From Isoptericola variabilis 225 (GTDB lineage Bacteria; Actinomycetota; Actinomycetes; Actinomycetales; Cellulomonadaceae): DNA of 64,000 bases. Under the pieces are notes generated by a model, which worked only from the letters and a program-made list of their open reading frames with translations, was not told the origin of the DNA and searched no databases. Positions 1 through 64,000 of the stretch are shown piece by piece; position 1 is the stretch's first letter, and every line of letters begins with the position of its first letter. The stretch lies in NCBI RefSeq assembly GCF_000215105.1, contig NC_015588.1, positions 3,100,001 through 3,164,000 on the forward strand. Direction: 5' to 3'. The position numbers and the translations under genes were made by a program.

Positions 1-658
<658 letters not shown>

Positions 659-810
659 AGAGAAAACAAACACCCACGCACCACAAAGGCACGACCGGGC
701 GCTTGATCGATACTGGCCAGACCAAACTATCACTAGCTCAGTCCATCCAAAGGAATCCCACCAGACCACCACACCCAAAAGGCGCGGCAACCCGGACAGG
801 GTTCAAAAAT

Positions 811-856
811 ACTTGGCATTGACTATCAAGCACACTGTTGAGTTCTCAAACAACCG
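811..856 (-). promoter_or_regulatory. Conserved actinobacterial rRNA leader element (antitermination/processing region)
   Basis: Read on the minus strand this contains TTGTTTGAGAACTCAACAG followed by TGTGCTTGATAGTCAATG. This leader sequence lies upstream of 16S in many actinobacterial rrn operons and carries the boxA-like antitermination and RNase III processing signals. The identification is from memory of the family; the exact boxA limits were not determined. Confidence 0.7.
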
Positions 857-915
857 ACGCACACCATCCAGGCCGAAACCCCCAAGGCTCCGACCCCGTC
901 CGGGGCAACCCCTCA

Positions 916-944
916 AACTTACCCGATCGGTTCCTGCTTCGCAA
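916..944 (-). promoter_or_regulatory. Candidate rrn promoter P2
   Basis: On the minus strand: TTGCGA (944-939), 17-nt spacer, TAAGTT (921-916). The spacing and position, about 260 nt before the 16S gene and downstream of P1, suit a second rrn promoter. It is weaker than P1 at the -35. Confidence 0.5.
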
Positions 945-1124
945 ACCGGCCGAATCTCGCGATTCTGACGATCTGGACCTCGGAACCTCTCCGGCCCATC
1001 CTTTCGGGGCGCACGAAACGCCTCGAACCTGAGGGAGATGGTTCCAGCCCCGGCGCGGCCACCGGTACCCAGCCTCTCGGCTGTCTCCTCGGTGTCCGTC
1101 GGCCCGTCGGGCTGACGTCAGAGA

Positions 1125-1153
1125 ACATTACTCAGACGCCTGGGCCACGTCAA
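1125..1153 (-). promoter_or_regulatory. rrn promoter P1
   Basis: On the minus strand: TTGACG (1153-1148), exactly 17 nt, TAATGT (1130-1125). This is a near-consensus housekeeping promoter pointing at the 16S gene and is the strongest promoter match in the upstream region. Confidence 0.7.
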
Positions 1154-1377
1154 CGCGGTGGAGCGTGGCGCACGACACGTCGTCGCGACCCGCGTCCCGG
1201 CGTCGCGCCAGGCACGGTTCACCGCCGTGACACCAGGTGCCAACGGGGCCACGCGGCACGGTATTCCCGCCGCCCCGGCCGGCGCCGGGCGCCGCCCCAC
1301 CTTGGACACGAGCGCTCGCTCGTCGAAGTCGAGGCCCGAGCCCCGGAGAGGACATGGCCCGAGCCCGGGAACGCCGG

Positions 1378-1406
1378 AGGCCCGCCCCCTGGTCGGGAGC
1401 GGGCCT
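1378..1406 (-). terminator. Hairpin downstream of putP
   Basis: Arms AGGCCCGC (1378-1385) and GCGGGCCT (1399-1406) form a GC-rich stem about 20 nt past the putP stop. There is no T-run, as is common for actinobacterial terminators. Confidence 0.55.
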
Positions 1407-1425
1407 TGGGTGTGCGCGCGGGTCG

Positions 1426-2937
1426 TCAGGCGACGGTCGGGGTGGGGTCCTCGGTCTGACCCCGGGTGAACCGGCGCGCGTCGTCGAACTCCTCGCCGAT
1501 GTCGTCGGCCGGCCGCGGGCTCGCGAGGCTCACCAGGATCGCGACGAGGCCACCGAGCACGAAACCCGGCACGATCTCGTACAGCGTGTCGCTGAGGGCG
1601 GACTGCCCCCACGCGAACGCGACGACCGCACCGGTCACCATGCCGGCGAGCGCACCCCACCGCGTCAGGCGACGCCAGTAGAGGCTCAGCAGCACGATCG
1701 GGCCGAAGGCCGCGCCGAAGCCGGCCCACGCGAAGCCGACCAGGTCGAGGATCGTCGAGCTGCGGTCGAGGGCGATGAGCCCCGCGACGATCGCGACGAG
1801 GAGCACCGCGGCGCGCCCCAGCATCACCTGGACGCGCGCCGACATCTCCCTGCCGGTCATCTTGACGAGGTCCTCGACGAGCGCGGAGGACGAGACGACG
1901 AGCTGCGACGAGATCGTCGACATGATCGCGGCGAGCACCGCGGCGAGCACGAGACCCGCGACGAACGGGTGGAACAGCACCTGCGAGAGCACGAGGAAGA
2001 CCGTCTCGGGGTTCTCGAGGGTGCCCCCGGTGCTGTTGACGTAGGCGACACCGATGAGACCGGTGACGATCGCGCCGACGGCGGTGACGACCATCCAGGT
2101 GATGCCGACGCGGCGGCCGGCCTTCGCGTCCTCGGGCGACCGGATCGCCATGAAGCGCACGATGATGTGCGGCTGGCCGAAGTACCCCAGGCCCCACGCC
2201 GCCGCCGAGATCACGCCGGTCGCCGTCGCACCCGCGACGAACGACAGGTGGTCGGCCGCCGCGCTCGTGTCCGCGGCGAGGATGCCGTCGCGCACGGGAC
2301 CCCAGCCTCCGAGCTCGACGAACGCCACCACCGGTACCGCGACGAGCGCGAGCAGCATGAGGAGGCCCTGCGCGACGTCGGTCCACGTGGCGCCGAGGAA
2401 GCCTCCGAAGAGGGTGTAGGCGAGCGTCACGCCGCCGACGACGAGCATGCCCGTCGTGTAGCTCAGGCCGAACGAGCTCTCGAAGAACGTCCCGCCGGCC
2501 ACGATGCCGGACGACACGTAGAACGTGAAGAACACCAGCACGATGACGCCCGCGGCGATGCGGATGAGGTGCGAGGTGTCCCGGAGCCGGTTCTCGAAGA
2601 AGCTCGGGATGGTGATGGAGTTGTTCGAGACCTCGGTGTAGGCGCGCAGGCGCGGCGCCACGAACGTCCAGTTGAGCCAGGCGCCGATGGTCAGGCCGAT
2701 GGCGATCCACGCCTCGACGAGCCCGGCGACGTAGATCGCGCCGGGCAGACCCATGAGGAGCCACCCGGACATGTCCGACGCCCCGGCGCTGAGGGCGGCG
2801 ACGCTCGGGGGAAGCCGGCGCCCGCCGAGCATGTAGTCGTCCAGGTCCTTGGTGTTGCGGAACGCCGCGTAGCCGATCACCAGCATCGCCGCCATGTAGA
2901 GGACGATGGCGAGTGTCTTCCAGGTCTCATCGCTCAT
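1426..2937 (-). CDS. putP: Sodium/proline-type symporter (SSS family)
   Basis: 503-aa integral membrane protein of the sodium:solute symporter family. It probably imports proline (or a related solute) with Na+ across the plasma membrane. It starts with the first membrane helix after MSDETWKTL and has the DYMLGGR motif and a long series of hydrophobic helices typical of the 13-TM PutP fold. The region SAGASDMSGWLLMGLPG early in the protein is the usual PutP signature. I chose ATG 2937 because GAGAGGGG lies at ribosome-binding distance and family members start close to the first helix; an ATG 14 codons upstream is less likely. It stands alone and reads toward the rrn operon. PutP is the best guess, but a pantothenate or other SSS transporter cannot be excluded without alignment. 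Confidence 0.88.
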   Translation of the reverse strand: MSDETWKTLAIVLYMAAMLVIGYAAFRNTKDLDDYMLGGRRLPPSVAALSAGASDMSGWLLMGLPGAIYVAGLVEAWIAIGLTIGAWLNWTFVAPRLRAYTEVSNNSITIPSFFENRLRDTSHLIRIAAGVIVLVFFTFYVSSGIVAGGTFFESSFGLSYTTGMLVVGGVTLAYTLFGGFLGATWTDVAQGLLMLLALVAVPVVAFVELGGWGPVRDGILAADTSAAADHLSFVAGATATGVISAAAWGLGYFGQPHIIVRFMAIRSPEDAKAGRRVGITWMVVTAVGAIVTGLIGVAYVNSTGGTLENPETVFLVLSQVLFHPFVAGLVLAAVLAAIMSTISSQLVVSSSALVEDLVKMTGREMSARVQVMLGRAAVLLVAIVAGLIALDRSSTILDLVGFAWAGFGAAFGPIVLLSLYWRRLTRWGALAGMVTGAVVAFAWGQSALSDTLYEIVPGFVLGGLVAILVSLASPRPADDIGEEFDDARRFTRGQTEDPTPTVA

Positions 2938-3104
2938 GCGATCGATCCCCTCTCTTGTCCTGCAGCACCCGCCGCGCACCCCGGAGGCGCGCGGCCGCCG
3001 GCGGGCACGACGGGACGGGGCCAGGCCGGATCGGCCGACGTCGGGTCACGACGGCGACAGGACCTCGCTGCTCGAGCCACCCCGTTGGGGCTGTAAACGC
3101 GAAA

Positions 3105-3133
3105 CGGCCCGATCCTGGATGAGGATCGAGCCG
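3105..3133 (-). terminator. Intrinsic terminator of tRNA-Arg
   Basis: On the minus strand the arms CGGCTCGATCCT and AGGATCGGGCCG enclose a 5-nt loop and are followed by TTTCGCGTTT. It begins 12 nt after the tRNA 3' end. Confidence 0.8.
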
Positions 3134-3144
3134 CCCGCTCAGCG

Positions 3145-3217
3145 TGCGCCCGGAGGGATTCGAACCCCCAACCTTCTGATCCGTAGTCAGATGCTCTATC
3201 CGTTGAGCTACGGGCGC
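3145..3217 (-). tRNA. tRNA-Arg (anticodon ACG)
   Basis: The minus strand folds as a 73-nt class I cloverleaf. The acceptor arms are GCGCCCG and CGGGCGC with discriminator A. The anticodon stem TCTGA/TCAGA encloses the loop CTACGGA, giving anticodon ACG. The T loop is GTTCGAATC. CCA is not encoded. Confidence 0.96.
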
Positions 3218-3345
3218 GTGCGGTGCGCTTGCGCACCGGCCGACGAGAACATTACCTCCCCCGTCGCCGTTCCCCAAACCCGCGGGGCCGATCGTGACGG
3301 ACGCCACCGCCGTCGGGCACCGGGAGCCGGTTCGGGCAACAGAAA

Positions 3346-3375
3346 AGGCCCCGGGCGTCGACGCAGCCGGAGCCT
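3346..3375 (-). terminator. Intrinsic terminator of tRNA-Ser(GCT)
   Basis: On the minus strand the stem AGGCTCCGG/CCGGGGCCT is followed by TTTT (3346-3343). It starts 7 nt after the tRNA. Confidence 0.75.
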
Positions 3376-3381
3376 TCCTGG

Positions 3382-3470
3382 CGGAGACGGCGGGATTTGA
3401 ACCCGCGAACGGGTTGCCCCGTTACCACCTTAGCAGGGTGGCGCACTAGACCAGACTATGCGACGTCTCC
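3382..3470 (-). tRNA. tRNA-Ser (anticodon GCT)
   Basis: An 89-nt class II tRNA with a long variable arm. The acceptor is GGAGACG/CGTCTCC. The anticodon stem CCACC/GGTGG encloses CTGCTAA, giving GCT. The T arm contains GGTTCAAATCC. Discriminator G is typical for serine. Confidence 0.95.
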
Positions 3471-3553
3471 TCGCGACCGGCCCGCAGCCTGCCGCGGCGC
3501 CCAGAGTAACCGCCCGGGCACCCCCGCGGCAAAGCGGCAGGCTCGCGGTGCGC

Positions 3554-3589
3554 CGAAGGCCCGGGCCGGCGTACCGGTCCGGGCCTTCG
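3554..3589 (-). terminator. Hairpin downstream of tRNA-Ser(TGA)
   Basis: The perfect stem CGAAGGCCCGG/CCGGGCCTTCG lies 27 nt past the tRNA 3' end. There is no T-run, so this would be an I-shaped actinobacterial terminator. It could act on both strands. Confidence 0.6.
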
Positions 3590-3615
3590 GGGCTCGCGCC
3601 GTGCGGCGCACGACG

Positions 3616-3700
3616 CGGAGGGCGAGGGATTCGAACCCCCGGTGGGTCGCCCCACAACGGTTTTCAAGACCGTCACATTCGGCCGCTCTGTCAGCCCTCC
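3616..3700 (-). tRNA. tRNA-Ser (anticodon TGA)
   Basis: An 85-nt class II tRNA. The acceptor is GGAGGGC/GCCCTCC. The anticodon stem ACGGT/ACCGT encloses CTTGAAA, giving TGA. The long variable arm and discriminator G are as expected for serine. It lies in line with the other two tRNA genes on the minus strand, but each has its own hairpin, so they are probably separate units. Confidence 0.95.
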
Positions 3701-3751
3701 TCGCGGGCGGCCGGGCCGCCCGCGCGGGTCCCCAGTGTAGTGGGGGCCCGG

Positions 3752-4705
3752 TCAGGAGCCGGCGCCCGAGCGGAGCTGGCGCATGGCCAGCTGCACGAGG
3801 GCGATGAGCGTCTGCTTGGTGGCGGCCCGGGAGCGGGCGTCGGTGTAGAGCATCGGCACGTGCGCCGGGATCTGCAGGGCCTCGCGCACGTCCTCGAGGC
3901 GGTGCTTGGCGACGCCGTCGAAGCAGTTCACGCCGACGACGAACGGCACCTTGCGCGACTCGAAGTAGTCGATCGCGGGGAAGCACTGCTCGAGGCGGTC
4001 GGTGTCGACCAGGACGACGGCGCCGATCGCGCCGCGCACCAGGTCGTCCCACATGAACAGGAAGCGGTCCTGGCCGGGCGTGCCGAACAGGTAGAGCCAG
4101 AGGTTGCCCGGCAGGGCGACGCGGCCGAAGTCCATCGCGACCGTCGTCGTGGTCTTGCGGTCCGAGACGCCGCCCGCGTCGTCCACGCCGACCGAGTGCT
4201 CGGTCATCGCGGCCTCGGTGTTGAGCGGCTCGACGTCGGAGATGGAGCCGATGAACGTCGTCTTGCCGACGGCGAAGCCTCCGGCCACGACGATCTTCGT
4301 CACGGTCGGGGCCGCGCCACCCGGCCGGCCCGCCGGACCGCGCGCGACACCCTGCCCGGCGGCGGGCGCCGGCGTCTGGGCGGCCTGCTGCACCGGCTGC
4401 TGCGCGTACTGCGCCGGCTGGCCGTAGTGGGCGGGCGCGGCGGGCTGGGCCGCGTCCGGGCGCTGCGCGGGCGGTGCCGACGGCGTGGCGGCCGAGGCCG
4501 CGTGCACCTGCCCGCCCCCACCCCCGAGGACGCTCTGGCGCGCGGGTGCCGTGCCCGGGGTTCCGGGCGCGCCGCCCGGGGCGCCGGAAGCGCCGCCGGC
4601 CGCGGGCGCGCTCGGGGCGCCCGCGGGCTGCGAGACGGGCGCCCAGGCGGGGGCGAACCCGCCGGACGCGCCGCGCGTCGCGCTGTCAGAGGGCGGAAAT
4701 GCCAT
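3752..4705 (-). CDS. cvnD: Conservon GTPase CvnD, with long N-terminal extension
   Basis: 317-aa Ras-like small GTPase of the actinobacterial conservon systems. In these the sensor kinase-like CvnA, Roadblock protein CvnB, DUF742 protein CvnC and GTPase CvnD form a membrane-associated switch. The P-loop GGFAVGKTT (about residues 142-150) is followed by a FGTPGQ-type switch II and a VNCFDG segment where the guanine-specificity motif is expected. CvnD proteins are usually about 190-200 aa. Here about 130 residues rich in Ala, Pro, Gly and Gln precede the G domain. Start ATG 4705 (MAFPPSD) is preferred over ATG 4714; both lie inside the end of cvnC, so the genes overlap and are probably translationally coupled. 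The catalytic and nucleotide-binding calls come from motifs; the partner and signal are unknown. Confidence 0.88.
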   Translation of the reverse strand: MAFPPSDSATRGASGGFAPAWAPVSQPAGAPSAPAAGGASGAPGGAPGTPGTAPARQSVLGGGGGQVHAASAATPSAPPAQRPDAAQPAAPAHYGQPAQYAQQPVQQAAQTPAPAAGQGVARGPAGRPGGAAPTVTKIVVAGGFAVGKTTFIGSISDVEPLNTEAAMTEHSVGVDDAGGVSDRKTTTTVAMDFGRVALPGNLWLYLFGTPGQDRFLFMWDDLVRGAIGAVVLVDTDRLEQCFPAIDYFESRKVPFVVGVNCFDGVAKHRLEDVREALQIPAHVPMLYTDARSRAATKQTLIALVQLAMRQLRSGAGS

Positions 4706-5102
4706 TGAGAACACTCTCCAAGACGCTCAGGGACAGGCCCGAGTGGGTGCTGCCGTGACCCGTGTGGACGTTGACCGGGGTCGAGGTGTGCACGGTGATG
4801 TGCCCCTCCTCCTGCATGTCCGCGACGAGGACGCGGACCACGCCGACCGGCAGGCGCAGCAGGGCCGAGAGCTCGGCGATCGACACGTAGGTGTGCGCGG
4901 CGTGCTGGAGGATCGCGCGCTTCTCCGGTGTCAGGCCGTAGCTGCTCACCGCCCCGGGCAGGACCTCGACCAGCGCCTCGAGCGGGAGGTCCGACATCGC
5001 GGAGCGGACGCGGCCGCCCGTGACCGCGTAGGGACGCACCGTGGCAGCCTCGTAGCCGTCCGCGGAGTGCGAGCCCAGGGAACCGAACGGTGCGTGCGTC
5101 AT
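4686..5102 (-). CDS. cvnC: Conservon protein CvnC (DUF742)
   Basis: 138-aa DUF742 protein. It shows the family pattern: an RPYAVTGGR segment near the N terminus, a central winged-helix-like region (EKRAILQHAAHTYVSIAELSALLRLPVGVVRVLVADM) and the conserved C-terminal VLESVLNGI. The fold resembles a small DNA-binding wing, but in characterised conservons CvnC acts as part of the membrane-proximal complex. It starts 10 nt after cvnB and its 3' end overlaps cvnD by about 20 nt. Start ATG 5102. Confidence 0.9.
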   Translation of the reverse strand: MTHAPFGSLGSHSADGYEAATVRPYAVTGGRVRSAMSDLPLEALVEVLPGAVSSYGLTPEKRAILQHAAHTYVSIAELSALLRLPVGVVRVLVADMQEEGHITVHTSTPVNVHTGHGSTHSGLSLSVLESVLNGISAL

Positions 5103-5112
5103 CGTCTCGACC

Positions 5113-5565
5113 TCATCCCATCGACGCGGCGGCGCGCGTCTGACCGTCGACCGGCAGGTTTCCTCGCATCTCCGAGATGAGCTGCGGCGTGAGGGTCGCC
5201 TCCGTGCGCGAGACGAGCATCGCCATCTCGTAGCCGATCAGGCCGATGTCGCAGGTCGACTCGGCGACGACGGCGAGCACGGACCCGTTGGAGACGTTCA
5301 TCAGGAACAGGAACCCGTTGTCCATCTCGACGATGGCCTGACGGACGTTGCCGCCGTGGAGCTGGCGCGACGCGCCGCGCGTGAGGCTCGACATGCCGGA
5401 GACGATCGCGGCGAGCTGGTCGCCGCTGGTGCGGTCGAGCTGGTCGGACATCGCCATGAGCAGGCCGTCGGCCGACACCACCAGCGTGTGCCGGGTGCCC
5501 GGCACGGTCCGGACGAAGTTGTCGAGAAGCCACCCGAAGTTGGTCGCTTCAGTACTGAGGGTCAC
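5113..5565 (-). CDS. cvnB: Conservon Roadblock/LC7 protein CvnB
   Basis: 150-aa Roadblock/LC7-domain protein. Members of this family bind small GTPases and often act as regulators of GTPase activity (the MglB type). The pattern LLDNFVRTVPGTRHTLVVSADGLLMAMS, then SGMSSLTRGASRQLHGG, then ETCDIGLIGYEMA-like sequence is typical of CvnB. Start GTG 5565 has a strong ribosome-binding site (GAGGAGGAAGC). It lies 34 nt after cvnA and 10 nt before cvnC. Confidence 0.92.
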   Translation of the reverse strand: MTLSTEATNFGWLLDNFVRTVPGTRHTLVVSADGLLMAMSDQLDRTSGDQLAAIVSGMSSLTRGASRQLHGGNVRQAIVEMDNGFLFLMNVSNGSVLAVVAESTCDIGLIGYEMAMLVSRTEATLTPQLISEMRGNLPVDGQTRAAASMG

Positions 5566-5599
5566 GCTTCCTCCTCGTCAGGTACGCCGAAGGCGCAGG

Positions 5600-8500
5600 T
5601 CACCGCGACTGCGGCGCCGATCCAGGGACATCATTCACGGTCGACCCCGTCCCCGTCGAGACCGTCTCGGAGGCGGACGCCTCCGAGCGGCCGCGCAGGG
5701 TCGCGGACTGGAACGCCGACAGGCGCGCCCGCAGCTGCTCGGGGTCGCGCTCGATCCGCGCGGTGAAGCGCTCGGCGGGCGTGGCGGGCTCGTCACCACG
5801 GTGGCGGCGCGTCAGGCCGTTGCCGGCCTCTGCGACGACGGTGGGGCGGTAGGTCTGCTCGTCGTTCTGCGCGGTCACGGTCTCTTCCTGGAAGACGCCG
5901 CGCCGCAGCAGGCTCGACATCTCCTCGTACAGGACGGCGGAGGCCATCCACTCCGAGCGGGCCTCGACGGTGTCGGGCACGTGGTGCGGGTCGAGCGGGT
6001 CGACGGCGCCCGACGTCGACCGCAGCGGGAGCACCGACTCCCCGTACGACGTCGTGGTGCGCGGCGGCGCCTCGTCCTGCGCCGGCCGCGGGGTGTACGA
6101 CGACGGGGCCTGCGGCGCCGCCTCGGCCGCCGGGGCGGCCTGGGGGGCCACGGGCGACGGCGCCGGCTCGAAGGCACGCGGCTGGTACGCCACCGGCTCG
6201 GGCGCCGAGGGGCGCAGGCCGGTGACGGACGTGCGCGGCGGCACGGGCGCCGGCGGGGCTGCCGGCGTCACCGGGCTCGCGGGCGGCGCGAGCACCTGGT
6301 GGGCCGGGGACGCGGCCGCGGCGGGCGGAGGCACGAGCGGGCCCGCGGCGGGCTGCTCCGGAGCCGCCGGGCTCGCCGCCGAGCCGGCCGTCGACGCGGA
6401 CGCCGAGCCGGCCGCCGCGTCGGTCGCCGGCCGGCGGCCGAAGAGGCCCCGCTTGCGCCCGGCGTTCGCCGCCTCGCGCACCGCGCGTCGCGTCGGGAGG
6501 TCGGACATGAGCTCCTCGAACGCGGGCAGCGACTGGAACGTCGAGCCCTCGGCCGGTGCGGCCGACGCCTGCTCGTCCGTCTGCGCGGCCGCCTGCTCGG
6601 AGACCGGCTCGGGCGCCTGCTCCGCGACCGGCTCGGCCGGGCGCGGCTCCCACGCCGGCGCCGGGTCGGTCGGGCGGGGCGCCCACGCGCTCTCCGGCTC
6701 GGTGGGGTCGGCCGGACGCGGTGCCCACGCGCTCTCCGGCTGCGCGGCCTCCGCCGCCGGAGCAGCCTCCGCCGGGGCCCAGGCCGCCTCCGCGGGCTCC
6801 GCGAGCTCTGCCGCCTGCGCCGACTCCTCGGGCTCGGCGGGCTCGTCGGGCACGGGCACGACCGTCGCGGCGGGCTGCTCCTGCGACTCGAGCTCGTCCG
6901 GCAGCGAGGCCGGGTCCTCGGTCACGGCGTCGAGCTGGAGCGTCGTCTCGGTGGCCGACGTGTCGAGCGCGTCCATCGAGCGGAAGCTCGAGAACAGCGT
7001 GGTGCGCTGGTCGACGTCGAGAACCGGGGCCGTGGGGGCGGGCTCCGGCTCGGGCTCGGCCGGCACCACGGACCCGCTGCGGCTGCGGCTCGGCAGGGAC
7101 GCGTCGGGAGCCGCGACCTCGCTCGGCGGCGTCCACGCGTCCACCTGCGTGTCGCCGAGGTCCGGCAGCTCGGGCGTCTCGAGCGGCGGCAGCACGATGG
7201 GCCCCGACTCGGGCGCGGGCTCGCTGCGGCGGCGGCGCGGCATGCCGGCCGACGTCGTGCCGTCCGTGAGCGCGTCCAGGTCGACCGGGACGGCGGCGGG
7301 CGCCTCCGGCTCGACGGCCGGCGCGGCCGCGGACGCGATCGGCATCGCGGCCGTCGTCGGCTGGTGAGCGGGCTCGGGCCGCGAGGGCTCGGACGCCGCG
7401 GGGGCGAGCGGGGCGGCCGGCGTGAGGCCCGTCGTCGGCACCGTCGCCCGGTCGGCCGTCGCCACGGCCGGCTCGGAGCGCTGCGTCAGACTCGCGACCG
7501 CGGCCTGGGTCGACGCCTCGAGCGGGTCGGTCGGCTGCGGGAGCGGGACGGCGTCGTCGGGCACGAAGAGGACCGCCGGGAACACGACCGTGGCGACCGT
7601 GCCCTCGCCGCCGTGGCCCTTGGCGAACGTGACGGTCGCGCCGAGGCGGTCGGCGAGGCGGCCCACCACGAAGAGGCCGAGGCGCTGCGCGCCGACCGCG
7701 TCGGACGCGGCGCGGCTGGCGACCTTGGTGTTCGCCTCGGCGAGCTCCTGGTCGGACATGCCGAGACCGTGGTCGCGGACCGTCACGACGACGCCGCGCT
7801 CGTCCTGGCCGGTCGAGACCTCGACCGGCGTGTGCGGCTCGGAGAACATCGTCGCGTTCTCGAGGAGCTCCGCGAGCAGGTGGGCCGCGTTGAGCGCGTT
7901 GTGCCCGAGCATGAGCGGGTCGACGTGCAGGTCGAGGCGCACGCGGTCGTACAGCTCGATCTCGGACGACGCCGTACGGATGACGTCGGAGACCGGCATC
8001 GGCTGGCGCACCCGACGGCCCGAGTCGATGCCCGCGAGGACGAGGAGCGACTCGGCGTTGCGGCGCATACGGGTCGCGAGGTGGTCGAGCCGGAAGAGGT
8101 TCGACAGCGTGCTCGGGTCCTCCTCGGAGCGCTCGAGCTCGTCGAGGAACGCGAGCTGGCGGTTGAGGAGGACCTGGTCGCGGCGGGCGACGTTGACGAA
8201 CATCTCGGCGATCGAGCCGCGGAGCGCCGCCTGCTCGCGGGCGACCTCCATGGTCGTGGCGTTGACGTCGTTGAACGCCGCGGCGAGGCGGCCGACCTCG
8301 TCGCTCGACTCGACCGGGATCTGCACGAGCTCGACCGACGGCGCCTGGCCGGGCACCGTCATCTGCTCGACCATCTGCGGCAGGCGCTCGCGCACCTGGG
8401 CCGTGGCGTGCGTCAGGCGCCGCAGCGGCGTGACGATGCCGCGGGCGATGAGGATCGCGAGCACGAAGGACAGGACCACGACGCCGAACGCGACGCCGGC

Positions 8501-9433
8501 GGTGATGAGCAGGCGCTCCCACGACGAGGTCGCGAGGCCGGCCGCGAACTCCGCGGTCTCGCTCCGGACGTCGTCGCGCACGGGACGGGTCTTCTCGACC
8601 CACTCCTGCGAGAGGGTGGACCACTGGCGCGCCGACTGCGGGTCGATCGCGTCGAACTGGCTCGTGAGGACCGCGGAGCGGACGTCGCCGAACGCCCCGG
8701 AGAACGACGGCACGACCTGGTGGCCGGGGACCCGGTCCAGGGCGGTCTGGGCCTCGGCCCGGAGCGTGTCGCTCGTGCTGATCAGTGACAGGGCGCGCAG
8801 CAGGGGCTCGGTCTCGGGCTGCTCGCCCGCCGCGATCCGGCCGAGGACGTAGCCCACGTACGGACGCTCCTCGGTGTTGCTCAGCAGCACCTCGTCGAGC
8901 GCCACGTACGCCTCGACCCGCTGGGCGAGGTCACGGTCGGCGGTCGTGGCCGCGAGGGCGCGCGGCACCTCGAGCGCGTTGCCGATGATCTGGTCGTACC
9001 GGGCGGTGGCCTCGGCCTCGGGGACGGTGCCCGCGAGGACCTGGTTCTGCAGCAGGTCGACCGAGCCGCGGTCGTTTATCGTGCGGCGCACGGCCTCCCC
9101 GACCTTGGGGTCGAGCGCGTCCGTCTCGATGGTGCGCAGGAGCGCGTCGCGGGCGGCGATAGCCGCATCCGTCTCCTCCTGTGCCGCCTCGAGCTGCGCC
9201 TGCGCGCCGGGGATCCCGAGCGAGACGGCGATGTTCAGCGCGCGTTCCTGCGCGAACGCCGTGCCCGCCCGGTCCTGCGCCTCGAGGCTCGCGATGAGGT
9301 CGGACGTCTGCTCGGCCTGGCGCATCTCCTGCAACGAGGTCCAGGAGATCCAGACCGCGACCATGGCAAGGACGAAGATCGGCACGGCGAGTGTCGCAAG
9401 GATCTTCCCGCGAACGCCCAACCTGCGGAGCAT
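5600..9433 (-). CDS. cvnA: Conservon sensor histidine kinase-like protein CvnA (NIT-HAMP-HATPase)
   Basis: 1277-aa membrane sensor. Domains read from the sequence are: membrane helix at residues 12-32; a large extracytoplasmic helical region (about 45-300) that looks like a nitrate/nitrite-sensing NIT domain; second helix (about 305-335); HAMP (about 336-400); a dimerisation-like helix with LDHLATRMRRNAE; a GHKL ATPase domain (about 510-645) with N box LLENATMFS and G box DHGLGMS; then a tail of about 620 residues rich in Ala, Pro and Glu. No response regulator gene is adjacent; instead cvnB, cvnC and cvnD follow with 34-nt and shorter gaps. Start ATG 9433 has GGAGAGAGG upstream. The signal sensed is unknown. 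Confidence 0.9.
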   Translation of the reverse strand: MLRRLGVRGKILATLAVPIFVLAMVAVWISWTSLQEMRQAEQTSDLIASLEAQDRAGTAFAQERALNIAVSLGIPGAQAQLEAAQEETDAAIAARDALLRTIETDALDPKVGEAVRRTINDRGSVDLLQNQVLAGTVPEAEATARYDQIIGNALEVPRALAATTADRDLAQRVEAYVALDEVLLSNTEERPYVGYVLGRIAAGEQPETEPLLRALSLISTSDTLRAEAQTALDRVPGHQVVPSFSGAFGDVRSAVLTSQFDAIDPQSARQWSTLSQEWVEKTRPVRDDVRSETAEFAAGLATSSWERLLITAGVAFGVVVLSFVLAILIARGIVTPLRRLTHATAQVRERLPQMVEQMTVPGQAPSVELVQIPVESSDEVGRLAAAFNDVNATTMEVAREQAALRGSIAEMFVNVARRDQVLLNRQLAFLDELERSEEDPSTLSNLFRLDHLATRMRRNAESLLVLAGIDSGRRVRQPMPVSDVIRTASSEIELYDRVRLDLHVDPLMLGHNALNAAHLLAELLENATMFSEPHTPVEVSTGQDERGVVVTVRDHGLGMSDQELAEANTKVASRAASDAVGAQRLGLFVVGRLADRLGATVTFAKGHGGEGTVATVVFPAVLFVPDDAVPLPQPTDPLEASTQAAVASLTQRSEPAVATADRATVPTTGLTPAAPLAPAASEPSRPEPAHQPTTAAMPIASAAAPAVEPEAPAAVPVDLDALTDGTTSAGMPRRRRSEPAPESGPIVLPPLETPELPDLGDTQVDAWTPPSEVAAPDASLPSRSRSGSVVPAEPEPEPAPTAPVLDVDQRTTLFSSFRSMDALDTSATETTLQLDAVTEDPASLPDELESQEQPAATVVPVPDEPAEPEESAQAAELAEPAEAAWAPAEAAPAAEAAQPESAWAPRPADPTEPESAWAPRPTDPAPAWEPRPAEPVAEQAPEPVSEQAAAQTDEQASAAPAEGSTFQSLPAFEELMSDLPTRRAVREAANAGRKRGLFGRRPATDAAAGSASASTAGSAASPAAPEQPAAGPLVPPPAAAASPAHQVLAPPASPVTPAAPPAPVPPRTSVTGLRPSAPEPVAYQPRAFEPAPSPVAPQAAPAAEAAPQAPSSYTPRPAQDEAPPRTTTSYGESVLPLRSTSGAVDPLDPHHVPDTVEARSEWMASAVLYEEMSSLLRRGVFQEETVTAQNDEQTYRPTVVAEAGNGLTRRHRGDEPATPAERFTARIERDPEQLRARLSAFQSATLRGRSEASASETVSTGTGSTVNDVPGSAPQSR

Positions 9434-9559
9434 CGGTACCTCTCTCCATCACTGTTCGGTCGGGGGCCGCGCCGCAGACCTTGCCGGTTCGGCCCTCGAT
9501 GGTCCGTGCACCCCGCGAGGGGCCGCCGCGCCGCTCGGGGTGCTGTGAGGGCGCACGGG

Positions 9560-9565
9560 TAGGCT
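9560..9565 (+). promoter_or_regulatory. -10 hexamer TAGGCT (leaderless start)
   Basis: TAGGCT ends 8 nt before GTG 9574, so transcription should start at or next to the start codon. Confidence 0.55.
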
Positions 9566-9573
9566 CCACCGGT

Positions 9574-10551
9574 GTGCGAGCGGTGACGATATCGGCAGCA
9601 GGCGCCTCGAGGAAACTCACCCTATCCCAGGTGAACCTGCGCGAACCGGACGCCGGAGAGGTCGCGATCGACGTCGTGGCGGCGGGCGTCAACCGCGCTG
9701 ACCTGCTGCAACGGGCAGGTCAGTACCCCCCGCCCCCCGGTGCGCCCGAGTGGCCGGGACTCGAGGTCTCCGGTGTGGTCTCGGGCGTCGGACCCGGCGT
9801 GTCGTCCTGGCGTGTCGGCGACGAGGTCGTCGCGCTGCTCGAGGGCGGCGGGTACGCGGAGCGCGTGGTGGTGCGCGAGACGCAGGTGCTGCCTGCGCCC
9901 GACGGCGTCGACCTGGTCGACGCCGCGGGCCTCCCCGAGGCCGTGTGCACCGCGTGGACCAACCTCGTCGACACGGCCCGCCTCACCGCCGGCGAGTGGG
10001 TCCTGGTGCACGGCGGCTCGGGCGGCGTCGGCTCCGTCGCGGTCCAGCTCGCGACGGCGCTCGGCGCGCACGTCGTCGCGACGGCGGGCGGGCCGGAGCG
10101 CGCCGCGCGGTGCGTCGAGCTCGGTGCGGTCGCCGGTCTTGACCACCGCCGCGACGACTTCGTCGCCGGCGTCCGGTCCGCCTCCTCGGGCCACGGGGCC
10201 GACGTCGTGCTCGACGTCGTCGGCGCGAAGTACCTGCCGGACAACGTCCGCGTCCTCGCGCCGGGCGGGCGCCTCGTCGTCATCGGGCTCCAGAAGGGCC
10301 GGCGCGGCGAGCTCGACCTCGGCGCGCTCATGTCCAAGCGCGCCCAGGTGACCGGCACGACGCTGCGTTCGCGCTCCGCCGAGGAGAAGGCCGCGATCGT
10401 CGCGGCCGTGCGCGAGCACGTGTGGCCCATGGTCGCGGACGGCCGGGTGCGGCCCGTCGTGCACGCGCGTCTGCCGCTCGCCGAGGCCGAGGCCGCGCAG
10501 GACCTGCTCGCCTCCGGTGAGGCCTTCGGGAAGGTCCTGCTCCTGCCCTGA
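9574..10551 (+). CDS. NAD(P)H:quinone oxidoreductase (QOR, MDR superfamily)
   Basis: 325-aa medium-chain dehydrogenase/reductase of the quinone oxidoreductase type, probably a one- or two-electron reducer of quinones or other enone compounds using NADPH. The order is an N-terminal GroES-like half (GVNRADLLQRAGQYPPPPGAPEWPGLEVSG), then a Rossmann half with the GGSGGVGSVAVQLA dinucleotide motif. The zinc ligands of alcohol dehydrogenases are absent, as in QORs. Start GTG 9574 is placed by the TAGGCT hexamer 8 nt upstream and by the family N terminus. The gene is divergent from cvnA. The physiological substrate cannot be read from the sequence. Confidence 0.88.
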   Translation: MRAVTISAAGASRKLTLSQVNLREPDAGEVAIDVVAAGVNRADLLQRAGQYPPPPGAPEWPGLEVSGVVSGVGPGVSSWRVGDEVVALLEGGGYAERVVVRETQVLPAPDGVDLVDAAGLPEAVCTAWTNLVDTARLTAGEWVLVHGGSGGVGSVAVQLATALGAHVVATAGGPERAARCVELGAVAGLDHRRDDFVAGVRSASSGHGADVVLDVVGAKYLPDNVRVLAPGGRLVVIGLQKGRRGELDLGALMSKRAQVTGTTLRSRSAEEKAAIVAAVREHVWPMVADGRVRPVVHARLPLAEAEAAQDLLASGEAFGKVLLLP

Positions 10552-10583
10552 CGCGGGGGCCCGGCTTGGGACAGACTGGTGCC

Positions 10584-11189
10584 ATGACGGACCGCGACGT
10601 GAGCACCCCGGACGAGACCGCGCAGGCCGACCCCGCCACCGAGGACGGCCGCACCGAGCAGCACCCGCGGGTGGTGACGCCCGACGGCACCGAGGTCCCG
10701 ACCGAGGCACCGGCCGAGGGCGAGGCGGACGAGGACGACGAGACCTCGCGCATCGAGGAGCCCGCGAAGGTCATGCGCATCGGCGGCATGATCAAGCGCC
10801 TGCTCGACGAGGTGCGCGACGCCCCGCTCGACGAGGCGGCCCGCACCCGGCTCGCCGAGATCCACGAGCGCTCGATCCACGAGCTCGAGGACGGGCTGTC
10901 GCCCGACCTGGTCGAGGAGCTGCACCGCATCACGCTGCCGTTCAGCGACGACGGCGCCCCGTCGGACGCCGAGCTGCGCGTCGCCCAGGCGCAGCTCGTC
11001 GGCTGGCTCGAGGGGCTGTTCCACGGCATCCAGACCGCGCTCGTCGCGCAGCAGATGGCGGCGCAGGCCCAGCTCTCGCAGATGCGCCGGCAGCTCCCGC
11101 CGGGGGCGCACCCGGCCCTGTTCGGCCCCGGCGGTCCCGGCCAGCACCGGCCCGAGGACGGCCGCCCCTCGCCGGGCCAGTACCTCTGA
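10584..11189 (+). CDS. bpa: Bacterial proteasome activator Bpa (PafE)
   Basis: 201-aa protein matching the Bpa/PafE family (DUF2587). This ATP-independent ring activator opens the actinobacterial 20S proteasome gate. The N-terminal 65 residues are acidic and disordered. The helical core runs from VMRIGGMIKRLLDEVRDAPLDEAARTRL to the FHGIQTALVAQQMAAQAQL helix. The last four residues are GQYL, the C-terminal HbYX-type motif that docks into the proteasome alpha ring, as in mycobacterial PafE. Start ATG 10584; an in-frame TTG 18 nt upstream is less likely. It lies 32 nt after the oxidoreductase gene. It implies that the genome encodes a 20S proteasome elsewhere. Confidence 0.93.
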   Translation: MTDRDVSTPDETAQADPATEDGRTEQHPRVVTPDGTEVPTEAPAEGEADEDDETSRIEEPAKVMRIGGMIKRLLDEVRDAPLDEAARTRLAEIHERSIHELEDGLSPDLVEELHRITLPFSDDGAPSDAELRVAQAQLVGWLEGLFHGIQTALVAQQMAAQAQLSQMRRQLPPGAHPALFGPGGPGQHRPEDGRPSPGQYL

Positions 11190-11217
11190 CGCGCGGCGGC
11201 CGCGCGGTGCCCGGCCG

Positions 11218-12117
11218 CTACCGCGCGGTCGCGGTCATCGCGATCGCGCCCGAGATGAGCGCGAGCCCCACGAGCTCGGGCCAGCTCGGCACCTGGCCGA
11301 GGACGACGGCGCCGACGACGACGGCGGTCGCGGGCAGCAGGGCGAGCAGCACGGAGAACGTCGCCGTGCCCACGCGACGCAGCACGACCTGGTCGAGCAC
11401 GTACGGGACGACCGACGAGCACACCGCCACGACCAGGAGGAACGCGAGCAGACCGACGTCGGGCACGACCGTGGTGACCGACCCGCCGAAGAACGGGGCG
11501 AAGACGACGGCCCCCGCGAGCATGCCGACCGCGAGCCCGTCGATGCCCGAGCCCGCGGCCCCGGCGACCCGCTTGCCCAGGACGATGTAGCCTGCCCAGC
11601 AGGCCGCGGCGACGAAGATGGCCGCGAGGCCGATCACGACGTCGGCGCGCTCGAGGTCGGACTCGAGCGTGATGCCGGCGAGCAGGACGACGCCGGCCGC
11701 GGCGACGACGATCGCGCCCCGCTCGCGCCAGCCGCGCCCGGTGACCGCCGCGACCGCGACCGGTCCGCAGAACTCGATCGCGACCGCGACGCCGAGCGGC
11801 AGGTGGTCGATGCCCACGTAGAAGACGATGTTCATCGCCGCGAGGACCACGCCGAACAACGAGGCCCAGGCGAGCTGCCGGCGCGTCCACGCCCGGCGCC
11901 ACGGGCGGCGCCACGCGAGCAGCACGACGGCGGCCAGCACGATGCGCCACCAGCTCACGGTGGGTGCACCGAGCGTCTCGAAGAGCCCGACGGCGACCGC
12001 GGCGCCCAGGTACAGCGTCAGGCCCGACACCACGAAGAGCGCCGGCGCCGGCACGCGGTCGAGCGGTCCGGCGGCGACGGCGGGCGGGCTCGGGGGCGTG
12101 GCGGGCGCGGAGGACAC
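11218..12117 (-). CDS. EamA-family metabolite exporter (RhtA-like)
   Basis: 299-aa drug/metabolite transporter superfamily protein with about ten hydrophobic segments in two EamA repeats (residues about 25-150 and 165-295). Pro/Ala-rich residues precede the first helix. The overall pattern (SWWRIVLAAVVLL, then AMNIVFYVGIDHLPLGVAVAIEFCGPV) is closest to the RhtA threonine/homoserine exporter group. Start GTG 12117 lies 6 nt after a TAGGCT hexamer. It converges with bpa. The substrate is not determinable here; amino acid export is the family expectation. Confidence 0.85.
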   Translation of the reverse strand: MSSAPATPPSPPAVAAGPLDRVPAPALFVVSGLTLYLGAAVAVGLFETLGAPTVSWWRIVLAAVVLLAWRRPWRRAWTRRQLAWASLFGVVLAAMNIVFYVGIDHLPLGVAVAIEFCGPVAVAAVTGRGWRERGAIVVAAAGVVLLAGITLESDLERADVVIGLAAIFVAAACWAGYIVLGKRVAGAAGSGIDGLAVGMLAGAVVFAPFFGGSVTTVVPDVGLLAFLLVVAVCSSVVPYVLDQVVLRRVGTATFSVLLALLPATAVVVGAVVLGQVPSWPELVGLALISGAIAMTATAR

Positions 12118-12123
12118 GCGGGG

Positions 12124-12129
12124 AGCCTA
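12124..12129 (-). promoter_or_regulatory. -10 hexamer TAGGCT (leaderless start)
   Basis: On the minus strand TAGGCT ends 6 nt before GTG 12117. Confidence 0.55.
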
Positions 12130-12213
12130 CGCCGCGGCGCCGTGCGGAGCGCCCGCCCGCTCCGCGGCCCTCGACGCCGCGAGAGCGGATGTGAAGGAAA
12201 TGTCCATGAATGC

Positions 12214-12242
12214 TGGACGCCGGGTGTGCGGTCCTCTACTGT
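12214..12242 (+). promoter_or_regulatory. Promoter of the DUF805 gene
   Basis: TGGACG, 17-nt spacer, TACTGT (12237-12242). This leaves a 5' UTR of roughly 45 nt before ATG 12293. Confidence 0.5.
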
Positions 12243-12292
12243 CCGACGCGGCCGGGCGTCTCCGGCCGGTTCACCGACACAGTGAGGTCCGC

Positions 12293-12715
12293 ATGTCCTT
12301 CCTGGACGCCATCAAGTCCGTCTTCTCCAAGTACGCCACCTTCTCCGGCCGCGCCCGCCGTTCCGAGTTCTGGTACTGGGCCCTGTTCAACGTGCTCGTG
12401 GGCGCCGTCCTCGCCGCCCTCGCCGGCGCGACCGGCGGCTTCCAGATCGACCCCGTGACGGGTCTGCCGACCTACGGCGCCACCGGGATCCTCGCGAACC
12501 TGGTCTCCCTCGCGCTGCTCATCCCGTCGATCGCCGTGACCGTCCGCCGCCTGCACGACACCGACCGCAGCGGCTTCTGGTGGTTCATCGGCCTCGTGCC
12601 GTTCGTCGGCGGCATCGTCCTGCTCGTCTTCTGCGTGCTCGAGGGCACCCGTGGCCCGAACCGCTTCGGCGCCGACCCCAAGGGCGTGGAGACGACCGCA
12701 CCGGCCGCCGTCTGA
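12293..12715 (+). CDS. DUF805 small membrane protein
   Basis: 140-aa DUF805 protein with three to four membrane helices. Family hallmarks are the N-terminal KYATFSGRARRSEFWYW, the central VRRLHDTDRSGFWW and the C-terminal GPNRFGADP. DUF805 proteins are widespread inner-membrane proteins without an assigned biochemical role. It is transcribed alone from the promoter at 12214-12242 and ends at a strong bidirectional hairpin. Start ATG 12293 follows GTGAGGTCCGC, which contains a modest ribosome-binding site. Confidence 0.9.
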   Translation: MSFLDAIKSVFSKYATFSGRARRSEFWYWALFNVLVGAVLAALAGATGGFQIDPVTGLPTYGATGILANLVSLALLIPSIAVTVRRLHDTDRSGFWWFIGLVPFVGGIVLLVFCVLEGTRGPNRFGADPKGVETTAPAAV

Positions 12716-12740
12716 CGACCACGCGCGACCGCACCGCAGC

Positions 12741-12780
12741 ACGACGGCGGCCCGGGCACCTTCGCCCGGGCCGCCGTCGT
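12741..12780. terminator. Bidirectional terminator between convergent genes
   Basis: A 17-bp perfect stem, ACGACGGCGGCCCGGGC and its complement, around the 6-nt loop ACCTTC. It sits between the DUF805 gene and the sugar permease gene. Confidence 0.8.
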
Positions 12781-12794
12781 CGTCCGCGGGTCGC

Positions 12795-13751
12795 TCAGCC
12801 CTTGACCGCGCCCGCGAGCATGCCGCGGACGAAGTACCGCTGGAGCGCGACGAACACGACGAGCGGGACGATCATCGCGACGAACGCACCGGCCGTGAGC
12901 AGGTGCCAGTCGCCTCCGCGCGAGCCCGCGAGCTCGGCGATGGCCACCGTGATCGGCCGGTACGGCGTGTCGGTGAAGGTCAGGCCCACCAGCAGGTCGT
13001 TCCAGACCCACAGGAACTGGAAGATCCCGAAGGCCGCGATGGCCGGCACGAGCAGCGGGAAGAGCACCTGGAAGAAGATCTTCACGTGCCCCGCGCCGTC
13101 GACGCGGGCCGCCTCGACGAGCGAGCGCGGGATGTCCTTCATGAAGTTGTGCAGCAGGAAGATCGCCAGCGGCAGGGCGAAGATCGAGTGCGACAGCCAC
13201 ACGGTCCAGAACGTGCCGTTGACGCCCAGGTCGACGTAGTCCCGCAGCAGCGGGATCAGGGCCACCTGGAGCGGGACCACCTGGAGCGCGAACACCGCGA
13301 CGAAGAGGATCTCGCGGCCGCGGAACTCGATCCACGCGAACCCGTACGCGGCGAGCAGCGCGATGGTGATCGGGATGACGACCGCTGGCAGCGTGATGAC
13401 GATCGTGTTGACGAAGAACGTCGCCAGGTTGCCGGTGCCGTAGAGCGCCGTCTCGTAGTTCTCGGTCGTGAACTCGGCCTCGCCGTTGAACAGCCCGGGG
13501 ATGACGGTCCACCAGCCGGAGCGGCGGATGTCGAGCTCGGGCCGGAACGACGTGACGAGCAGGCCGACCGAGGGGATCGTCCACAGGATCGCGATGATGA
13601 TCGCCGTGAGCGACGCCCAGGGCGAGCTGAGCTTGCCCTTGGTGGCGATCGCGCGCTTCTCGAGCCGGCTGAGCTTGCGCGGCTGGGTCGCGGCGACCTC
13701 TTCGGCGGGCCTGGCGGTGACCGCCTGGCCGGGGGTCGGGGTGCTGGTCAT
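12795..13751 (-). CDS. Carbohydrate ABC transporter permease (MalG/AglG-like)
   Basis: 318-aa permease with six membrane helices and the binding-protein-dependent transport EAA loop (SLVEAARVDGAGHVKIFFQVLFPLL), in which the ATPase docks. A 40-residue basic cytoplasmic N terminus precedes the first helix. Start ATG 13751 overlaps the stop of the upstream permease by 4 nt. It is the last gene of a binding protein-permease-permease operon. No ATPase gene is nearby; in actinobacteria such systems commonly share a single MsiK-type ATPase encoded elsewhere (family knowledge, not seen here). Confidence 0.9.
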   Translation of the reverse strand: MTSTPTPGQAVTARPAEEVAATQPRKLSRLEKRAIATKGKLSSPWASLTAIIIAILWTIPSVGLLVTSFRPELDIRRSGWWTVIPGLFNGEAEFTTENYETALYGTGNLATFFVNTIVITLPAVVIPITIALLAAYGFAWIEFRGREILFVAVFALQVVPLQVALIPLLRDYVDLGVNGTFWTVWLSHSIFALPLAIFLLHNFMKDIPRSLVEAARVDGAGHVKIFFQVLFPLLVPAIAAFGIFQFLWVWNDLLVGLTFTDTPYRPITVAIAELAGSRGGDWHLLTAGAFVAMIVPLVVFVALQRYFVRGMLAGAVKG

Positions 13752-14737
13752 CGGATCTCCTCCGCCAGGCGCATCTGCCGCACGTTGTACGCGATGATCG
13801 GGATCACGAGGACGAACAGGAGCACGGCGAGGGCCGAGGCCAGCCCCTGGTTGTTCTGCCGGAACGCCTGCGTGTAGAACTCGTTCGCGACGACCTGCGT
13901 GCCGAACTGGCCGCCCGTCATGGTCCTGACGATGTCGAAGGCCTTGAGCGTCGCCATCGCGATCGTGGTGAGCACGACGACGAGAGCGGGCCGGATGCTC
14001 GGCACGGTGATGTACCGGAACATGCCGACGCCCGTGAGGCCGTCGAGCCGCGCCGCCTCGGTGATGTCGTCGGGGATCGCCTTGATCGCGGCCGAGAGCA
14101 CCGTCATCGCGAAACCGGTCTGGATCCAGATCATGACGACGATGAGGAAGGCGGTGTTCCACGGCTGCCCGATGAGGAACTGCTGCGGTGGCAGACCGAG
14201 CCACATGAGCACCTGGTTGAGCAGACCCGTCTGCTGGACGCCCGGCTGGTCGGGCCGGAACTCGTAGACGAACTTCCAGATGATCGACGCGCCGACCATG
14301 GAGATCGCCATGGGGACGAAGATGAGCGCCTTGGCGAGGCGCTCGAAGCGCGTGCGGTCGACCAGGACGGCGTACACGAGGCCGATGACCGTGCTCAGCA
14401 GCGGCGCGAGGATGACCCACGCGGCGGTGACGAGGAGCACGCGCTGGAACTGCGGCTGCGTGAACGAGGCCGTGTAGTTGTCGAAGCCGACGAACGCGGT
14501 GCCGTTGCGGTTGAAGAACGAGTTCCAGAGCGTGATGAGCGCCGGCCGCATGAGGCCGTACGCGAGCAGCAGCAGCGCGGGGCCGACGAAGCCGACCGCG
14601 ACGACCCACGAGGGGATCCGCTTGGGCCGGTCCACGAGGAACAGGATCAGCCCCATGACGACGACGAACAGCAGGATCGCCACCACCATGACGGCGAACT
14701 TCTCACCGACGTTGCTCGGTTCGAGGAGCCAGGTCAC
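13748..14737 (-). CDS. Carbohydrate ABC transporter permease (MalF/AglF-like)
   Basis: 329-aa permease. An extra N-terminal helix (residues about 15-35) is followed by the six-helix core. The EAA loop is DITEAARLDGLTGVGMFRYITVPSI. The combination WNSFFNRNGTAFVGFDNYTASF between the first core helices resembles AglF-type alpha-glucoside permeases. Start ATG 14737 is preceded by GGAGAACATC-type sequence. It is separated from the binding-protein gene by a strong hairpin (14763-14813), so it is probably transcribed at a lower level than that gene. Confidence 0.9.
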   Translation of the reverse strand: MTWLLEPSNVGEKFAVMVVAILLFVVVMGLILFLVDRPKRIPSWVVAVGFVGPALLLLAYGLMRPALITLWNSFFNRNGTAFVGFDNYTASFTQPQFQRVLLVTAAWVILAPLLSTVIGLVYAVLVDRTRFERLAKALIFVPMAISMVGASIIWKFVYEFRPDQPGVQQTGLLNQVLMWLGLPPQQFLIGQPWNTAFLIVVMIWIQTGFAMTVLSAAIKAIPDDITEAARLDGLTGVGMFRYITVPSIRPALVVVLTTIAMATLKAFDIVRTMTGGQFGTQVVANEFYTQAFRQNNQGLASALAVLLFVLVIPIIAYNVRQMRLAEEIR

Positions 14738-14762
14738 CGATGTTCTCCTTCAAGACGACGAG

Positions 14763-14813
14763 GGCCGGGCCGCCGGTCCCGCGGCGCGCTGCCGCGGGAC
14801 CGGCGGTCCGGCC
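14763..14813 (-). terminator. Intra-operon hairpin between binding protein and permeases
   Basis: A stem of more than 20 bp (GGCCGGACCGCCGGTCCCGC on the minus strand, paired with its near-complement) around a 5-nt loop. Its position just after the substrate-binding-protein gene fits a partial terminator or mRNA-stabilising hairpin that keeps binding protein in excess over permease. Confidence 0.7.
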
Positions 14814-14820
14814 GTGGTGG

Positions 14821-16224
14821 CTACTGGGGCCAGCTGTTCTCGATCTGGTCCACGACCTCCTGCGTGTCGGCACCCGTGAACCAGTTGACCATGCCGGTCC
14901 AGAACGTCCCGGCCCCGACCTCGCCGGGCATGAGGTCGGACGCGTCGAAGCGGATCACCGCGTTCGGGTCGGCGAGGATCTCGTAGGAGAGCTTGTCGAA
15001 CTCGGTCGCCAGGTTCTCCGGGTCGAGGCCCGTGTTCGCGCTGACCCAGCCGCCGTTCGGCGTGGCGAGGGCCTTCTGGTTCGCCCAGTCCGGGCTCGCC
15101 AGGTAGGTCTGGAACGCCTGCACCTCAGGACGGTCGTTGAAGGCCGCGACGAACTCGCCGCCGCCGAGGACCGGGCGGACGTCCGTCTGGTCGGTCGGCA
15201 GGTAGAACGCGTAGACGTCGCCGTCCGGGGCGACCTCGGTGCCCTCGGGCCACTGCGTCTGGTAGTAGTTCGCGGCGCGGTGCATCCAGCACGAGCCCTC
15301 GAGGATCGGGTAGCCCGCGTCGGTCCACGGCGTCGTCGCGATCGAGTCGACGCCGCCGAGGCCGCCGTTGACGTAGGCCGGGTTCTTGAGGATCTCGCCC
15401 GCCGTCTCGAACGCATCGACGATCTGCGGGTCGTTGAACGGGATCTCGTGGGTGTACCACTGGTCGTAGACCTCGGGGCCCGCGGTGCGGAGCACGACGT
15501 CCTCGATCCAGTCGGTGGCGGGCCAGCCGGTCGCGTCGCCGGACTCCACGCCGGCGCACCACGGGATCGCGCCCGAGTCGGCGATCTGCTGGGTGAGGTC
15601 CATCATGTCGGACCACGTCTCGGGGACCTCGTAGCCGGCGTCCTCGAACATCGCGGGCGAGTACCACACGAAGGACTTGACGTTCGCGCCGAGCGGGGCG
15701 GCGTAGAACGTGCCGTCGACCGTGCCGTACTCCTTCCAGGACTCGTTGAAGAACTCGTCGACGTTCGCGACCGTCTGCTCGGGAGCCGGGACGATGGCGT
15801 CGGGGAAGTCGTTCACGATCGTGTTGAGCAGGCCGGGCTGCGGCAGGTAGGCGATGTCGGGCGCGTTGCCCGCCTGGAGCCGGACGAGCAGCTGCGCCTC
15901 GAACTCGCGCGAGCCCTCGTACTCGACCGTCACGCCGGTGCACTCCTCGAACGCGTCGTAGGAGGCCTCCTGCTGCTCGGCCTCCGGCTCGACGATCGAG
16001 GTGTAGACGCTGACCGTCGTGCCCTCGAGGTCGCCGAACTCCTCGTACGCCGCGCAGTCGATGTCCTCGGCGGTTCCGCCGCCGCCTTCACCGCCGCCAC
16101 CGCCACCGCCGCCACCTTCGCCGTCGCCGCCGCCACCGCACGCGGCGAGGACGAGTGCGAGACCGGCGCCTCCTGCCACGAGCGCCATGCTCCTCCGGCG
16201 CGCCGTCGTCGTTCGTCTGGTCAT
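14821..16224 (-). CDS. Carbohydrate ABC transporter substrate-binding lipoprotein
   Basis: 467-aa extracellular solute-binding protein of the sugar-binding family 1 (AglE-like) type. The signal peptide (MTRRTTTARRRSMALVAGG, hydrophobic core) ends in lipobox LAAC, so it should be lipid-anchored. A glycine-rich linker follows the Cys, then a two-lobe binding protein. Start ATG 16224 gives the proper lipoprotein leader; an ATG 32 codons upstream would bury it. It is the first gene of the importer operon and is divergent from map. The substrate is a sugar or oligosaccharide by family; the exact one is unknown. Confidence 0.9.
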   Translation of the reverse strand: MTRRTTTARRRSMALVAGGAGLALVLAACGGGGDGEGGGGGGGGGEGGGGTAEDIDCAAYEEFGDLEGTTVSVYTSIVEPEAEQQEASYDAFEECTGVTVEYEGSREFEAQLLVRLQAGNAPDIAYLPQPGLLNTIVNDFPDAIVPAPEQTVANVDEFFNESWKEYGTVDGTFYAAPLGANVKSFVWYSPAMFEDAGYEVPETWSDMMDLTQQIADSGAIPWCAGVESGDATGWPATDWIEDVVLRTAGPEVYDQWYTHEIPFNDPQIVDAFETAGEILKNPAYVNGGLGGVDSIATTPWTDAGYPILEGSCWMHRAANYYQTQWPEGTEVAPDGDVYAFYLPTDQTDVRPVLGGGEFVAAFNDRPEVQAFQTYLASPDWANQKALATPNGGWVSANTGLDPENLATEFDKLSYEILADPNAVIRFDASDLMPGEVGAGTFWTGMVNWFTGADTQEVVDQIENSWPQ

Positions 16225-16446
16225 CCCTAACCCCTCCACTGCGTCGTGGGCCCGTCGGCGGGGATCACCGCCGGCGGTCCGGTGCGGCCAGGCACGAGAC
16301 ACAGGGGCTGACCAGTGCACACGTGCCTGTCCTGAGTCGACCGCAGGTCACGTGGTGTGCGCAACCGGAACACGGGCGAAGTCGGGTCACGACTCGGTGA
16401 CGATCCGTGACACCCTTGTGCCATCCCCTGCACGGAAAGGACCACC

Positions 16447-17229
16447 ATGATCGAGCTGAGGACCCCGCGCGAGATCGAGGAGATGCGCCCCGCCGGACGT
16501 TTCGTCGCGGAGGTGCTGACCGCGGTCCGCGAGGCCGCGCGCGTGGGGACGAACCTGCTGGAGCTCGACGAGCTCGCGCACCGGATGATCAAGGAGCGCG
16601 GCGCGGAGTCCTGCTACATCGACTACCACCCGTCGTTCGGCGCGATGCCGTTCGGCAAGGTCATCTGCACGTCGGTCAACGACGCCGTCCTGCACGGCCT
16701 GCCGCACGACTACGCGCTGCGCGACGGCGACCTGCTGAGCATCGACTTCGCCGTGGCGGTCGACGGCTGGGTCGCCGACTCGGCCCTGTCGTTCGTCGTC
16801 GGGACGTCGCCCACGCCCGAGCGCGCGGCGGCCGACGAGAAGCTCATCCGGACGACCGAGGTCGCGCTCGAGGCCGGCATCGCGGCCGCCCGGCCGGGCA
16901 ACAAGATCGGTGACGTCTCGGCCGCGATCGCCGCCGTCGCGCGCGAGGCGGGCTACTCGATCAACACGGACTTCGGCGGCCACGGCGTCGGCCGCACGAT
17001 GCACGGCGACCCCCACGTGCCGAACGACGGCCGCCCCGGCCGCGGGTTCCCGCTGCGGCCCGGCCTCGTCGTCGCGATCGAGCCGTGGTTCCTCGAGACG
17101 ACCGACGAGATCTACACCGACCCCGACGGCTGGACGCTCCGGTCGGTCGACGGGTCGCGCGGTGCGCACAGCGAGCACACCATCGCGATCACCGAGGACG
17201 GCCCGATCGTCCTCACCGCCCGCGACTGA
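16447..17229 (+). CDS. map: Methionine aminopeptidase, type I
   Basis: 260-aa type I methionine aminopeptidase, which removes the initiator methionine from nascent proteins in the cytoplasm. All five metal ligands are in place: D100, D111, H179, E212 and E243, in contexts SIDFAV, VADSAL, GGHGVG, AIEPW and HSEHT. Length and spacing match the E. coli-type core without an extra zinc finger. Start ATG 16447 has GGAAAGGACC upstream. It stands alone: the left neighbour is divergent and the right neighbour convergent, across a 20-bp tandem repeat that starts right at the map stop. It is probably one of two or more map paralogues in this genome, as is usual in actinobacteria. Confidence 0.95.
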   Translation: MIELRTPREIEEMRPAGRFVAEVLTAVREAARVGTNLLELDELAHRMIKERGAESCYIDYHPSFGAMPFGKVICTSVNDAVLHGLPHDYALRDGDLLSIDFAVAVDGWVADSALSFVVGTSPTPERAAADEKLIRTTEVALEAGIAAARPGNKIGDVSAAIAAVAREAGYSINTDFGGHGVGRTMHGDPHVPNDGRPGRGFPLRPGLVVAIEPWFLETTDEIYTDPDGWTLRSVDGSRGAHSEHTIAITEDGPIVLTARD

Positions 17230-17350
17230 CGCCGAGGGACGCGCTACCTCGGCGCGCGGTGCGCTACCTCGGCGCGCGGTGCGCTACCTCGGCGCGCGGT
17301 GCGCTACCTCGGCGGGAAGTGCGCTACCTCGGCGAGGGACGCGCTACGTC
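17229..17350. repeat. 20-bp tandem repeat array between convergent genes
   Basis: Five full units with an exact 20-bp period (17241-17340). Three are identical (GCGCTACCTCGGCGCGCGGT) and two vary in the last 6 bases. Partial units lie on both sides. The right-hand partial unit contains CTA (17344-17346), which is the TAG stop of the minus-strand HAD gene. The same unit type recurs at 57162-57252. Confidence 0.9.
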
Positions 17351-18153
17351 GCGAGGAGGGTGCGCAGGAACTGCGCGGCGCCGTCGTCCTCGATGGTGCC
17401 GGTGACCTCGTCGGCGGCCTCCTTGACCACCGGGTCGGCGTGGCCCATGGCGACGCCGCGCGCGGCCCAGCGCAGCATCTCGACGTCGTTGCGCCCGTCG
17501 CCGAGCGCCACGGTGCGGTGCGGCTGCACGTGCACGCGGCGGCGCACCTGCTCGAGCGCGGTCGCCTTGCTCACGCCGAGCGGGGCGAGGTCCATCCAGG
17601 CGGTCCACCCGACGGCGTAGGTGACGTCGTCGAGCCCGAGGCGCTCGACGAGCTCGTGGAACTGCTCGCTCGTCGACTCCGGGCTGCGCACGACGACGCG
17701 CGTGACCTCCTCGGACCACAGGTCCTCGAAGTCGACGACGCGGTGCTGCCCGTCGAGCTCGCCCTCGGGGAACAGCGCGTTCATGCGGAAGCCGACGCCG
17801 AGGTCCTCGACGGCGTACCGCGCGTCCGGCAGCTCCTCGCGCAGAAGACGCAGCGCGGGCGCCGGGTCGAACGTGACGACGTCCTCGAGCGTCCACCCCT
17901 GGGGCTCGTCGGGGTCGAGGCGGACGGTCACCGACCCGTTGGAGGCGACCATGAGCCCGGTGCCGATGCCGAGCTCGGCCGCGACCGGCGTCATGGCGAT
18001 GAGCGAGCGGCCCGAGGCCAGGACGACCTCGTGACCGGCGTCGCGCACCTCGGCGACCGCGCGGCGCACCTCGTCGGTCAGCGTGCCGTCGTAGTGCAGC
18101 AGCGTCCCGTCGATGTCGAGCGCGACGAGGAGACGGTCTTCCGAGGCGGTCAT
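17344..18153 (-). CDS. HAD-superfamily phosphatase (Cof/IIB type)
   Basis: 269-aa haloacid dehalogenase-type hydrolase. Motif I is DIDGTLL (nucleophile D13, acid D15). The serine motif is LASGRS, the lysine motif lies in GVSKATALEQV, and motif IV is ALGDGRNDVEML. The large cap between motifs II and III places it in the Cof (IIB) subgroup, whose members dephosphorylate sugar phosphates, phosphosugar nucleotides or pyridoxal phosphate. The substrate is not predictable. It lies 13 nt after serS on the same strand, probably co-transcribed. Its stop codon falls inside the 20-bp repeat array. Start ATG 18153. Confidence 0.88.
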   Translation of the reverse strand: MTASEDRLLVALDIDGTLLHYDGTLTDEVRRAVAEVRDAGHEVVLASGRSLIAMTPVAAELGIGTGLMVASNGSVTVRLDPDEPQGWTLEDVVTFDPAPALRLLREELPDARYAVEDLGVGFRMNALFPEGELDGQHRVVDFEDLWSEEVTRVVVRSPESTSEQFHELVERLGLDDVTYAVGWTAWMDLAPLGVSKATALEQVRRRVHVQPHRTVALGDGRNDVEMLRWAARGVAMGHADPVVKEAADEVTGTIEDDGAAQFLRTLLAT

Positions 18154-18166
18154 GGCTGCGCCGGCC

Positions 18167-19435
18167 TCAGCGCACCGGCTCGAGGACCTCGAGCCCGCCG
18201 AGGTAGGGACGCAGGCCCTCAGGGACCCGCACCGAGCCGTCGGGCTGCTGGTGGTTCTCGAGGATCGCGACGATCCAGCGGGTCGTGCCGAGCGTGCCGT
18301 TGAGCGTCGCGACGGTCCGCGTGCCGTCCTCGGTGCGCTCGCGCACGTTCATGCGGCGGGCCTGGAACGTGGTGCAGTTCGACGTCGAGGTCAGCTCGAG
18401 GTAGCGCTGCTGCGTCGGGAGCCACGCCTCGCAGTCGAACTTCCGGGCCGCGCTCGTGCCGAGGTCGCCTGCCGCGGTGTCGATGACCCGGTACGGCAGG
18501 TCGACCGCCGCGAGCATCGCCTCCTCCCAGGCGAGCAGGCGCTCGTGCTCGGCGGCGGCGTCCTCGACCGAGCAGTAGCTGAACATCTCGACCTTGTGGA
18601 ACTGGTGCACGCGGATGATGCCGCGCACGTCCTTGCCGTGCGAGCCCGCCTCGCGGCGGTAGCACGCGCTCCAGCCGGCGTACCGCTTCGGCCCGGCCGA
18701 CAGGTCGACGATCTCGTCGCCGTGGTAGCCCGCGAGCGCCACCTCGGACGTCCCCACGAGGTAGAGGTCGTCGCGCTCGATGCGGTACACCTCGTCGGCG
18801 TGCGCGCCGAGGAAGCCCGTGCCGCGCATGGTGTCCGGGGTGACGAGCGTCGGCGTGATCATCGGCGTGAAGCCCTCCGACACCGCGAGGTCCATCGCCG
18901 CGTTGAGGATCGCGAGCTCGAGGCGCGCGCCGACGCCCGTGAGGAAGTAGAAGCGCGAGCCCGAGACCTTGGCGCCGCGCGCGGTGTCGATCGCGCCGAG
19001 GCGCTCGCCGAGCTCGAGGTGGTCGAGCGGCGTGAAGCCCTCCGCCGCGAAGTCGCGCGGCGCGCCGACCTCCTTGAGCACGACGAAGTCGTCCTCGCCC
19101 CCGGGCGGGGCGCCCTCGACGACGTTGGGGATGCGGTAGAGCAGCTCGTCGAGCTCGGCCTCCGCGGCGTTGGCCTCGCCCTGGCGGGCCTTGACCTCCT
19201 CCGCCAGGTGCTTGGTGCGCGCGAGCAGCGCGGCCTTCTCGTCGCCGGACGCCTTCGCGACCTGCTTGCCGAGCGCCTTCTGCTCGGCACGCAGCCGCTC
19301 GAACTCCGCCAGCGAGGAGCGGCGCCGCGCGTCGGCGTCGAGCGCCGCGTCGACGAGGGCGGGATCCTCCCCGCGAGCCTGCTGGCTCGCGCGGACGACG
19401 TCGGGGTTGTCGCGCAGGAGACGGAGATCGATCAC
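18167..19435 (-). CDS. serS: Seryl-tRNA synthetase
   Basis: 422-aa class II aminoacyl-tRNA synthetase charging tRNA-Ser. An N-terminal coiled-coil arm (residues about 30-110, which grips the long variable arm of tRNA-Ser) precedes the catalytic domain with [13 protein letters not shown], motif 2 ([27 protein letters not shown]) and motif 3 ([18 protein letters not shown]). Start GTG 19435, reading [14 protein letters not shown], matches the universal SerS N terminus. A TAGGCT hexamer 7 nt upstream indicates a leaderless mRNA. It is divergent from the lipid kinase gene and upstream of the HAD gene. Two of its cognate tRNA genes are also in this window. Confidence 0.97.
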
Positions 19436-19442
19436 GCGCGCA

Positions 19443-19448
19443 AGCCTA
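19443..19448 (-). promoter_or_regulatory. -10 hexamer TAGGCT (leaderless serS)
   Basis: On the minus strand TAGGCT ends 7 nt before GTG 19435. Confidence 0.55.
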
Positions 19449-19480
19449 ACCTTCGGCCTGCAAGCCGTCCGTGGGCACCG

Positions 19481-19486
19481 TAGGTT
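19481..19486 (+). promoter_or_regulatory. -10 hexamer TAGGTT (leaderless start)
   Basis: TAGGTT ends 6 nt before ATG 19493. It forms a compact divergent promoter pair with serS. Confidence 0.5.
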
Positions 19487-19492
19487 GCGACC

Positions 19493-20689
19493 ATGCCCAT
19501 CGAGCTCGTGCTGGGGATCGTCGCGCTGGTCGTCGCGCTCGCCGCGCTCGGCGTCGTCCTGCTCGTCTGGCGCACCGAGCGCCGCCGGCCGCCGGAGCCC
19601 CCGGCCACGGCCCCCGGGGCCGTCGCACCCGCCGCGCGCGAGGCCGCGCGGCCCGCGACGGTGCACCGTCCACGGCTCGCCGTCGTCATCAACCCGTCCA
19701 AGGAGGGCGCCGACGAGCTGCGGGCCGCGGTCCGGCGCGTCTGCTCCGAGGCCGCGCTCCCGGAGCCGAAGTTCTTCGAGACGACGGTCGAGGACCCGGG
19801 CACGGGCCAGGCGCGCGAGGCGATCGACTGGGGCGCCGACGTCGTCGTGGCGGCGGGCGGCGACGGGACCGTGCGTGCGGTGGCCGAGGCCATGGTCGGC
19901 ACGGGCCGGCCCATGGGCCTCATCCCGGCGGGCACGGGGAACCTGCTCGCGCGCAACCTCGACATCCCGCTGACGTCGGTGCGCGAGGCCCTGGCGGTCG
20001 TGCTCGGCGGCCAGAACCGTAAGATCGACGTCGGGTGGGCGCGCGTGCTCGAGTACGCCGACCGGCCCGAGGAGCGCCCCGACAGCCAGCCCGGCCTCCC
20101 GCCGCCCCCGCACGACGCCGCGGGCGAACCCGAGGTCGAGCTCGCGAAGCACATCTTCCTCGTCATCGCGGGCCTCGGCTTCGACGCCGCGATGGTCGCC
20201 GACACCGACGACCGCCTCAAGGCCAAGATCGGCTGGATCGCGTACTTCGTCTCCGGCGTGCGGCATCTGCACGCCCACCGCATGCGAGCCCGGATCACGC
20301 TCGACGACCGCCCGCCGGTCGAGGCCCGGCTGCGCACCCTCATGGCCGGCAACTGCGGCCTCCTGCCCGGCGGCATCACGCTGCTGCCCGACGCGATCAT
20401 CGACGACGGCGAGCTCGACGTCGCCGCCGTCGACACGCGCGGCGGCCTCGCCGGCTGGGCGCAGCTCCTCGGCGAGGTCGTGATCCAGGGCGCCGGGCTG
20501 CGCAACGACCTGCCGGGCAAGTTCGGCCGCATCGACCACGCGCGGGCCAAGCGCGTGCACGTTCACGTCGCGGGCGGCGAGCAGGCGCAGGTCGACGGCG
20601 ACCCGCTCGGCCGCGCGACCGAGCTCGAGATGTGGGTCGAGGAGCGCTCGCTCGTCGTGCGCGCACCGGGCGTGGACCTGAGCGCCTGA
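19493..20689 (+). CDS. Diacylglycerol kinase-family lipid kinase (DagK/YegS-like)
   Basis: 398-aa protein with an N-terminal membrane helix (residues 3-26), a Pro/Ala linker, then a DAGK catalytic domain. The nucleotide-binding motif is [15 protein letters not shown], followed by [14 protein letters not shown] and [13 protein letters not shown]. Such enzymes phosphorylate diacylglycerol or related lipids at the inner membrane face, feeding phosphatidic acid recycling. The insertion of about 25 residues rich in Pro (near residue 190-215) is not part of the usual core. Start ATG 19493 is set by the leaderless TAGGTT and by the membrane helix at the extreme N terminus. The lipid substrate is inferred from the family only. 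Confidence 0.87.
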
Positions 20690-20699
20690 CGTCGCCGCT

Positions 20700-20705
20700 T
20701 AGGCT
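20700..20705 (+). promoter_or_regulatory. -10 hexamer TAGGCT (leaderless start)
   Basis: TAGGCT ends 6 nt before GTG 20712. Confidence 0.5.
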
Positions 20706-20711
20706 GGCGGG

Positions 20712-23700
20712 GTGAACTCGCCGGTCCGCCTGCTCGTCCTCGCGCTGGCCACGTTCGCGACCCTGGTGGGCGGGACCGCGCCCGCGTGGGCGGCCGCGGC
20801 CCTCCCCGGCGCGGCGACGGCCGGCGACGCGGCAGGGGCGTCCGGCGGCGCGGCGGCGACGCACGTGGCCGCGCAGGCACCGACCCAGACGCCGCTCGTC
20901 CTGGTGGGCGCCGCGGGCCTGCAGTGGTCCGACGTCGACCCCGCGCGCACGCCGAACCTGTGGCGGCTCGTCGCGGGCGGCTCCGTCGCCTCCGTCTCGG
21001 TGCGCACCCTCACGCCGACGTGCCCCGTCGATGCCTGGCTCACGCTCTCGGCCGGCAGTCGCGTCCTGGCCGACGCGGACGACCGTGACGCCCCGGCCGA
21101 GCCCGACCCCGAGGACCCGACCACCGAGCCGACGCTCGGGTGCCCCGACCTGCCGGCGCCGGCGGCCACCGGCGAGCTGGAGGCCGCGACCGTGCCCGGC
21201 TGGGACGGGCTGGTCGCCCGCGACCCGCTGTCCCCGCCCACCGCGGTGCCCGGCGCCCTCGGCGAGCTGGCCCGCGAGGCCGGCGTGTGCGCGACGGCGG
21301 TCGGCCCCGGCGCCGCCGTCGCCCTCGCCGGCGCGGACGGCTCGGTCGACCGCTACCTGTCCGACCCCGCCGACCTGACCGCCGCCGACGTCACGGCCTG
21401 CCCCGTGACCGTCGTCGACCTGGGCGCCCTCCCCGACGCCGCGGCCGAGCGCACCGAGGCGCTCGAGGTCCTCGACACGCAGGTCGGGACGCTCGCAGGC
21501 CTCGTGCCGGGCGGGGGCCGCCTCGTCGCCGCGGGCGTCTCGGACACGCCGCTCGGCCCCTCCGACCTCCAGGTGGTCGTCGACTGGACCGCGCCCGGCG
21601 GCGACCCGACGTGGCTCACGTCGACGTCGTCGCGCTGGCCCGGCGTCGTCGTCCTCGCCGACGTCAGTGCGACCGTCGCCGACGCGCTCGCGACGTCGGG
21701 CGAGCTCGAGGACGGCTCGACGGCCACCGCACCCTTCACCGGCTCGGCGCTCGAGCGCGGCGACGCCCGGCGCCTCAGCGTCGCGCGCACGGTCGAGAAC
21801 CGCCGGTACCTCGGCGTGCTCACCGAGACGGTGCCGCAGATGACGCCCGTGCTCGTGGGCACGCTCGCGCTCGCGGACGTGCTCGTCGTGGGCGGGCTGG
21901 TCCTGTCCCGGCGCCGCGCGTCGGCCCGCGAGCCCGGTGCGGTCGCGCGCTCGGCGCACCGCCACCGCCGCCGCCTCGCGCTCGCCGTGCTCACGGTCGC
22001 GTCCTCGCTCCCGGTCGCGGCGACGCTCGCGACCCTGAGCCGGTGGTGGGTGTGGGCTACGCCGGTGACGACGCTCGCGCTCGCCGTCACGTCCGCGACG
22101 GTCGCCGTCGCGCTCGTGGCGTGGTGGCTGTCGCGGCTGCTGGCCGCCTCGCCGTGGCGGCTGCCCACGACGCTCGCCGGCATCACCTGGGTCGTCCTCA
22201 CGGTCGACGGCCTCACGGGGACGACGCTGCAGCAGGGGTCGCTGCTCGGGCCCGCCCCGTCGCTCGGGGCCCGGTTCTACGGCTTCAGCAACACGGTCTT
22301 CGCGGTCTACGCGGTCGCCGGGCTCGTGCTCGCCGCGGGGACCGCCGCGATGCTGCTCCGGCGCGGCCGGGCCCGGGCGGCGACCGTGGTCGCCGGGGCG
22401 CTCGGCGTCGTGACCGTGCTCGTCGACGGCCTGCCGCCGTTCGGCGCCGACCTGGGCGGCATCTTCGCGCTCGTGCCGGGCTTCGCGGTGCTCGTGCTCG
22501 GGGTCGCCGGCGTGCGCGTCACCTGGGGCCGGCTGGTCGCGATCGGCGCGGCGACCGTCGGCGTCGTGCTCGTCGTCGCCGTCACGGACTGGGCGACGGG
22601 CCCCAAGACGCACCTCGGCGGGTTCGTCCAGTCGGTGCTCGACGGCCACGCGCTCGGCGTCGTCGCCGGCAAGGCGGCCGGCGCGTGGGCGACCGTCGCC
22701 AACCCCGGGGGCGCCCTCCTGCTGGTCGGCGCGGTCGCGCTCACCTGGGCGCTGCTCGACCCCGAGCGGTGGCGGCTCGACGGCGTCGCCGCCGCGTACG
22801 CCGAGTACCCACTGCTGCGCCGGCTCGTCCTCGCGCTCGTCACGACGGCGGCCGTGGGCACGGTGCTCAACGACTCCGGCATCGCCGTCACGCTGTTCGT
22901 CACGCTCGTCGCCGCCCCGATGCTGCTCAGCGGGCCGCTCGAGCACGCCGAACGCTCGGCCGCGGCCACCGGTGCGCGCGCCGCGTCGCCGAGCACCACC
23001 CCGGCCGCCGCAGCGGCACCGGAGGACGACCGGTCCCCGCGCGTCGCCCCCACCGCGGGCATGCTCGTCGGCGTGAGCTCGGCGGTGCTCGTGGCCCTGC
23101 TCCTCGGCTCGACGGCGCTGCCCGCGCGCGGCCTGGCGAGCGCGGGCGACGTCACCGGGCCGGGCACGCCGGTCGTCGACGCAGGGTCGCCCGTCGTGCT
23201 CGTCGGCACCCAGGGCCTGCGCTGGGACGACGTGACACCCGCCCAGACGCCCGCCCTGTGGGAGCTGCTGCGCGACGGCGCGTCCGGCGCGGGCGTCACG
23301 CCCGCCGTCACCGGACCCTCGGCCGACTGCGCGGCCGCGGGCTGGCTCGGGCTCTCCTCGGGCCGCAGCCCCGTCACCGGCCAGACCGTCGACGGCACGT
23401 GGACCTGCCAGCCGTGGTCCGTCGAGGCCGGCGGTGCCGGCGCAGGCGCCGTCGTCGAGGGCTGGGACGGCCTGGTCGCGCTGCAGTCGCGCTCGGAGTT
23501 CCGCCCCCGGCTCGGCGTGCTCGGCGCCGCGCTGGCCGACGCCGGCGTGTGCGCGACCGCCGTCGGGCCCGGGGCCGGGCTCGCCCTCGCCGGGCGCGAC
23601 GGGACGGTCGACCGGTACTTCGACCTCGACGCCGCGCTCGCCGACCCGCAGGACGCGTTCGGCTGCCCGCTCACCGTCGTCGACGCCGGGGCCGCCGCGT

Positions 23701-25277
23701 TCCACCCGACCGGCGTCGGGACGACGTCGCGGCCCGTGCCCGACGACGCCACGACCGGCAACCCGACCGTCGACGGCGACGCGCGCGCGGCCGCCGTCCG
23801 GGCCGTCGACGCGACCGTGCGCCGCGTGCTCGCGGCCGTGCCCGACGACGCGACCGTGCTCGTGCTCGACGTCGGCAACCCGTCGCCCGCACGTCCCTCG
23901 CTCGGCATCGGGCTCGCCGACGCCGACGCGGGCGACGCGCCCGCCTACCTCACGTCCGCCGCGACGCGCTGGCTCGGCGTCGTGCGCCTGCTCGACGTGC
24001 CCACGACGCTCGTCGAGGCGTTCGGCCTCCCCCGGCCCGTCGACGTCAGCGGCTCGCCCCTGACGCTCGCGCACGAGCGGCCGTCCGACACCACCGACAC
24101 GGTCTCCGAGCTCGCGGGCATCACGCACCGCGACCACTCGCTGCGCGTGACGACGGGCACCGTGACGACCGTCCCCACGTACGTGTCGCTGCTCGCGCTC
24201 GTGCCCGTCGTCCTGCTCCTGCCCCGCTGGCGCCGCGCCGGCCGCGCGCGGGCCGTGCGCGCGACGTCGCGCGTGCTCGACGGCGTGCTGCTCGCCTGCG
24301 CGTCGGTGCCCGCGGCGGCGTTCCTCATGTCGGCGTGGGGCTGGTGGCGGCTCGAGTCGCCGTCCGCCGGGCTGTGGACGTCGCTGCTCGCGAGCACCGC
24401 GGTCGTCGCGCTCGTGGGTGCGCTCGCGCCACGGCGGCCGGCATGGGCGGGGCCGACCCTCGTCGCGACGCTCACGTTCGCCGTGCTCACGCTCGACGCG
24501 GTGCTCGGCACCCCGATGCACCGCGGCAGCCCGCTCGGCTCGTCGCCGACGCTCGGCGGCCGGTACTACGGCTTCGGCAACCCCACCTACTCCGTGTACG
24601 CGGTCGCGGCCGTGTTCTGCGCGGCGGGCGTCGCGACGTTCGTGGCACGGCGCTGGAACCGCGTCGCCGGTGCGGTGGTCGCCGGCGTCATCGGGCTCGT
24701 GACCCTCGTGGTCACGGTGTGGCCGACGTTCGGCGTCGACGTCGGCGGCGGCCTCGTCCTGCTGCCCGTGTTCGTCGTGCTCGTGCTCGGCGTGCTGGGC
24801 GCCCGCCTCACCTGGCGGCGGCTGTTCCTCGCGGGCGGTGCCGGCGTCCTGCTCGTGGCGCTCATCGGGGTGCTCGACTGGATGCGGCCGGCCGCCGAGC
24901 GCACGCACCTGGGCGCGTTCGTCCAGTCGGTGCTCGACGGCACGGCGGTCGAGACCGTCGTGCGCAAGGCCGGCTACGCGCTGCGCTCGCTCGGCGGCGG
25001 GTTCCCGGCGTGGCTCGCGCTGGCGGTGCTCGTGGGCGTCGTGCTCGCGCTGTGGGGCGGGCGTCGCCTGCGGGCGGCGTGGCTCGTGCGCGCCGAGGAG
25101 GCGTGGCCGATGCTGCGGCCCGTCCTGGTGGCCCTGCTCGTCGCGGGCGTGGGCGGCGCGCTCGTCAACGACTACGGCATCCGCGTGGTGACGATCATGC
25201 TGTTCGCCGCGGTACCGCTCGTCGGGCTGCTCGTGCTGCGCACGGACGACGCGCGGGCCGCCGTCGGGCAGCGGTAG
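20712..25277 (+). CDS. Very large membrane protein with two tandem copies of a phosphatase-like plus multi-TM module
   Basis: 1521-aa protein that I do not recognise as a named family. It starts with a signal-like helix and Ala-rich linker. Each half then has an extracytoplasmic domain followed by about seven or eight membrane helices. The halves are clearly duplicated. PLVLVGAAGLQWSDVDPA near residue 57 matches PVVLVGTQGLRWDDVTPA near residue 825. RFYGFSNTVFAVYAVAG matches RYYGFGNPTYSVYAVAA. THLGGFVQSVLDG matches THLGAFVQSVLDG. A helix near residue 785-805 opens the second half like an internal signal anchor. The extracytoplasmic part, with short Asp-containing motifs and AWLTLSAG-type sequence, recalls alkaline-phosphatase-like folds, but no metal site could be assigned. 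Start GTG 20712. It may be a cell-envelope enzyme or glycan-polymer factor; this is inference. Confidence 0.8.
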   Translation: MNSPVRLLVLALATFATLVGGTAPAWAAAALPGAATAGDAAGASGGAAATHVAAQAPTQTPLVLVGAAGLQWSDVDPARTPNLWRLVAGGSVASVSVRTLTPTCPVDAWLTLSAGSRVLADADDRDAPAEPDPEDPTTEPTLGCPDLPAPAATGELEAATVPGWDGLVARDPLSPPTAVPGALGELAREAGVCATAVGPGAAVALAGADGSVDRYLSDPADLTAADVTACPVTVVDLGALPDAAAERTEALEVLDTQVGTLAGLVPGGGRLVAAGVSDTPLGPSDLQVVVDWTAPGGDPTWLTSTSSRWPGVVVLADVSATVADALATSGELEDGSTATAPFTGSALERGDARRLSVARTVENRRYLGVLTETVPQMTPVLVGTLALADVLVVGGLVLSRRRASAREPGAVARSAHRHRRRLALAVLTVASSLPVAATLATLSRWWVWATPVTTLALAVTSATVAVALVAWWLSRLLAASPWRLPTTLAGITWVVLTVDGLTGTTLQQGSLLGPAPSLGARFYGFSNTVFAVYAVAGLVLAAGTAAMLLRRGRARAATVVAGALGVVTVLVDGLPPFGADLGGIFALVPGFAVLVLGVAGVRVTWGRLVAIGAATVGVVLVVAVTDWATGPKTHLGGFVQSVLDGHALGVVAGKAAGAWATVANPGGALLLVGAVALTWALLDPERWRLDGVAAAYAEYPLLRRLVLALVTTAAVGTVLNDSGIAVTLFVTLVAAPMLLSGPLEHAERSAAATGARAASPSTTPAAAAAPEDDRSPRVAPTAGMLVGVSSAVLVALLLGSTALPARGLASAGDVTGPGTPVVDAGSPVVLVGTQGLRWDDVTPAQTPALWELLRDGASGAGVTPAVTGPSADCAAAGWLGLSSGRSPVTGQTVDGTWTCQPWSVEAGGAGAGAVVEGWDGLVALQSRSEFRPRLGVLGAALADAGVCATAVGPGAGLALAGRDGTVDRYFDLDAALADPQDAFGCPLTVVDAGAAAFHPTGVGTTSRPVPDDATTGNPTVDGDARAAAVRAVDATVRRVLAAVPDDATVLVLDVGNPSPARPSLGIGLADADAGDAPAYLTSAATRWLGVVRLLDVPTTLVEAFGLPRPVDVSGSPLTLAHERPSDTTDTVSELAGITHRDHSLRVTTGTVTTVPTYVSLLALVPVVLLLPRWRRAGRARAVRATSRVLDGVLLACASVPAAAFLMSAWGWWRLESPSAGLWTSLLASTAVVALVGALAPRRPAWAGPTLVATLTFAVLTLDAVLGTPMHRGSPLGSSPTLGGRYYGFGNPTYSVYAVAAVFCAAGVATFVARRWNRVAGAVVAGVIGLVTLVVTVWPTFGVDVGGGLVLLPVFVVLVLGVLGARLTWRRLFLAGGAGVLLVALIGVLDWMRPAAERTHLGAFVQSVLDGTAVETVVRKAGYALRSLGGGFPAWLALAVLVGVVLALWGGRRLRAAWLVRAEEAWPMLRPVLVALLVAGVGGALVNDYGIRVVTIMLFAAVPLVGLLVLRTDDARAAVGQR

Positions 25278-25292
25278 CTGCCCGGGCGCGCC

Positions 25293-25334
25293 GCGTCAGC
25301 GGTGCACGAGCACGCGTCAGCGGTGCACGGGGCC
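25293..25334. repeat. Two 21-bp direct repeats at the glycosyltransferase 3' end
   Basis: GCGTCAGCGGTGCACG occurs at 25293-25308 and again at 25314-25329, with a 21-bp period. The second copy holds the last codons and TGA stop of the glycosyltransferase gene (minus strand), so the first looks like a duplicated gene end. Confidence 0.7.
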
Positions 25335-26216
25335 GCGCGGCTTGCCGATGCCGCGCACGGCGTCGACGGTGCCGCGCAGGCGGCGGGCGTTGACCGCGAG
25401 GACGACGTCCCGGTACTGGGCCGCCCGGTGGAGCTGGCCCTTGAGGTCGTTCGACGAGGGGCGGTGCCGCAGGTCGCAGGGGACCTCGACGGCGACGTAG
25501 CCCTGGCGCAGCAGGTCGATCGTCATGCCCGTCTCGACGCCCCACCCGTGGGCGAGCGGCGTCGCCGCCTCGAACGCCTCGCGCGTCAGGCAGCGCATGC
25601 CGGACAGCGGCTGGCTCGGGCTCCAGCCCGTGAGGTGCTGGATCGCGCGACGGGCCGTCCCGACGACGATGCCCCGGCCGCCCGCGCCCTTCTGGGGCGG
25701 CAGCAGCGCGATCGACATGTCGGCCACGCCCTCCCGGACGGGCGCGACCAGGGGCGCGGTGTTGACCGCGGTGTCGCCGAGGTCGCCGTCGAGGAAGAGC
25801 AGCAGCCGCGGCGGCCGCCCGTCGGCGTCGCGCATCGCCACGACGGCGGCGCCGGTCTCCATCGCCGCCGCCTTGCCGCGGTTGTGGGAGTGCCGGACGA
25901 CGACCGCGCCGGCGTCGCGCGCCACGTGCTGCGTGTCGTCCTCGGAGCCGTCGTCGACCACGAGCACGAGGTCGACGTGCGGGATCGCGCGCGCCGAGCG
26001 CACCGTCGCGGCGATGCGCTCCGACTCGTCCTTCGCGGGGATCACGACGGCGACGCGCTGGAGGTTCCGGCTCCCGCGGCCCGACGTCGGCCGCGGCGTC
26101 TTGGCGACCGGCATGGTGCCGGCGCGTCGGGTCAAGGGCGCCTCGGTGTCCGCGCTCGTGGCTCCGGCGGACGCGGTGTCCGCCCTCGCGCCGGCTGCCC
26201 CGTGGTCCGTGTTCAC
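25317..26216 (-). CDS. Glycosyltransferase family 2 (glucosyl-3-phosphoglycerate synthase-like)
   Basis: 299-aa GT-A-fold glycosyltransferase. An N-terminal disordered segment of about 55 residues precedes the core. The core opens with VAVVIPAKDESERIAATVRSA. The sugar-nucleotide site is VVDDGSEDDT, the metal motif region is LFLDGDLGD, and the acceptor segment is LSGMRCLTREAFEAA. The arrangement is like GT2/GT81 enzymes such as glucosyl-3-phosphoglycerate synthases and dolichyl-phosphate glucosyltransferases. Start GTG 26216 is chosen for AGGGAG at 5-10 nt; earlier and later starts are possible because the N terminus is not conserved. It converges with the large membrane-protein gene. The donor and acceptor are unknown. 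Confidence 0.8.
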   Translation of the reverse strand: MNTDHGAAGARADTASAGATSADTEAPLTRRAGTMPVAKTPRPTSGRGSRNLQRVAVVIPAKDESERIAATVRSARAIPHVDLVLVVDDGSEDDTQHVARDAGAVVVRHSHNRGKAAAMETGAAVVAMRDADGRPPRLLLFLDGDLGDTAVNTAPLVAPVREGVADMSIALLPPQKGAGGRGIVVGTARRAIQHLTGWSPSQPLSGMRCLTREAFEAATPLAHGWGVETGMTIDLLRQGYVAVEVPCDLRHRPSSNDLKGQLHRAAQYRDVVLAVNARRLRGTVDAVRGIGKPRGPVHR

Positions 26217-26242
26217 GACTCCCTGCCCGATAGGTCGACGGA

Positions 26243-26270
26243 GATCCACCGGTGGACATCACCGGGGATC
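26243..26270 (-). promoter_or_regulatory. 5' UTR hairpin upstream of the glycosyltransferase
   Basis: An inverted repeat, GATCCACCGGTG and CACCGGGGATC, lies 27 nt upstream of GTG 26216. A TAGAGT hexamer stands further upstream on the minus strand (about 26300). It could be an operator or an mRNA hairpin; nothing identifies the regulator. Confidence 0.3.
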
Positions 26271-26397
26271 GGTAGTGCAAAGATTTCCCCCAGAACTCTA
26301 CTCCGTCCGAGGCCGGGACTTTGCGTAGAACCGGACTTCCGAGGGACCGAACGGGTGAAGATCTCGTGACCGGGGCCCGTCGCCGTCGGCGGGCGTC

Positions 26398-27225
26398 TCA
26401 GCGCAGCGTGACCTGACGAGAGACGATACCCGCTCGCGCACGCCGCTGGTTCGCGTCGAGCGGGGCGGTCTCGGCGAGCGCCGCGTCGAGACGGCGGCCC
26501 AGCTCCCGGACGGGCTCCTCGATGTCGGCCGCCTCCGTCCCGCGCGGGAGCTCCCACACCGGGACCACGAGGCCGCAGGCGCGGAACATGCCCAGGAACT
26601 TGCCCTCGGCGAGGCCGGACTCGCGGGCCGCGTGCAGGCGGGCGATCGCGTCGACCACCCGGTCCTCGTCCTCCGGCCGGGCCCAGCGCAGGAACTCGCG
26701 CGACATGCGGCACCAGTACGCCGACGGGACCGACTCGAGCTTGACCGTGGGGACGGTCGACTCGGCGGCCTGGTCGAGCGACGCACGGATCTCGTCCGTC
26801 ATCTCGGCCGACGAGTCGAGCCAGTACTCGTACCCCTCGTGGACCGTGACCTCGAACGGCACCGACGTGTCGAGCACGTCCTGCAGGCGCGGGGCGTCCG
26901 CGGTGTCGAGGTGCTCGGGCAGGATGCCGGTGCCCGGCTCGGCCGCGATCGCGGCGAGCAGCGCGGCCGCGAGGGAGCGGCTCAGGTCGTTTGAGCTGAG
27001 CACGCCCTGGAGCGCCAGCAGGACGGTGCCGTCCTCGCGGTGCAGCGCGCACCAGCCGCCGGGCAGCACGGTGGTGACGACGACGTCGCGCGACCCGTGC
27101 TCCGCCGTCGTGCGGGCGGGCGCCGTCGCCGACGGCACGATCTCGCGCATCGCGACCCAGTCCGCCTCACCAGGCAGACCCTCGAACGGACGCAGGACGA
27201 GATCGGAGGCGGAGGACTTGGCCAT
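26398..27225 (-). CDS. DUF5926-family protein
   Basis: 275-aa cytoplasmic protein of the actinobacterial DUF5926 family. The N-terminal pattern VLRPFEGLPGEADWVAMREIVPSATA is the family signature. There is no signal peptide, membrane helix or recognisable catalytic motif. The C-terminal half is helical and rich in Glu and Arg. Start ATG 27225 lies 7 nt after a TAGGAT hexamer, so it is probably leaderless. The gene is conserved in actinobacteria but has no assigned function that I know of. Downstream (26217-26397) lies the upstream region of the glycosyltransferase gene. Confidence 0.8.
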   Translation of the reverse strand: MAKSSASDLVLRPFEGLPGEADWVAMREIVPSATAPARTTAEHGSRDVVVTTVLPGGWCALHREDGTVLLALQGVLSSNDLSRSLAAALLAAIAAEPGTGILPEHLDTADAPRLQDVLDTSVPFEVTVHEGYEYWLDSSAEMTDEIRASLDQAAESTVPTVKLESVPSAYWCRMSREFLRWARPEDEDRVVDAIARLHAARESGLAEGKFLGMFRACGLVVPVWELPRGTEAADIEEPVRELGRRLDAALAETAPLDANQRRARAGIVSRQVTLR

Positions 27226-27232
27226 GCCCGCG

Positions 27233-27238
27233 ATCCTA
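27233..27238 (-). promoter_or_regulatory. -10 hexamer TAGGAT (leaderless start)
   Basis: On the minus strand TAGGAT ends 7 nt before ATG 27225. Confidence 0.55.
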
Positions 27239-27258
27239 GCGGTGCGCCCCCCGGACGC

Positions 27259-27296
27259 GATCCGTCCCGCCACGGCGGACCGTGGCGGGACGGATC
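27259..27296 (-). terminator. Terminator of the LPxTG surface-protein gene
   Basis: The perfect stem GATCCGTCCCGCCACGG and its complement lies just past the stop at 27311. The inner part, CCGCCACGG...CCGTGGCGG, is shared with the terminator of the paralogue at 30725-30767. Confidence 0.8.
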
Positions 27297-27310
27297 GGTC
27301 GTGCGGCGCG

Positions 27311-29863
27311 TCAGCCCAGAGTGCCTCGACGTCGCGACGCCCACAGCAGACCGGCGCCGGCGAGCAGGGCCAGGCCCGCGAGCCCGACGTAGGTGCCGAT
27401 GCCGTCCGCACCCGTCCTCGGCAGCTCAGGCTGCTTCGGCGGGGTCTTCACGGGAGCCTTCGGGCAGACCGCGTGCGCGGGGAAGGTCACCGTGAAAGTG
27501 GCGGGCGAGTTCAGCGTCCAGCCGGCCGGGAGCGGCATCTGCCAGGCGTAGCCCTCCTCGAGCACGGCCGTGACCGTGACCGTCTGACCGCCCGAGTACG
27601 GGCCGGCGGGGCTCACCGTGTAGGTGACGCCGGTCGTGGTGGCCAGGGTGAGGGTCGGCGCCGTCGGCGAAGCGCTGCCGGGCGGGCAGACCGACGGCGT
27701 GACCGTCGGCGCCACCGGGGCCACGATGCACGGAGCCTCGGCGAACGTCACCTCGAAGGCCGCCGTCATGTCGTCGACGATCTCCCAGCCCTCCGGGAGC
27801 TCCTCGGCCCAGACGTAGCCGGGCTCGAGCATCGCGACCACGACGACCGTCTCACCGAAGCCGAACGAGTCCTCGTCCTCCGAGATCACGAAGTAGAAGA
27901 TCGCGTCCGTGTCCGCGGGGAGCTCTAGCATCGGCTCGGTCGGCACGCCCTCGGGGCACGTCGGCTGGATCACGACGGGCGCCACCGGGACGCAGGGAAC
28001 CTCGTCGAACGTCACCGTGAACGCGATGGTGCCGTCCTCCTGCAGCTCCCAGCCCACCGGCAGCTCCTCGGGCCAGACCGTGCCCTGGACGAGCAGCTCG
28101 GCCGTCACGACGACGGTCTCGCCCGGGGCGTACGGGGCCTCGAGGTCGACGCTGTAGTCGATCGCCGCGGTGTCGTCCGGCACCGTGAGCGTCGGCAGCA
28201 CCGGCTCGCCACCCTCGGGGCACTCGCCCTGGGTGACGGTCGGGACCGCCGGGACGCACGGAAGCTCGTCGAACGTCACCGTGAACGTGATGGTGCCGTC
28301 GTCCTCCAGCATCCAGCCCGCGGGCAGCGGGTCGGGCCAGACGGTGCCCTCGACGAGCAGCTCGGCCGTGACGACGACCGTCTGACCGCCGACGTACGGG
28401 CCCGGGACGTCGACGCTGTAGTCGATCGTCGCCGTGTCGTCCGGCACCATCAGCGTCGGCGCGACGACCGCACCGTCCTCCGGGCACTCACCCTGGGTGA
28501 CGACGGGAACCGCCGGGACGCACGGGACCTCGTCGAACGTCACCGTGAACGAGATGGTGTCGTCGTCGACGGACACCCAGCCCGCCGGGAGCGGGTCGGG
28601 CCACGTGACGTTGCCGCTCGTGAGGTCTGCCGTCACGGTCACCGTGTCACCCGGCGCATAGGGACCGGGAGGGTCGACGCTGTAGTCGATCGAGGCCGTG
28701 TCGTCCGGAACCGTGAGGGTGGGGGCGACCAGGGGTCCGCCGTCCTCAGGGCACACGCCCTGGGTGACCGTCGGGTTGGTCGGCACGACCGTCACGCGGA
28801 CGGCGTTGGCGAAGAGCGGGACGGTCTGCGTGCCGGCACCCGGGACGCTGGCCGCAGGGCCCTCGCCGGCGTTCTGGATGATGACCATGCCGCCGCTGCC
28901 CACGTGCAGGTTGCCCGTGATGGTGCCGGGCGGGTTGCCGCAGTTCAGCGTGGCGTGGTACTCGATGACGATCGTCTCGCCGGCCTCGACGTCGGTCACC
29001 GTGCTCGTGAGCTCGATCTGCCCGTCGGACCAGGTGCCCGAGACGGATGTGCCGGTGATCGTCTCCTCGCCGTCACTGACGTAGCCCGAGTCCTCGAAGG
29101 CGAGGAAGGCCGTCACCTCGGTGATGCCGACCTGGTCGTTGCCGCCGAAGCGCGTGTCGAAGTCGGTCGTGACCTCCAGGACCGACTCACCCGTCGCGTC
29201 ACCGCCGACCTCGATGATCTGGTAGTAGACGATCGTGTCGCCACACTCGAAGAAACGGTTCTGCGTCTGCGCGGTGAGCTGCGTCTGGACGTTCGACGTG
29301 TCGGCCGTGCCCGGGTTCTCGGTCGTGTAGGTGTCCGGGTGAGCGGCGCGGAACATCACCGAGAGGTCGTTCCGGTCGGGACCAGGACCCTCGGTGTCGG
29401 CCATGATGACGATCGGCTCGTCCGCGGCGGCGGCCTCCTCCTCGACGGCCTTGGGCTTCTTCGCGCCCGCCTTGGCGGCCGGTGCGACGGCCTTCTCCGC
29501 GGCCGGCTCCTCGGCGGCCGGCTCCTCCGCAGGAGCCTCCTCCTCCGGCTCCTCCGCAGGTGCGTCCGCAGGAGCCTCCTCCGCGGGCGCCTCCTCCGTC
29601 GCCGGCTCCTCGACGGCCGCGTCCGCGGTCTCGTCGACGACCGCCGTCGTCTGCTCCTCCGTCACGCTCTGTGCGGCGACGGCGTCGTCGCCCGCGGCGG
29701 CCGCGTCGTCGGCGATCGCGGCCCCCGCGCCTCCGAGGCCGCCCGCGGTGGCCAGCACCGCCGCGACGGCACCGCCGAGCACCCTGCGCCCGGCATGTCT
29801 CTCCTGGCGAGATCTCCGGCGGTACACCGCCGGTGGTACAGAACTGCTCCGAGCGTGTCGCAT
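27311..29863 (-). CDS. LPxTG-anchored surface protein with five Ig-like repeats
   Basis: 850-aa cell-wall surface protein. Order: basic signal peptide (residues 1-51); Glu/Ala/Pro-rich stalk with EEAPAE-type repeats (about 52-150); an N-terminal adhesin-like domain (about 155-360) with the pattern FRAAHPDTYTTE and [11 protein letters not shown]; five repeats of about 85 residues, each beginning TQGxCPEDG-like, containing YSVxxPGPYxPGxTVTVTA and ending FTVTFDEVPC; then sorting signal LPRTG, membrane helix and RRRGTLG tail. It should be linked to the wall by a sortase. Each repeat has two Cys, which may form disulfides. Start ATG 29863 has GGAGGGCAAAG upstream. It shares its first residues (MRHARSSS) and architecture with the 1724-aa protein upstream. 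The ligand is unknown. Confidence 0.88.
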   Translation of the reverse strand: MRHARSSSVPPAVYRRRSRQERHAGRRVLGGAVAAVLATAGGLGGAGAAIADDAAAAGDDAVAAQSVTEEQTTAVVDETADAAVEEPATEEAPAEEAPADAPAEEPEEEAPAEEPAAEEPAAEKAVAPAAKAGAKKPKAVEEEAAAADEPIVIMADTEGPGPDRNDLSVMFRAAHPDTYTTENPGTADTSNVQTQLTAQTQNRFFECGDTIVYYQIIEVGGDATGESVLEVTTDFDTRFGGNDQVGITEVTAFLAFEDSGYVSDGEETITGTSVSGTWSDGQIELTSTVTDVEAGETIVIEYHATLNCGNPPGTITGNLHVGSGGMVIIQNAGEGPAASVPGAGTQTVPLFANAVRVTVVPTNPTVTQGVCPEDGGPLVAPTLTVPDDTASIDYSVDPPGPYAPGDTVTVTADLTSGNVTWPDPLPAGWVSVDDDTISFTVTFDEVPCVPAVPVVTQGECPEDGAVVAPTLMVPDDTATIDYSVDVPGPYVGGQTVVVTAELLVEGTVWPDPLPAGWMLEDDGTITFTVTFDELPCVPAVPTVTQGECPEGGEPVLPTLTVPDDTAAIDYSVDLEAPYAPGETVVVTAELLVQGTVWPEELPVGWELQEDGTIAFTVTFDEVPCVPVAPVVIQPTCPEGVPTEPMLELPADTDAIFYFVISEDEDSFGFGETVVVVAMLEPGYVWAEELPEGWEIVDDMTAAFEVTFAEAPCIVAPVAPTVTPSVCPPGSASPTAPTLTLATTTGVTYTVSPAGPYSGGQTVTVTAVLEEGYAWQMPLPAGWTLNSPATFTVTFPAHAVCPKAPVKTPPKQPELPRTGADGIGTYVGLAGLALLAGAGLLWASRRRGTLG

Positions 29864-30017
29864 CTTTGCCCTCCGTCACACGATCGGTCGCGGCCCCGCG
29901 CGTGGCTCTCCACGCAGGCGCGCGGCCCCCTGATGCCCCCGCAGTTGCAGAGGTGCACGAGGCACTTCCGCCTGCCCCCAGTGAGAGCGCCCTGAGAGCG
30001 GTTGCACACGCCGTCAC

Positions 30018-30026
30018 GCGGGTGAA
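30018..30026 (-). promoter_or_regulatory. TTCACCCGC motif upstream of the LPxTG gene
   Basis: On the minus strand TTCACCCGCGTGAC begins at 30026, about 155 nt upstream of the surface-protein start. The same word, TTCACCCGCTTGAC, lies upstream of its paralogue (36104). It is a possible shared operator. Confidence 0.35.
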
Positions 30027-30028
30027 GT

Positions 30029-30610
30029 TCACTTACGAAACGGCCAAAGATGACTTTGTCCCCGCTGAACGCACGACACCCACATCAGCCCGGCTCCCAC
30101 CAGCAGCGCGAGCCCCGCGAGACCCGCGTAGGTGACGATCGCCCCCGGTCCGGTCACCGCGAGCGGCGGCGACTTCGGGGGGATCTTCACGGGCGCCTTC
30201 GGGCACTCGGCGTCCGGGCCCAGCGTGACCACGAACGTCGCCGTCGGCGAGGCCGTCACCCAGCCTGCGGGGAGCTCGCCCCAGGCGTAGCCCTCCTGCA
30301 GCGCGGCCGTGACGGTCACCGTCTGACCGCCCGAGTACGGGCCAGCCGGGTCCACCGTGTAGGTGATGCCGGTGGTCGTCGGCAGCGTCAGCGTCGGACG
30401 CGTGACCGTGCTGCTTCCCGGCGGGCAGACCGACGGCGTGACCGCCGGCGCGACCGGGACCACGGGGATGCACGGGTCGTCGTCGAACACGATCTCGATG
30501 GCGACCGTCATCGGGTCGACGAGCTCCCAACCCGCGGGAAGCTCGTCCGCCCAGACGAAGCCGTCCGATCGCCTCGGTGTCGTCCGCCAGCACGAGCGTC
30601 GGCACGGTCG
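30029..30610 (-). pseudogene. Remnant of a third sortase-anchored surface protein
   Basis: Only the last two repeats and the sorting region survive. [14 protein letters not shown] segment (about 30610-30570), homologous to repeat 14 of the 1724-aa paralogue, is followed directly, and out of frame, by DGFVWADELPAGWELVDPMT. About 70 nt are missing in between, and the reading frame is lost. The rest reads TPSVCPPGSSTV..., PPLAVTG, a membrane helix and an unusual tail, WVSCVQRGQSHLWPFRK. There is no signal peptide, N-terminal domain or start codon in context. The LAVTG signal and the KIPPKSPP linker show it came from this family. It is more likely a deletion remnant between two expanding paralogues than a working gene. 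Confidence 0.8.
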
Positions 30611-30724
30611 CACGGTTCCTGGGAGCACGCCGGTCGAGCGCCTGAAGCGACCCGGGCGGACACGGGCGGCACAGGGTGAATTTCGAGGACAGAGCGAAAC
30701 ATGTGGTGCACGTCGAACGCCGAC

Positions 30725-30767
30725 GCAGCCTGCCCCGCCACGGCTGGACCGTGGCGGGGCAGGCTGC
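30725..30767 (-). terminator. Terminator of the 1724-aa surface-protein gene
   Basis: The perfect 19-bp stem GCAGCCTGCCCCGCCACGG and its complement around a 5-nt loop, 19 nt past the stop. Confidence 0.8.
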
Positions 30768-30785
30768 GTGCGGTGCTCGGGGTCG

Positions 30786-33700
30786 TCAGCTCATGACGTC
30801 CCGTCGCCGGGCCACGAAGAGCAGCAACCCGCCGAGCAGCATCGCCACGACGGCGAGGCCGACGAACGTGCCGACGTCCGACGCACCGGTCTTCGCGAGC
30901 GGCGGAGCCTTGTCCGGCGTCTTCGGGCACTCGGCGTCAGCCGCGAACGTGACCGTGTACGCCGCCGGCGAGTTGAGCGTCCAGCCGGCCGGCAGAGGCA
31001 TCTCCCAGGCGTACCCGTCCTCCAGGACCGCCGTGACCGTCACCGTCTGACCGCCCGAGTACGGGTCCGCGGGGCTCACCGTGTAGGCGACTCCCGCCGT
31101 CGTCGGCAGGGTGAGGGTCGGGCGCGTCACCGTGCCGTCGGGGCACTGCGACTGCGTGACCGTCGGTGCGGCCGGGCCGACCGGGATGCACGGGTCGCCG
31201 GCCAGCTCGACCACGAAGACCGCCGTCATCGGGTCGACGACCTCCCATCCCGCCGTCATGTCGTCGGCCCAGGCGAAGCCGTCCTCGAGGACCGCCACGA
31301 CCAGCACCTCGTCACCCGGGGCGTACGGCCCCTCGGGCAGCGCGAGGTACCAGATCGCCTCGGTGTCGTCGGCGAGGACGACGGTCGGGGCCGTCGGCTG
31401 CCCCTCAGGGCAGACGGACTGCGTGACGGTCGGCGAGACGGGCATGACCTGCTCGCACTCGACCTCGGCGAAGGTCACGGTGAACGTCGCCCGGGTCGAG
31501 CTCACGATCTCCCAGCCCTCGCCGACCTCGCCCCACTCGAAGCCCTGCTCGAGGTCCGCGGTCACCGTGACGGTCTGGCCCGGGGCGTAGGGCGCCTCGG
31601 CGTCGACCGTGTACACGATGCCCTCGGAGTCGGGGACGGTGAGCATCGGCGGGAACAGCTCCCCGCCCACGCAGACCGCCTCGTCGACGATCGGCTCGAC
31701 CGGGCTCGCCGGCTCGCAGGGGTACTCGCCGAACACGACCTCGTACGTCGCCTGCGTGAGGCTGAGCTGATCCCAGCCGGCGGGCATCGCGCCCCACGCC
31801 TGCCCGTCGCTGAGCGTCGCCGTCACGAGGACGACGTCGCCCGGCTCGTACGGGGCCTCGATGTCGACCTCGTAGGTGACGCCCTCCGGTCCCGTGGCGA
31901 GCGTGAGCATGGGCTCGGTCGCCTTACCCGCGACGCACTCGGACTGCTCGACGGTCGGCGCGATCGGCATGACCTCCTCGCACTCGACCTCGGCGAAGAC
32001 GACCGTGAAGGTCGCGACCGTCGCGGACACCCGCTCCCAGCCGGCCGACTCCAGGTCGCCCCACTCGACGCCGTCCGCGATCAGCGTTGCCGTGACGACG
32101 ACGGTCTGCCCCGGCGCGTACACCGGGTCGGCGTCCGCCTCGTAGGTGATGACCTCGGTGTCCTCGGGGACGTCGAGCTGCGGCGGCGTCAGCTGCCCGC
32201 CGACGCAGACCGCCTCGGTCACCTGCGGCACCGCCGGCAGGACCGGCACGCAGTCCTCGCCGGTGAAGGTCACCGAGAACGTCGCCGTCGTCGGGGTCTG
32301 CTCGATCCAGCCGGCCGGCAGCTCGTCCGGCCACGCCACACCGGTCGGTGCCAGCGTCGCCGTCACCGTCACGGTCTGACCGATCGAGTACGGCTCGGGG
32401 GCGCTGACCTCGTACGAGACCTGCGCCGTGTCGTCCGGCAGCGTCAGCGTCGGCGCGGTGAACTCGCCGCCGACGCACACCGCGGGCGTCACCGTCGGGG
32501 CGACCGGCGTGACCTCCTCGCACTCGACCGTCAGGAACGTGATCGAGAACGTGGCGGTCGTCGTCGACGTCGGCGTCCAGCCCGTGCCGGTGAGGTCGCC
32601 CCACTCGACGCCCTCGGGTGCGAGCGTGGCGGTGATCGTCACGGTCTGTCCCGCCGCGTACGGCGCCGGCGGATCGGCCTCGTAGGAGATGGCCGCGGTG
32701 TCGTCCGGCAGGTCGAGCACCGGCGGGACCAGCACGCCGTCCACGCACACGGCCTGGGTGACGTCCGGCTGCCCCGGGACCACCGGCTGGCACGGGTTCG
32801 CGTCGAACGTGACCGTGAACGTCGCAGTCGTCGAGTCGACCTCGTCCCAGTCGCCAGGGATTACGCCCCACTCGTACCCGGCCTGGAGCTCGGCGGTCAC
32901 GGTGACCGTCTGGCCCGGGACGTACGGCGCCTCAGGGTTCACCGAGTAGTCGATGCCCACCGTCTCGGCGAGCGTCAGCGTCGGTGCCGTCGGCGCACCC
33001 GCGACGCACACCGACTGCACCAGCTCGGGCGCGACCGGACTCGTAGGGATGCACGGGTTCGGGTCGAACGTGACCGTGAACGTCGCAGTCGTCGAGTCGA
33101 CCTCGTCCCAGTCGCCAGGGATTACGCCCCACTCGTACCCGGCCTGGAGCTCGGCGGTCACGGTGACCGTCTGGCCCGGGACGTACGGCGCCTCAGGGTT
33201 CACCGAGTAGTCGATGCCCACCGTCTCGGCGAGCGTCAGCGTCGGTGCCGTCGGCGCACCCGCGACGCACACCGACTGCACCAGCTCGGGCGCGACCGGG
33301 CTCGTCGGGGTGCACGGGTTGCCGTCGAAGACGACCTGGAACTCGGCCGTGGTGGCGTCGATCTCGTCCCACCCGGTCGGCATGTCACCCCACTCGTAAC
33401 CCGTCTGGAGCTCGGCGGTCACGGTGACCGTCTGGCCCGGGCTGTACGGGGCCTCGGCGTCCACGGAGTAGTCGATGCCCGCCGTCTCGGCGAGCGTCAG
33501 CGTCGGGACCGTCGGCTCACCCTCGACGCACTCGGACTGCGTGACCGCCGGAGCCTGCGGGACCGCCGGCTGGCAGGGGTTGGGGTCGAAGGTGAACGTG
33601 TACGTGGCCGTGTCCCCATCGACCTCGACCCACCCGGCGGGCAGGTCACCGTCCCAGCCGTACCCCGTGTCGAGCTGTGCCGTGACCGTGACCTGCTGCC

Positions 33701-35960
33701 CGGCGACGTAGGGGCCGCCCGGCACGACGGAGTACTCGATGCCCTCGGTCGTGGCCAGCTGGAGGGTCGGAGCGCTCGGCATGCCGCCGGCGCACACCGA
33801 CTGCGTCAGCGCGGGCGCCACCGGGTCGACCAGGACGCACGGGTTCGGGTCGAACGTGAACGTGTACGTCGCCGTGTCCGCGTCCACCTCGACCCACCCG
33901 GTAGGCAGGTCACCGTCCCAGCCGTAGCCCGTGTCGAGCTGCGCCGTCACCGTGACCTGCTGGCCCACGACGTACGGACCCTCGGGGTTCGCCGTGTACG
34001 TGATGCCGGGAGTCTCCGCGAAGCTCAGCGTCGGCGCCGTCGGCTCACCGGCGACGCACACCGCCTGCGTGAGCGTCGGCGCGACCGGGTCGACCAGGAC
34101 GCACGGGTTCGGGTCGAACGTGAACGTGTACGTCGCCGTGTCCGCGTCCACCTCGACCCACCCGGTAGGCAGGTCACCGTCCCAGCCGTAGCCCGTGTCG
34201 AGCTGCGCCGTCACCGTGACCTGCTGGCCCACGACGTACGGACCCTCGGGGTTCGCCGTGTACGTGATGCCGGGAGTCTCCGCGAAGCTCAGCGACGGCG
34301 CCGTCGGCTCACCGGCGACGCACACCGCCTGCGTGAGCGTCGGCGCCACCGGGTCGACCAGGACGCACGGGCTCGGGTCGAACGTGACGTCGAGCTCGGC
34401 CGTCGTCGACGTCAGCTCCTCCCAGCCGGCCGGCAGGTCGCCCCACACGAAGCCGTCCTCGAGCGTCGCGGTCACCGTGCCTGTCTGCCCGGGGCTGTAC
34501 GGACCCTCGGGCTCCGCCGTGTACGTGATGCCCTCGGTCACCGCGAAGGTCAGCGTCGGGACCGTCGGCTCACCGGCGACGCACACCGCCTGCGTCAGCG
34601 TCGGCGCGGCCGGGACCACCGGCGTACAGGGGTTGGGGTCGAACGTCACCGAGAACGTGGCCGTCGTGGCCGACGTCGTGGTCCAGCCCGTCGGCATCAC
34701 CGCGGGCCACACGAAGCCCGCGGAGAGGGTCGCCGTGACGGTCACCGACTGGCCCGGCTCGTACGGGGGCTCGGGGACCGCCGAGTAGGTGATGCCCGCC
34801 GGCCCGCTCGCGAAGGTCAGCGTCGGGGGCGTCAGCTCACCGTCCTCGCAGACCGCCTGGGTGACCGTCGGGTCCTGCGGCTCGAGCGCGACGAGCACCG
34901 CGTCTGCGAAGAGGGGCACCGTCTCGGCACCCACGCCGCCGAGCGAGCCGGTCGGGCCGGCCCCGGCGTTCTGCGACGCGGTGATGCTCATCGTCCGCGC
35001 GTGGAGGTTGCCGGTGACGTTGCCGGGAGGGTTCCCGCACGTGAGGGTCGCGTGGTACTCGACCACGATCGTCTCGCCGGCCTCGACGTCGTCGATCGTG
35101 CTCACGGCGTTGATCTGTCCGCTCGACCACGTCCCCGAGAACGACGTGCCGGTGATCGTCTCCTCGTCGTCGGCGACGTAACCCGAGTCGTCCTTCGCGA
35201 GGAAGACGGTCACGTCGGTGATGCCGACCTGCGTGTTCCCCCCGAAGCGTGTGTCGAACCGTGTCGTGACGGTGATGGTCGACTCCCCGGCGGGGGCGCC
35301 CGGGCTCACCGGGATGATCTGGTAGTAGACGATCGTGTCGCCGCACTCGAACTTGCGGGTCGCGCTCGTCAGCTGGGTGACGACGTTCGACGAGTCGGCG
35401 GCACCGACCGTCTCCGTCGTGTAGCTGTCGGGGTGTGCGGCGCGGAAGTGCGGCGTGAGGAAGTCGCCCGCGGCCGGCCCGGGGCCGACGGTGTCGCCCA
35501 GCGTCGCCACCTCGTCGGCCGCGTCGGCCTGCACGGCCTCGTCCTTCGCCTGCACGGCCTCGTCCTTCGCCTGCTTGGCACCGGCCTTGGCGAGGGCCGG
35601 CTCCTGCGTGGGCTCGGCGGGCGCGGGCTCCTCCTGCGCGGGCTCGGCCGGCTCCTCGACAGGTGCCGGCTCCTCGACAGGTGCCGGCTTCTCGACAGGT
35701 TCGGGGGCGGGAGCCTCCTCGGCCGGCGCGGACGGCTCCTCCGTCGTCGCGGCGTCGAGGGTGGCCGGCTCCTCGGTCACCTCCGTGGCGCCGACGACCG
35801 CCTCGTCGTCGGCGACCGCGGGCGCCGCCGCCGCGAGGCTGCCGGTGGCCAGGACCGCCGCGAGAGCGGCACCGAGAACCGTGTGAACCGTCCGCCTCGC
35901 CGAGCCCGGCCGGCGGCGGATCGACACCGCCGTCCTGCTGCTGCTCCGTGCGTGTCGCAT
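30786..35960 (-). CDS. Giant sortase-anchored (LAKTG) surface protein with 15 Ig-like repeats
   Basis: 1724-aa surface protein. Order: signal peptide (1-50); Glu/Pro/Ala stalk (about 55-150); an adhesin-like domain (about 155-335) homologous to that of the 850-aa neighbour; then 15 repeats of about 82-88 residues, each starting TQxVCVxGEPTxPTL-like, with a central GITYxxxPEGPYxPGQ and a final TFTFDPNPC; then sorting signal LAKTG, membrane helix and RRRDVMS. LAxTG is the motif recognised by class E sortases of high-GC actinobacteria (family knowledge). Two neighbouring repeat pairs are nearly identical in DNA. Start ATG 35960 has GCAGGAGGACGAGC upstream. The likely role is adhesion or wall-surface interaction; the ligand is unknown. 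The length probably varies between strains. Confidence 0.88.
32791..33312 (-). repeat. Near-identical 261-bp tandem repeat pair inside the surface-protein gene
   Basis: The copies begin at 32791 and 33052 and are almost identical at the DNA level. They encode repeats 7 and 8 (87 residues each). The period is a multiple of three, so copy-number change keeps the frame. Confidence 0.85.
33838..34365 (-). repeat. Near-identical 264-bp tandem repeat pair inside the surface-protein gene
   Basis: The copies begin at 33838 and 34102 and differ by very few bases. They encode repeats 3 and 4 (88 residues each). Confidence 0.85.
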
Positions 35961-36073
35961 GCTCGTCCTCCTGCGACGTGCCCGAGGCCCGCGCGCGGTC
36001 TGCGCGCAGCAGGGAAGACCCGGGCCGTCCTCAGTGCACAGTGGCAGCGGACAGCGGTTTCAGGACCGGGGAG

Positions 36074-36104
36074 AGCGGGTGAAGTCCCTGGTCAAGCGGG
36101 TGAA
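36074..36104 (-). promoter_or_regulatory. Direct repeat TTCACCCGCT, 21-bp spacing, upstream of the surface protein
   Basis: On the minus strand TTCACCCGCT lies at 36104-36095 and 36083-36074. The spacing of two helical turns is typical of a dimeric direct-repeat operator (PhoP- or MtrA-like response regulators bind such sites). It lies about 115-145 nt before the gene start. The regulator is not identified. Confidence 0.4.
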
Positions 36105-36112
36105 AAACCGTT

Positions 36113-37039
36113 CTACAGGCGGTCGAGGTGCTGAAGGATCGCGCCTTCGCGCAGCGCCCAGGGGCAGATCTCGACCTCCTCGACGTCGAGCGCACGCATG
36201 GCCTCCTCGGCGACGACGGCGCCCGCGACGATCTGGAGCGCCCGTCCCGGCCCGATGCCGGGCAGCACGGTGCGGTCGGTCGACGAGAGCCGCGCGAGCC
36301 GCGGCTCCCAGTCCTCCAGGTGCGCGCGCAGCATCCGCCACCGCGTCCCCGGACCGAGCACGTCGCGCGGCATGCCCGCCAGCCGGGCGAGGGAGCGGAA
36401 GGTCTTCGACGTCGCGACCGCGTGGTCGGGAGCCGGCGCCTTGCGCACCGGGCCGACGGCGTCCTCGAGGACCGCGCGGGTGTGCTTGCGCAGGCGGTCG
36501 ACGTCGCGGGGCTCGGGCGGGTCGTCGTCGTAGAGGAACTCGCGGGTCATGCGGCCGGCGCCGAGCGGGAGCGAGAGCGCGACGTCGGGCTCCTCGTCCA
36601 CGCCGGTGGCGATCTCGAGCGACCCGCCGCCGATGTCGAGCAGGAGGAGGCGCCCGGCGCCCCACCCGTACCAGCGGCGAGCGGCGAGAAAGGTCAGCCG
36701 CGCCTCGTCCTTGCCCGAGAGCACCTCGATCGGCACCCCGGCCAGCTCAGACAGCGCGGCGAGCACCTCGGGGCCGTTGGTCGCCTCGCGCAGCGCGGAG
36801 GTGGCGAGCGCCATCGTGGCCTCGGTCTTGTGCTTGCGCCCTACCTCGGCGGCCCGCTCGACGGCCTCGGTCAGCGCGGCGACGCCCTCGTCCGAGATGC
36901 ATCCGTCGGGCTCGAGGTAGCGCATGAGACGGACCGTCGTCTTGTCCGACGCCTGCGCGACGGGGCGTGCCCCGTGCCGCGCGTCCATGACGAGCAGGTG
37001 CACCGTGTTGGAGCCGATGTCGATCACGCCGAGCCGCAC
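36113..37039 (-). CDS. Ppx/GppA-family exopolyphosphatase/phosphatase
   Basis: 308-aa ASKHA-fold phosphatase. Phosphate 1 loop VIDIGSNTVHLLVMDA at the N terminus, the catalytic-Glu region near TSALREATNGPEVL and phosphate 2 loop LLDIGGGSLEIA are all present. It corresponds to the short two-domain Ppx form of actinobacteria, which hydrolyses polyphosphate or pppGpp. Start GTG 37039 is set by a TACCGT hexamer 6 nt upstream and by the family N terminus; an ATG 11 codons upstream lies before this hexamer. It follows hemA on the same strand with a 63-nt gap. Confidence 0.9.
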   Translation of the reverse strand: MRLGVIDIGSNTVHLLVMDARHGARPVAQASDKTTVRLMRYLEPDGCISDEGVAALTEAVERAAEVGRKHKTEATMALATSALREATNGPEVLAALSELAGVPIEVLSGKDEARLTFLAARRWYGWGAGRLLLLDIGGGSLEIATGVDEEPDVALSLPLGAGRMTREFLYDDDPPEPRDVDRLRKHTRAVLEDAVGPVRKAPAPDHAVATSKTFRSLARLAGMPRDVLGPGTRWRMLRAHLEDWEPRLARLSSTDRTVLPGIGPGRALQIVAGAVVAEEAMRALDVEEVEICPWALREGAILQHLDRL

Positions 37040-37045
37040 GGGCTC

Positions 37046-37051
37046 ACGGTA
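37046..37051 (-). promoter_or_regulatory. -10 hexamer TACCGT (leaderless start)
   Basis: On the minus strand TACCGT ends 6 nt before GTG 37039. Confidence 0.45.
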
Positions 37052-37102
37052 GACCCGCCGTCGACCGGCCACCGCCGGAGCGCCGACCCGTGAGACGGGC
37101 GG

Positions 37103-38539
37103 TCAGCAGGGCGCGTCGGCGCTCTCGTCGACGCCGGCCGCGAGGAGGTCGCCGTCACCGAGGAGATGCTCGGCAACCGCGACGACCTCGGCCTCGGCCG
37201 CGCGGGCCCGCGCGAGCGCGTCGGCGCGCACCGCGGTGATCCTGTCGTGGAGGCGGGCGTGCACGCGCCGGCGCACGCTGCGCGCGATCGCCTCGACGTC
37301 GGACTCGTCGGGCGTCTCGCCACGCGGGGCGAGCTCGGCCGCGAGCCGCTCGACGGCGGCGTCGATCTCGGCGCGCACCTCGACCTCGGCCTCGTCGAGC
37401 AGCGCCACCACGGCCTCGTCCGCGGCGCGGCCGAGCCGCGTCTCCTCGAACCGGCGCGCGGCGTCGTCGACGATCGCCCGGGCGTGCCCGACGACGGCAC
37501 GCGCCATCGCGGGTGCGTGCGCCTTGAGCGTGCCGAGGTCGAAGAGCAGGACGCCCTCGACGTCGGCCACGCTGGGGTCGACGTCGCGGTGCAGCGCGAG
37601 GTCGAGGATGACGAGCGGCGCGGGCTCGGGCTCGTCGCCGGCGCGGGCGGCCGCACGCTCGCGCGCCCGGACCACGGCCGCGGCGTCGAGCACGTACTCG
37701 AGCGACGCCTCCGGGCGCAGGCCGCCGGCGGACGTGGCGACGTCGGGCACGATCTCGCCCGACGCGGCGCGACGCCCGCGAGCGCCGGAGCACGAGACGA
37801 CGAGGTCGGCGTCGGCGAGCGCGGCGACGAGGTCGTCGACGGGCTCGACGTCGTGCGACGCGGCGAACGTCTGCGCGCGGCCGGACTGGGAGTAGACGCG
37901 GACGTCGTCGCAGCCGCGCGCCCGCAGCGCCGCGACGGACGCCCCGGCGTACGAGCCGGTGCCGATGAGGACCGCGCGCACCGCACGGTACGGCGGCAGC
38001 TGCTCGCCCGCGAGGTCGAGCCCGAGCGCGACGACGGAGCGGCCCGCCGAGCCCAGCGCGGTCTCGTGCCCGACGCGCTTCGACGTGCGCGACGCCGTCT
38101 GGAACAGCAGCTCGAGCGTCTTGGACGTGGTCTCGTCCTTGCGCGCGACCTCGAGCGCGCGCTTGACCTGGCCGGCGATCTCGCGCTCCCCCACGACCAT
38201 CGAGTCCAGGCCGGCGGCCACCTCGAACAGGTGCTCGGTGACCTCGGGCCCGGTGCGCACGGTGAACGACTCGGCGGCGACCTCAGGCGTCACGCCCGAG
38301 CTCTCGGCGACGAGGGCCGCGACGTGGCGGGTCGCATGGCGCACGGCGTCGCCGTCGAGCGGCGCGTCGACGTCGAGGTACAGCTCGAAGCGGTTGCACG
38401 TGGAGATCACCACGGCCCCCTGCACCGGGCGGCACGTGCCCACGACGGTGCGCCCCACGGAGGCCGACCCGGTCGACAGCCGCTCGAGGGCGTCGAGGTC
38501 GAGCTCGCGGTGGGAGGCGGTGAGGGAGAGGAGAACCAC
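37103..38539 (-). CDS. hemA: Glutamyl-tRNA reductase
   Basis: 478-aa enzyme of the C5 pathway. It reduces glutamyl-tRNA to glutamate-1-semialdehyde with NADPH, the committed step of haem synthesis. The catalytic Cys lies in VISTCNRFELYL (C48). The next part is GLDSMVVGEREIAGQVKRAL, followed by the Rossmann motif LIGTGSYAG and the dimerisation helix at the C terminus. The canonical GAGKM is replaced by GTGSYAG, as in several actinobacteria. It is somewhat longer than the usual 420-450 aa. Start GTG 38539 lies 9 nt after TAAAGT. It is transcribed divergently from the hemE operon, giving a compact regulatory region of about 50 nt for the whole pathway. Confidence 0.95.
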   Translation of the reverse strand: MVLLSLTASHRELDLDALERLSTGSASVGRTVVGTCRPVQGAVVISTCNRFELYLDVDAPLDGDAVRHATRHVAALVAESSGVTPEVAAESFTVRTGPEVTEHLFEVAAGLDSMVVGEREIAGQVKRALEVARKDETTSKTLELLFQTASRTSKRVGHETALGSAGRSVVALGLDLAGEQLPPYRAVRAVLIGTGSYAGASVAALRARGCDDVRVYSQSGRAQTFAASHDVEPVDDLVAALADADLVVSCSGARGRRAASGEIVPDVATSAGGLRPEASLEYVLDAAAVVRARERAAARAGDEPEPAPLVILDLALHRDVDPSVADVEGVLLFDLGTLKAHAPAMARAVVGHARAIVDDAARRFEETRLGRAADEAVVALLDEAEVEVRAEIDAAVERLAAELAPRGETPDESDVEAIARSVRRRVHARLHDRITAVRADALARARAAEAEVVAVAEHLLGDGDLLAAGVDESADAPC

Positions 38540-38548
38540 AGTGCTCCC

Positions 38549-38554
38549 ACTTTA
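38549..38554 (-). promoter_or_regulatory. -10 hexamer TAAAGT of hemA
   Basis: On the minus strand TAAAGT ends 9 nt before GTG 38539. Confidence 0.45.
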
Positions 38555-38588
38555 AGAGCCCTCACGGCTGGGGGCAGAATCGTGGACC

Positions 38589-39731
38589 GTGACTTCCCCC
38601 ACGCCTGCCCCTGCCCAGCCGCTGCCGGCCGACCACCCGCTGGTCGACGGGCGGACGGCCCGATCGCCGCTCGTGCGGGCGCTGCGGGGTGACCGTCCCG
38701 AGCGCACGCCGGTGTGGTTCATGCGCCAGGCGGGCCGCTCGCTGCCCGAGTACCGGGAGGTGCGGCACGGGATCGCGATGCTCGAGTCGTGCCTGCGCCC
38801 GGAGCTCGCGGCCGAGATCACGCTTCAGCCCGTGCGCCGGCACGGGGTCGACGCCGCGATCTTCTTCAGCGACATCGTCGTGCCCCTGAGGCTGGCCGGC
38901 GTGGACGTGGACATCCAGCCCGGCGTCGGGCCGGTCATGGACCGGCCGTACCGGACGGCCGACGACGTCGCGCGGCTCGTCGAGCGCGACCTCGACGACG
39001 CGTCCCTGGAGCCGATCCGCGAGGCGGTGACGCTGACCGTCTCCGGTCTCGACGAGGAGGAGGGGACGAGCGTGCCGCTCATCGGGTTCGGCGGAGCGCC
39101 GTTCACGCTCGCCGCGTACCTCGTCGAGGGCCGCCCGTCGCGCGACCACCTCGCCGCCCGCACGCTCATGCACGCCGACCCCGGCACGTGGCGCCGCCTC
39201 ACCGAGTGGACCGCCGACCTCACGGGCCGCTTCCTGCGCGCCCAGGTGCTCGCGGGCGCGTCGGCCGTGCAGCTCTTCGACTCGTGGGCGGGGTCGCTGT
39301 CGCTCGCGGACTACGCCGCGCACGTCGCGCCGTCGTCCACGCGGGCGCTCGCCCACGTCGCGGACCTGCGGGTGCCGGGGAGCGAGACCGGCGTCCCCGG
39401 GATCCACTTCGGCACGGGCACGGGCCACCTCCTGGCCGCGATGCGCGACGTGCTGCGCGACGCCGGGCTCACCCACCGGGCGGTCGGCGTCGACTACCGC
39501 ACGCCGCTCGACGAGGCCGCAACCGTGCTCGGCCCCGACGTGCCCGTGCAGGGCAACGTCGACCCGGCCCTGCTCGCCGCGCCGTGGGAGGTGCTCGAGG
39601 CGCACGTACGCGACGTCGTCGCGCGCGGGACCGCCGCGCCGGGCCACGTGCTCAACCTCGGCCACGGCGTGCCGCCCGAGACCGACCCGACCGTCCTGAC
39701 GCGCGTCACCGAGCTGGTGCACTCCCTGTGA
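38589..39731 (+). CDS. hemE: Uroporphyrinogen decarboxylase
   Basis: 380-aa enzyme that decarboxylates uroporphyrinogen III to coproporphyrinogen III. Signatures: TPVWFMRQAGRSLPEYRE near the N terminus (with the active-site RQAGR), FFSDIVVPL, GFGGAPFTLAAYLVEG, then the C-terminal LNLGHGVPPETDP. Start GTG 38589. The stop overlaps the next gene as GTGA. It is the first gene of the hemE-hemY-hemC-hemD-hemB-hemL cluster. Confidence 0.96.
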   Translation: MTSPTPAPAQPLPADHPLVDGRTARSPLVRALRGDRPERTPVWFMRQAGRSLPEYREVRHGIAMLESCLRPELAAEITLQPVRRHGVDAAIFFSDIVVPLRLAGVDVDIQPGVGPVMDRPYRTADDVARLVERDLDDASLEPIREAVTLTVSGLDEEEGTSVPLIGFGGAPFTLAAYLVEGRPSRDHLAARTLMHADPGTWRRLTEWTADLTGRFLRAQVLAGASAVQLFDSWAGSLSLADYAAHVAPSSTRALAHVADLRVPGSETGVPGIHFGTGTGHLLAAMRDVLRDAGLTHRAVGVDYRTPLDEAATVLGPDVPVQGNVDPALLAAPWEVLEAHVRDVVARGTAAPGHVLNLGHGVPPETDPTVLTRVTELVHSL

Positions 39732-41206
39732 CCCTCCCCGAGCGACCGGCCGAGGAGGTCGACGCCGTCGTCGTCGGTGGCGGCGTCGGCGGGCTCGTGG
39801 CCGCGTACACGCTGGTCAACCGCGGGCTGCGGGTCGTCGTGCTCGAGGCGTCCGACCGCGTCGGCGGACCCGTGCGCGGCGGGGCGTTCGCGGCGCTCCC
39901 CCGCGTGCCGCTCGACCTGGGCGCCGAGTCGTTCGCCGCGCGCGGGACGGCCGTGGCGAGCCTCGCGGCCGAGCTCGGGCTGCGCGTCGTCGAGCCGGCG
40001 GCCAGGCCGGCGTGGGGCTACGCCGCCGGGCGCGCGTTCCCGCTGCCCGCGGCGGGCGTGCTCGGCATCCCGTCCGTGCCGTGGGCGCGCGACGTGCGCC
40101 GCGCGGTCGGCTGGCCCGGGGTCGCCCGGGCGTCGCTCGACCGCGTGCTGCCCCGGTTCGTCGCCGACACGACCGACCTCGGCACGCTCGCGCGGTCACG
40201 CCTCGGCCGCCGCGTGACCGAGCGGCTCGTCGCACCCGTGGCCGCGGGCGTGCACTCGGCCCCGCTCGACCGGCTCGACGTCGCGACCGTCGCGCCCGGC
40301 CTGCTCGAGGCGTTCCGGCTCGAGGCGTCGCTGTCCAAGGCCGTGGGCACCCTGCGCGCCGCCGCGCCCGCCGGCTCGGCCGTGCGCGGCGTCGACGGCG
40401 GCATGCACGCGCTCGTCGAGGCCCTCGCCGGGGAGATCGCCGCGAGCGCCGAGGAGTGGGTCGACTCGCCGCGCGTCGACCAGACCGGTCCCATCCACAC
40501 CGCGGTGCGGCTGCGCCAGGAGGTCGTCGCGGTCGAGCGGGCCGACGACGGCGCGTGGGTCGTGCGCACGGCCGCCGGCGGGCGGGTCGAGGCGGCGCGG
40601 CTCGTCGTCGCGACCTCGGCGCTCGCGCCGCTCGTCGCGCCGTGGCTCGGCGCGTCGGGCGTCCCGGTGCCGCGGCAAGAGCGGGGCGCCGACGTCTGGC
40701 TCGCGACGCTGCTGCTCGAGGCGCCCGAGCTCGACGCCGCACCGCGCGGGTCGGGGATGCTCGTCGCGCCGGACGAGGGCCCGACGTCGCGCCGCGCCCC
40801 GGGCGGGGAGCGCCCCGGCGTGCGGGCCAAGGCGCTGACGCACTCGACCGCGAAGTGGCCGTGGCTCGCCGAGCGCGTCCAGGCTGCCGCGGGCGCCGGC
40901 GTGCACGTGGTCCGGCTGTCGTACGGGCGCATCGGCGAGGAGACCGTGCCCCCCACCCCGGACGAGGCCGCGCGGGACGCCTCCGTGCTGCTCGGCGTCG
41001 ACCTCACCGACCGGGTCGGCGACCACCTGCTGCAGCGCTGGGACGGCGCCCTCCCCCCGCCGACCCCCGCCTACCGGGCCGACGTCGCGGCCTTCGGTGC
41101 CGCCGTCGGGCACACGCCGGGGCTCGCCGTGACGGGCGGGTGGGTCGCCGGGACCGGGCTCGCGGCGATCGTCGCGCACGCGCAGGCCGCGGTCGCCGGG
41201 CTCTGA
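39728..41206 (+). CDS. hemY: Coproporphyrinogen III / protoporphyrinogen oxidase (HemY/CgoX type)
   Basis: 492-aa FAD-dependent oxidase. The N-terminal dinucleotide motif VVVGGGVGGLVAAYTL is followed by VLEASDRVGGPVRG. The substrate region includes LGAESFAARG, and the C-terminal FAD segment is VTGGWVAGTGLAAIVAHA. In actinobacteria this enzyme converts coproporphyrinogen III to coproporphyrin III in the coproporphyrin-dependent haem pathway (established for the group). Start GTG 39728 overlaps the hemE stop. A 102-nt gap follows before hemC. Confidence 0.93.
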   Translation: MTLPERPAEEVDAVVVGGGVGGLVAAYTLVNRGLRVVVLEASDRVGGPVRGGAFAALPRVPLDLGAESFAARGTAVASLAAELGLRVVEPAARPAWGYAAGRAFPLPAAGVLGIPSVPWARDVRRAVGWPGVARASLDRVLPRFVADTTDLGTLARSRLGRRVTERLVAPVAAGVHSAPLDRLDVATVAPGLLEAFRLEASLSKAVGTLRAAAPAGSAVRGVDGGMHALVEALAGEIAASAEEWVDSPRVDQTGPIHTAVRLRQEVVAVERADDGAWVVRTAAGGRVEAARLVVATSALAPLVAPWLGASGVPVPRQERGADVWLATLLLEAPELDAAPRGSGMLVAPDEGPTSRRAPGGERPGVRAKALTHSTAKWPWLAERVQAAAGAGVHVVRLSYGRIGEETVPPTPDEAARDASVLLGVDLTDRVGDHLLQRWDGALPPPTPAYRADVAAFGAAVGHTPGLAVTGGWVAGTGLAAIVAHAQAAVAGL

Positions 41207-41308
41207 CGCCTCGCTCCCGTCCTGCGAGGTCGGACGGCGGGTGTGAGATCGGCCTCGACCCGCGCCCCGGGTTGTGGGTCCCCCGGGGCCCTGGGGGAGA
41301 CTGGAGCG

Positions 41309-42403
41309 GTGAGCACCCCCGCAGAGCCCGGAACCGCACCGCTGCGCCTCGGCACCCGGGGCAGCGCGCTCGCCATGACGCAGTCGGGCATGGTCGCGCG
41401 CCGGCTCACCGAGCTCCTGGGCAGGCCCGTGGAGCTCGTGCGCATCCGCACCGAGGGCGACGTGAAGACCGGGTCGCTCGCGTCGCTCGGCGGCACCGGC
41501 GTGTTCGTCACGGCCCTGCGCGAGGCGCTGCTCGACGGCCGCTGCGACGTCGCCGTCCACTCGCTCAAGGACCTGCCCACGACCCAGCCGCCCGAGCTCA
41601 CCGTCGTGACGCCCGAGCGCGAGGACCCGCGCGACGTGCTGTGCGCGCGGGACGGTCTCACGCTCGAGACGCTGCCGCGCGGGTCCCGCGTGGGCACCGG
41701 CTCGCCGCGGCGTGCGGCACAGCTCAAGGCCGCGCGCCCCGACGTCGAGATCGTCGACATCCGGGGCAACGTCGACACGCGCCTCGCCCGCGCGCTCGGA
41801 CCTGAGGCCGACCTCGACGCGGTCGTGCTCGCGCACGCCGGGCTGACCCGGCTGGGCCGCACCGACGTGGTCACCGAGGTCCTGCCGCCCGGCGTGGTCG
41901 CGCCCGCCCCGGGCCAGGGGGCGCTCGCGGTCGAGGCGCGCACGGCCGACCTGCAGCCGGGCGCCCCCGACGGCGGTGCGCTCGCCCGCGCGTTCGCCGC
42001 GCTCGACCACCGCGCGACGCGCGTCGCCGTGATCGCCGAGCGGACCGTCCTGGCCCGGCTCGAGGCCGGGTGCGCCGCGCCCGTCGGGGCGTACGCGCGC
42101 GTCGAGGACGGCGCGCTGCACCTCGGGGCGGTCGTCGCGCGCGTCGACGGCACCGAGCAGCTCAAGCACCGCGCGAGCGTCGAGCTCGCGGCCGAGATGT
42201 CGACCGCCGCGCTCGACGCCGTCGCCACCGAGCTCGGCGAGCGCGTGGCCGAGGCGCTGCTGGCCGACGGCGCCGACCGGCTCGCACCGCTGCGTCCCGG
42301 CACGTCCGCCGCGAGCCCGGAGCTGCCCACGGGCGCCTCGCGCCGGGTCGACAGCGCTCCGCTGCACTCCCCGACCGGCACCGACGACCCGGAGGGTGCG
42401 TGA
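41309..42403 (+). CDS. hemC: Hydroxymethylbilane synthase (porphobilinogen deaminase)
   Basis: 364-aa enzyme that joins four porphobilinogens into hydroxymethylbilane. It starts with the GTRGSALAMTQSG signature. Catalytic Asp is in VAVHSLKDLPT, the substrate-binding arginines are in GTGSPRRAAQL and DIRGNVDTRL, and dipyrromethane cofactor Cys is C255 in LEAGCAAPVGAYA. About 50 residues at the C terminus are Pro/Ser-rich and not part of the core. Start GTG 41309. Stop overlaps the hemD start as GTGA. Confidence 0.95.
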   Translation: MSTPAEPGTAPLRLGTRGSALAMTQSGMVARRLTELLGRPVELVRIRTEGDVKTGSLASLGGTGVFVTALREALLDGRCDVAVHSLKDLPTTQPPELTVVTPEREDPRDVLCARDGLTLETLPRGSRVGTGSPRRAAQLKAARPDVEIVDIRGNVDTRLARALGPEADLDAVVLAHAGLTRLGRTDVVTEVLPPGVVAPAPGQGALAVEARTADLQPGAPDGGALARAFAALDHRATRVAVIAERTVLARLEAGCAAPVGAYARVEDGALHLGAVVARVDGTEQLKHRASVELAAEMSTAALDAVATELGERVAEALLADGADRLAPLRPGTSAASPELPTGASRRVDSAPLHSPTGTDDPEGA

Positions 42404-43230
42404 GCGTGCCCGTCGTGCTCGTGCCGCGCGCACCCGCGCGGGCCGCGGGCCTCGCCCGGCGCCTGCACGACGCGGGCGCCGAGGTCGTCGTGGCGCCCGT
42501 GGTCGAGCGCGCCCCGGTCGAGGACACCGCCCCGCTCGACGAGGCCGTGCGGGCGCTCGCGGCCGGCGCGTACGCGTGGGTCGCCGTGACGAGCGTCAAC
42601 GCGGTCGACGCGCTCGTGGCGGCCGGGGCCCGGACCGGTGCTCCGCTCGACGCGAGCTCGCGGGCGGCTCGGTGGGCCGCCGTCGGGCAGGCGACGCGAC
42701 GCGCGCTCGAGACGGTCGGGGTCACCGTGGACCTCGTGCCCGACGGCGAGTCGTCCGCGGCGGGCCTCGTCGCCGCCTTCACCGAGTTGTCAGGGCCAGG
42801 CCGCGGTATACCCGGGCGTGAGCCTGACAGCTCGCGAGAAGGGCGGGTGCTGCTGCCGCTCGGCGACCTCGCCGGCCCCACGCTCGCCGACGGGCTCGCC
42901 TCGCTCGGCTGGACGCCCGACGTCGTCACCGCCTACCGCACCGTGCGCACCGACCTCCCGGCCGACGTCGCGCGGCGCGCGTACGACGTCGTGGTCGTCA
43001 GCTCCGGGTCCGTGGCCCGGGAGGTCGCGCGCCAGGTCGGCACGCGCGCGCCCGTCGTCGCGATCGGGCGGCCCTCGGCCGAGGCCGCGCGCGAGGCGGG
43101 GCTGACCGTCGCCGCCGTCGCCGAGCACCCGACCGACGAGGCGCTCGCCGCCGCCGTCACCACCGTCCTGTCAGAAACCCGGTGGGCTCTGGCCCACCAG
43201 GTTTCTGACACCAGAAGGGAGCACCCGTGA
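42400..43230 (+). CDS. hemD: Uroporphyrinogen-III synthase carrying two in-frame palindromic insertions
   Basis: 276-aa enzyme that closes hydroxymethylbilane to uroporphyrinogen III. The fold is recognisable by [46 protein letters not shown] and [15 protein letters not shown], and by its position between hemC and hemB. Two 42-bp palindromes lie within the reading frame. One (residues 130-143) sits at the hinge between the two lobes and gives [17 protein letters not shown]. The other (residues 257-270) supplies almost all of the last 20 residues, [15 protein letters not shown]. Both keep the frame. The C terminus therefore comes from the element rather than from the family. The ends overlap hemC and hemB by 4 nt each. 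Fold and function should survive because both sites are peripheral (inference). Confidence 0.92.
42788..42829 (+). repeat. 42-bp palindrome, family A copy 1 (in hemD)
   Basis: TGTCAGG...CCTGACA with a centre near GGTATACC. The symmetry extends outwards to CGAGT and GCTCG. Translated in hemD as part of [17 protein letters not shown]. The partner copy is at 52618-52659 in copA. Confidence 0.9.
43169..43210 (+). repeat. 42-bp palindrome, family B copy 1 (hemD 3' end)
   Basis: TGTCAGAAACC...GGTTTCTGACA, arms of about 19 bp with one mismatch around a 4-nt centre. It ends 16 nt before the hemB start and immediately before the hemB ribosome-binding site. The partner copy is at 51310-51351. Confidence 0.9.
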
Positions 43231-44252
43231 GCACCTCCGGGATCGTCTACCGGCCGCGCCGTCTGCGCGCCACGCCGCGCATGCGCCGCCTCGTCGCCGA
43301 GCACCGGCTCCACGCAGCCGACCTGGTGCTGCCGCTGTTCGTCAAGGAAGGACTCACCGAGCCGGCGCCCATCAGCTCGATGCCCGGCCAGGTGCAGCAC
43401 ACCGAGGAGACGCTGCGCGACGCGGTCGCCGCGGCAGCGCGCGCGGGCCTCGGCGGGATCATGCTCTTCGGCATCCCGGCGGTGCGCGACGCGACCGGCT
43501 CGCAGGCCGAGGCGCCCGACGGGATCCTCCAGCGCGGCATCCGCGCCGCGCGCGAGGCGATCGCCGCCGTCGAGCAGGAGACCGGCCGGCCGGGACCGGT
43601 CGTCATGGCCGACACGTGCCTCGACGAGTTCACCGACCACGGGCACTGCGGGGTCCTCACGCCGGACGGCGTGGTCGACAACGACGCGACGCTCGACCGG
43701 TACGCGGCCATGGCGGTCGCGCAGGCGAAGGCCGGCGCGGAGGTCGTCTCGCCGTCGGGGATGATGGACGGCCAGGTCGCGGTGATCCGCGACGCGCTCG
43801 ACGACGCGGGCTTCGAGTCGGTGAGCATCCTCGCCTACAGCGCCAAGTACGCGAGCCCGTTCTACGGGCCCTTCCGCGAGGCGGTCGACTCGGCGCTGCA
43901 GGGCGACCGGCGCACGTACCAGATGGACGCGGCCAACGGCCGCGAGGGCCTGCGCGAGGCCGACCTCGACCTCGCCGAGGGCGCGGACATGGTCATGGTC
44001 AAGCCCGCCGGCTCGTACCTCGACGTGCTGCGCGGCGTCGCGGACCGCTCGGACGTGCCCGTCGCGGCGTACCAGGTCTCCGGCGAGTACGCGATGATCG
44101 AGGCCGCCGCCGCCAACGGCTGGATCGACCGCCGGGCCTCGGTGCTCGAGTCCGTGCTGAGCATCAAGCGCGCGGGCGCCGACGTGATCCTCACCTACTG
44201 GGCGCTCGAGATCGCCGGCTGGTTCAGCGAAGGACAGGAAGGACGGGCATGA
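43227..44252 (+). CDS. hemB: Delta-aminolevulinic acid dehydratase (porphobilinogen synthase)
   Basis: 341-aa enzyme that condenses two 5-aminolevulinates to porphobilinogen. The Schiff-base lysines are K207 ([17 protein letters not shown]) and K259 ([13 protein letters not shown]). The metal region is [14 protein letters not shown]; one of the three zinc cysteines of the classic CxCxxxxHGHCG motif is Asp, which suggests a metal preference other than pure zinc (inference). Start GTG 43227 overlaps the hemD stop and has AGAAGGGAG upstream. That site abuts palindrome B1, so folding of the palindrome could influence hemB translation. Confidence 0.96.
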
Positions 44253-45637
44253 CGGACACCGCAGGCTTCGGACTCGTGGAGAACGCGATGGTGGACAGCA
44301 CCGCACCGGCCGACAACCACGCGGCGTTCGTCCGCGCGCAGGCCGCGATCCCGGGCGGCGTCAACTCGCCCGTGCGCGCGTACGGGTCGGTGGGCGGCGA
44401 CCCGCGGTTCCTCGCGAGCGCACGCGGGGCCTACGTGACCGACGTCGCGGGCCGCGAGTACGTCGACCTCGTCGGCTCGTGGGGCCCGGCGCTGCTGGGG
44501 CACGCCCACCCCGACGTGGTGGCGGCCGTGCAGGAGGCCGCGGCGCGCGGCCTGTCGTTCGGCGCGCCGACGGTCGCGGAGGTCGAGCTCGCGGAGGAGG
44601 TCCGACGGCGCGTGCCGCCCGCCGAGCGCGTGCGGCTCGTGTCCACGGGCACCGAGGCCACCATGACCGCGATCCGGCTCGCGCGCGGCGTGACCGGGCG
44701 GCCGCTCGTCGTGAAGTTCGCCGGCTGCTACCACGGGCACGTCGACGCGCTGCTCGCCGAGGCCGGCTCCGGCGTCGCGACCCTGGGCATGCCGGGGACG
44801 TCGGGCGTGACCGAGGCGTCCGCGGCCGAGACGCTCGTGCTGCCGTACAACGACCTCGCGGCCGTCGAGGCCGCGTTCGCGCAGCACGGCTCGCAGATCG
44901 CCGCGGTCATCACCGAGGCGTCGCCCGCCAACATGGGCGTCGTGCCGCCCGCCGAGGGCTTCAACGAGGGCCTGCGCCGCATCACGTCCGCGCACGGCGC
45001 GCTGCTGATCCTCGACGAGGTGCTCACCGGGTTCCGCGTGGGGCCCTCGGGCTGGTGGGGTGTGGAAAACTCCGCGAGCGCGACCACCGGCTCCGAGGGG
45101 TACACGCCCGACCTGTTCACGTTCGGCAAGGTCGTGGGCGGCGGGATGCCCGTCGCGGCGCTCGGCGGGCCGGCGTCGATCATGGACCAGCTCGCGCCGA
45201 GCGGGCCGGTGTACCAGGCGGGGACGCTGTCCGGGAACCCGGTCGCCGTGGCCGCGGGCCTGACGACGCTGCGCCTGGCCGACGAGTCGGTGTACGCGCG
45301 GGTGGACGCCGTCGCGGACACGCTCGCGACCGCGCTCGGCGACGCCCTCGCCGCCGAGGGCGTGGAGCACCGCGTGCAGCGGGCCGGGTCGCTGTTCTCC
45401 GTGTTCTTCGGACCGTTCGCCGCCGAGCACGGCGTGCGCGACTACGCGCAGGCCCAGGCGCAGGAGGTCTTCCGCTACCGCGCGCTGTTCCACGCGATGC
45501 TCGACGCCGGGGTCAACCTGCCGCCGTCGGTCTTCGAGGCGTGGTTCGTCTCGGCGGCGCACGACGACGACGCGGTCAGCCGCATCGTCGACGCCCTGCC
45601 CGCCGGGGCGCGGGCCGCGGCGGCCGCGACGGCCTGA
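44249..45637 (+). CDS. hemL: Glutamate-1-semialdehyde 2,1-aminomutase
   Basis: 462-aa PLP-dependent aminomutase making 5-aminolevulinate from glutamate-1-semialdehyde, the product of HemA. PLP lysine is near K294 in [12 protein letters not shown]. Other signatures are [43 protein letters not shown] and [13 protein letters not shown] 44249 overlaps the hemB stop as ATGA and has AGGAAGGACGG upstream; a second ATG at 44288 is possible because the first residues are not conserved. It is the last gene of the haem operon and is followed by two hairpins. Confidence 0.96.
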
Positions 45638-45641
45638 CCTC

Positions 45642-45685
45642 GGGCGCCGCCCGGCCGGTCGGCGCCCATGGGGACCTCTCCCCAT
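45642..45685 (+). terminator. Double hairpin after the haem operon
   Basis: Stem 1 GGGCGCC/GGCGCCC (45642-45667), directly followed by stem 2 ATGGGG/CCCCAT (45668-45685). They separate hemL from the next operon. Confidence 0.55.
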
Positions 45686-45747
45686 CGACCGTGCACGGCG
45701 GACCTGGCATCCTAGGTCCGCGCGTACGGAAGACAGGGGGTGTTCGC

Positions 45748-46035
45748 GTGGGAGATCGACTGCGCATCGACCTCGGCGTCGTGCGGGACACCGCGACGCG
45801 GCTGGGCTCGATCGGCACGAGTCTCGAGGGTGCCGAGTCGGCGGCCGACGAGCTCGCCGGGATGATCCCGCACCGCGGGCTCGCCGGCTGCGTCGAGAAG
45901 TTCGGCAAGAACTGGGACCGGGCCCGGACCGAGCTCATCGGCAAGCTCGAGGACCTCCAGGGGGCGGCGACGACCGTCGCGGACACGTTCGAGGAGGCCG
46001 ACTCCGAGATGGCCGCGACCGTGAGGGGTGAGTGA
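45748..46035 (+). CDS. Small WXG100/ESX-like helical protein
   Basis: 95-aa all-helical protein. Two amphipathic helices are separated by a turn around LAGCVEKFGKNWDRAR; the family WxG turn is represented here by W-D-R. The N-terminal RIDLGVVRDTATRLGSIGTSLEGAESAADEL and the C-terminal ATTVADTFEEADSEMAATV are typical of WXG100-family members encoded before type VII secretion cargo in actinobacteria. Start GTG 45748 has ACAGGGGG upstream. The stop overlaps the next start as TGATG. It probably pairs with the following protein as a secretion partner (inference). Confidence 0.72.
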   Translation: MGDRLRIDLGVVRDTATRLGSIGTSLEGAESAADELAGMIPHRGLAGCVEKFGKNWDRARTELIGKLEDLQGAATTVADTFEEADSEMAATVRGE

Positions 46036-47450
46036 TGGTCAGCCGCAGCGACGCGCTGACGCGCTCGTACGAGATGGAGCCGCTCGACGGCGACCCGGCG
46101 GGCATCCGCCGTCACGCGAACCGGTACACCCGGGTCGCCGAGAAGGTCGCGCAGGCCGTCGCGGACCTGCGGTCGACGATCGCCGACGCCGAGAGCCACG
46201 AGTCGGACGCGATGGACGAGCTCGCGCGGCAGGCGGACGACGTCATCCCGAAGCTCTCCAAGATCCAGAACCGGTACGAGGTCGCGGGCTCGGAGCTCGC
46301 GACGTTCGCCGACGTGCTCGAGCAGGCGCAGGCGACCGTCGACGCCTCGCTGCGGACGCGCGAGTCGCTCGCGGCGGACCTGGCTCGGTACGACGCGCAG
46401 ATCACCGAGGCGCAGTCGAGCCTCGCGTGGGCGCCGACCGAGGAGATCGAGCAGCGGCGCGACGAGCTGGTGCGGCTCGAGAACACGGCGGCGCCGATGG
46501 CGCAGTCGCTCGCCGACGCGCGCACCGCCTACGACGGCGCGCTCGAGGACGTCCGCACGGCGGGTGACAAGGCCGAGGACGCGATCAACGAGGCCGTGGA
46601 CGCCGACGGGCTCACCGACTCCCGCTGGGACCGGTTCAAGAGCTGGGTCACAGAGAACGTGGGCTGGATCAAGGTCCTCAAGGACGCGCTGTCGATCATC
46701 GCGACCGTCCTGGGCGTGCTCTCGATCTTCTTCCCCGTCCTGCTGCCGTTCGCCGTGGCCTTCGCTGCCGCGACCCTGCTGCTGAGCACGACGCTCGCGG
46801 CGACGGGCAACGGCTCGTGGCTCGACGTCGGCCTCGACACGGTGGCCCTGCTGACGCTGGGCGTCGGTGCGGCGATCGGCTCCGGTGTCAAGCTCGCCCA
46901 GGGCGCACTGCGCGTCACCCGTTCGGCACGCCTCGCGTGGGCGGGCGCCAGCCGGCCCGGTGTCTTCGGCAGCCTGCTTCGCCCGGTCCGAGCCGGGCTG
47001 CGGTACGGCGACGACGCCGTCCGGGTCGCTGACGACCTCGCCCAAGCCATGCCTACCGGTGTCCGGCTGCTCGGCCGCCCCACCTACGGCAGCCTCGACG
47101 ACGCGTGGCGGGTGTTCCGCGGCGGCGGTGTCGACGGCGCCGTCTTCAGGTCGATCGCGGAGAACGCCACGCTCGGCGCGGGCGGGCTCGTGGACGACGT
47201 CCTCCTGGGCGCGGGACGGAGCATGGCGAACGCGTCTTTCGCCAACAACCTCGTCGGTCTCGCAGGGACGGCCGTGAGCTGGCACGACGATCTCATCAAC
47301 GGGAACATCCTGAACGTCTCACCAGGTCTGCGCGACCTTCCCGACGCGTTCGGCGGGGATCTCCTCGGGCGTTACGGCGACTGGTGGTCCGAGGTCGACG
47401 GGGCGACGTTCGACGTCGTCGGCGAGTGGGACCCGGCAGGCAAGTCGTGA
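46035..47450 (+). CDS. Putative type VII-secreted protein (LXG/T7SS_signal-like) with hydrophobic middle
   Basis: 471-aa protein not assignable to a named toxin. Residues about 20-200 are long alpha-helical, coiled-coil-like segments (PAGIRRHANRYTRVAEKVAQAV, then LEQAQATVDASLRTRESLAADLARYDAQITEAQSSL) as in T7SS-exported proteins. Two hydrophobic segments follow (about 220-256 and 266-286). The C-terminal 180 residues end in RYGDWWSEVDGATFDVVGEWDPAGKS. No nuclease, ADP-ribosyl or peptidase motif was found. The order after an ESX-like gene, and the helical N terminus, are what I would expect of a polymorphic-toxin-like or scaffold cargo. ATG 46035 is preferred to GTG 46032. Confidence 0.65.
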   Translation: MVSRSDALTRSYEMEPLDGDPAGIRRHANRYTRVAEKVAQAVADLRSTIADAESHESDAMDELARQADDVIPKLSKIQNRYEVAGSELATFADVLEQAQATVDASLRTRESLAADLARYDAQITEAQSSLAWAPTEEIEQRRDELVRLENTAAPMAQSLADARTAYDGALEDVRTAGDKAEDAINEAVDADGLTDSRWDRFKSWVTENVGWIKVLKDALSIIATVLGVLSIFFPVLLPFAVAFAAATLLLSTTLAATGNGSWLDVGLDTVALLTLGVGAAIGSGVKLAQGALRVTRSARLAWAGASRPGVFGSLLRPVRAGLRYGDDAVRVADDLAQAMPTGVRLLGRPTYGSLDDAWRVFRGGGVDGAVFRSIAENATLGAGGLVDDVLLGAGRSMANASFANNLVGLAGTAVSWHDDLINGNILNVSPGLRDLPDAFGGDLLGRYGDWWSEVDGATFDVVGEWDPAGKS

Positions 47451-48022
47451 CGCGGGAACAGATCTCTCGTCGGTGGGACCTGGTCGGCAGACTCGTGTTC
47501 GTCGCCGCGATGTGCTTCTGCGTCGAGATGCTCGTCTACGTCGTGCAGATGTTCGTCGCCCTGGCGATGCAGGAGAACTTCGGGTCGACCGGCGTCGTCG
47601 CGACCGTCTGGCGCTGGCTCGCCTGGGGCCCCGCCCTGGTCTACGCCTCCGCGGTCCTCATCAGCCTTCCCTTGCCGCGGTGGCGCGGGCGCGAGACCCG
47701 CTGGTCGGCGGGCGGACGCAGGCGCGTGCCTCCGATGGGCCGAGGCATGGTCCTGTTCTTCGGTCCCCTCCTGTTCCTCAGCACCGCCGCGCACTCCATC
47801 TCGTTCCTGTCGACCAGCGACGTCGAGGAGCATGCGACGTCCGGATCCGTGGTCTACCTCATGGTGGGCGCGATCGGCCTGCTGCTGCTGCGGATCGTCC
47901 TGGGTGCGCTGCGCCTCGTCCCTCGCTCCTGGCGGGTGCTGCCCGACGCCGAGCCTCCCGCGACGCCCGACGTCGTCGTCCCGGAGCAGCGCTTCGCACC
48001 GGACCGGGAGCCGCGCGCATGA
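47447..48022 (+). CDS. Membrane protein of the ESX-like island
   Basis: 191-aa protein with four hydrophobic segments (about residues 14-38, 52-75, 104-123 and 135-155) and a cytoplasmic Pro-rich tail. No family is recognised. Start GTG 47447 overlaps the previous stop as GTGA, which ties it to the cargo gene. It could be an immunity or accessory membrane component; this is only a guess from its position. Confidence 0.7.
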   Translation: MTREQISRRWDLVGRLVFVAAMCFCVEMLVYVVQMFVALAMQENFGSTGVVATVWRWLAWGPALVYASAVLISLPLPRWRGRETRWSAGGRRRVPPMGRGMVLFFGPLLFLSTAAHSISFLSTSDVEEHATSGSVVYLMVGAIGLLLLRIVLGALRLVPRSWRVLPDAEPPATPDVVVPEQRFAPDREPRA

Positions 48023-48654
48023 CCGCGACCGCAGATCGTGCCGGGACGCCCTCCAGGTACGCGCTGATCCTGCCTCCAGGCTTCGTCCTCATCCCCGCGC
48101 AGGGCGACGTCGAGGCCGACGTGCGCGCCGTCGTCAAGCGGCACTACGGCGCCCACCTGAACGACCGAACGCGCGGACGGGTACGCCGCCTCGAGCAGTC
48201 GCTCGTGGCCACCGTCTCCTCCGCGAAGGAGCGTGGGGTGGTCGACGTGGTCCTCCCCCTCGGCGTCCCGTGGCGTGTGCCCGTGTCGCTCGCCGCCGCG
48301 TTCGCGCCCGCACGGCACGGCGGCGAGCCCGTGGCCGGTCCCGGCTCGACGACGGTGCGTACGCGCGCAGGCGACGCGCGGCGGGAGGTGGTGGAGCACG
48401 ACCGGGACGATCGCGTCGAGCTCGACGTCGACCTGCCCGAGCCGGCGCCCGGCGGGCCGCTGCGAACGGTCCACCACGTGTGGGAGTCCCCGGCCCGCGG
48501 CGTCGACCGGCTCGTCGGGACGTTCACGATCTCCGGGTCAGCCGACCCCGAGCTCGCGCCGATGGTCGATGCGCTCACGGAGCTCGGCGACACGATCATG
48601 GCGTCGCTGCGATGGCGCGGCATCGACACCGACACCACGGAGGAGTCCGCGTGA
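48019..48654 (+). CDS. Unknown protein of the ESX-like island (211 aa)
   Basis: 211-aa soluble protein, no signal peptide. It begins RYALILPPGFVLIPAQGDVEADVRAVVKRHYG and ends with a helix, MVDALTELGDTIMASLRWRG. The long alpha/beta layout and final helix resemble the Mog1/LpqN-like proteins often found near ESX loci, but I cannot assert homology. The next gene product ends in a similar way (VLDAFAASISL), so the two may be distant paralogues. ATG 48019 overlaps the previous stop as ATGA. Confidence 0.68.
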   Translation: MTATADRAGTPSRYALILPPGFVLIPAQGDVEADVRAVVKRHYGAHLNDRTRGRVRRLEQSLVATVSSAKERGVVDVVLPLGVPWRVPVSLAAAFAPARHGGEPVAGPGSTTVRTRAGDARREVVEHDRDDRVELDVDLPEPAPGGPLRTVHHVWESPARGVDRLVGTFTISGSADPELAPMVDALTELGDTIMASLRWRGIDTDTTEESA

Positions 48655-49214
48655 CCGTCAAGGTCGACATCGACACCGACCGCTGGGTCTACGTGCCCGA
48701 GGCGTTCCCCTGGAACGGGTACGAGTCCCCCGAGCACTGGTCGCGGACGGTCGCGCGGCTCGCCGCGGAGGCGTTCGAGTACGACGCCGAGGAGCGCGGC
48801 GTGCTCGAGCGGTACCTGATGCAGCTGCTCGCGTACCCGCGCCTGACCGAGGGCGTGCACCGGTTCGCGCTCCTCGGCACGCCTGACAAGACCTTGGAGC
48901 TCGTCCAGGTCGTCGAGGCGCCGACGCGCGACGACGTCCCCGCCGACAGCCTCCTCGGCCTGCCCGAGCCCGACGCGACGCGCGAGCCGGAGATCACGGA
49001 GATCTCCGGCGGCCTCGGTGCCGGCCGCCGCGCGATCCGCCACACGCGCGCCGAGGGTCTCGGCGGCGACATCGTGGCCTCCGTGAACTGGGCATGGCGC
49101 ACCGACGGCAGCGACGTCGTCGTCATGTACGGCACGCAGAACCTCGTCCAGCTCGACCGGCTCCTGCCCGTCCTCGACGCGTTCGCCGCGTCGATCAGCC
49201 TCGCCGAGCACTGA
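48651..49214 (+). CDS. Unknown protein of the ESX-like island (187 aa)
   Basis: 187-aa soluble acidic protein. N terminus KVDIDTDRWVYVPEAFPWNGYESPEHWSRTVARLAAEAFEYDAEE; C terminus ASVNWAWRTDGSDVVVMYGTQNLVQLDRLLPVLDAFAASI. There is no signal peptide or membrane helix. GTG 48651 overlaps the previous stop as GTGA. It is the last of five coupled genes; the next gene is convergent. It is a possible chaperone or immunity protein for the secreted cargo (inference from position only). Confidence 0.68.
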   Translation: MTVKVDIDTDRWVYVPEAFPWNGYESPEHWSRTVARLAAEAFEYDAEERGVLERYLMQLLAYPRLTEGVHRFALLGTPDKTLELVQVVEAPTRDDVPADSLLGLPEPDATREPEITEISGGLGAGRRAIRHTRAEGLGGDIVASVNWAWRTDGSDVVVMYGTQNLVQLDRLLPVLDAFAASISLAEH

Positions 49215-49241
49215 CGAGGCCGACCGACGCGGCGGCGGGGG

Positions 49242-50267
49242 TCAGCCCTGCTCGGGCAGGGTGTCCCAGAACGAGGTGTCGGCGGTCTCGATCGAGCCGT
49301 CGGCGACCGCCTGCGCCGTCGACATCAACGTCACGACGGTCTGACGGATGAGGTACCCGTTGCTCTTCTGGCCGAGGATCGCGCCGGCCCACTCGTGGTC
49401 GGACATGCCGCGCATCTCGAAGAGGAGCGTGGAGATGCCGTACTCGGCCGCGACGCCGTTGCGCGCGATGGTGTTGGCCGTGCCGCCGACGTACTTGCCG
49501 AGGTGGCCCCAGCCCGTCGAGTCGACGTTCTCGTAGACGACCGCCCCGAGCCGCTTGGAGCCCTCGAGGACCGCGGGATCGACGTCGGGCGTCGTCGGGT
49601 ACAGGATCGAGCCCGACACGAGCTTGCCGTCGACGCGCGACTGCGTGCCCTGGTGGTGCAGGTCGATCATGTAGTCGATGTCGTAGGCACCGAGGACGTT
49701 CTCGTGCAGCGCCTGCGTCTCGGGCTCGAGCTTGGCGACGTGGTCGCGGTTGAGGTCGACCTCGTTGGCGTTGTAGCGCGTGAGGTGCCGCTCGCCCTTG
49801 GCCAGGTAGTGGTCGATCGAGAAGTTCACGTCGCCCATCGCGCCGTCGGCGTTGAACATCGGCACGAACAGGATGTTGACGTCGTCGAGCATCCGGGCGT
49901 GCTGCCCCGACCCCAGCGTCTTGATGACGTGCAGCATCGCCTCGGTCGTGAGCTGCTCGTTGCCGTGCTGCTGCGCGAGGTAGAGGATCGTCGGGTTCTC
50001 GGGGTCGCTGACGTACTTCACGAGGTGGATGTCTCGGCCCTTGACGGTCTGGCCGATGACCTCGAGCTCCATCGCGTCCTGCTTGGCGTCCTGCGCGTGC
50101 AGGAAGTCCACGACCTCGTCGTACGTGGACAGGATCGACGTGGTGATGACCTCGTTGCCCTGGTAGTCGGGCCCCTCCCCCACGGCGCCCGCGGTCGCGG
50201 TGCCGCCGACGACGAGCGCCCCGGTGAGGGTGAGAGCGGCGGAGGTGGTCCTGGCGGTTCTGCGCAC
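49242..50267 (-). CDS. Secreted M14-family zinc carboxypeptidase
   Basis: 341-aa exported metallopeptidase. Signal peptide VRRTARTTSAALTLTGALVVGGTATAGA. Zinc ligands are in LAQQHGNEQLTTEA (HxxE) and IDLHHQG; the arginine/Asn substrate site is in RYNANEVDLNRDH; the catalytic Glu region is STLLFEMRG. M14 enzymes trim C-terminal residues of peptides or cell-wall peptide stems; the subtype is not clear. Start GTG 50267 gives the proper signal peptide; an upstream ATG would add 20 residues before it. It is divergent from csoR, and its start lies only 7 nt from the csoR -35 hexamer, so copper regulation could touch it (inference). Confidence 0.87.
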   Translation of the reverse strand: MRRTARTTSAALTLTGALVVGGTATAGAVGEGPDYQGNEVITTSILSTYDEVVDFLHAQDAKQDAMELEVIGQTVKGRDIHLVKYVSDPENPTILYLAQQHGNEQLTTEAMLHVIKTLGSGQHARMLDDVNILFVPMFNADGAMGDVNFSIDHYLAKGERHLTRYNANEVDLNRDHVAKLEPETQALHENVLGAYDIDYMIDLHHQGTQSRVDGKLVSGSILYPTTPDVDPAVLEGSKRLGAVVYENVDSTGWGHLGKYVGGTANTIARNGVAAEYGISTLLFEMRGMSDHEWAGAILGQKSNGYLIRQTVVTLMSTAQAVADGSIETADTSFWDTLPEQG

Positions 50268-50273
50268 GGTGAC

Positions 50274-50301
50274 TTGACGTGGTACCCCCAGGGGGTATGG
50301 T
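50274..50301 (+). promoter_or_regulatory. csoR promoter
   Basis: TTGACG (50274-50279), 16-nt spacer, TATGGT (50296-50301), which ends 7 nt before ATG 50309. The mRNA should be leaderless. The spacer is filled by the CsoR operator. Confidence 0.65.
50283..50297. promoter_or_regulatory. CsoR operator
   Basis: Perfect palindrome TACCCCCAGGGGGTA, the GC-tract inverted repeat known for CsoR-type copper repressors. It lies between -35 and -10 and touches the -10, so apo-CsoR would block polymerase and Cu(I) would release it. Confidence 0.85.
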
Positions 50302-50308
50302 GGACGGT

Positions 50309-50647
50309 ATGAGCGAGACCACCGCACCCACCGCCGTCGGGCACGAGCACGCGCCGCACGACGGGCCGCACGGCTACGCCTCCGACAAGGAGGGGTACCT
50401 CAAGCGCATGCGCCGCATCGAGGGCCAGGTGCGGGGCATCGCGCGCATGATCGACGAGGACGTGTACTGCATCGACATCCTCACGCAGGTCTCCGCCGTC
50501 ACGAAGGCGCTGCAGGCCGTGAGCGTCGCGCTCGTCGAGGACCACCTCGGGCACTGCGTCGTCGACGCCGCCCGCACGTCGCCCGAGGAGGGCGCCGCGA
50601 AGGTCCGTGAGGCCGCCGACGCCATCGCGCGCCTCGTCCGCAGCTGA
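50309..50647 (+). CDS. csoR: Copper-sensing transcriptional repressor CsoR
   Basis: 112-aa four-helix CsoR/RcnR-family repressor. The Cu(I) ligands are C54, H79 and C83 (VYCIDILTQ, then EDHLGHC), with the exact 25- and 4-residue spacing of the family. The N-terminal YLKRMRRIEGQVRGIARMI is the DNA-binding helix. A His-rich N-terminal extension (GHEHAPHDGPHG) may add metal affinity. Start ATG 50309 is set by the TATGGT hexamer 7 nt upstream. It is the first gene of csoR-copZ-copA and is autoregulated through the operator at 50283-50297. Confidence 0.96.
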   Translation: MSETTAPTAVGHEHAPHDGPHGYASDKEGYLKRMRRIEGQVRGIARMIDEDVYCIDILTQVSAVTKALQAVSVALVEDHLGHCVVDAARTSPEEGAAKVREAADAIARLVRS

Positions 50648-50681
50648 ACCGCCGCCGAATCCGACCCTGGGGGAATCCACC

Positions 50682-50990
50682 ATGGCCACCGTCACCGCTC
50701 TGTCCGTCTCCGGCATGCACTGCAACCACTGCGCGTCGTCCGTCACGCGCGAGCTCAAGGCCGTCGACGGCGTCGAGGAGGTCATCGTCGAGCTGCACGC
50801 CAACGAGACCTCGTCGGTCCGCGTGATCTCCGACGACCCGCTGCCCGAGGACGCCCTGCGCGCGGCGATCGACGAGGCCGGCTACGACGTCACCGGCGTC
50901 GAGGTCCTCGAGGACGCCGTCGCCGCCGAGTACGCGCAGCAGGCGCCCGCCCGCCAGGCGCCGCACACGCTGCCGATCGTCCGGTCCTGA
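50682..50990 (+). CDS. copZ: Copper chaperone CopZ (HMA domain)
   Basis: 102-aa protein. The first 70 residues are a heavy-metal-associated domain with GMHCNHCASSV (Cu(I)-binding C-x-x-C). The C-terminal 30 residues are Ala/Gln/Pro-rich. It delivers copper to the CopA ATPase encoded just downstream. Start ATG 50682, preceded by CTGGGGGAATCCACC. The gap to csoR is 34 nt. Confidence 0.94.
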   Translation: MATVTALSVSGMHCNHCASSVTRELKAVDGVEEVIVELHANETSSVRVISDDPLPEDALRAAIDEAGYDVTGVEVLEDAVAAEYAQQAPARQAPHTLPIVRS

Positions 50991-51020
50991 CCCAGCCCTG
51001 ACCCGGGAGCCGCACCGCTG

Positions 51021-53483
51021 ATGACGACGCACACCGACCACTCCCCCGGCACCGGGGCCCCGGCCACGCCCGACGCCCCGCTGCGCGAGGTCGACCTCGC
51101 CGTGTCCGGGATGACGTGCGCGTCGTGCGTCGCCCGGGTCGAGCGCAAGCTCACCAAGCTCCCGGGCGTCGAGGCGACGGTCAACCTCCCGCTCGAGAGC
51201 GCGCACGTCGTGCTGAGCCGGGACGTGCCCGACGACGAGCTCGTCCGCGCCGTCGAGGCTGCGGGCTACGAGGCGCGCGTCACGGGCTCGCGCTCCCTCA
51301 CCACCGACGTGTCAGAAGAGGAGTGGGCTGGAGCCCACCAGGTTTCTGACACGGTGGAGTACCGCGGCGCGGACCTGCTGCGGCGGCTGCGGGTGTCGGC
51401 CGTGCTCACGGTGCCGGTGCTCGCCCTGTCGATGATCCCGGCTCTCCAGTTCACGGGCTGGCAGTGGGTCGTCGCGGCCCTCGCGCTGCCCGTGGTCACC
51501 TGGGGCGCGTGGCCGTTCCACGTCGCGGCCGTCCGCGCGGCCCGGCACGGCGCGTCGACCATGGACACGCTCGTGTCGGTCGGCGTCGTCGCGGCGAGCG
51601 TGTGGTCGCTGTGGGCGCTGCTGCTCGGCGGTGCCGGGGAGCTCGGCATGCGCATGGAGGCGACGCTGCTGCCGAGCCGCGACCACATGGGCCCGCCAGA
51701 GCTCTACTTCGAGGTCGCGGCCGTCGTCACGACGTTTCTCCTCACCGGCCGCTACGCCGAGCACCGCTCGAAGCGGCGCGCGGGCGACGCGCTGCGCTCG
51801 CTGCTCGAGCTCGGCGCCAAGGAGGCCGAGCGGGTCGCCGTCGGTCCCGACGGCACGCCGCTGACCGGGCCCGACGGCGGACGGGTCACCTCCCGGGTGC
51901 CGGTCGCCGAGCTGCGCCGCGGCGACGTGTTCACCGTCCGCCCGGGCGAGAAGGTCGCGACCGACGGCGTCGTGCTCTCCGGGACCTCCGCCGTCGACAC
52001 GTCGCTCCTCACCGGCGAGCCGGTGCCGGTCGACGTCGGGCCCGGCGACGCCGTCACGGGTGCGACCGTCAACACGTCCGGGCACCTGCTCGTGCGCGCG
52101 ACGCGCGTGGGCTCCGAGACGACGCTCGCCCAGATCGGGCGGCTCGTCGCCCAGGCGCAGACCGGCAAGGCGCCCGTGCAGCGGCTGGCCGACCGGATCT
52201 CGGCGGTGTTCGTGCCGGTCGCCTTCGGCATCGCCGCGCTGACCCTGGTCGGCTGGCTCCTCGCCGGCGCGAGCACGCAGTTCGCGTTCACCGCGGCCGT
52301 CGCGGTGCTCATCATCGCCTGCCCGTGCGCGCTGGGCCTCGCGACGCCGACGGCCCTGCTCGTCGGCACCGGCCGGGGTGCCCAGCTCGGCGTGCTCATC
52401 AAGGGCCCGGAGATCCTCGAGTCGACGCGCCGCATCGACACGGTCGTGCTCGACAAGACCGGCACGGTGACCGAGGGCCGCATGCGGCTCGAGCGCGTGA
52501 CACCCGCCGAGGGCGTCGACGCCGACGAGGCGCTCCGGTACGCCGGCGCCGTGGAAGCCTTGAGCGAGCACCCGATCGCGCAGGCGGTCGCCGCCGCGGC
52601 CGCCGCGTCCCGCGAGTTGTCAGGCTCACGCGTGGGTATGCCCGGGCCTGGGCCTGACAGCTCGGACGACAAGGGGGCGCTCGAGGTCTCGGAGTTCGTC
52701 GCGACGGCGGGCGGCGGCGTGGAGGGCCTCGTGCGTGCCGCGCACTCGGGCCTGGGCACGGGCACGACGGCGGCTCTCGCGCTCAACGCGCGACGCGTCG
52801 TCGTCGGGCGGCTCACGTGGCTCGACGAGCGCGGCGTGCGCGTCCCCGACGAGGTGCGTGCCGCCGTCGGGCAGGCCGAGGACACGGGCGCGACGACGGT
52901 CGTGGCCGCGTGGGACGGCACGGCACGCGCGGTGCTCGAGCTCCGCGACCCGGTCAAGCCCACGTCCGCCCGGGCGGTCGCGGAGCTCCAGGCGCTTGGC
53001 CTGCGGCCCGTGCTGCTCACGGGCGACTCCGAGGGCGCGGCGCGCGAGGCGGCCCGCCAGGTCGGCATCGCGGAGTCCGACGTCGTCGCGCGCGTCCTGC
53101 CGCAGGACAAGGCGGCCGCCGTGCGGCGGCTCCAGGCCGAGGGTCGCGTCGTCGCGATGGTCGGCGACGGCGTCAACGACGCGGCGGCGCTCGCGACGGC
53201 GGACCTCGGGCTGGCCCTGGGCACCGGCACCGACGTCGCGATCGAGGCGAGCGACATCACGCTCGTGCGCGGCGACCTGCGCGCCGCGCCGACGGCGGTG
53301 CGCCTGTCGCGCGCGACGCTGCGGATCATCAAGCAGAACCTGTTCTGGGCGTTCGCGTACAACACCGCGGCGATCCCGCTCGCGGCGGCCGGGCTGCTCA
53401 ACCCGATGATCGCGGGCGCGGCCATGGCGGCGTCGTCGGTGCTCGTGGTGAGCAACTCGCTGCGGCTCCGCCGGGCCGGCTGA
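51021..53483 (+). CDS. copA: Copper-exporting P1B-type ATPase, with two in-frame palindromic insertions
   Basis: 820-aa P1B-1 ATPase that pumps Cu(I) out of the cytoplasm. N-terminal HMA domain with GMTCASC (about residues 30-36); eight membrane helices; TGE loop (LTGEPVP); metal site CPCALG (about 434); phosphorylation site DKTGTVTE (D477); SEHPIA nucleotide motif; [10 protein letters not shown] hinge (about 715). Two 42-bp palindromes are translated within it. B2 (residues about 97-111, [15 protein letters not shown]) sits between HMA domain and first helix. A2 (residues about 533-547, [17 protein letters not shown]) lies in the nucleotide-binding domain after SEHPIAQAV. Both lie in surface linker or loop positions where insertion is tolerated (inference). 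Start ATG 51021. Confidence 0.96.
51310..51351 (+). repeat. 42-bp palindrome, family B copy 2 (in copA)
   Basis: TGTCAGAAG...GGTTTCTGACA with centre GTGGGCTGGAGCCCAC. Same length and same reading frame as copy 1 in hemD. The left arm has diverged more than the right. Confidence 0.9.
52618..52659 (+). repeat. 42-bp palindrome, family A copy 2 (in copA)
   Basis: TGTCAGG...CCTGACA with centre GGTATGCCC. Flanked by CGAGT and GCTCG exactly as copy 1 in hemD, and read in the same frame. Confidence 0.9.
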
Positions 53484-53493
53484 CGCCACCCCT

Positions 53494-53568
53494 TCGCGAG
53501 GTCGTACCTCCGGTCGCGAGGTCGTACTCCCGGGGTACGACCTCGCGACCGGAGGTACGACCTCGCGA
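53494..53568. repeat. Perfect 34-bp inverted repeat made of 20-bp units (convergent gene space)
   Basis: Arms 53494-53527 and 53535-53568 are perfectly complementary around TCCCGGG. Each arm holds CGCGAGGTCGTAC repeated with 20-bp spacing. It lies between copA and a convergent ABC permease gene and could terminate both transcripts. Its ACCTCG core and 20-bp period resemble the arrays at 17229-17350 and 57162-57252. Confidence 0.9.
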
Positions 53569-53587
53569 GGCGGCGAGACCCGGCGGG

Positions 53588-54355
53588 TCAGCGGAAGCGA
53601 CGGCCCTCGTCCCGCCGGTACGCCGCGACGGCGAGCGCCGCGAACAGCGCCGTCCACCCCAGCAGCACGGGCCAGGCCGTGCCCGGCGCGCCGACGCCGG
53701 TCAGCGCGTCGACGAGCACGTCCCGCGCAGCGCGCGTCGGCGTCGCGAGCGAGACGGCGTCGAGCCAGGCCGGGAACATGGTCGGTGGCAGGAACAGCCC
53801 GCCGCCGAACGCGAGCGGGAACAGCACCACCTGCACCACGGGCAGGGCGGCCTTGGCCGACAGCGAGTACCCGACCGCCATCCCGAGGAGCACGAACGGC
53901 ACGGACGCGACGAGGATCGTGCCGACGCCGGCGACGAGCTGCACCGCCGTGACGCGCGCGTCGGTGAACAGCCACCCGATGAGGACGAGCGGCACCAGCC
54001 CGAACAGCGAGAAGATCGCCCCGTTGCCGATGCGCGCGACCATCCGCGGCCCCGGTCCGGCGGGCAGCGAGCGCACGAACGGGTCGAACGGCAGCTGCCG
54101 GTCCTCGGCGACGCCGAGCCCGTAGGTGAACAGGCTCGCCGACATCACGGCGAAGAGGCCGAGGCCTGCCACCGCCATGGTCGCCACGACCGGGTTCCGG
54201 GCGACCTGCTCCTGCGGGACCACGAAGAAGAACATCGACAGCGCCGGGAACAGCAGGTTGCCGAGCACCGCGATGGGGATGCGGACGGTCTCGAGGAACT
54301 GGTAGCGCAGGTGCAGCCAGGTCAGGCGCACGGGGCTCACGGTCGCGGCGCTCAT
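53588..54355 (-). CDS. ABC-2 type exporter permease
   Basis: 255-aa protein with six membrane helices of the ABC-2 fold; FPALSMFFFVVPQEQ and FPLAFGGGLFLPPTMFPAWLDAVSLATPTR mark the first extracellular region and the helix 5-6 loop. Works with the ATPase encoded just upstream (ATGA overlap). Probably exports a drug, lipid or peptide; the substrate is unknown. Start ATG 54355. Confidence 0.88.
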   Translation of the reverse strand: MSAATVSPVRLTWLHLRYQFLETVRIPIAVLGNLLFPALSMFFFVVPQEQVARNPVVATMAVAGLGLFAVMSASLFTYGLGVAEDRQLPFDPFVRSLPAGPGPRMVARIGNGAIFSLFGLVPLVLIGWLFTDARVTAVQLVAGVGTILVASVPFVLLGMAVGYSLSAKAALPVVQVVLFPLAFGGGLFLPPTMFPAWLDAVSLATPTRAARDVLVDALTGVGAPGTAWPVLLGWTALFAALAVAAYRRDEGRRFR

Positions 54356-55248
54356 CGGACGGCCACCATCTCGGCGAACGCCTCGTCGAGGCTCGCGCCG
54401 CGGATCTCGAGGTCGCGGAAGTCGATGCCGCCGAGCACGAGGTCGCGCACCAGCGCGTCGGCGTCCGACGTGAGCAGCGTCTGGCGGGCCGGGTCCGCGG
54501 CGTCGTTCGCCGGGCGCTCGGCGCGCACGACGCCGGTCCACGCGGAGAGGTCGTCGGGTGCGGTGAGCACCACGCGGCGCAGGGAGACCCGGCGCAGGAC
54601 GGCGTCGAGCGCGTCGTCGGCGCGCACCACGCCGCGGTCGATGACGACGACGCGCTGCGCGAGGGCCTGCACCTCCTCGAGGTAGTGGCTCGTGAGCAGC
54701 ACCGTGCCGCCGTCGGCGTGGTACGCCCGGACCGCCTCCCACAGCGCGTGGCGCGCTCCGACGTCGAGCCCGGTGGTGGGCTCGTCGAGGAGCAGGACGC
54801 GCGGGCGTCCGACGAGCGCGAGGGCGACGGCGAGGCGCCGCCTCTGCCCGCCCGAGAGCGCACCGGTCTGCCGCCGGGCCTGCTCCGTGAGGCCGAACTG
54901 CTCGAGCAGGTCGCCCGTCGGCACGGGGTCCGGGAAGTGCCCGGCGACGAAGTCGACGACCTCGCGCACGCGCAGCGTCGCGGGCAGCCCCGTCTCCTGG
55001 GGCGTGATGCCGAGGCCGGTGCGGCTGCGCGCGTCGCGGGGGTCCCCGCCGAGCAGGCGCACGGTGCCGGAGTCCGGCCGTCGCAGCCCGCTCACGAGCG
55101 ACAGCAGGGTGGACTTGCCGGCGCCGTTCGGCCCGAGCAGGCCCACGAGCTCGCCCGGGCGGACGGTGAGCGAGACGTCGTCGAGCGCGACGACGGCGCC
55201 GAAGCGACGCGTGACGCAGTCGACGTCGACCGCGAGGTCCGGGGTCAT
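54352..55248 (-). CDS. ABC-2 type exporter ATPase
   Basis: 298-aa ATPase. Walker A GPNGAGKST, Q loop TPQET, signature LSGGQRRRLAVALAL, Walker B VLLLDEPTTGLD and H-loop LTSHYLEEV are intact. The C-terminal 80 residues are the usual regulatory extension of drug-exporter ATPases (DrrA-like). It overlaps the regulator upstream and the permease downstream, so the three form one operon. Start ATG 55248. Confidence 0.93.
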   Translation of the reverse strand: MTPDLAVDVDCVTRRFGAVVALDDVSLTVRPGELVGLLGPNGAGKSTLLSLVSGLRRPDSGTVRLLGGDPRDARSRTGLGITPQETGLPATLRVREVVDFVAGHFPDPVPTGDLLEQFGLTEQARRQTGALSGGQRRRLAVALALVGRPRVLLLDEPTTGLDVGARHALWEAVRAYHADGGTVLLTSHYLEEVQALAQRVVVIDRGVVRADDALDAVLRRVSLRRVVLTAPDDLSAWTGVVRAERPANDAADPARQTLLTSDADALVRDLVLGGIDFRDLEIRGASLDEAFAEMVAVR

Positions 55249-55550
55249 GATGCGGCTCCTCTCAGGAGCGACGTGAGAGCGGCCGTGTACTCCTCGAACG
55301 CCTGCCGGCCGCGGGGGGTCAGGGCGAGGTACGTGGCCGGCGTGCGGCCCACGTGCGTCTTGGTCACGCGGACGTACCCGGCGTCCTCGAGCTTGCGCAG
55401 GTGGGTCGACAGGTTGCCGGCGGTCATGTCCAGCACCTTCTGGAGCTTGGGGAAGGACAGCTCGTCGCCCTCGGCGAGCGCGGCGAGGGTCGCGACGACG
55501 CGCAGCCGTGCCGTCGCGTGGATGACGGGGTCGAGGACGTCCTCAGGCAC
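55245..55550 (-). CDS. Winged-helix regulator of the ABC exporter
   Basis: 101-aa protein with one winged-helix domain (ARLRVVATLAALAEGDELSFPKLQKVLDMTAGNLSTHLRKLEDAGYVRVTKT). It resembles the small ArsR/MarR-like regulators that commonly precede ABC exporters. It overlaps the ATPase start (ATGA) and shares 8 nt with the end of the broken membrane gene upstream. Start GTG 55550. It probably represses its own operon; the effector is unknown. Confidence 0.85.
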   Translation of the reverse strand: MPEDVLDPVIHATARLRVVATLAALAEGDELSFPKLQKVLDMTAGNLSTHLRKLEDAGYVRVTKTHVGRTPATYLALTPRGRQAFEEYTAALTSLLRGAAS

Positions 55551-56237
55551 GGCTCGTCCCTGCCTCCGTCCCCGCGACGCCGCGGCGTCGGCGGAGCACC
55601 CGGCCGTGCTCGACGGCGGTCATGATCAGGAACCCGCCACCGCCCGCGAGCGCCATGATCAGGAACGTGCCGGGCAGACCCGCCACGGTCGCGCCCGCCG
55701 CGACGACGAGGATCTACGCACCGAGCACGAGCAGCCCGCGGTCGTCGAACGCGATCGCGCCGCCCAGGTACAGCAGGCCGACGACGATGCACGCGATGCC
55801 GTTCGCCGCGAGGGCCATGGTCTCGGGCGACGCGCCGGCCCCCGCGAGCCCGGCGACGACGGCGCCCTGCGCCGCGAAGCCGAGGAACCACGACCAGCCG
55901 TAGATCGCGCCGGCGCGGGCGCTGACGCCTCGGGTGCCGGCGGTGCGGCGGATGCTGTGGACGGCGGTGACGACGACCGCAGCGAGCAGCAGCACGCCGA
56001 AGACCGCGAACGCCGGGCCCTCCGGCTGCGTCCCCGTGGCGCGGGCACTGGTCCACAGCGTGAGGTAGCCGCCGAGCCACGCGACGCCCCACACCCCGTA
56101 CAGCAGGCGGCAGTCGGGCTCGTTGGCGGCGCGGGCGCGCTCCTGCGCCTCGCGGATGACGCGCAGCGAGGCGGCCGCGTCGAGCGGCCGCTCGTCGGCG
56201 GGGCGCCCGCTGCGGTGCGGCGCAAGTCCCTTCTGGT
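55543..56237 (-). pseudogene. Broken membrane-protein gene of the exporter operon
   Basis: The minus-strand frame reads SLRVIREAQERARAANEPDCRLLYGVWGVAWLGGYLTLW, five membrane helices, then an in-frame TAG at 55716-55714 (GCG TAG ATC, where TGG for Trp would restore the reading). Beyond it the same frame continues ILVVAAGATVAGLPG, another helix and an Arg-rich tail to TGA 55545-55543, overlapping the regulator start. At the 5' side no ATG, GTG or TTG is found before an upstream in-frame stop; a 64-bp palindrome (56238-56301) lies there. The gene therefore seems to have lost its start and gained a nonsense codon. A shortened product from GTG 56094 to the TAG (126 aa) is possible. Sequencing error for the TAG cannot be excluded. 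Confidence 0.7.
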
Positions 56238-56301
56238 CGCTCGGCAGCTTCGGACTCGATCGGCACCTCGAGGGACCGACCGAGTCTCAAGCTGCCGAGC
56301 G
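56238..56301. repeat. 64-bp imperfect palindrome
   Basis: The arms CGCTCGGCAGCTT and AAGCTGCCGAGCG are perfect at the ends, followed inwards by GGACTCG/CGAGTC-like pairs. It lies at the 5' border of the broken membrane gene and 31 nt before the -10 hexamer of the CPBP gene. Confidence 0.75.
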
Positions 56302-56331
56302 AAGCCCCAGCCGGCGTCCAGGCGGCGGTCC

Positions 56332-56337
56332 TACGCT
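56332..56337 (+). promoter_or_regulatory. -10 hexamer TACGCT (leaderless start)
   Basis: TACGCT ends 6 nt before GTG 56344. Confidence 0.5.
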
Positions 56338-56343
56338 GGCCGC

Positions 56344-57156
56344 GTGCCCGACGTCGACGCCTCGCCCACCGCCACACCCCCGCTCACGCGCGCGCAGCGC
56401 CGCCGCATCGGCGCGGAGGTCTGGATCGTCCTCGGCCTGAGCCTGGGCCAGTCGGCGGTGTACTCGCTCGTGAACATCGCGGCGCGGCTGACCGCCGGCA
56501 CGCCGCTGGCGGAGCAGACCGCGACCCTCAACGCGAGCCGCTCCGAGCGCCCGCTGCTCGACCTCACGTACCAGCTGCTCGGCATCGGCTTCGCTCTCGT
56601 GCCCGTCGCGCTCGCGCTCTTCCTGCTCAGCGGCCGGGGTCGCGGCGCGCTCGCCGCGCTCGGCGTCGACCGCGCCCGCCCCGGCCGCGACGTCGCGTGG
56701 GGCGTGGCGCTCGCCGCGGCGATCGGCATCCCCGGGCTGGCGTTCTACGCGCTCGGGCGGGTGCTCGGCATCACGGTGTCGGTCCAGGCCAGCGCGCTGA
56801 ACGAGCACTGGTGGACCGTGCCCGTGCTGATCCTCGCCGCGCTGAAGAACGGCGTGCTCGAGGAGGTGATCGCCGTCGGGTACCTGTACGAGCGCACGCG
56901 CGAGCTCGGCTGGGACCGCCTGCGGTTCGTCGTCGCGAGCTCGCTCCTGCGCGGGACGTACCACCTCTACCAGGGCATCGGACCGTTCCTCGGCAACGTC
57001 GTCATGGGCCTGCTCTTCTCGTGGTTCTACACGTCCCGCTGGGGACGACGGCGGGTCGTGCCGCTCGTCGTCGCGCACACGCTGCTCGACGTCGTCGCGT
57101 TCGTCGGGTACGCGCTCGTGCCCGCCGAGTGGCGCGCGTCGCTCGGCATCACCTGA
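56344..57156 (+). CDS. CPBP-family intramembrane metalloprotease-like protein (CAAX protease type)
   Basis: 270-aa membrane protein with about seven helices. The CPBP motifs are EEVIAVGYLYERTR (the two Glu), SSLLRGTYHLYQG (His) and VAHTLLDVV (His). The usual EExxxRG has Val in place of Arg, a variant I recall from actinobacterial members. Such proteins are implied in peptide maturation or bacteriocin immunity. Start GTG 56344 is set by the hexamer. It converges with the peptide importer operon across the 20-bp repeat array. Confidence 0.85.
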   Translation: MPDVDASPTATPPLTRAQRRRIGAEVWIVLGLSLGQSAVYSLVNIAARLTAGTPLAEQTATLNASRSERPLLDLTYQLLGIGFALVPVALALFLLSGRGRGALAALGVDRARPGRDVAWGVALAAAIGIPGLAFYALGRVLGITVSVQASALNEHWWTVPVLILAALKNGVLEEVIAVGYLYERTRELGWDRLRFVVASSLLRGTYHLYQGIGPFLGNVVMGLLFSWFYTSRWGRRRVVPLVVAHTLLDVVAFVGYALVPAEWRASLGIT

Positions 57157-57161
57157 CGCCG

Positions 57162-57244
57162 GCGCTACCTCGGCGGGAGACGCGCTACGTCGGCGAGGAA
57201 CGCGCTACGTCGGCGGGAGACGCGCTACGTCGGCGAGGAACGCG

Positions 57245-57252
<8 letters not shown>
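57162..57252. repeat. 20-bp tandem repeat array between convergent genes
   Basis: Four full 20-bp units alternating GCGCTACGTCGGCGGGAGAC-like and GCGCTACGTCGGCGAGGAAC, plus a partial unit. Same unit as at 17229-17350. CTA at 57245-57247 in the last partial unit is the TAG stop of the importer ATPase gene on the minus strand, mirroring the HAD gene at the other array. Confidence 0.9.
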
Positions 57253-58932
<1,680 letters not shown>

Positions 58933-58936
<4 letters not shown>

Positions 58937-59994
58937 AGGTCCTCCTTCTCGGCCGCGGCCGCCCGGCCCGGCAGGGTCGCCTCGACCGACGTCGCGGCGA
59001 CGGCTCCCGACACCTCGGCGGACCGGGTCCGCGAGCGCAGGCGGGGGTCGGCGAGGTCGTTGAGCGACTCGCCCATGAGCGTCATGCCCAGGGCCGCGAC
59101 GACGATCGCCATGCCCGGGAACAGGGCCGTCCACCAGATCCCCGACGTCACGTCCGCGACCGCGCGCTGCAGGTCGTAGCCCCACTCGGCGGCCTGGGTC
59201 GGCTCGATCCCGAAGCCCAGGAACCCGAGCCCGGCGAGCGTGAGGATCGCCTCCGAGGCGTTGAGCGTGACGATGAGGGGCAGGGTGCGCACCGAGTTGC
59301 GCAGCACGTGGCGCGTCATGATGCGCCGGTGCGGCGTGCCGAGCACGCGCGCGGCGTCGACGAACGCCTCCGCCTTGACCCGCACGACCTCAGCGCGCAC
59401 CACGCGGAAGTACTGCGGCACGAACACGACGGTGATCGACAGCGCCGCGGCGAGCACGCCGCCCCACAGGCTCGACTGCCCGCCCGAGATGACGATGGCG
59501 AGCAGGATCGCGAGCAGCAGCGACGGGAACGCGTACACGGCGTCGGCGACGAGCACGAGCACGCGGTCGGCCCAGCCGCCGAAGTACCCGGACACGAGCC
59601 CGAGCAGCACCCCGACGACGATCGACGCCGCGACCGCGACGACGACGACGAGCACCGCCGTCTGCGCACCCCACACGACGCGCGAGAGCACGTCGTAGCC
59701 GCCGACCGTCGTGCCGAACCAGTGCTCGGCCGACGGCGGCTGCTGCGTCCCGAAGCCGCCCGCGGCGTCCCGGCGCTGCGACGGGCCGTACGGCGCGACG
59801 AGCGGCGCGAACGCCGCGACGAGCACGAAGAACGTCGTCAGGCCCAGGCCGGTGAGCAGCATGCCACGCTGCAGCCCGACGCTGTGCCGGACCTGCCGCA
59901 CGACGGGCAGCCGCTTGAACCACGCGCCCCGGCCGCCGAGGTGCTCGGGCGCGGCGCCGGCGGTGCCGACGCTCGTGATCTCCGGCGCGGCCAT
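58933..59994 (-). CDS. Peptide ABC transporter permease (DppC type)
   Basis: 353-aa permease. An N-terminal helix (residues about 45-68) is followed by a periplasmic segment with QQPPSAEHWFGTTVGGYDVLSRVVWGAQTA, a DppC hallmark, and five further helices. The EAA loop is FVDAARVLGTPHRRIMTRHVLRN. Start ATG 59994; overlaps both neighbours. The C-terminal 40 residues are Ser/Ala-rich. Confidence 0.93.
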
Positions 59995-61037
59995 CAGTAC
60001 CTCACCCTCGGGTCGATGAGCGCGGCGACGATGTCGACGACGAAGTTCGTCACCGCGACGATCACGGCCATGAGCACGACGATCCCCTGCACGGCGACGA
60101 AGTCGCGCACCGTGAGGTACTGCGCGAGCTGGAAGCCGAGGCCGCGCCACTCGAACGTCGTCTCGGTGAGCACCGCGCCGACGAGCAGCATGGCGACCTG
60201 CATGCCCGCGACCGTGATGACCGGGATGAGCGCCGGGCGCGCCGCGTGCGCGCCGACGAGCCGCCACTCGGAGACGCCGCGCGAGCGCGCGGCGTCGACG
60301 TACTCGGTGCCGAGCGTGCCGATCATGTTGGTGCGCACGAGCCGCAGGAACACGCCCGCGGTGAGCAGGCCGAGCGCGGTCGCGGGCAGCACGGCGTGCG
60401 TGAGCACGTCCTGCACGACCCACCACTGCCCGGTCAGGGCGGCGTCGATGAGGTAGATGCCCGTCGTCCCGCCCGAGAACCGCATCTCGATCTGCGCGTC
60501 GGTCGACGCGCGGCCCGCGACGGGGAACCACCCGAGCCCGACCGCGAACACCAGCTTCAGGAGCAGGCCCGCGAAGAACACCGGGGTCGCGTAGGCGAGG
60601 ATCGCCAGGACCCGCAGCACGGCGTCGGGCGCCCGGTCGCGGAAGTACGCGCTCACCGCGCCGAGCGGCATGCCGAGCACGACGGCGATCAGCACCGCGT
60701 ACAGCGTGAGCTCGAGCGTCGCGCCGCCGTGCTGCGCGAGCACCTCGGTCACGGGCCGGTTGTCGCTGATCGTGGTGCCGAAGTCGCCGCTGAAGACGTC
60801 GGTGAGGTAGTCCCAGTACTGCACGAGGATCGGCCGGTCGTAGCCGGCCGCGGCGATGCGCTCCGCCAGCTGGGCGGGCGTGAGCCGCCCGCCCAGCGAG
60901 GCGGTGATCGGGTCGCCGGTCGCGCGCATGAGGACGAACACCGTGGTCACGAGGATGAACACGGTCGGGATGATCAGCAGGAAGCGCACCAGGACGTAGC
61001 GTCCCAGTGCGCTTCCCGCGGAGGTCGTCGCTGCCAC
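59994..61037 (-). CDS. Peptide ABC transporter permease (DppB type)
   Basis: 347-aa permease starting with LGRYVLVRFLLIIPTVFILVTTVFVLMRATGDP, the DppB N-terminal pattern. The EAA-like loop is EYVDAARSRGVSEWRLVGAHAARPAL. Ends FVVDIVAALIDPRVRY, the family C terminus. Start GTG 61037 is 20 nt after the binding-protein gene. Confidence 0.92.
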   Translation of the reverse strand: MAATTSAGSALGRYVLVRFLLIIPTVFILVTTVFVLMRATGDPITASLGGRLTPAQLAERIAAAGYDRPILVQYWDYLTDVFSGDFGTTISDNRPVTEVLAQHGGATLELTLYAVLIAVVLGMPLGAVSAYFRDRAPDAVLRVLAILAYATPVFFAGLLLKLVFAVGLGWFPVAGRASTDAQIEMRFSGGTTGIYLIDAALTGQWWVVQDVLTHAVLPATALGLLTAGVFLRLVRTNMIGTLGTEYVDAARSRGVSEWRLVGAHAARPALIPVITVAGMQVAMLLVGAVLTETTFEWRGLGFQLAQYLTVRDFVAVQGIVVLMAVIVAVTNFVVDIVAALIDPRVRY

Positions 61038-61057
61038 GGGTCGTCGAGCGCTCCCCG

Positions 61058-62710
61058 TCAGCCCTTGCTGAGCGCGCCGTAGCGGAACTTGAAGGAGCCG
61101 TCGAGCGTGTTCTCGGCGCCCTCCACGTCCGTGCCGACGACGGCGACCTGCGCACCCTGCATGTACGGGATGGTCGAGAGGTCGTCCGCGAGCACGTCCT
61201 GGATCTCCTCGATGAGCGCGGTGCGCTCGTCGGGGTCCGTCGTGACGGCCTGGCGGAGCAGCATCTCGTCCACCTGCGGGTTCGAGTAGTGGTTGACGAG
61301 GAAGTTCTCCGTGAGGAAGAACGGCGTCAGGTAGTTGTCGGCGTCGGAGTAGTCCGGGAACCAGCCGAGCTGGTAGATCGGGTACACGTCGGCCGTGCGG
61401 TCCGCCGAGTACTGGACCCACTCGGTGCTCTGCAGGTTGACCGTGAACAGGCCGCCCTCCTCGAGCGCCTCCTTGATCACCGCGTACTCGTCGCCCGACG
61501 ACGGGCCGTAGCGCTCGGCCACGTACTGGATGTTGAGCTCGACCGGCGTCTCGACGCCCGCGGCCTCGAGCACCTCGGTCGCCTTGCCCGGGTCCGGCGC
61601 GCCGTTGCCGTCGCCGTACTTCTCCTTGAGCGACTCGGTCGCGCCGGTCAGGCCCTCGGGGACGTACGAGTACAGCGGCGTGAACGTGCCCTTGTAGACG
61701 TCCTCGGAGATCGCCTCGCGGTCGACGAGGTGCGCGACCGCCTGCCGCACGGCGAGCGCCTTGGCCTCGTCGGCCTCCGGGGTCTCGGCCCCGAACGGCA
61801 TGGTGTTGAAGTTGAAGACGAGGTAGCGGATCTCGCCGCCCGGCCCGTCGACGACCTTGACCGTGTCCTTGGTGCGCAGGTCCTCGACGTCGGTCGCCGA
61901 CAGCGTCCGGAACGCGACGTCGATGTTGCCCTGCTCGACGTCGAGCTTGAGGTTCGACGAGTCCGTGTAGTACTTGACGTTGACGGTCTCCGTCGCCGGG
62001 GCGCCCAGGATGCCCTGGTACTCCGGGTTGGCCTTGTACTGGACGAGGTCGTTAACCGCGTACTGCGTGATCGCGTACTGGCCGGCGAACGCGTTGCCGT
62101 CCACGATCTCCTGGTCCGGCGTGACGGCGTCGGCCGAGAAGACCTCCTCGTCGACGATCGGGCCGACCGGCGAGGAGAGGATCTGCGGGAAGATCTGGTC
62201 GTTCTCGCTCTTGAGGTGGAACACGACGGTGAGGTCGTCCACGACCTCGACGCTGTCGAGGTTGTACAGCAGCGAGGAGGGGCCGTTCTCGTCGGCGATC
62301 GCGACCTGGCGGTCGAACGTGAACTTCACGTCCGAGGCAGTGAGCTCGTTGCCGTTGGCGAAGGTCAGACCCTCCTTGAGGGTCACCGTGTACTCGGTCG
62401 GCGCGGTGAACTCGGCCGACTCCGCGATGTCCGGCTCGACCTCCGACGTGCCGTACGGCGAGTTCATGAGGAACGGGTAGACCTGGTTCATCACGGCGAA
62501 CGACCCGTTGTCGTACGAGCCGGCCGGGTCCAGGGACGTGATCTGCTCGGTCGTGCCGACGGTCAGCGTGCCCGAGGCGCCGCCGCCTCCGCCGCCGCCC
62601 TCGCCCGTGCCCCCGTTGCCCGAGCCGCCACCGCACGCGGCCAGCGCCAGCGCGACCACGGCTGCCCCGGCGGCGGCCACCGGCCGTCGAGCGGATCGGA
62701 TTGTCCTCAT
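61058..62710 (-). CDS. Peptide ABC transporter substrate-binding lipoprotein (DppA/OppA type)
   Basis: 550-aa family 5 solute-binding lipoprotein. Signal peptide with lipobox LAAC, then a Gly-rich linker. The family core starts LTVGTTEQITSLDPAGSYDNGSFAVMNQVYPFLM and includes EYTVTLKEGLTFANGNELTASDVKFTFDR. It captures peptides outside the membrane. Start ATG 62710 has GAGGAGGAGAGTGC. It is the first gene of the importer operon. The upstream gap (62711-62931) contains divergent promoters and one CGGGTGAA word (62863). Confidence 0.94.
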   Translation of the reverse strand: MRTIRSARRPVAAAGAAVVALALAACGGGSGNGGTGEGGGGGGGASGTLTVGTTEQITSLDPAGSYDNGSFAVMNQVYPFLMNSPYGTSEVEPDIAESAEFTAPTEYTVTLKEGLTFANGNELTASDVKFTFDRQVAIADENGPSSLLYNLDSVEVVDDLTVVFHLKSENDQIFPQILSSPVGPIVDEEVFSADAVTPDQEIVDGNAFAGQYAITQYAVNDLVQYKANPEYQGILGAPATETVNVKYYTDSSNLKLDVEQGNIDVAFRTLSATDVEDLRTKDTVKVVDGPGGEIRYLVFNFNTMPFGAETPEADEAKALAVRQAVAHLVDREAISEDVYKGTFTPLYSYVPEGLTGATESLKEKYGDGNGAPDPGKATEVLEAAGVETPVELNIQYVAERYGPSSGDEYAVIKEALEEGGLFTVNLQSTEWVQYSADRTADVYPIYQLGWFPDYSDADNYLTPFFLTENFLVNHYSNPQVDEMLLRQAVTTDPDERTALIEEIQDVLADDLSTIPYMQGAQVAVVGTDVEGAENTLDGSFKFRYGALSKG

Positions 62711-62918
62711 TGCACTCTCCTCCTCGATGCGGTCCGCGGGATCGCCGTGGACCTGTCCACAATGCGGGCGTTTCTAGCACACCCCGGTGTCGCCCAGGTC
62801 ACGCTCGTGGGTCCCGGCGTCCTACTGTGACCGCATCGTGATACCCGCCACAGGGGCCCGGACGGGTGAACGACGCCCGCCACGAGCGAAACGTCGGGCC
62901 TGACCAGCCGGTGCGACC

Positions 62919-62924
62919 TAGACT
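62919..62924 (+). promoter_or_regulatory. -10 hexamer TAGACT (leaderless start)
   Basis: TAGACT ends 7 nt before ATG 62932. Confidence 0.5.
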
Positions 62925-62931
62925 CGCGGAC

Positions 62932-64000
62932 ATGTCCGGAGCGAGCGCCGCTGGCCCAGTGCGCGACCCCGCGCACGACCCGGCGCCCCCCACGGGCCCG
63001 CTGCAGGCCCTGCTGGCCGGCGACGCCGCGGCGCAGGAGGAGTCGGCCGCGCTGGTCCGCGTCGTGGACACGCCGGAGTCCCGCGTGCGCCACCCGTCCG
63101 ACCTGCTCGGGATGGTCGTCAGCGCGGTGGGCGTGACGCTCGTGCTGGTGCTCTCGGTCGTCGCGCACGCGACGACGGAGGGCGTCACGCAGGACGTCCA
63201 GGGCTTCAACACGCTGCTCGGGCGGATCCTGTTCGTGCCCGTCCAGCTGCTCGAGGGCCTGGTCGTGCTCTTCGTGCCCGCGGCCGTGCTCATCGAGCTC
63301 GGGGTGCGGCGGCTGGGGCGCCAGGTCGTCGAGTCGATCTGCGCCGCGGCGCTCGGGCTGCTGCTCGGCATCGTCGCGGGCGTGCTGGTGGTGCGGCTCG
63401 GCAGCGACGAGCTCGTGCGCGGCCTGTCGGTGTGGCGCGACGGCGGGTGGCGGCTCACGATCCCGGGCTACGTCGCCGCGATCGCCGGCCTGCTCACGAC
63501 GGCCGGGCCGCGCACCCGACGGCGCACCGTGCGCTGGTCGTGGAACGTGCTGTACCTGGCGCTGTTCATCGTGCTCATCACGGGCCAGGTCGCGCTGCCC
63601 GGCATCCTGGTGGCGCTGCTGCTCGGCCGGCTCGCGGGCCAGGCCGTCCAGTACGTCTCGGGCGTGCGCAGCGAGCGCGCCTACGGCGCCGACCTCGTCG
63701 CGGCCGTCCGCCGGGCGGGCTTCCGCCCGACGGCGCTCGTGCGGGTGCGCGACGTGTCGGCCGCCGCGCAGCCCGAGCCGCTCGACGACGCCGTCACCTC
63801 CTACGACGCCGACGGCGAGGTGGCCGGCCGCACGACGCTCGGCAGCCTGCGCGCCCCCACGGCGCCGCCCCTGGGTCCCGCGCCGGACGCCGCGCCCGCG
63901 GACCCCGCGGCCGTCGCGCTCACGCGCGCGGGCGACAACCGCGTCTACGCGATGTTCGACGACGACGGGGTGCGCCGCGACGTCGTCGTGCTCGACGGCG
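62932..64000 (+). CDS. Multi-TM membrane protein, N-terminal part (flippase-like/LPG-synthase TM family?)
   Basis: First 356 codons of a protein cut by the window end. Residues about 1-50 are disordered, followed by membrane helices near 58-82, 95-122, 130-155, 175-192 and 203-235, then a soluble region with VYAMFDDDGVRRDVVVLDG. The layout fits the large actinobacterial proteins that combine membrane helices, a soluble kinase-like domain and a C-terminal lysylphosphatidylglycerol-synthase-type TM domain, but the decisive C-terminal part is missing. Start ATG 62932 by the leaderless hexamer. Confidence 0.6.
   Translation, partial: MSGASAAGPVRDPAHDPAPPTGPLQALLAGDAAAQEESAALVRVVDTPESRVRHPSDLLGMVVSAVGVTLVLVLSVVAHATTEGVTQDVQGFNTLLGRILFVPVQLLEGLVVLFVPAAVLIELGVRRLGRQVVESICAAALGLLLGIVAGVLVVRLGSDELVRGLSVWRDGGWRLTIPGYVAAIAGLLTTAGPRTRRRTVRWSWNVLYLALFIVLITGQVALPGILVALLLGRLAGQAVQYVSGVRSERAYGADLVAAVRRAGFRPTALVRVRDVSAAAQPEPLDDAVTSYDADGEVAGRTTLGSLRAPTAPPLGPAPDAAPADPAAVALTRAGDNRVYAMFDDDGVRRDVVVLDG

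Follow-up and report, generated by a model that had tools for sequence, protein, structure and literature searches.

What are the 42-bp palindromes that lie within the coding sequences of hemD and copA, and what keeps them there? A sequence-only reading of the window, the whole 64,000-nucleotide stretch of DNA analysed here, had noted four such palindromes with the tips TGTCAG and CTGACA, their division into two families (A and B), each represented once in hemD and once in copA, and a common frame, xTG TCA G. All four are present at the positions it gave, as dyads of imperfect symmetry (Table 1), the families and their distribution were confirmed, and the frame holds in 4/4 window copies.

Table 1. 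Dyads of the window and their host genes (positions count from the first letter of the window).
Feature	Positions	Strand	Remarks
hemD (uroporphyrinogen-III synthase)	42400..43230	+	named by the sequence-only reading and conserved orthologues; start uncertain; hosts one A, one B
Family-A 42-bp dyad inside hemD	42788..42829	.	32/42 positions symmetric; encodes 17-residue peptide
Family-B 42-bp dyad, hemD 3' end	43169..43210	.	36/42 positions symmetric
copA (copper P-type ATPase)	51021..53483	+	named by the sequence-only reading and conserved orthologues; hosts one A, one B
Family-B 42-bp dyad, copA N-terminal part	51310..51351	.	30/42 positions symmetric
Family-A 42-bp dyad, variable loop of copA	52618..52659	.	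32/42 positions symmetric

Comparison with relatives separated the two families. In the congener G141 the family-A dyad of hemD is matched by an orthologous copy whose core differs, and the copA loop that holds the other family-A dyad has copies in or near it in G141, G072, G084, G110, G137 and G149, as well as in G032 and G049 from outside the genus. The family-B dyad of hemD, which ends 16 nt ahead of the next start codon (GTG, 43227), has no copy in G141, G150 or G151, and that of copA has none in G150 or G141. The sequence-only reading had held that finding identical residues at these positions in orthologues from distant genera would speak against mobile elements; the positions proved to be the same, but the residues differ.

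Number, length and placement of the dyads

Further 42-bp copies, which the sequence-only reading had proposed to look for, are abundant. The pattern TGTCAG-N25..35-CTGACA gave 98 matches in the genome containing the window (G000, 3.31 Mb), every one exactly 42 bp long where 37-47 was permitted, and 0 in the reversed control, which rules out a chance origin. Covariance models placed 47 family-A and 55 family-B copies, and with one third-type dyad from the pattern search the total is 103, five of which have a single altered tip. Dyads 854265, 1181824 and 1994660, with one altered tip each, were scored at 43 bp on at least one strand, and a 1-bp tip insertion is possible in these. Family-A ends read GAGT or GAGC in 73/94 cases, and 69/110 family-B ends terminate in CG; a family-A dyad with GAGT...ACTC flanks extends over about 50 bp. 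At the gathering score, Rfam had 0 matches for the dyads in the window and for those in the regions of the two Pal genes described below.

Using gene calls based on our own codon score, 37 of the 103 dyads were found inside genes, 65 between genes and 1 partly overlapping a gene. Codon phase 1 was used by 37/37 in-gene copies of G000 and 49/49 sampled from other genomes, a single phase in 86/86 copies. In-gene copies retained A/T in the third position of codons despite a host GC3 of 0.956, and those of G000 showed no covariation between arms. The arms of between-gene copies covary (the observed pairing was reached in 0/2000 arm shuffles); for 41/65 of these copies a stop codon is no more than 25 nt away, and 11/65 separate divergent genes. 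A large actinobacterial palindrome family comparable to the Rickettsia palindromic elements, as the sequence-only reading had suggested, is supported by this single-frame placement in and between genes.

The pairing and the nearness to stop codons would suit RNA hairpins that act as transcription terminators or mRNA 3'-end stabilisers. Such a role is very unlikely, given the many copies inside genes and those separating divergent genes, and it does not require cores to be alike throughout a genome. A pure RNA stem was rejected because the in-gene arms do not covary.

The sequence-only reading had also assumed that each copy inserts 14 codons. This simple picture found no support: where the three nearest relatives have no copy at the site, the net difference in length ranges from about 0 to 45 nt, since the dyads occupy variable linkers. 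A check for the target-site duplication expected of a MITE of a DDE transposon likewise met copy-less sites that differ in length within such linkers.

Addresses and core turnover in relatives

A family-wide search found dyad matches in 59/221 genomes (1 in the reversed control), with genome-specific cores and from few to about 200 copies per dyad-bearing genome; 41 genomes had four or more dyads. At the genus level, 10/18 genomes had no dyad match, and among 150 family genomes sampled family B was found in number in G000 only. Orthology was compared for all 48/48 copies of the congener G072, and for partial sets from G137 (29/67), G110 (10/13), G141 (3/18), G149 (2/20), G084 (2/7) and G132 (1/7), in which some loci stem from the hemD and copA searches and bias the sets towards those two addresses. 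Of the G072 copies, 25/48 occupy places orthologous to G000 copies, and 18 such pairs have cores that resemble each other no more than do those of unrelated copies. Many family-A addresses are common to several species and some to several genera, so a reading as recent mobile DNA only is not supported; the addresses persist while the core turns over. Virus carriage was rejected, as IMG/VR held 0 exact matches to two dyad patterns.

DNA uptake sequences show dialects, which the genome-specific cores and their turnover in place resemble, and the dyads might thus resemble uptake signals and owe their number to biased recombination or transformation, with no dedicated enzyme. We regard this molecular drive as extremely unlikely, since up to 200 copies would be few for uptake signals and the linkage to Pal would be left without explanation.

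Pal, a dyad-flanked candidate nuclease

The sequence-only reading had proposed to look for a transposase or a Y1/TnpA_REP-type enzyme as a partner. The Y1 (HUH) transposase family (PF01797) was found in 0/18 genomes of the genus, with controls positive in 5/14, and the partner found instead is a protein of about 300 aa, Pal, which is encoded between dyad copies and combines an AbiEi fold with a predicted nuclease fold of the PD-(D/E)XK-like kind. The AbiEi match (wHTH plus NTase-like fold) covers residues 4-202. The C-terminal part has the putative PD-(D/E)XK-like fold, with a weak match to Pfam DUF559 (E 0.07), and a profile of the Pal alignment had 0 matches among PDB sequences. When the G000 and G072 proteins are compared, conservation is lowest in the window of the predicted recognition helix.

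G000 encodes two paralogues, palA flanked by A copies and palB by B copies, and the Pal genes of G072 and G124 likewise lie between dyads. Four Pal genes in three genomes thus have a dyad on either side, and the two dyads always agree in family, A or B. Among 285 genes called around G000 copies, only 4 have a dyad on either side within 260 nt, and two of these are palA and palB; another B-flanked gene was dismissed as a partner, being an ordinary FAD oxidoreductase. Pal is missing at the syntenic locus in 3/3 single-contig dyad-less congeners. In G049, the 400 kb covered did not include the syntenic locus and had no dyad, and so carries no weight for or against the link. A Pal homologue, P0012, had 0 matches in the plasmid collection and in IMG/VR, and one distant phage record (36%). 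A scan of a few neighbouring genes, three beside palA and one beside palB, revealed no toxin gene; the ABC transporter adjoining palA matches AAA_21, whose model is described as a putative AbiEii toxin, weakly and ABC_tran far more strongly.

This flanking bears on whether the dyads could be ordinary REP- or RPE-type palindromes spread by another enzyme, with Pal adjacent by chance. Copies beside stop codons and within genes are also described, in the parts consulted, for REPs and RPEs (PMC3733652; PMC10969869), and the first of these sources has CGTC REPs that lack a known enzyme as well. The matched double flanking of four Pal genes, its rarity around G000 copies and the joint absence of Pal and dyads at the syntenic locus of 3/3 congeners make a chance association improbable.

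A network of Pal sites that serves the host in chromosome organisation or regulation, as a nucleoid or terminus-sensing factor would, deserves more weight, with cores co-evolving by site-wise selection rather than by copying or conversion. In G000, 659 kb centred opposite dnaA is dyad-free (P about 1e-5, 71 loci), the fixed length equals about four helical turns, and 15/16 close pairs have a tandem spacing of 60-63 bp. The shared addresses and the A/T third positions kept by non-covarying in-gene copies also fit, as does the description of AbiEi proteins as DNA-binding regulators in the consulted part of PMC7319586. However, so many dyad-free genomes in the genus mean that a host role is dispensable, and the largest gap in G072 is not significant (P 0.08), with a 537-kb gap elsewhere in that genome. 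Pfam functions of 20 genes neighbouring dyads were mixed, and a regulon was rejected on that basis. Family B is numerous in G000 only among the 150 family genomes sampled, and the conserved nuclease-like fold is left without explanation. We consider this network possible but rather doubtful.

We instead favour, at a probability of roughly 55%, that the dyads are recognition sites, and probably mobile or convertible units, of Pal as a dedicated chromosomal DNA-binding nuclease. Support at the sequence level comes from repetition, fixed length, one frame and shared addresses with concerted core turnover, and from Pal genes that lie between matching dyads and are missing at the locus of three dyad-less congeners. 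From this we infer that Pal binds and cuts dyads. Each main dyad family of G000 would be served by its own paralogue, whose fast-changing predicted recognition helix would bind the core and whose predicted nuclease would act on dyads or diverged sites. Repair from cognate copies, with the invariant tips supplying short homology, could then copy or overwrite dyads, and this proposed repair would explain why cores are alike within a genome and different between genomes. Dyads would survive at places acceptable to the host, namely next to stop codons and within linkers of proteins, the tolerated in-gene frame being the one that gives a hydrophilic Gly/Pro/Ser peptide.

More tentatively, the sequence-specific AbiEi-PD-(D/E)XK nuclease and the genome-wide 42-bp dyads may form a co-evolving pair and, with it, a new class of repeated DNA linked to an enzyme: whenever the recognition helix shifts, nuclease-triggered conversion would replace every core at fixed addresses, and translated copies would be carried along as linkers in core enzymes. 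Among the repeated bacterial palindromes known to us, a single dedicated enzyme class, the RAYTs, belongs to REPs, and no enzyme to CGTC REPs (PMC3733652). If Pal recognises the dyads, they would be repeated DNA linked to an enzyme in a new way; a further partner, unrelated to RAYTs, could account for orphan palindrome families, and a role would be proposed for AbiEi-nuclease proteins for the first time. Because addresses stay fixed while cores turn over in concert, the system lends itself to direct tests of how a DNA-binding protein and about 100 sites shift specificity jointly, and the dyads illustrate how a constraint on DNA can write recurring peptides into core enzymes.

Comparison with known systems

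REPs and REPINs with their RAYT (TnpA_REP) resemble this system in being genome-specific families of short palindromes, often near stop codons and in tandem, with a dedicated gene that has matching palindromes on both sides, as seen for palA, palB and the Pal genes of G072 and G124. They differ in the partner, here a protein that joins an AbiEi fold to a PD-(D/E)XK-like part, with no Y1 HUH transposase in 18/18 genomes of the genus, and in the palindromes, which here are 42 bp with constant tips, lie in genes for 37/103 G000 copies, and turn over their cores at shared addresses. The GTAG tetranucleotide occurred at 0/204 ends of A and B copies, whether directly at the hairpin foot or up to 8 nt away. 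A CGTC tag stood at the foot of 0/204 ends, and within 8 nt of the stem at 0/94 A ends and 7/110 B ends, against a background rate of 0.079.

DUF559/Vsr-like endonuclease-domain proteins (NGO0050, PDB 3hrl), for which we know of no function, differ from Pal, in which the nuclease-like part is fused to an AbiEi part. Titles and abstract openings in the open-access literature gave no account of these dyads or of a palindrome-linked AbiEi-nuclease, and the term Actinob- is absent from the main text of PMC3733652.

Translation of palindromes within unrelated genes, in a compatible frame, is shared with RPEs and CGTC REPs as far as the consulted parts of PMC10969869 and PMC3733652 describe them. 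RPEs are about 150 bp long in the former source, unlike the 42-bp dyads with TGTCAG tips, and CGTC REPs, whose enzyme is not known according to the latter, carry a tag that the dyads lack. Closest to Pal in fold are the AbiEi antitoxins and MenA (Rv2827c), and the consulted part of PMC7319586 reports binding of inverted repeats by AbiEi proteins; Pal adds a C-terminal nuclease-like domain, and its putative sites are dispersed throughout the genome.

In-frame dyads across the genome

The sequence-only reading had placed four 42-bp palindromes with TGTCAG and CTGACA tips at 42788-42829, 43169-43210, 51310-51351 and 52618-52659 of the window, and all four stand there, as one family A and one family B copy in hemD and one of each in copA, every one in the frame xTG TCA G. 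They are imperfect dyads, with 30 to 36 of 42 positions symmetric. The further copies it suggested searching for are present in the genome to which the window belongs (G000, a single contig of 3,307,740 bp), where the pattern TGTCAG-N25..35-CTGACA gave 98 matches, every one exactly 42 bp, and its reversed control none. Covariance models trained on 44 A and 50 B copies located 47 A and 55 B places, and one more copy, at 2408285, has a third core type. A single tip is changed in 5 of the 103 copies, three of which score with a length of 43 bp on at least one strand. GAGT or GAGC flanks A copies at 73 of 94 ends, CG flanks B copies at 69 of 110, and 15 of 16 close tandem pairs are spaced 60-63 bp, the other 54.

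By our own gene calls, 37 copies lie in genes, 65 between genes and one partly in a gene. All 37 in-gene copies are in codon phase 1, as are the 49 in-gene copies among 124 examined in twelve other genomes; a stop codon lies within 25 nt of 41 of the 65 between-gene copies. A copies encode approximately a 15-residue stretch followed by (N/S)S, and B copies encode (L/V)SExxWAxAHQxSDT.

Third codon positions of in-gene copies stay A or T, in host genes with a GC3 of 0.956. Position 5 is A in 35 of 36 in-gene A and B copies and position 38 is T in 36 of 36, both within the tips, which helped to find most copies; family A positions 11, 20 and 32, outside the tip criterion, are A or T in 18, 17 and 18 of 18. 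Between genes the arms covary (0 of 2000 shuffles match the observed pairing, in both families), whereas inside genes there is no covariation (observed and expected pairs, 15.11 and 15.29 for A, 14.89 and 15.48 for B), and pooling all copies leaves it weak. A or T at third positions and covariation only between genes indicate that what all copies must keep is a dyad in the DNA sequence. The dyads are thus under constraint at the DNA level; hairpin formation is favoured only at places where it does not conflict with translation.

The window holds other palindromes: two strong ones without TGTCAG tips (27258-27297 and 12741-12780) and, immediately 3' of copA, a long near-perfect one of a different kind (53495-53567). 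In several relatives the post-copA place is taken by different long palindromes, some with GTTGTGRG...CYCACAAC ends and species-specific interiors. A partial 16S rRNA gene (minus strand) and three tRNA genes occupy 1-658 and 3145-3700.

Old addresses and changing cores

Dyad matches occur in 8 of 18 genomes of the genus, with a core particular to each. At least one match was found in 59 of 221 genomes of the taxonomic family, G000 counted (maximum 200 copies), and by our count four or more in 41; 16 of its 25 genera carry dyads, and the reversed control was positive in one of the 221 genomes. No listed genome of the largest genus (g21) had a match. In the congener G141, the orthologue of G000 118692 carries a dyad with a changed tip, so counts made with strict tips are lower bounds. 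A strict B pattern (at most one mismatch) recovered 1-2 near-perfect palindromes in each of three other genomes among 150 sampled, and no contig of the virus collection matched A with flanks, or B, exactly. Single B-like dyads of exact pattern stand at L029 3440-3481 and L030 3256-3297, in Puerhibacterium puerhi and Isoptericola variabilis records, the Puerhibacterium puerhi one between genes that by eye resemble those of a methionine transporter.

In the congener G072, 25 of a complete set of 48 copies share a neighbouring gene with a G000 copy, the offset from the orthologous position being at most 150 nt in every case and at most 20 nt in the majority; two matches (L181:1227, L195:2217) were made via a host-gene paralogue. 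Partial sets, biased because some were fetched through hemD and copA searches, share G000 addresses for 4 of 10 copies in G110, 5 of 29 in G137, 2 of 3 in G141, 2 of 2 in G084, 1 of 1 in G132 and 0 of 2 in G149. Addresses are shared with other genera as well: in three genes in addition to copA, G007 and G032 copies lie 2-15 nt from those of G000, and no G050 copy matched a G000 address. Across 18 orthologous G000/G072 pairs, leaving out 7 tandem or secondary matches, 15.7 of 30 core positions are identical, against 15.3 for non-orthologous pairs and 20.0-23.1 within one genome. Addresses are old and cores alike within each genome; while the addresses stay fixed, the cores change in concert.

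Family B is largely confined to G000. Of 13 B sites queried, 11 have no B copy in G141, G150 and G151, one to three of these relatives being covered per site, and those compared lack it at both window sites. Three B places (557778, 808504, 1163062) fall at G072 addresses. Length varies at copy-free sites, so clean insertion scars are not to be had. At the copA address of dyad-less G145 (L108), a remnant-like peptide, ELSGPGAGPDGPDG, looks as if it were a decayed copy.

A 659-kb stretch of G000 outside the window (1,326,012-1,985,328) is dyad-free (P ~1e-5, 71 separated loci) and centred opposite ORF 68-1609, which we take to be dnaA. The largest such gap in G072 is 797 kb (P 0.08), and another of 537 kb lies elsewhere, which leaves avoidance of the terminus suggestive only.

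Pal genes between dyads

The Y1 transposase that the sequence-only reading had suggested looking for was found in none of the 18 genus genomes. Comparison of dyad-rich stretches from several genomes instead brought up Pal, a protein of ~300 aa with an AbiEi fold and a PD-(D/E)XK-like part, whose two G000 genes encode proteins ~60% identical.

Pal genes of G000 and the dyads on either side
Gene	Position	Strand	Flanking dyads	Remark
palA	2658338-2659201	minus	A copies 2658289 and 2659405	start probably further upstream
palB	393726-394658	minus	B copies 393680 and 394783/394846	

Among 285 genes called around G000 copies, only palA, palB, a neighbour of palA and an oxidoreductase have dyads within 260 nt on both sides. 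The Pal genes of G072 (80% to palA) and of G124, from another genus (70%), each lie between their own genome's dyads, giving three genomes with physical linkage of Pal genes to dyads. G124 dyads have two core types, and a strain matched to G124 has a second Pal homologue (P0060). No Pal gene was found in the compared stretches of G007, G032, G049, G050, G137 and G141. A homologue listed for Isoptericola halotolerans (P0037) is without the N-terminal part.

Three single-contig congeners without dyads (G058, G116, G122) also lack Pal at one locus: the response regulator and the ABC transporter that neighbour palA in G000 are retained there, with no palA in between, and G116 and G122 also lack the small oxidase gene adjoining it. 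The 400 kb examined from each of the three contained no Pal homologue.

We infer that the winged helix-turn-helix of Pal would bind dyad cores, and that its predicted nuclease would set off the copying of dyads or conversion among them. Binding to inverted repeats is described for AbiEi proteins (PMC7319586). The main rival holds that the dyads are a binding network serving the host; nuclease-driven copying or conversion and such a network could both hold.

Likeness to known systems

Searches of the open-access literature yielded no earlier description of such dyads. The dyads fall outside both REP/RAYT systems and Rickettsia palindromic elements by the tests that define these (a Y1 enzyme, a GTAG or CGTC tag, length). 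REP/RAYT is the most alike in its working, with a gene between its own palindromes, and the Rickettsia elements, as described in PMC10969869 and PMC3733652, are the most alike in their in-frame copies.
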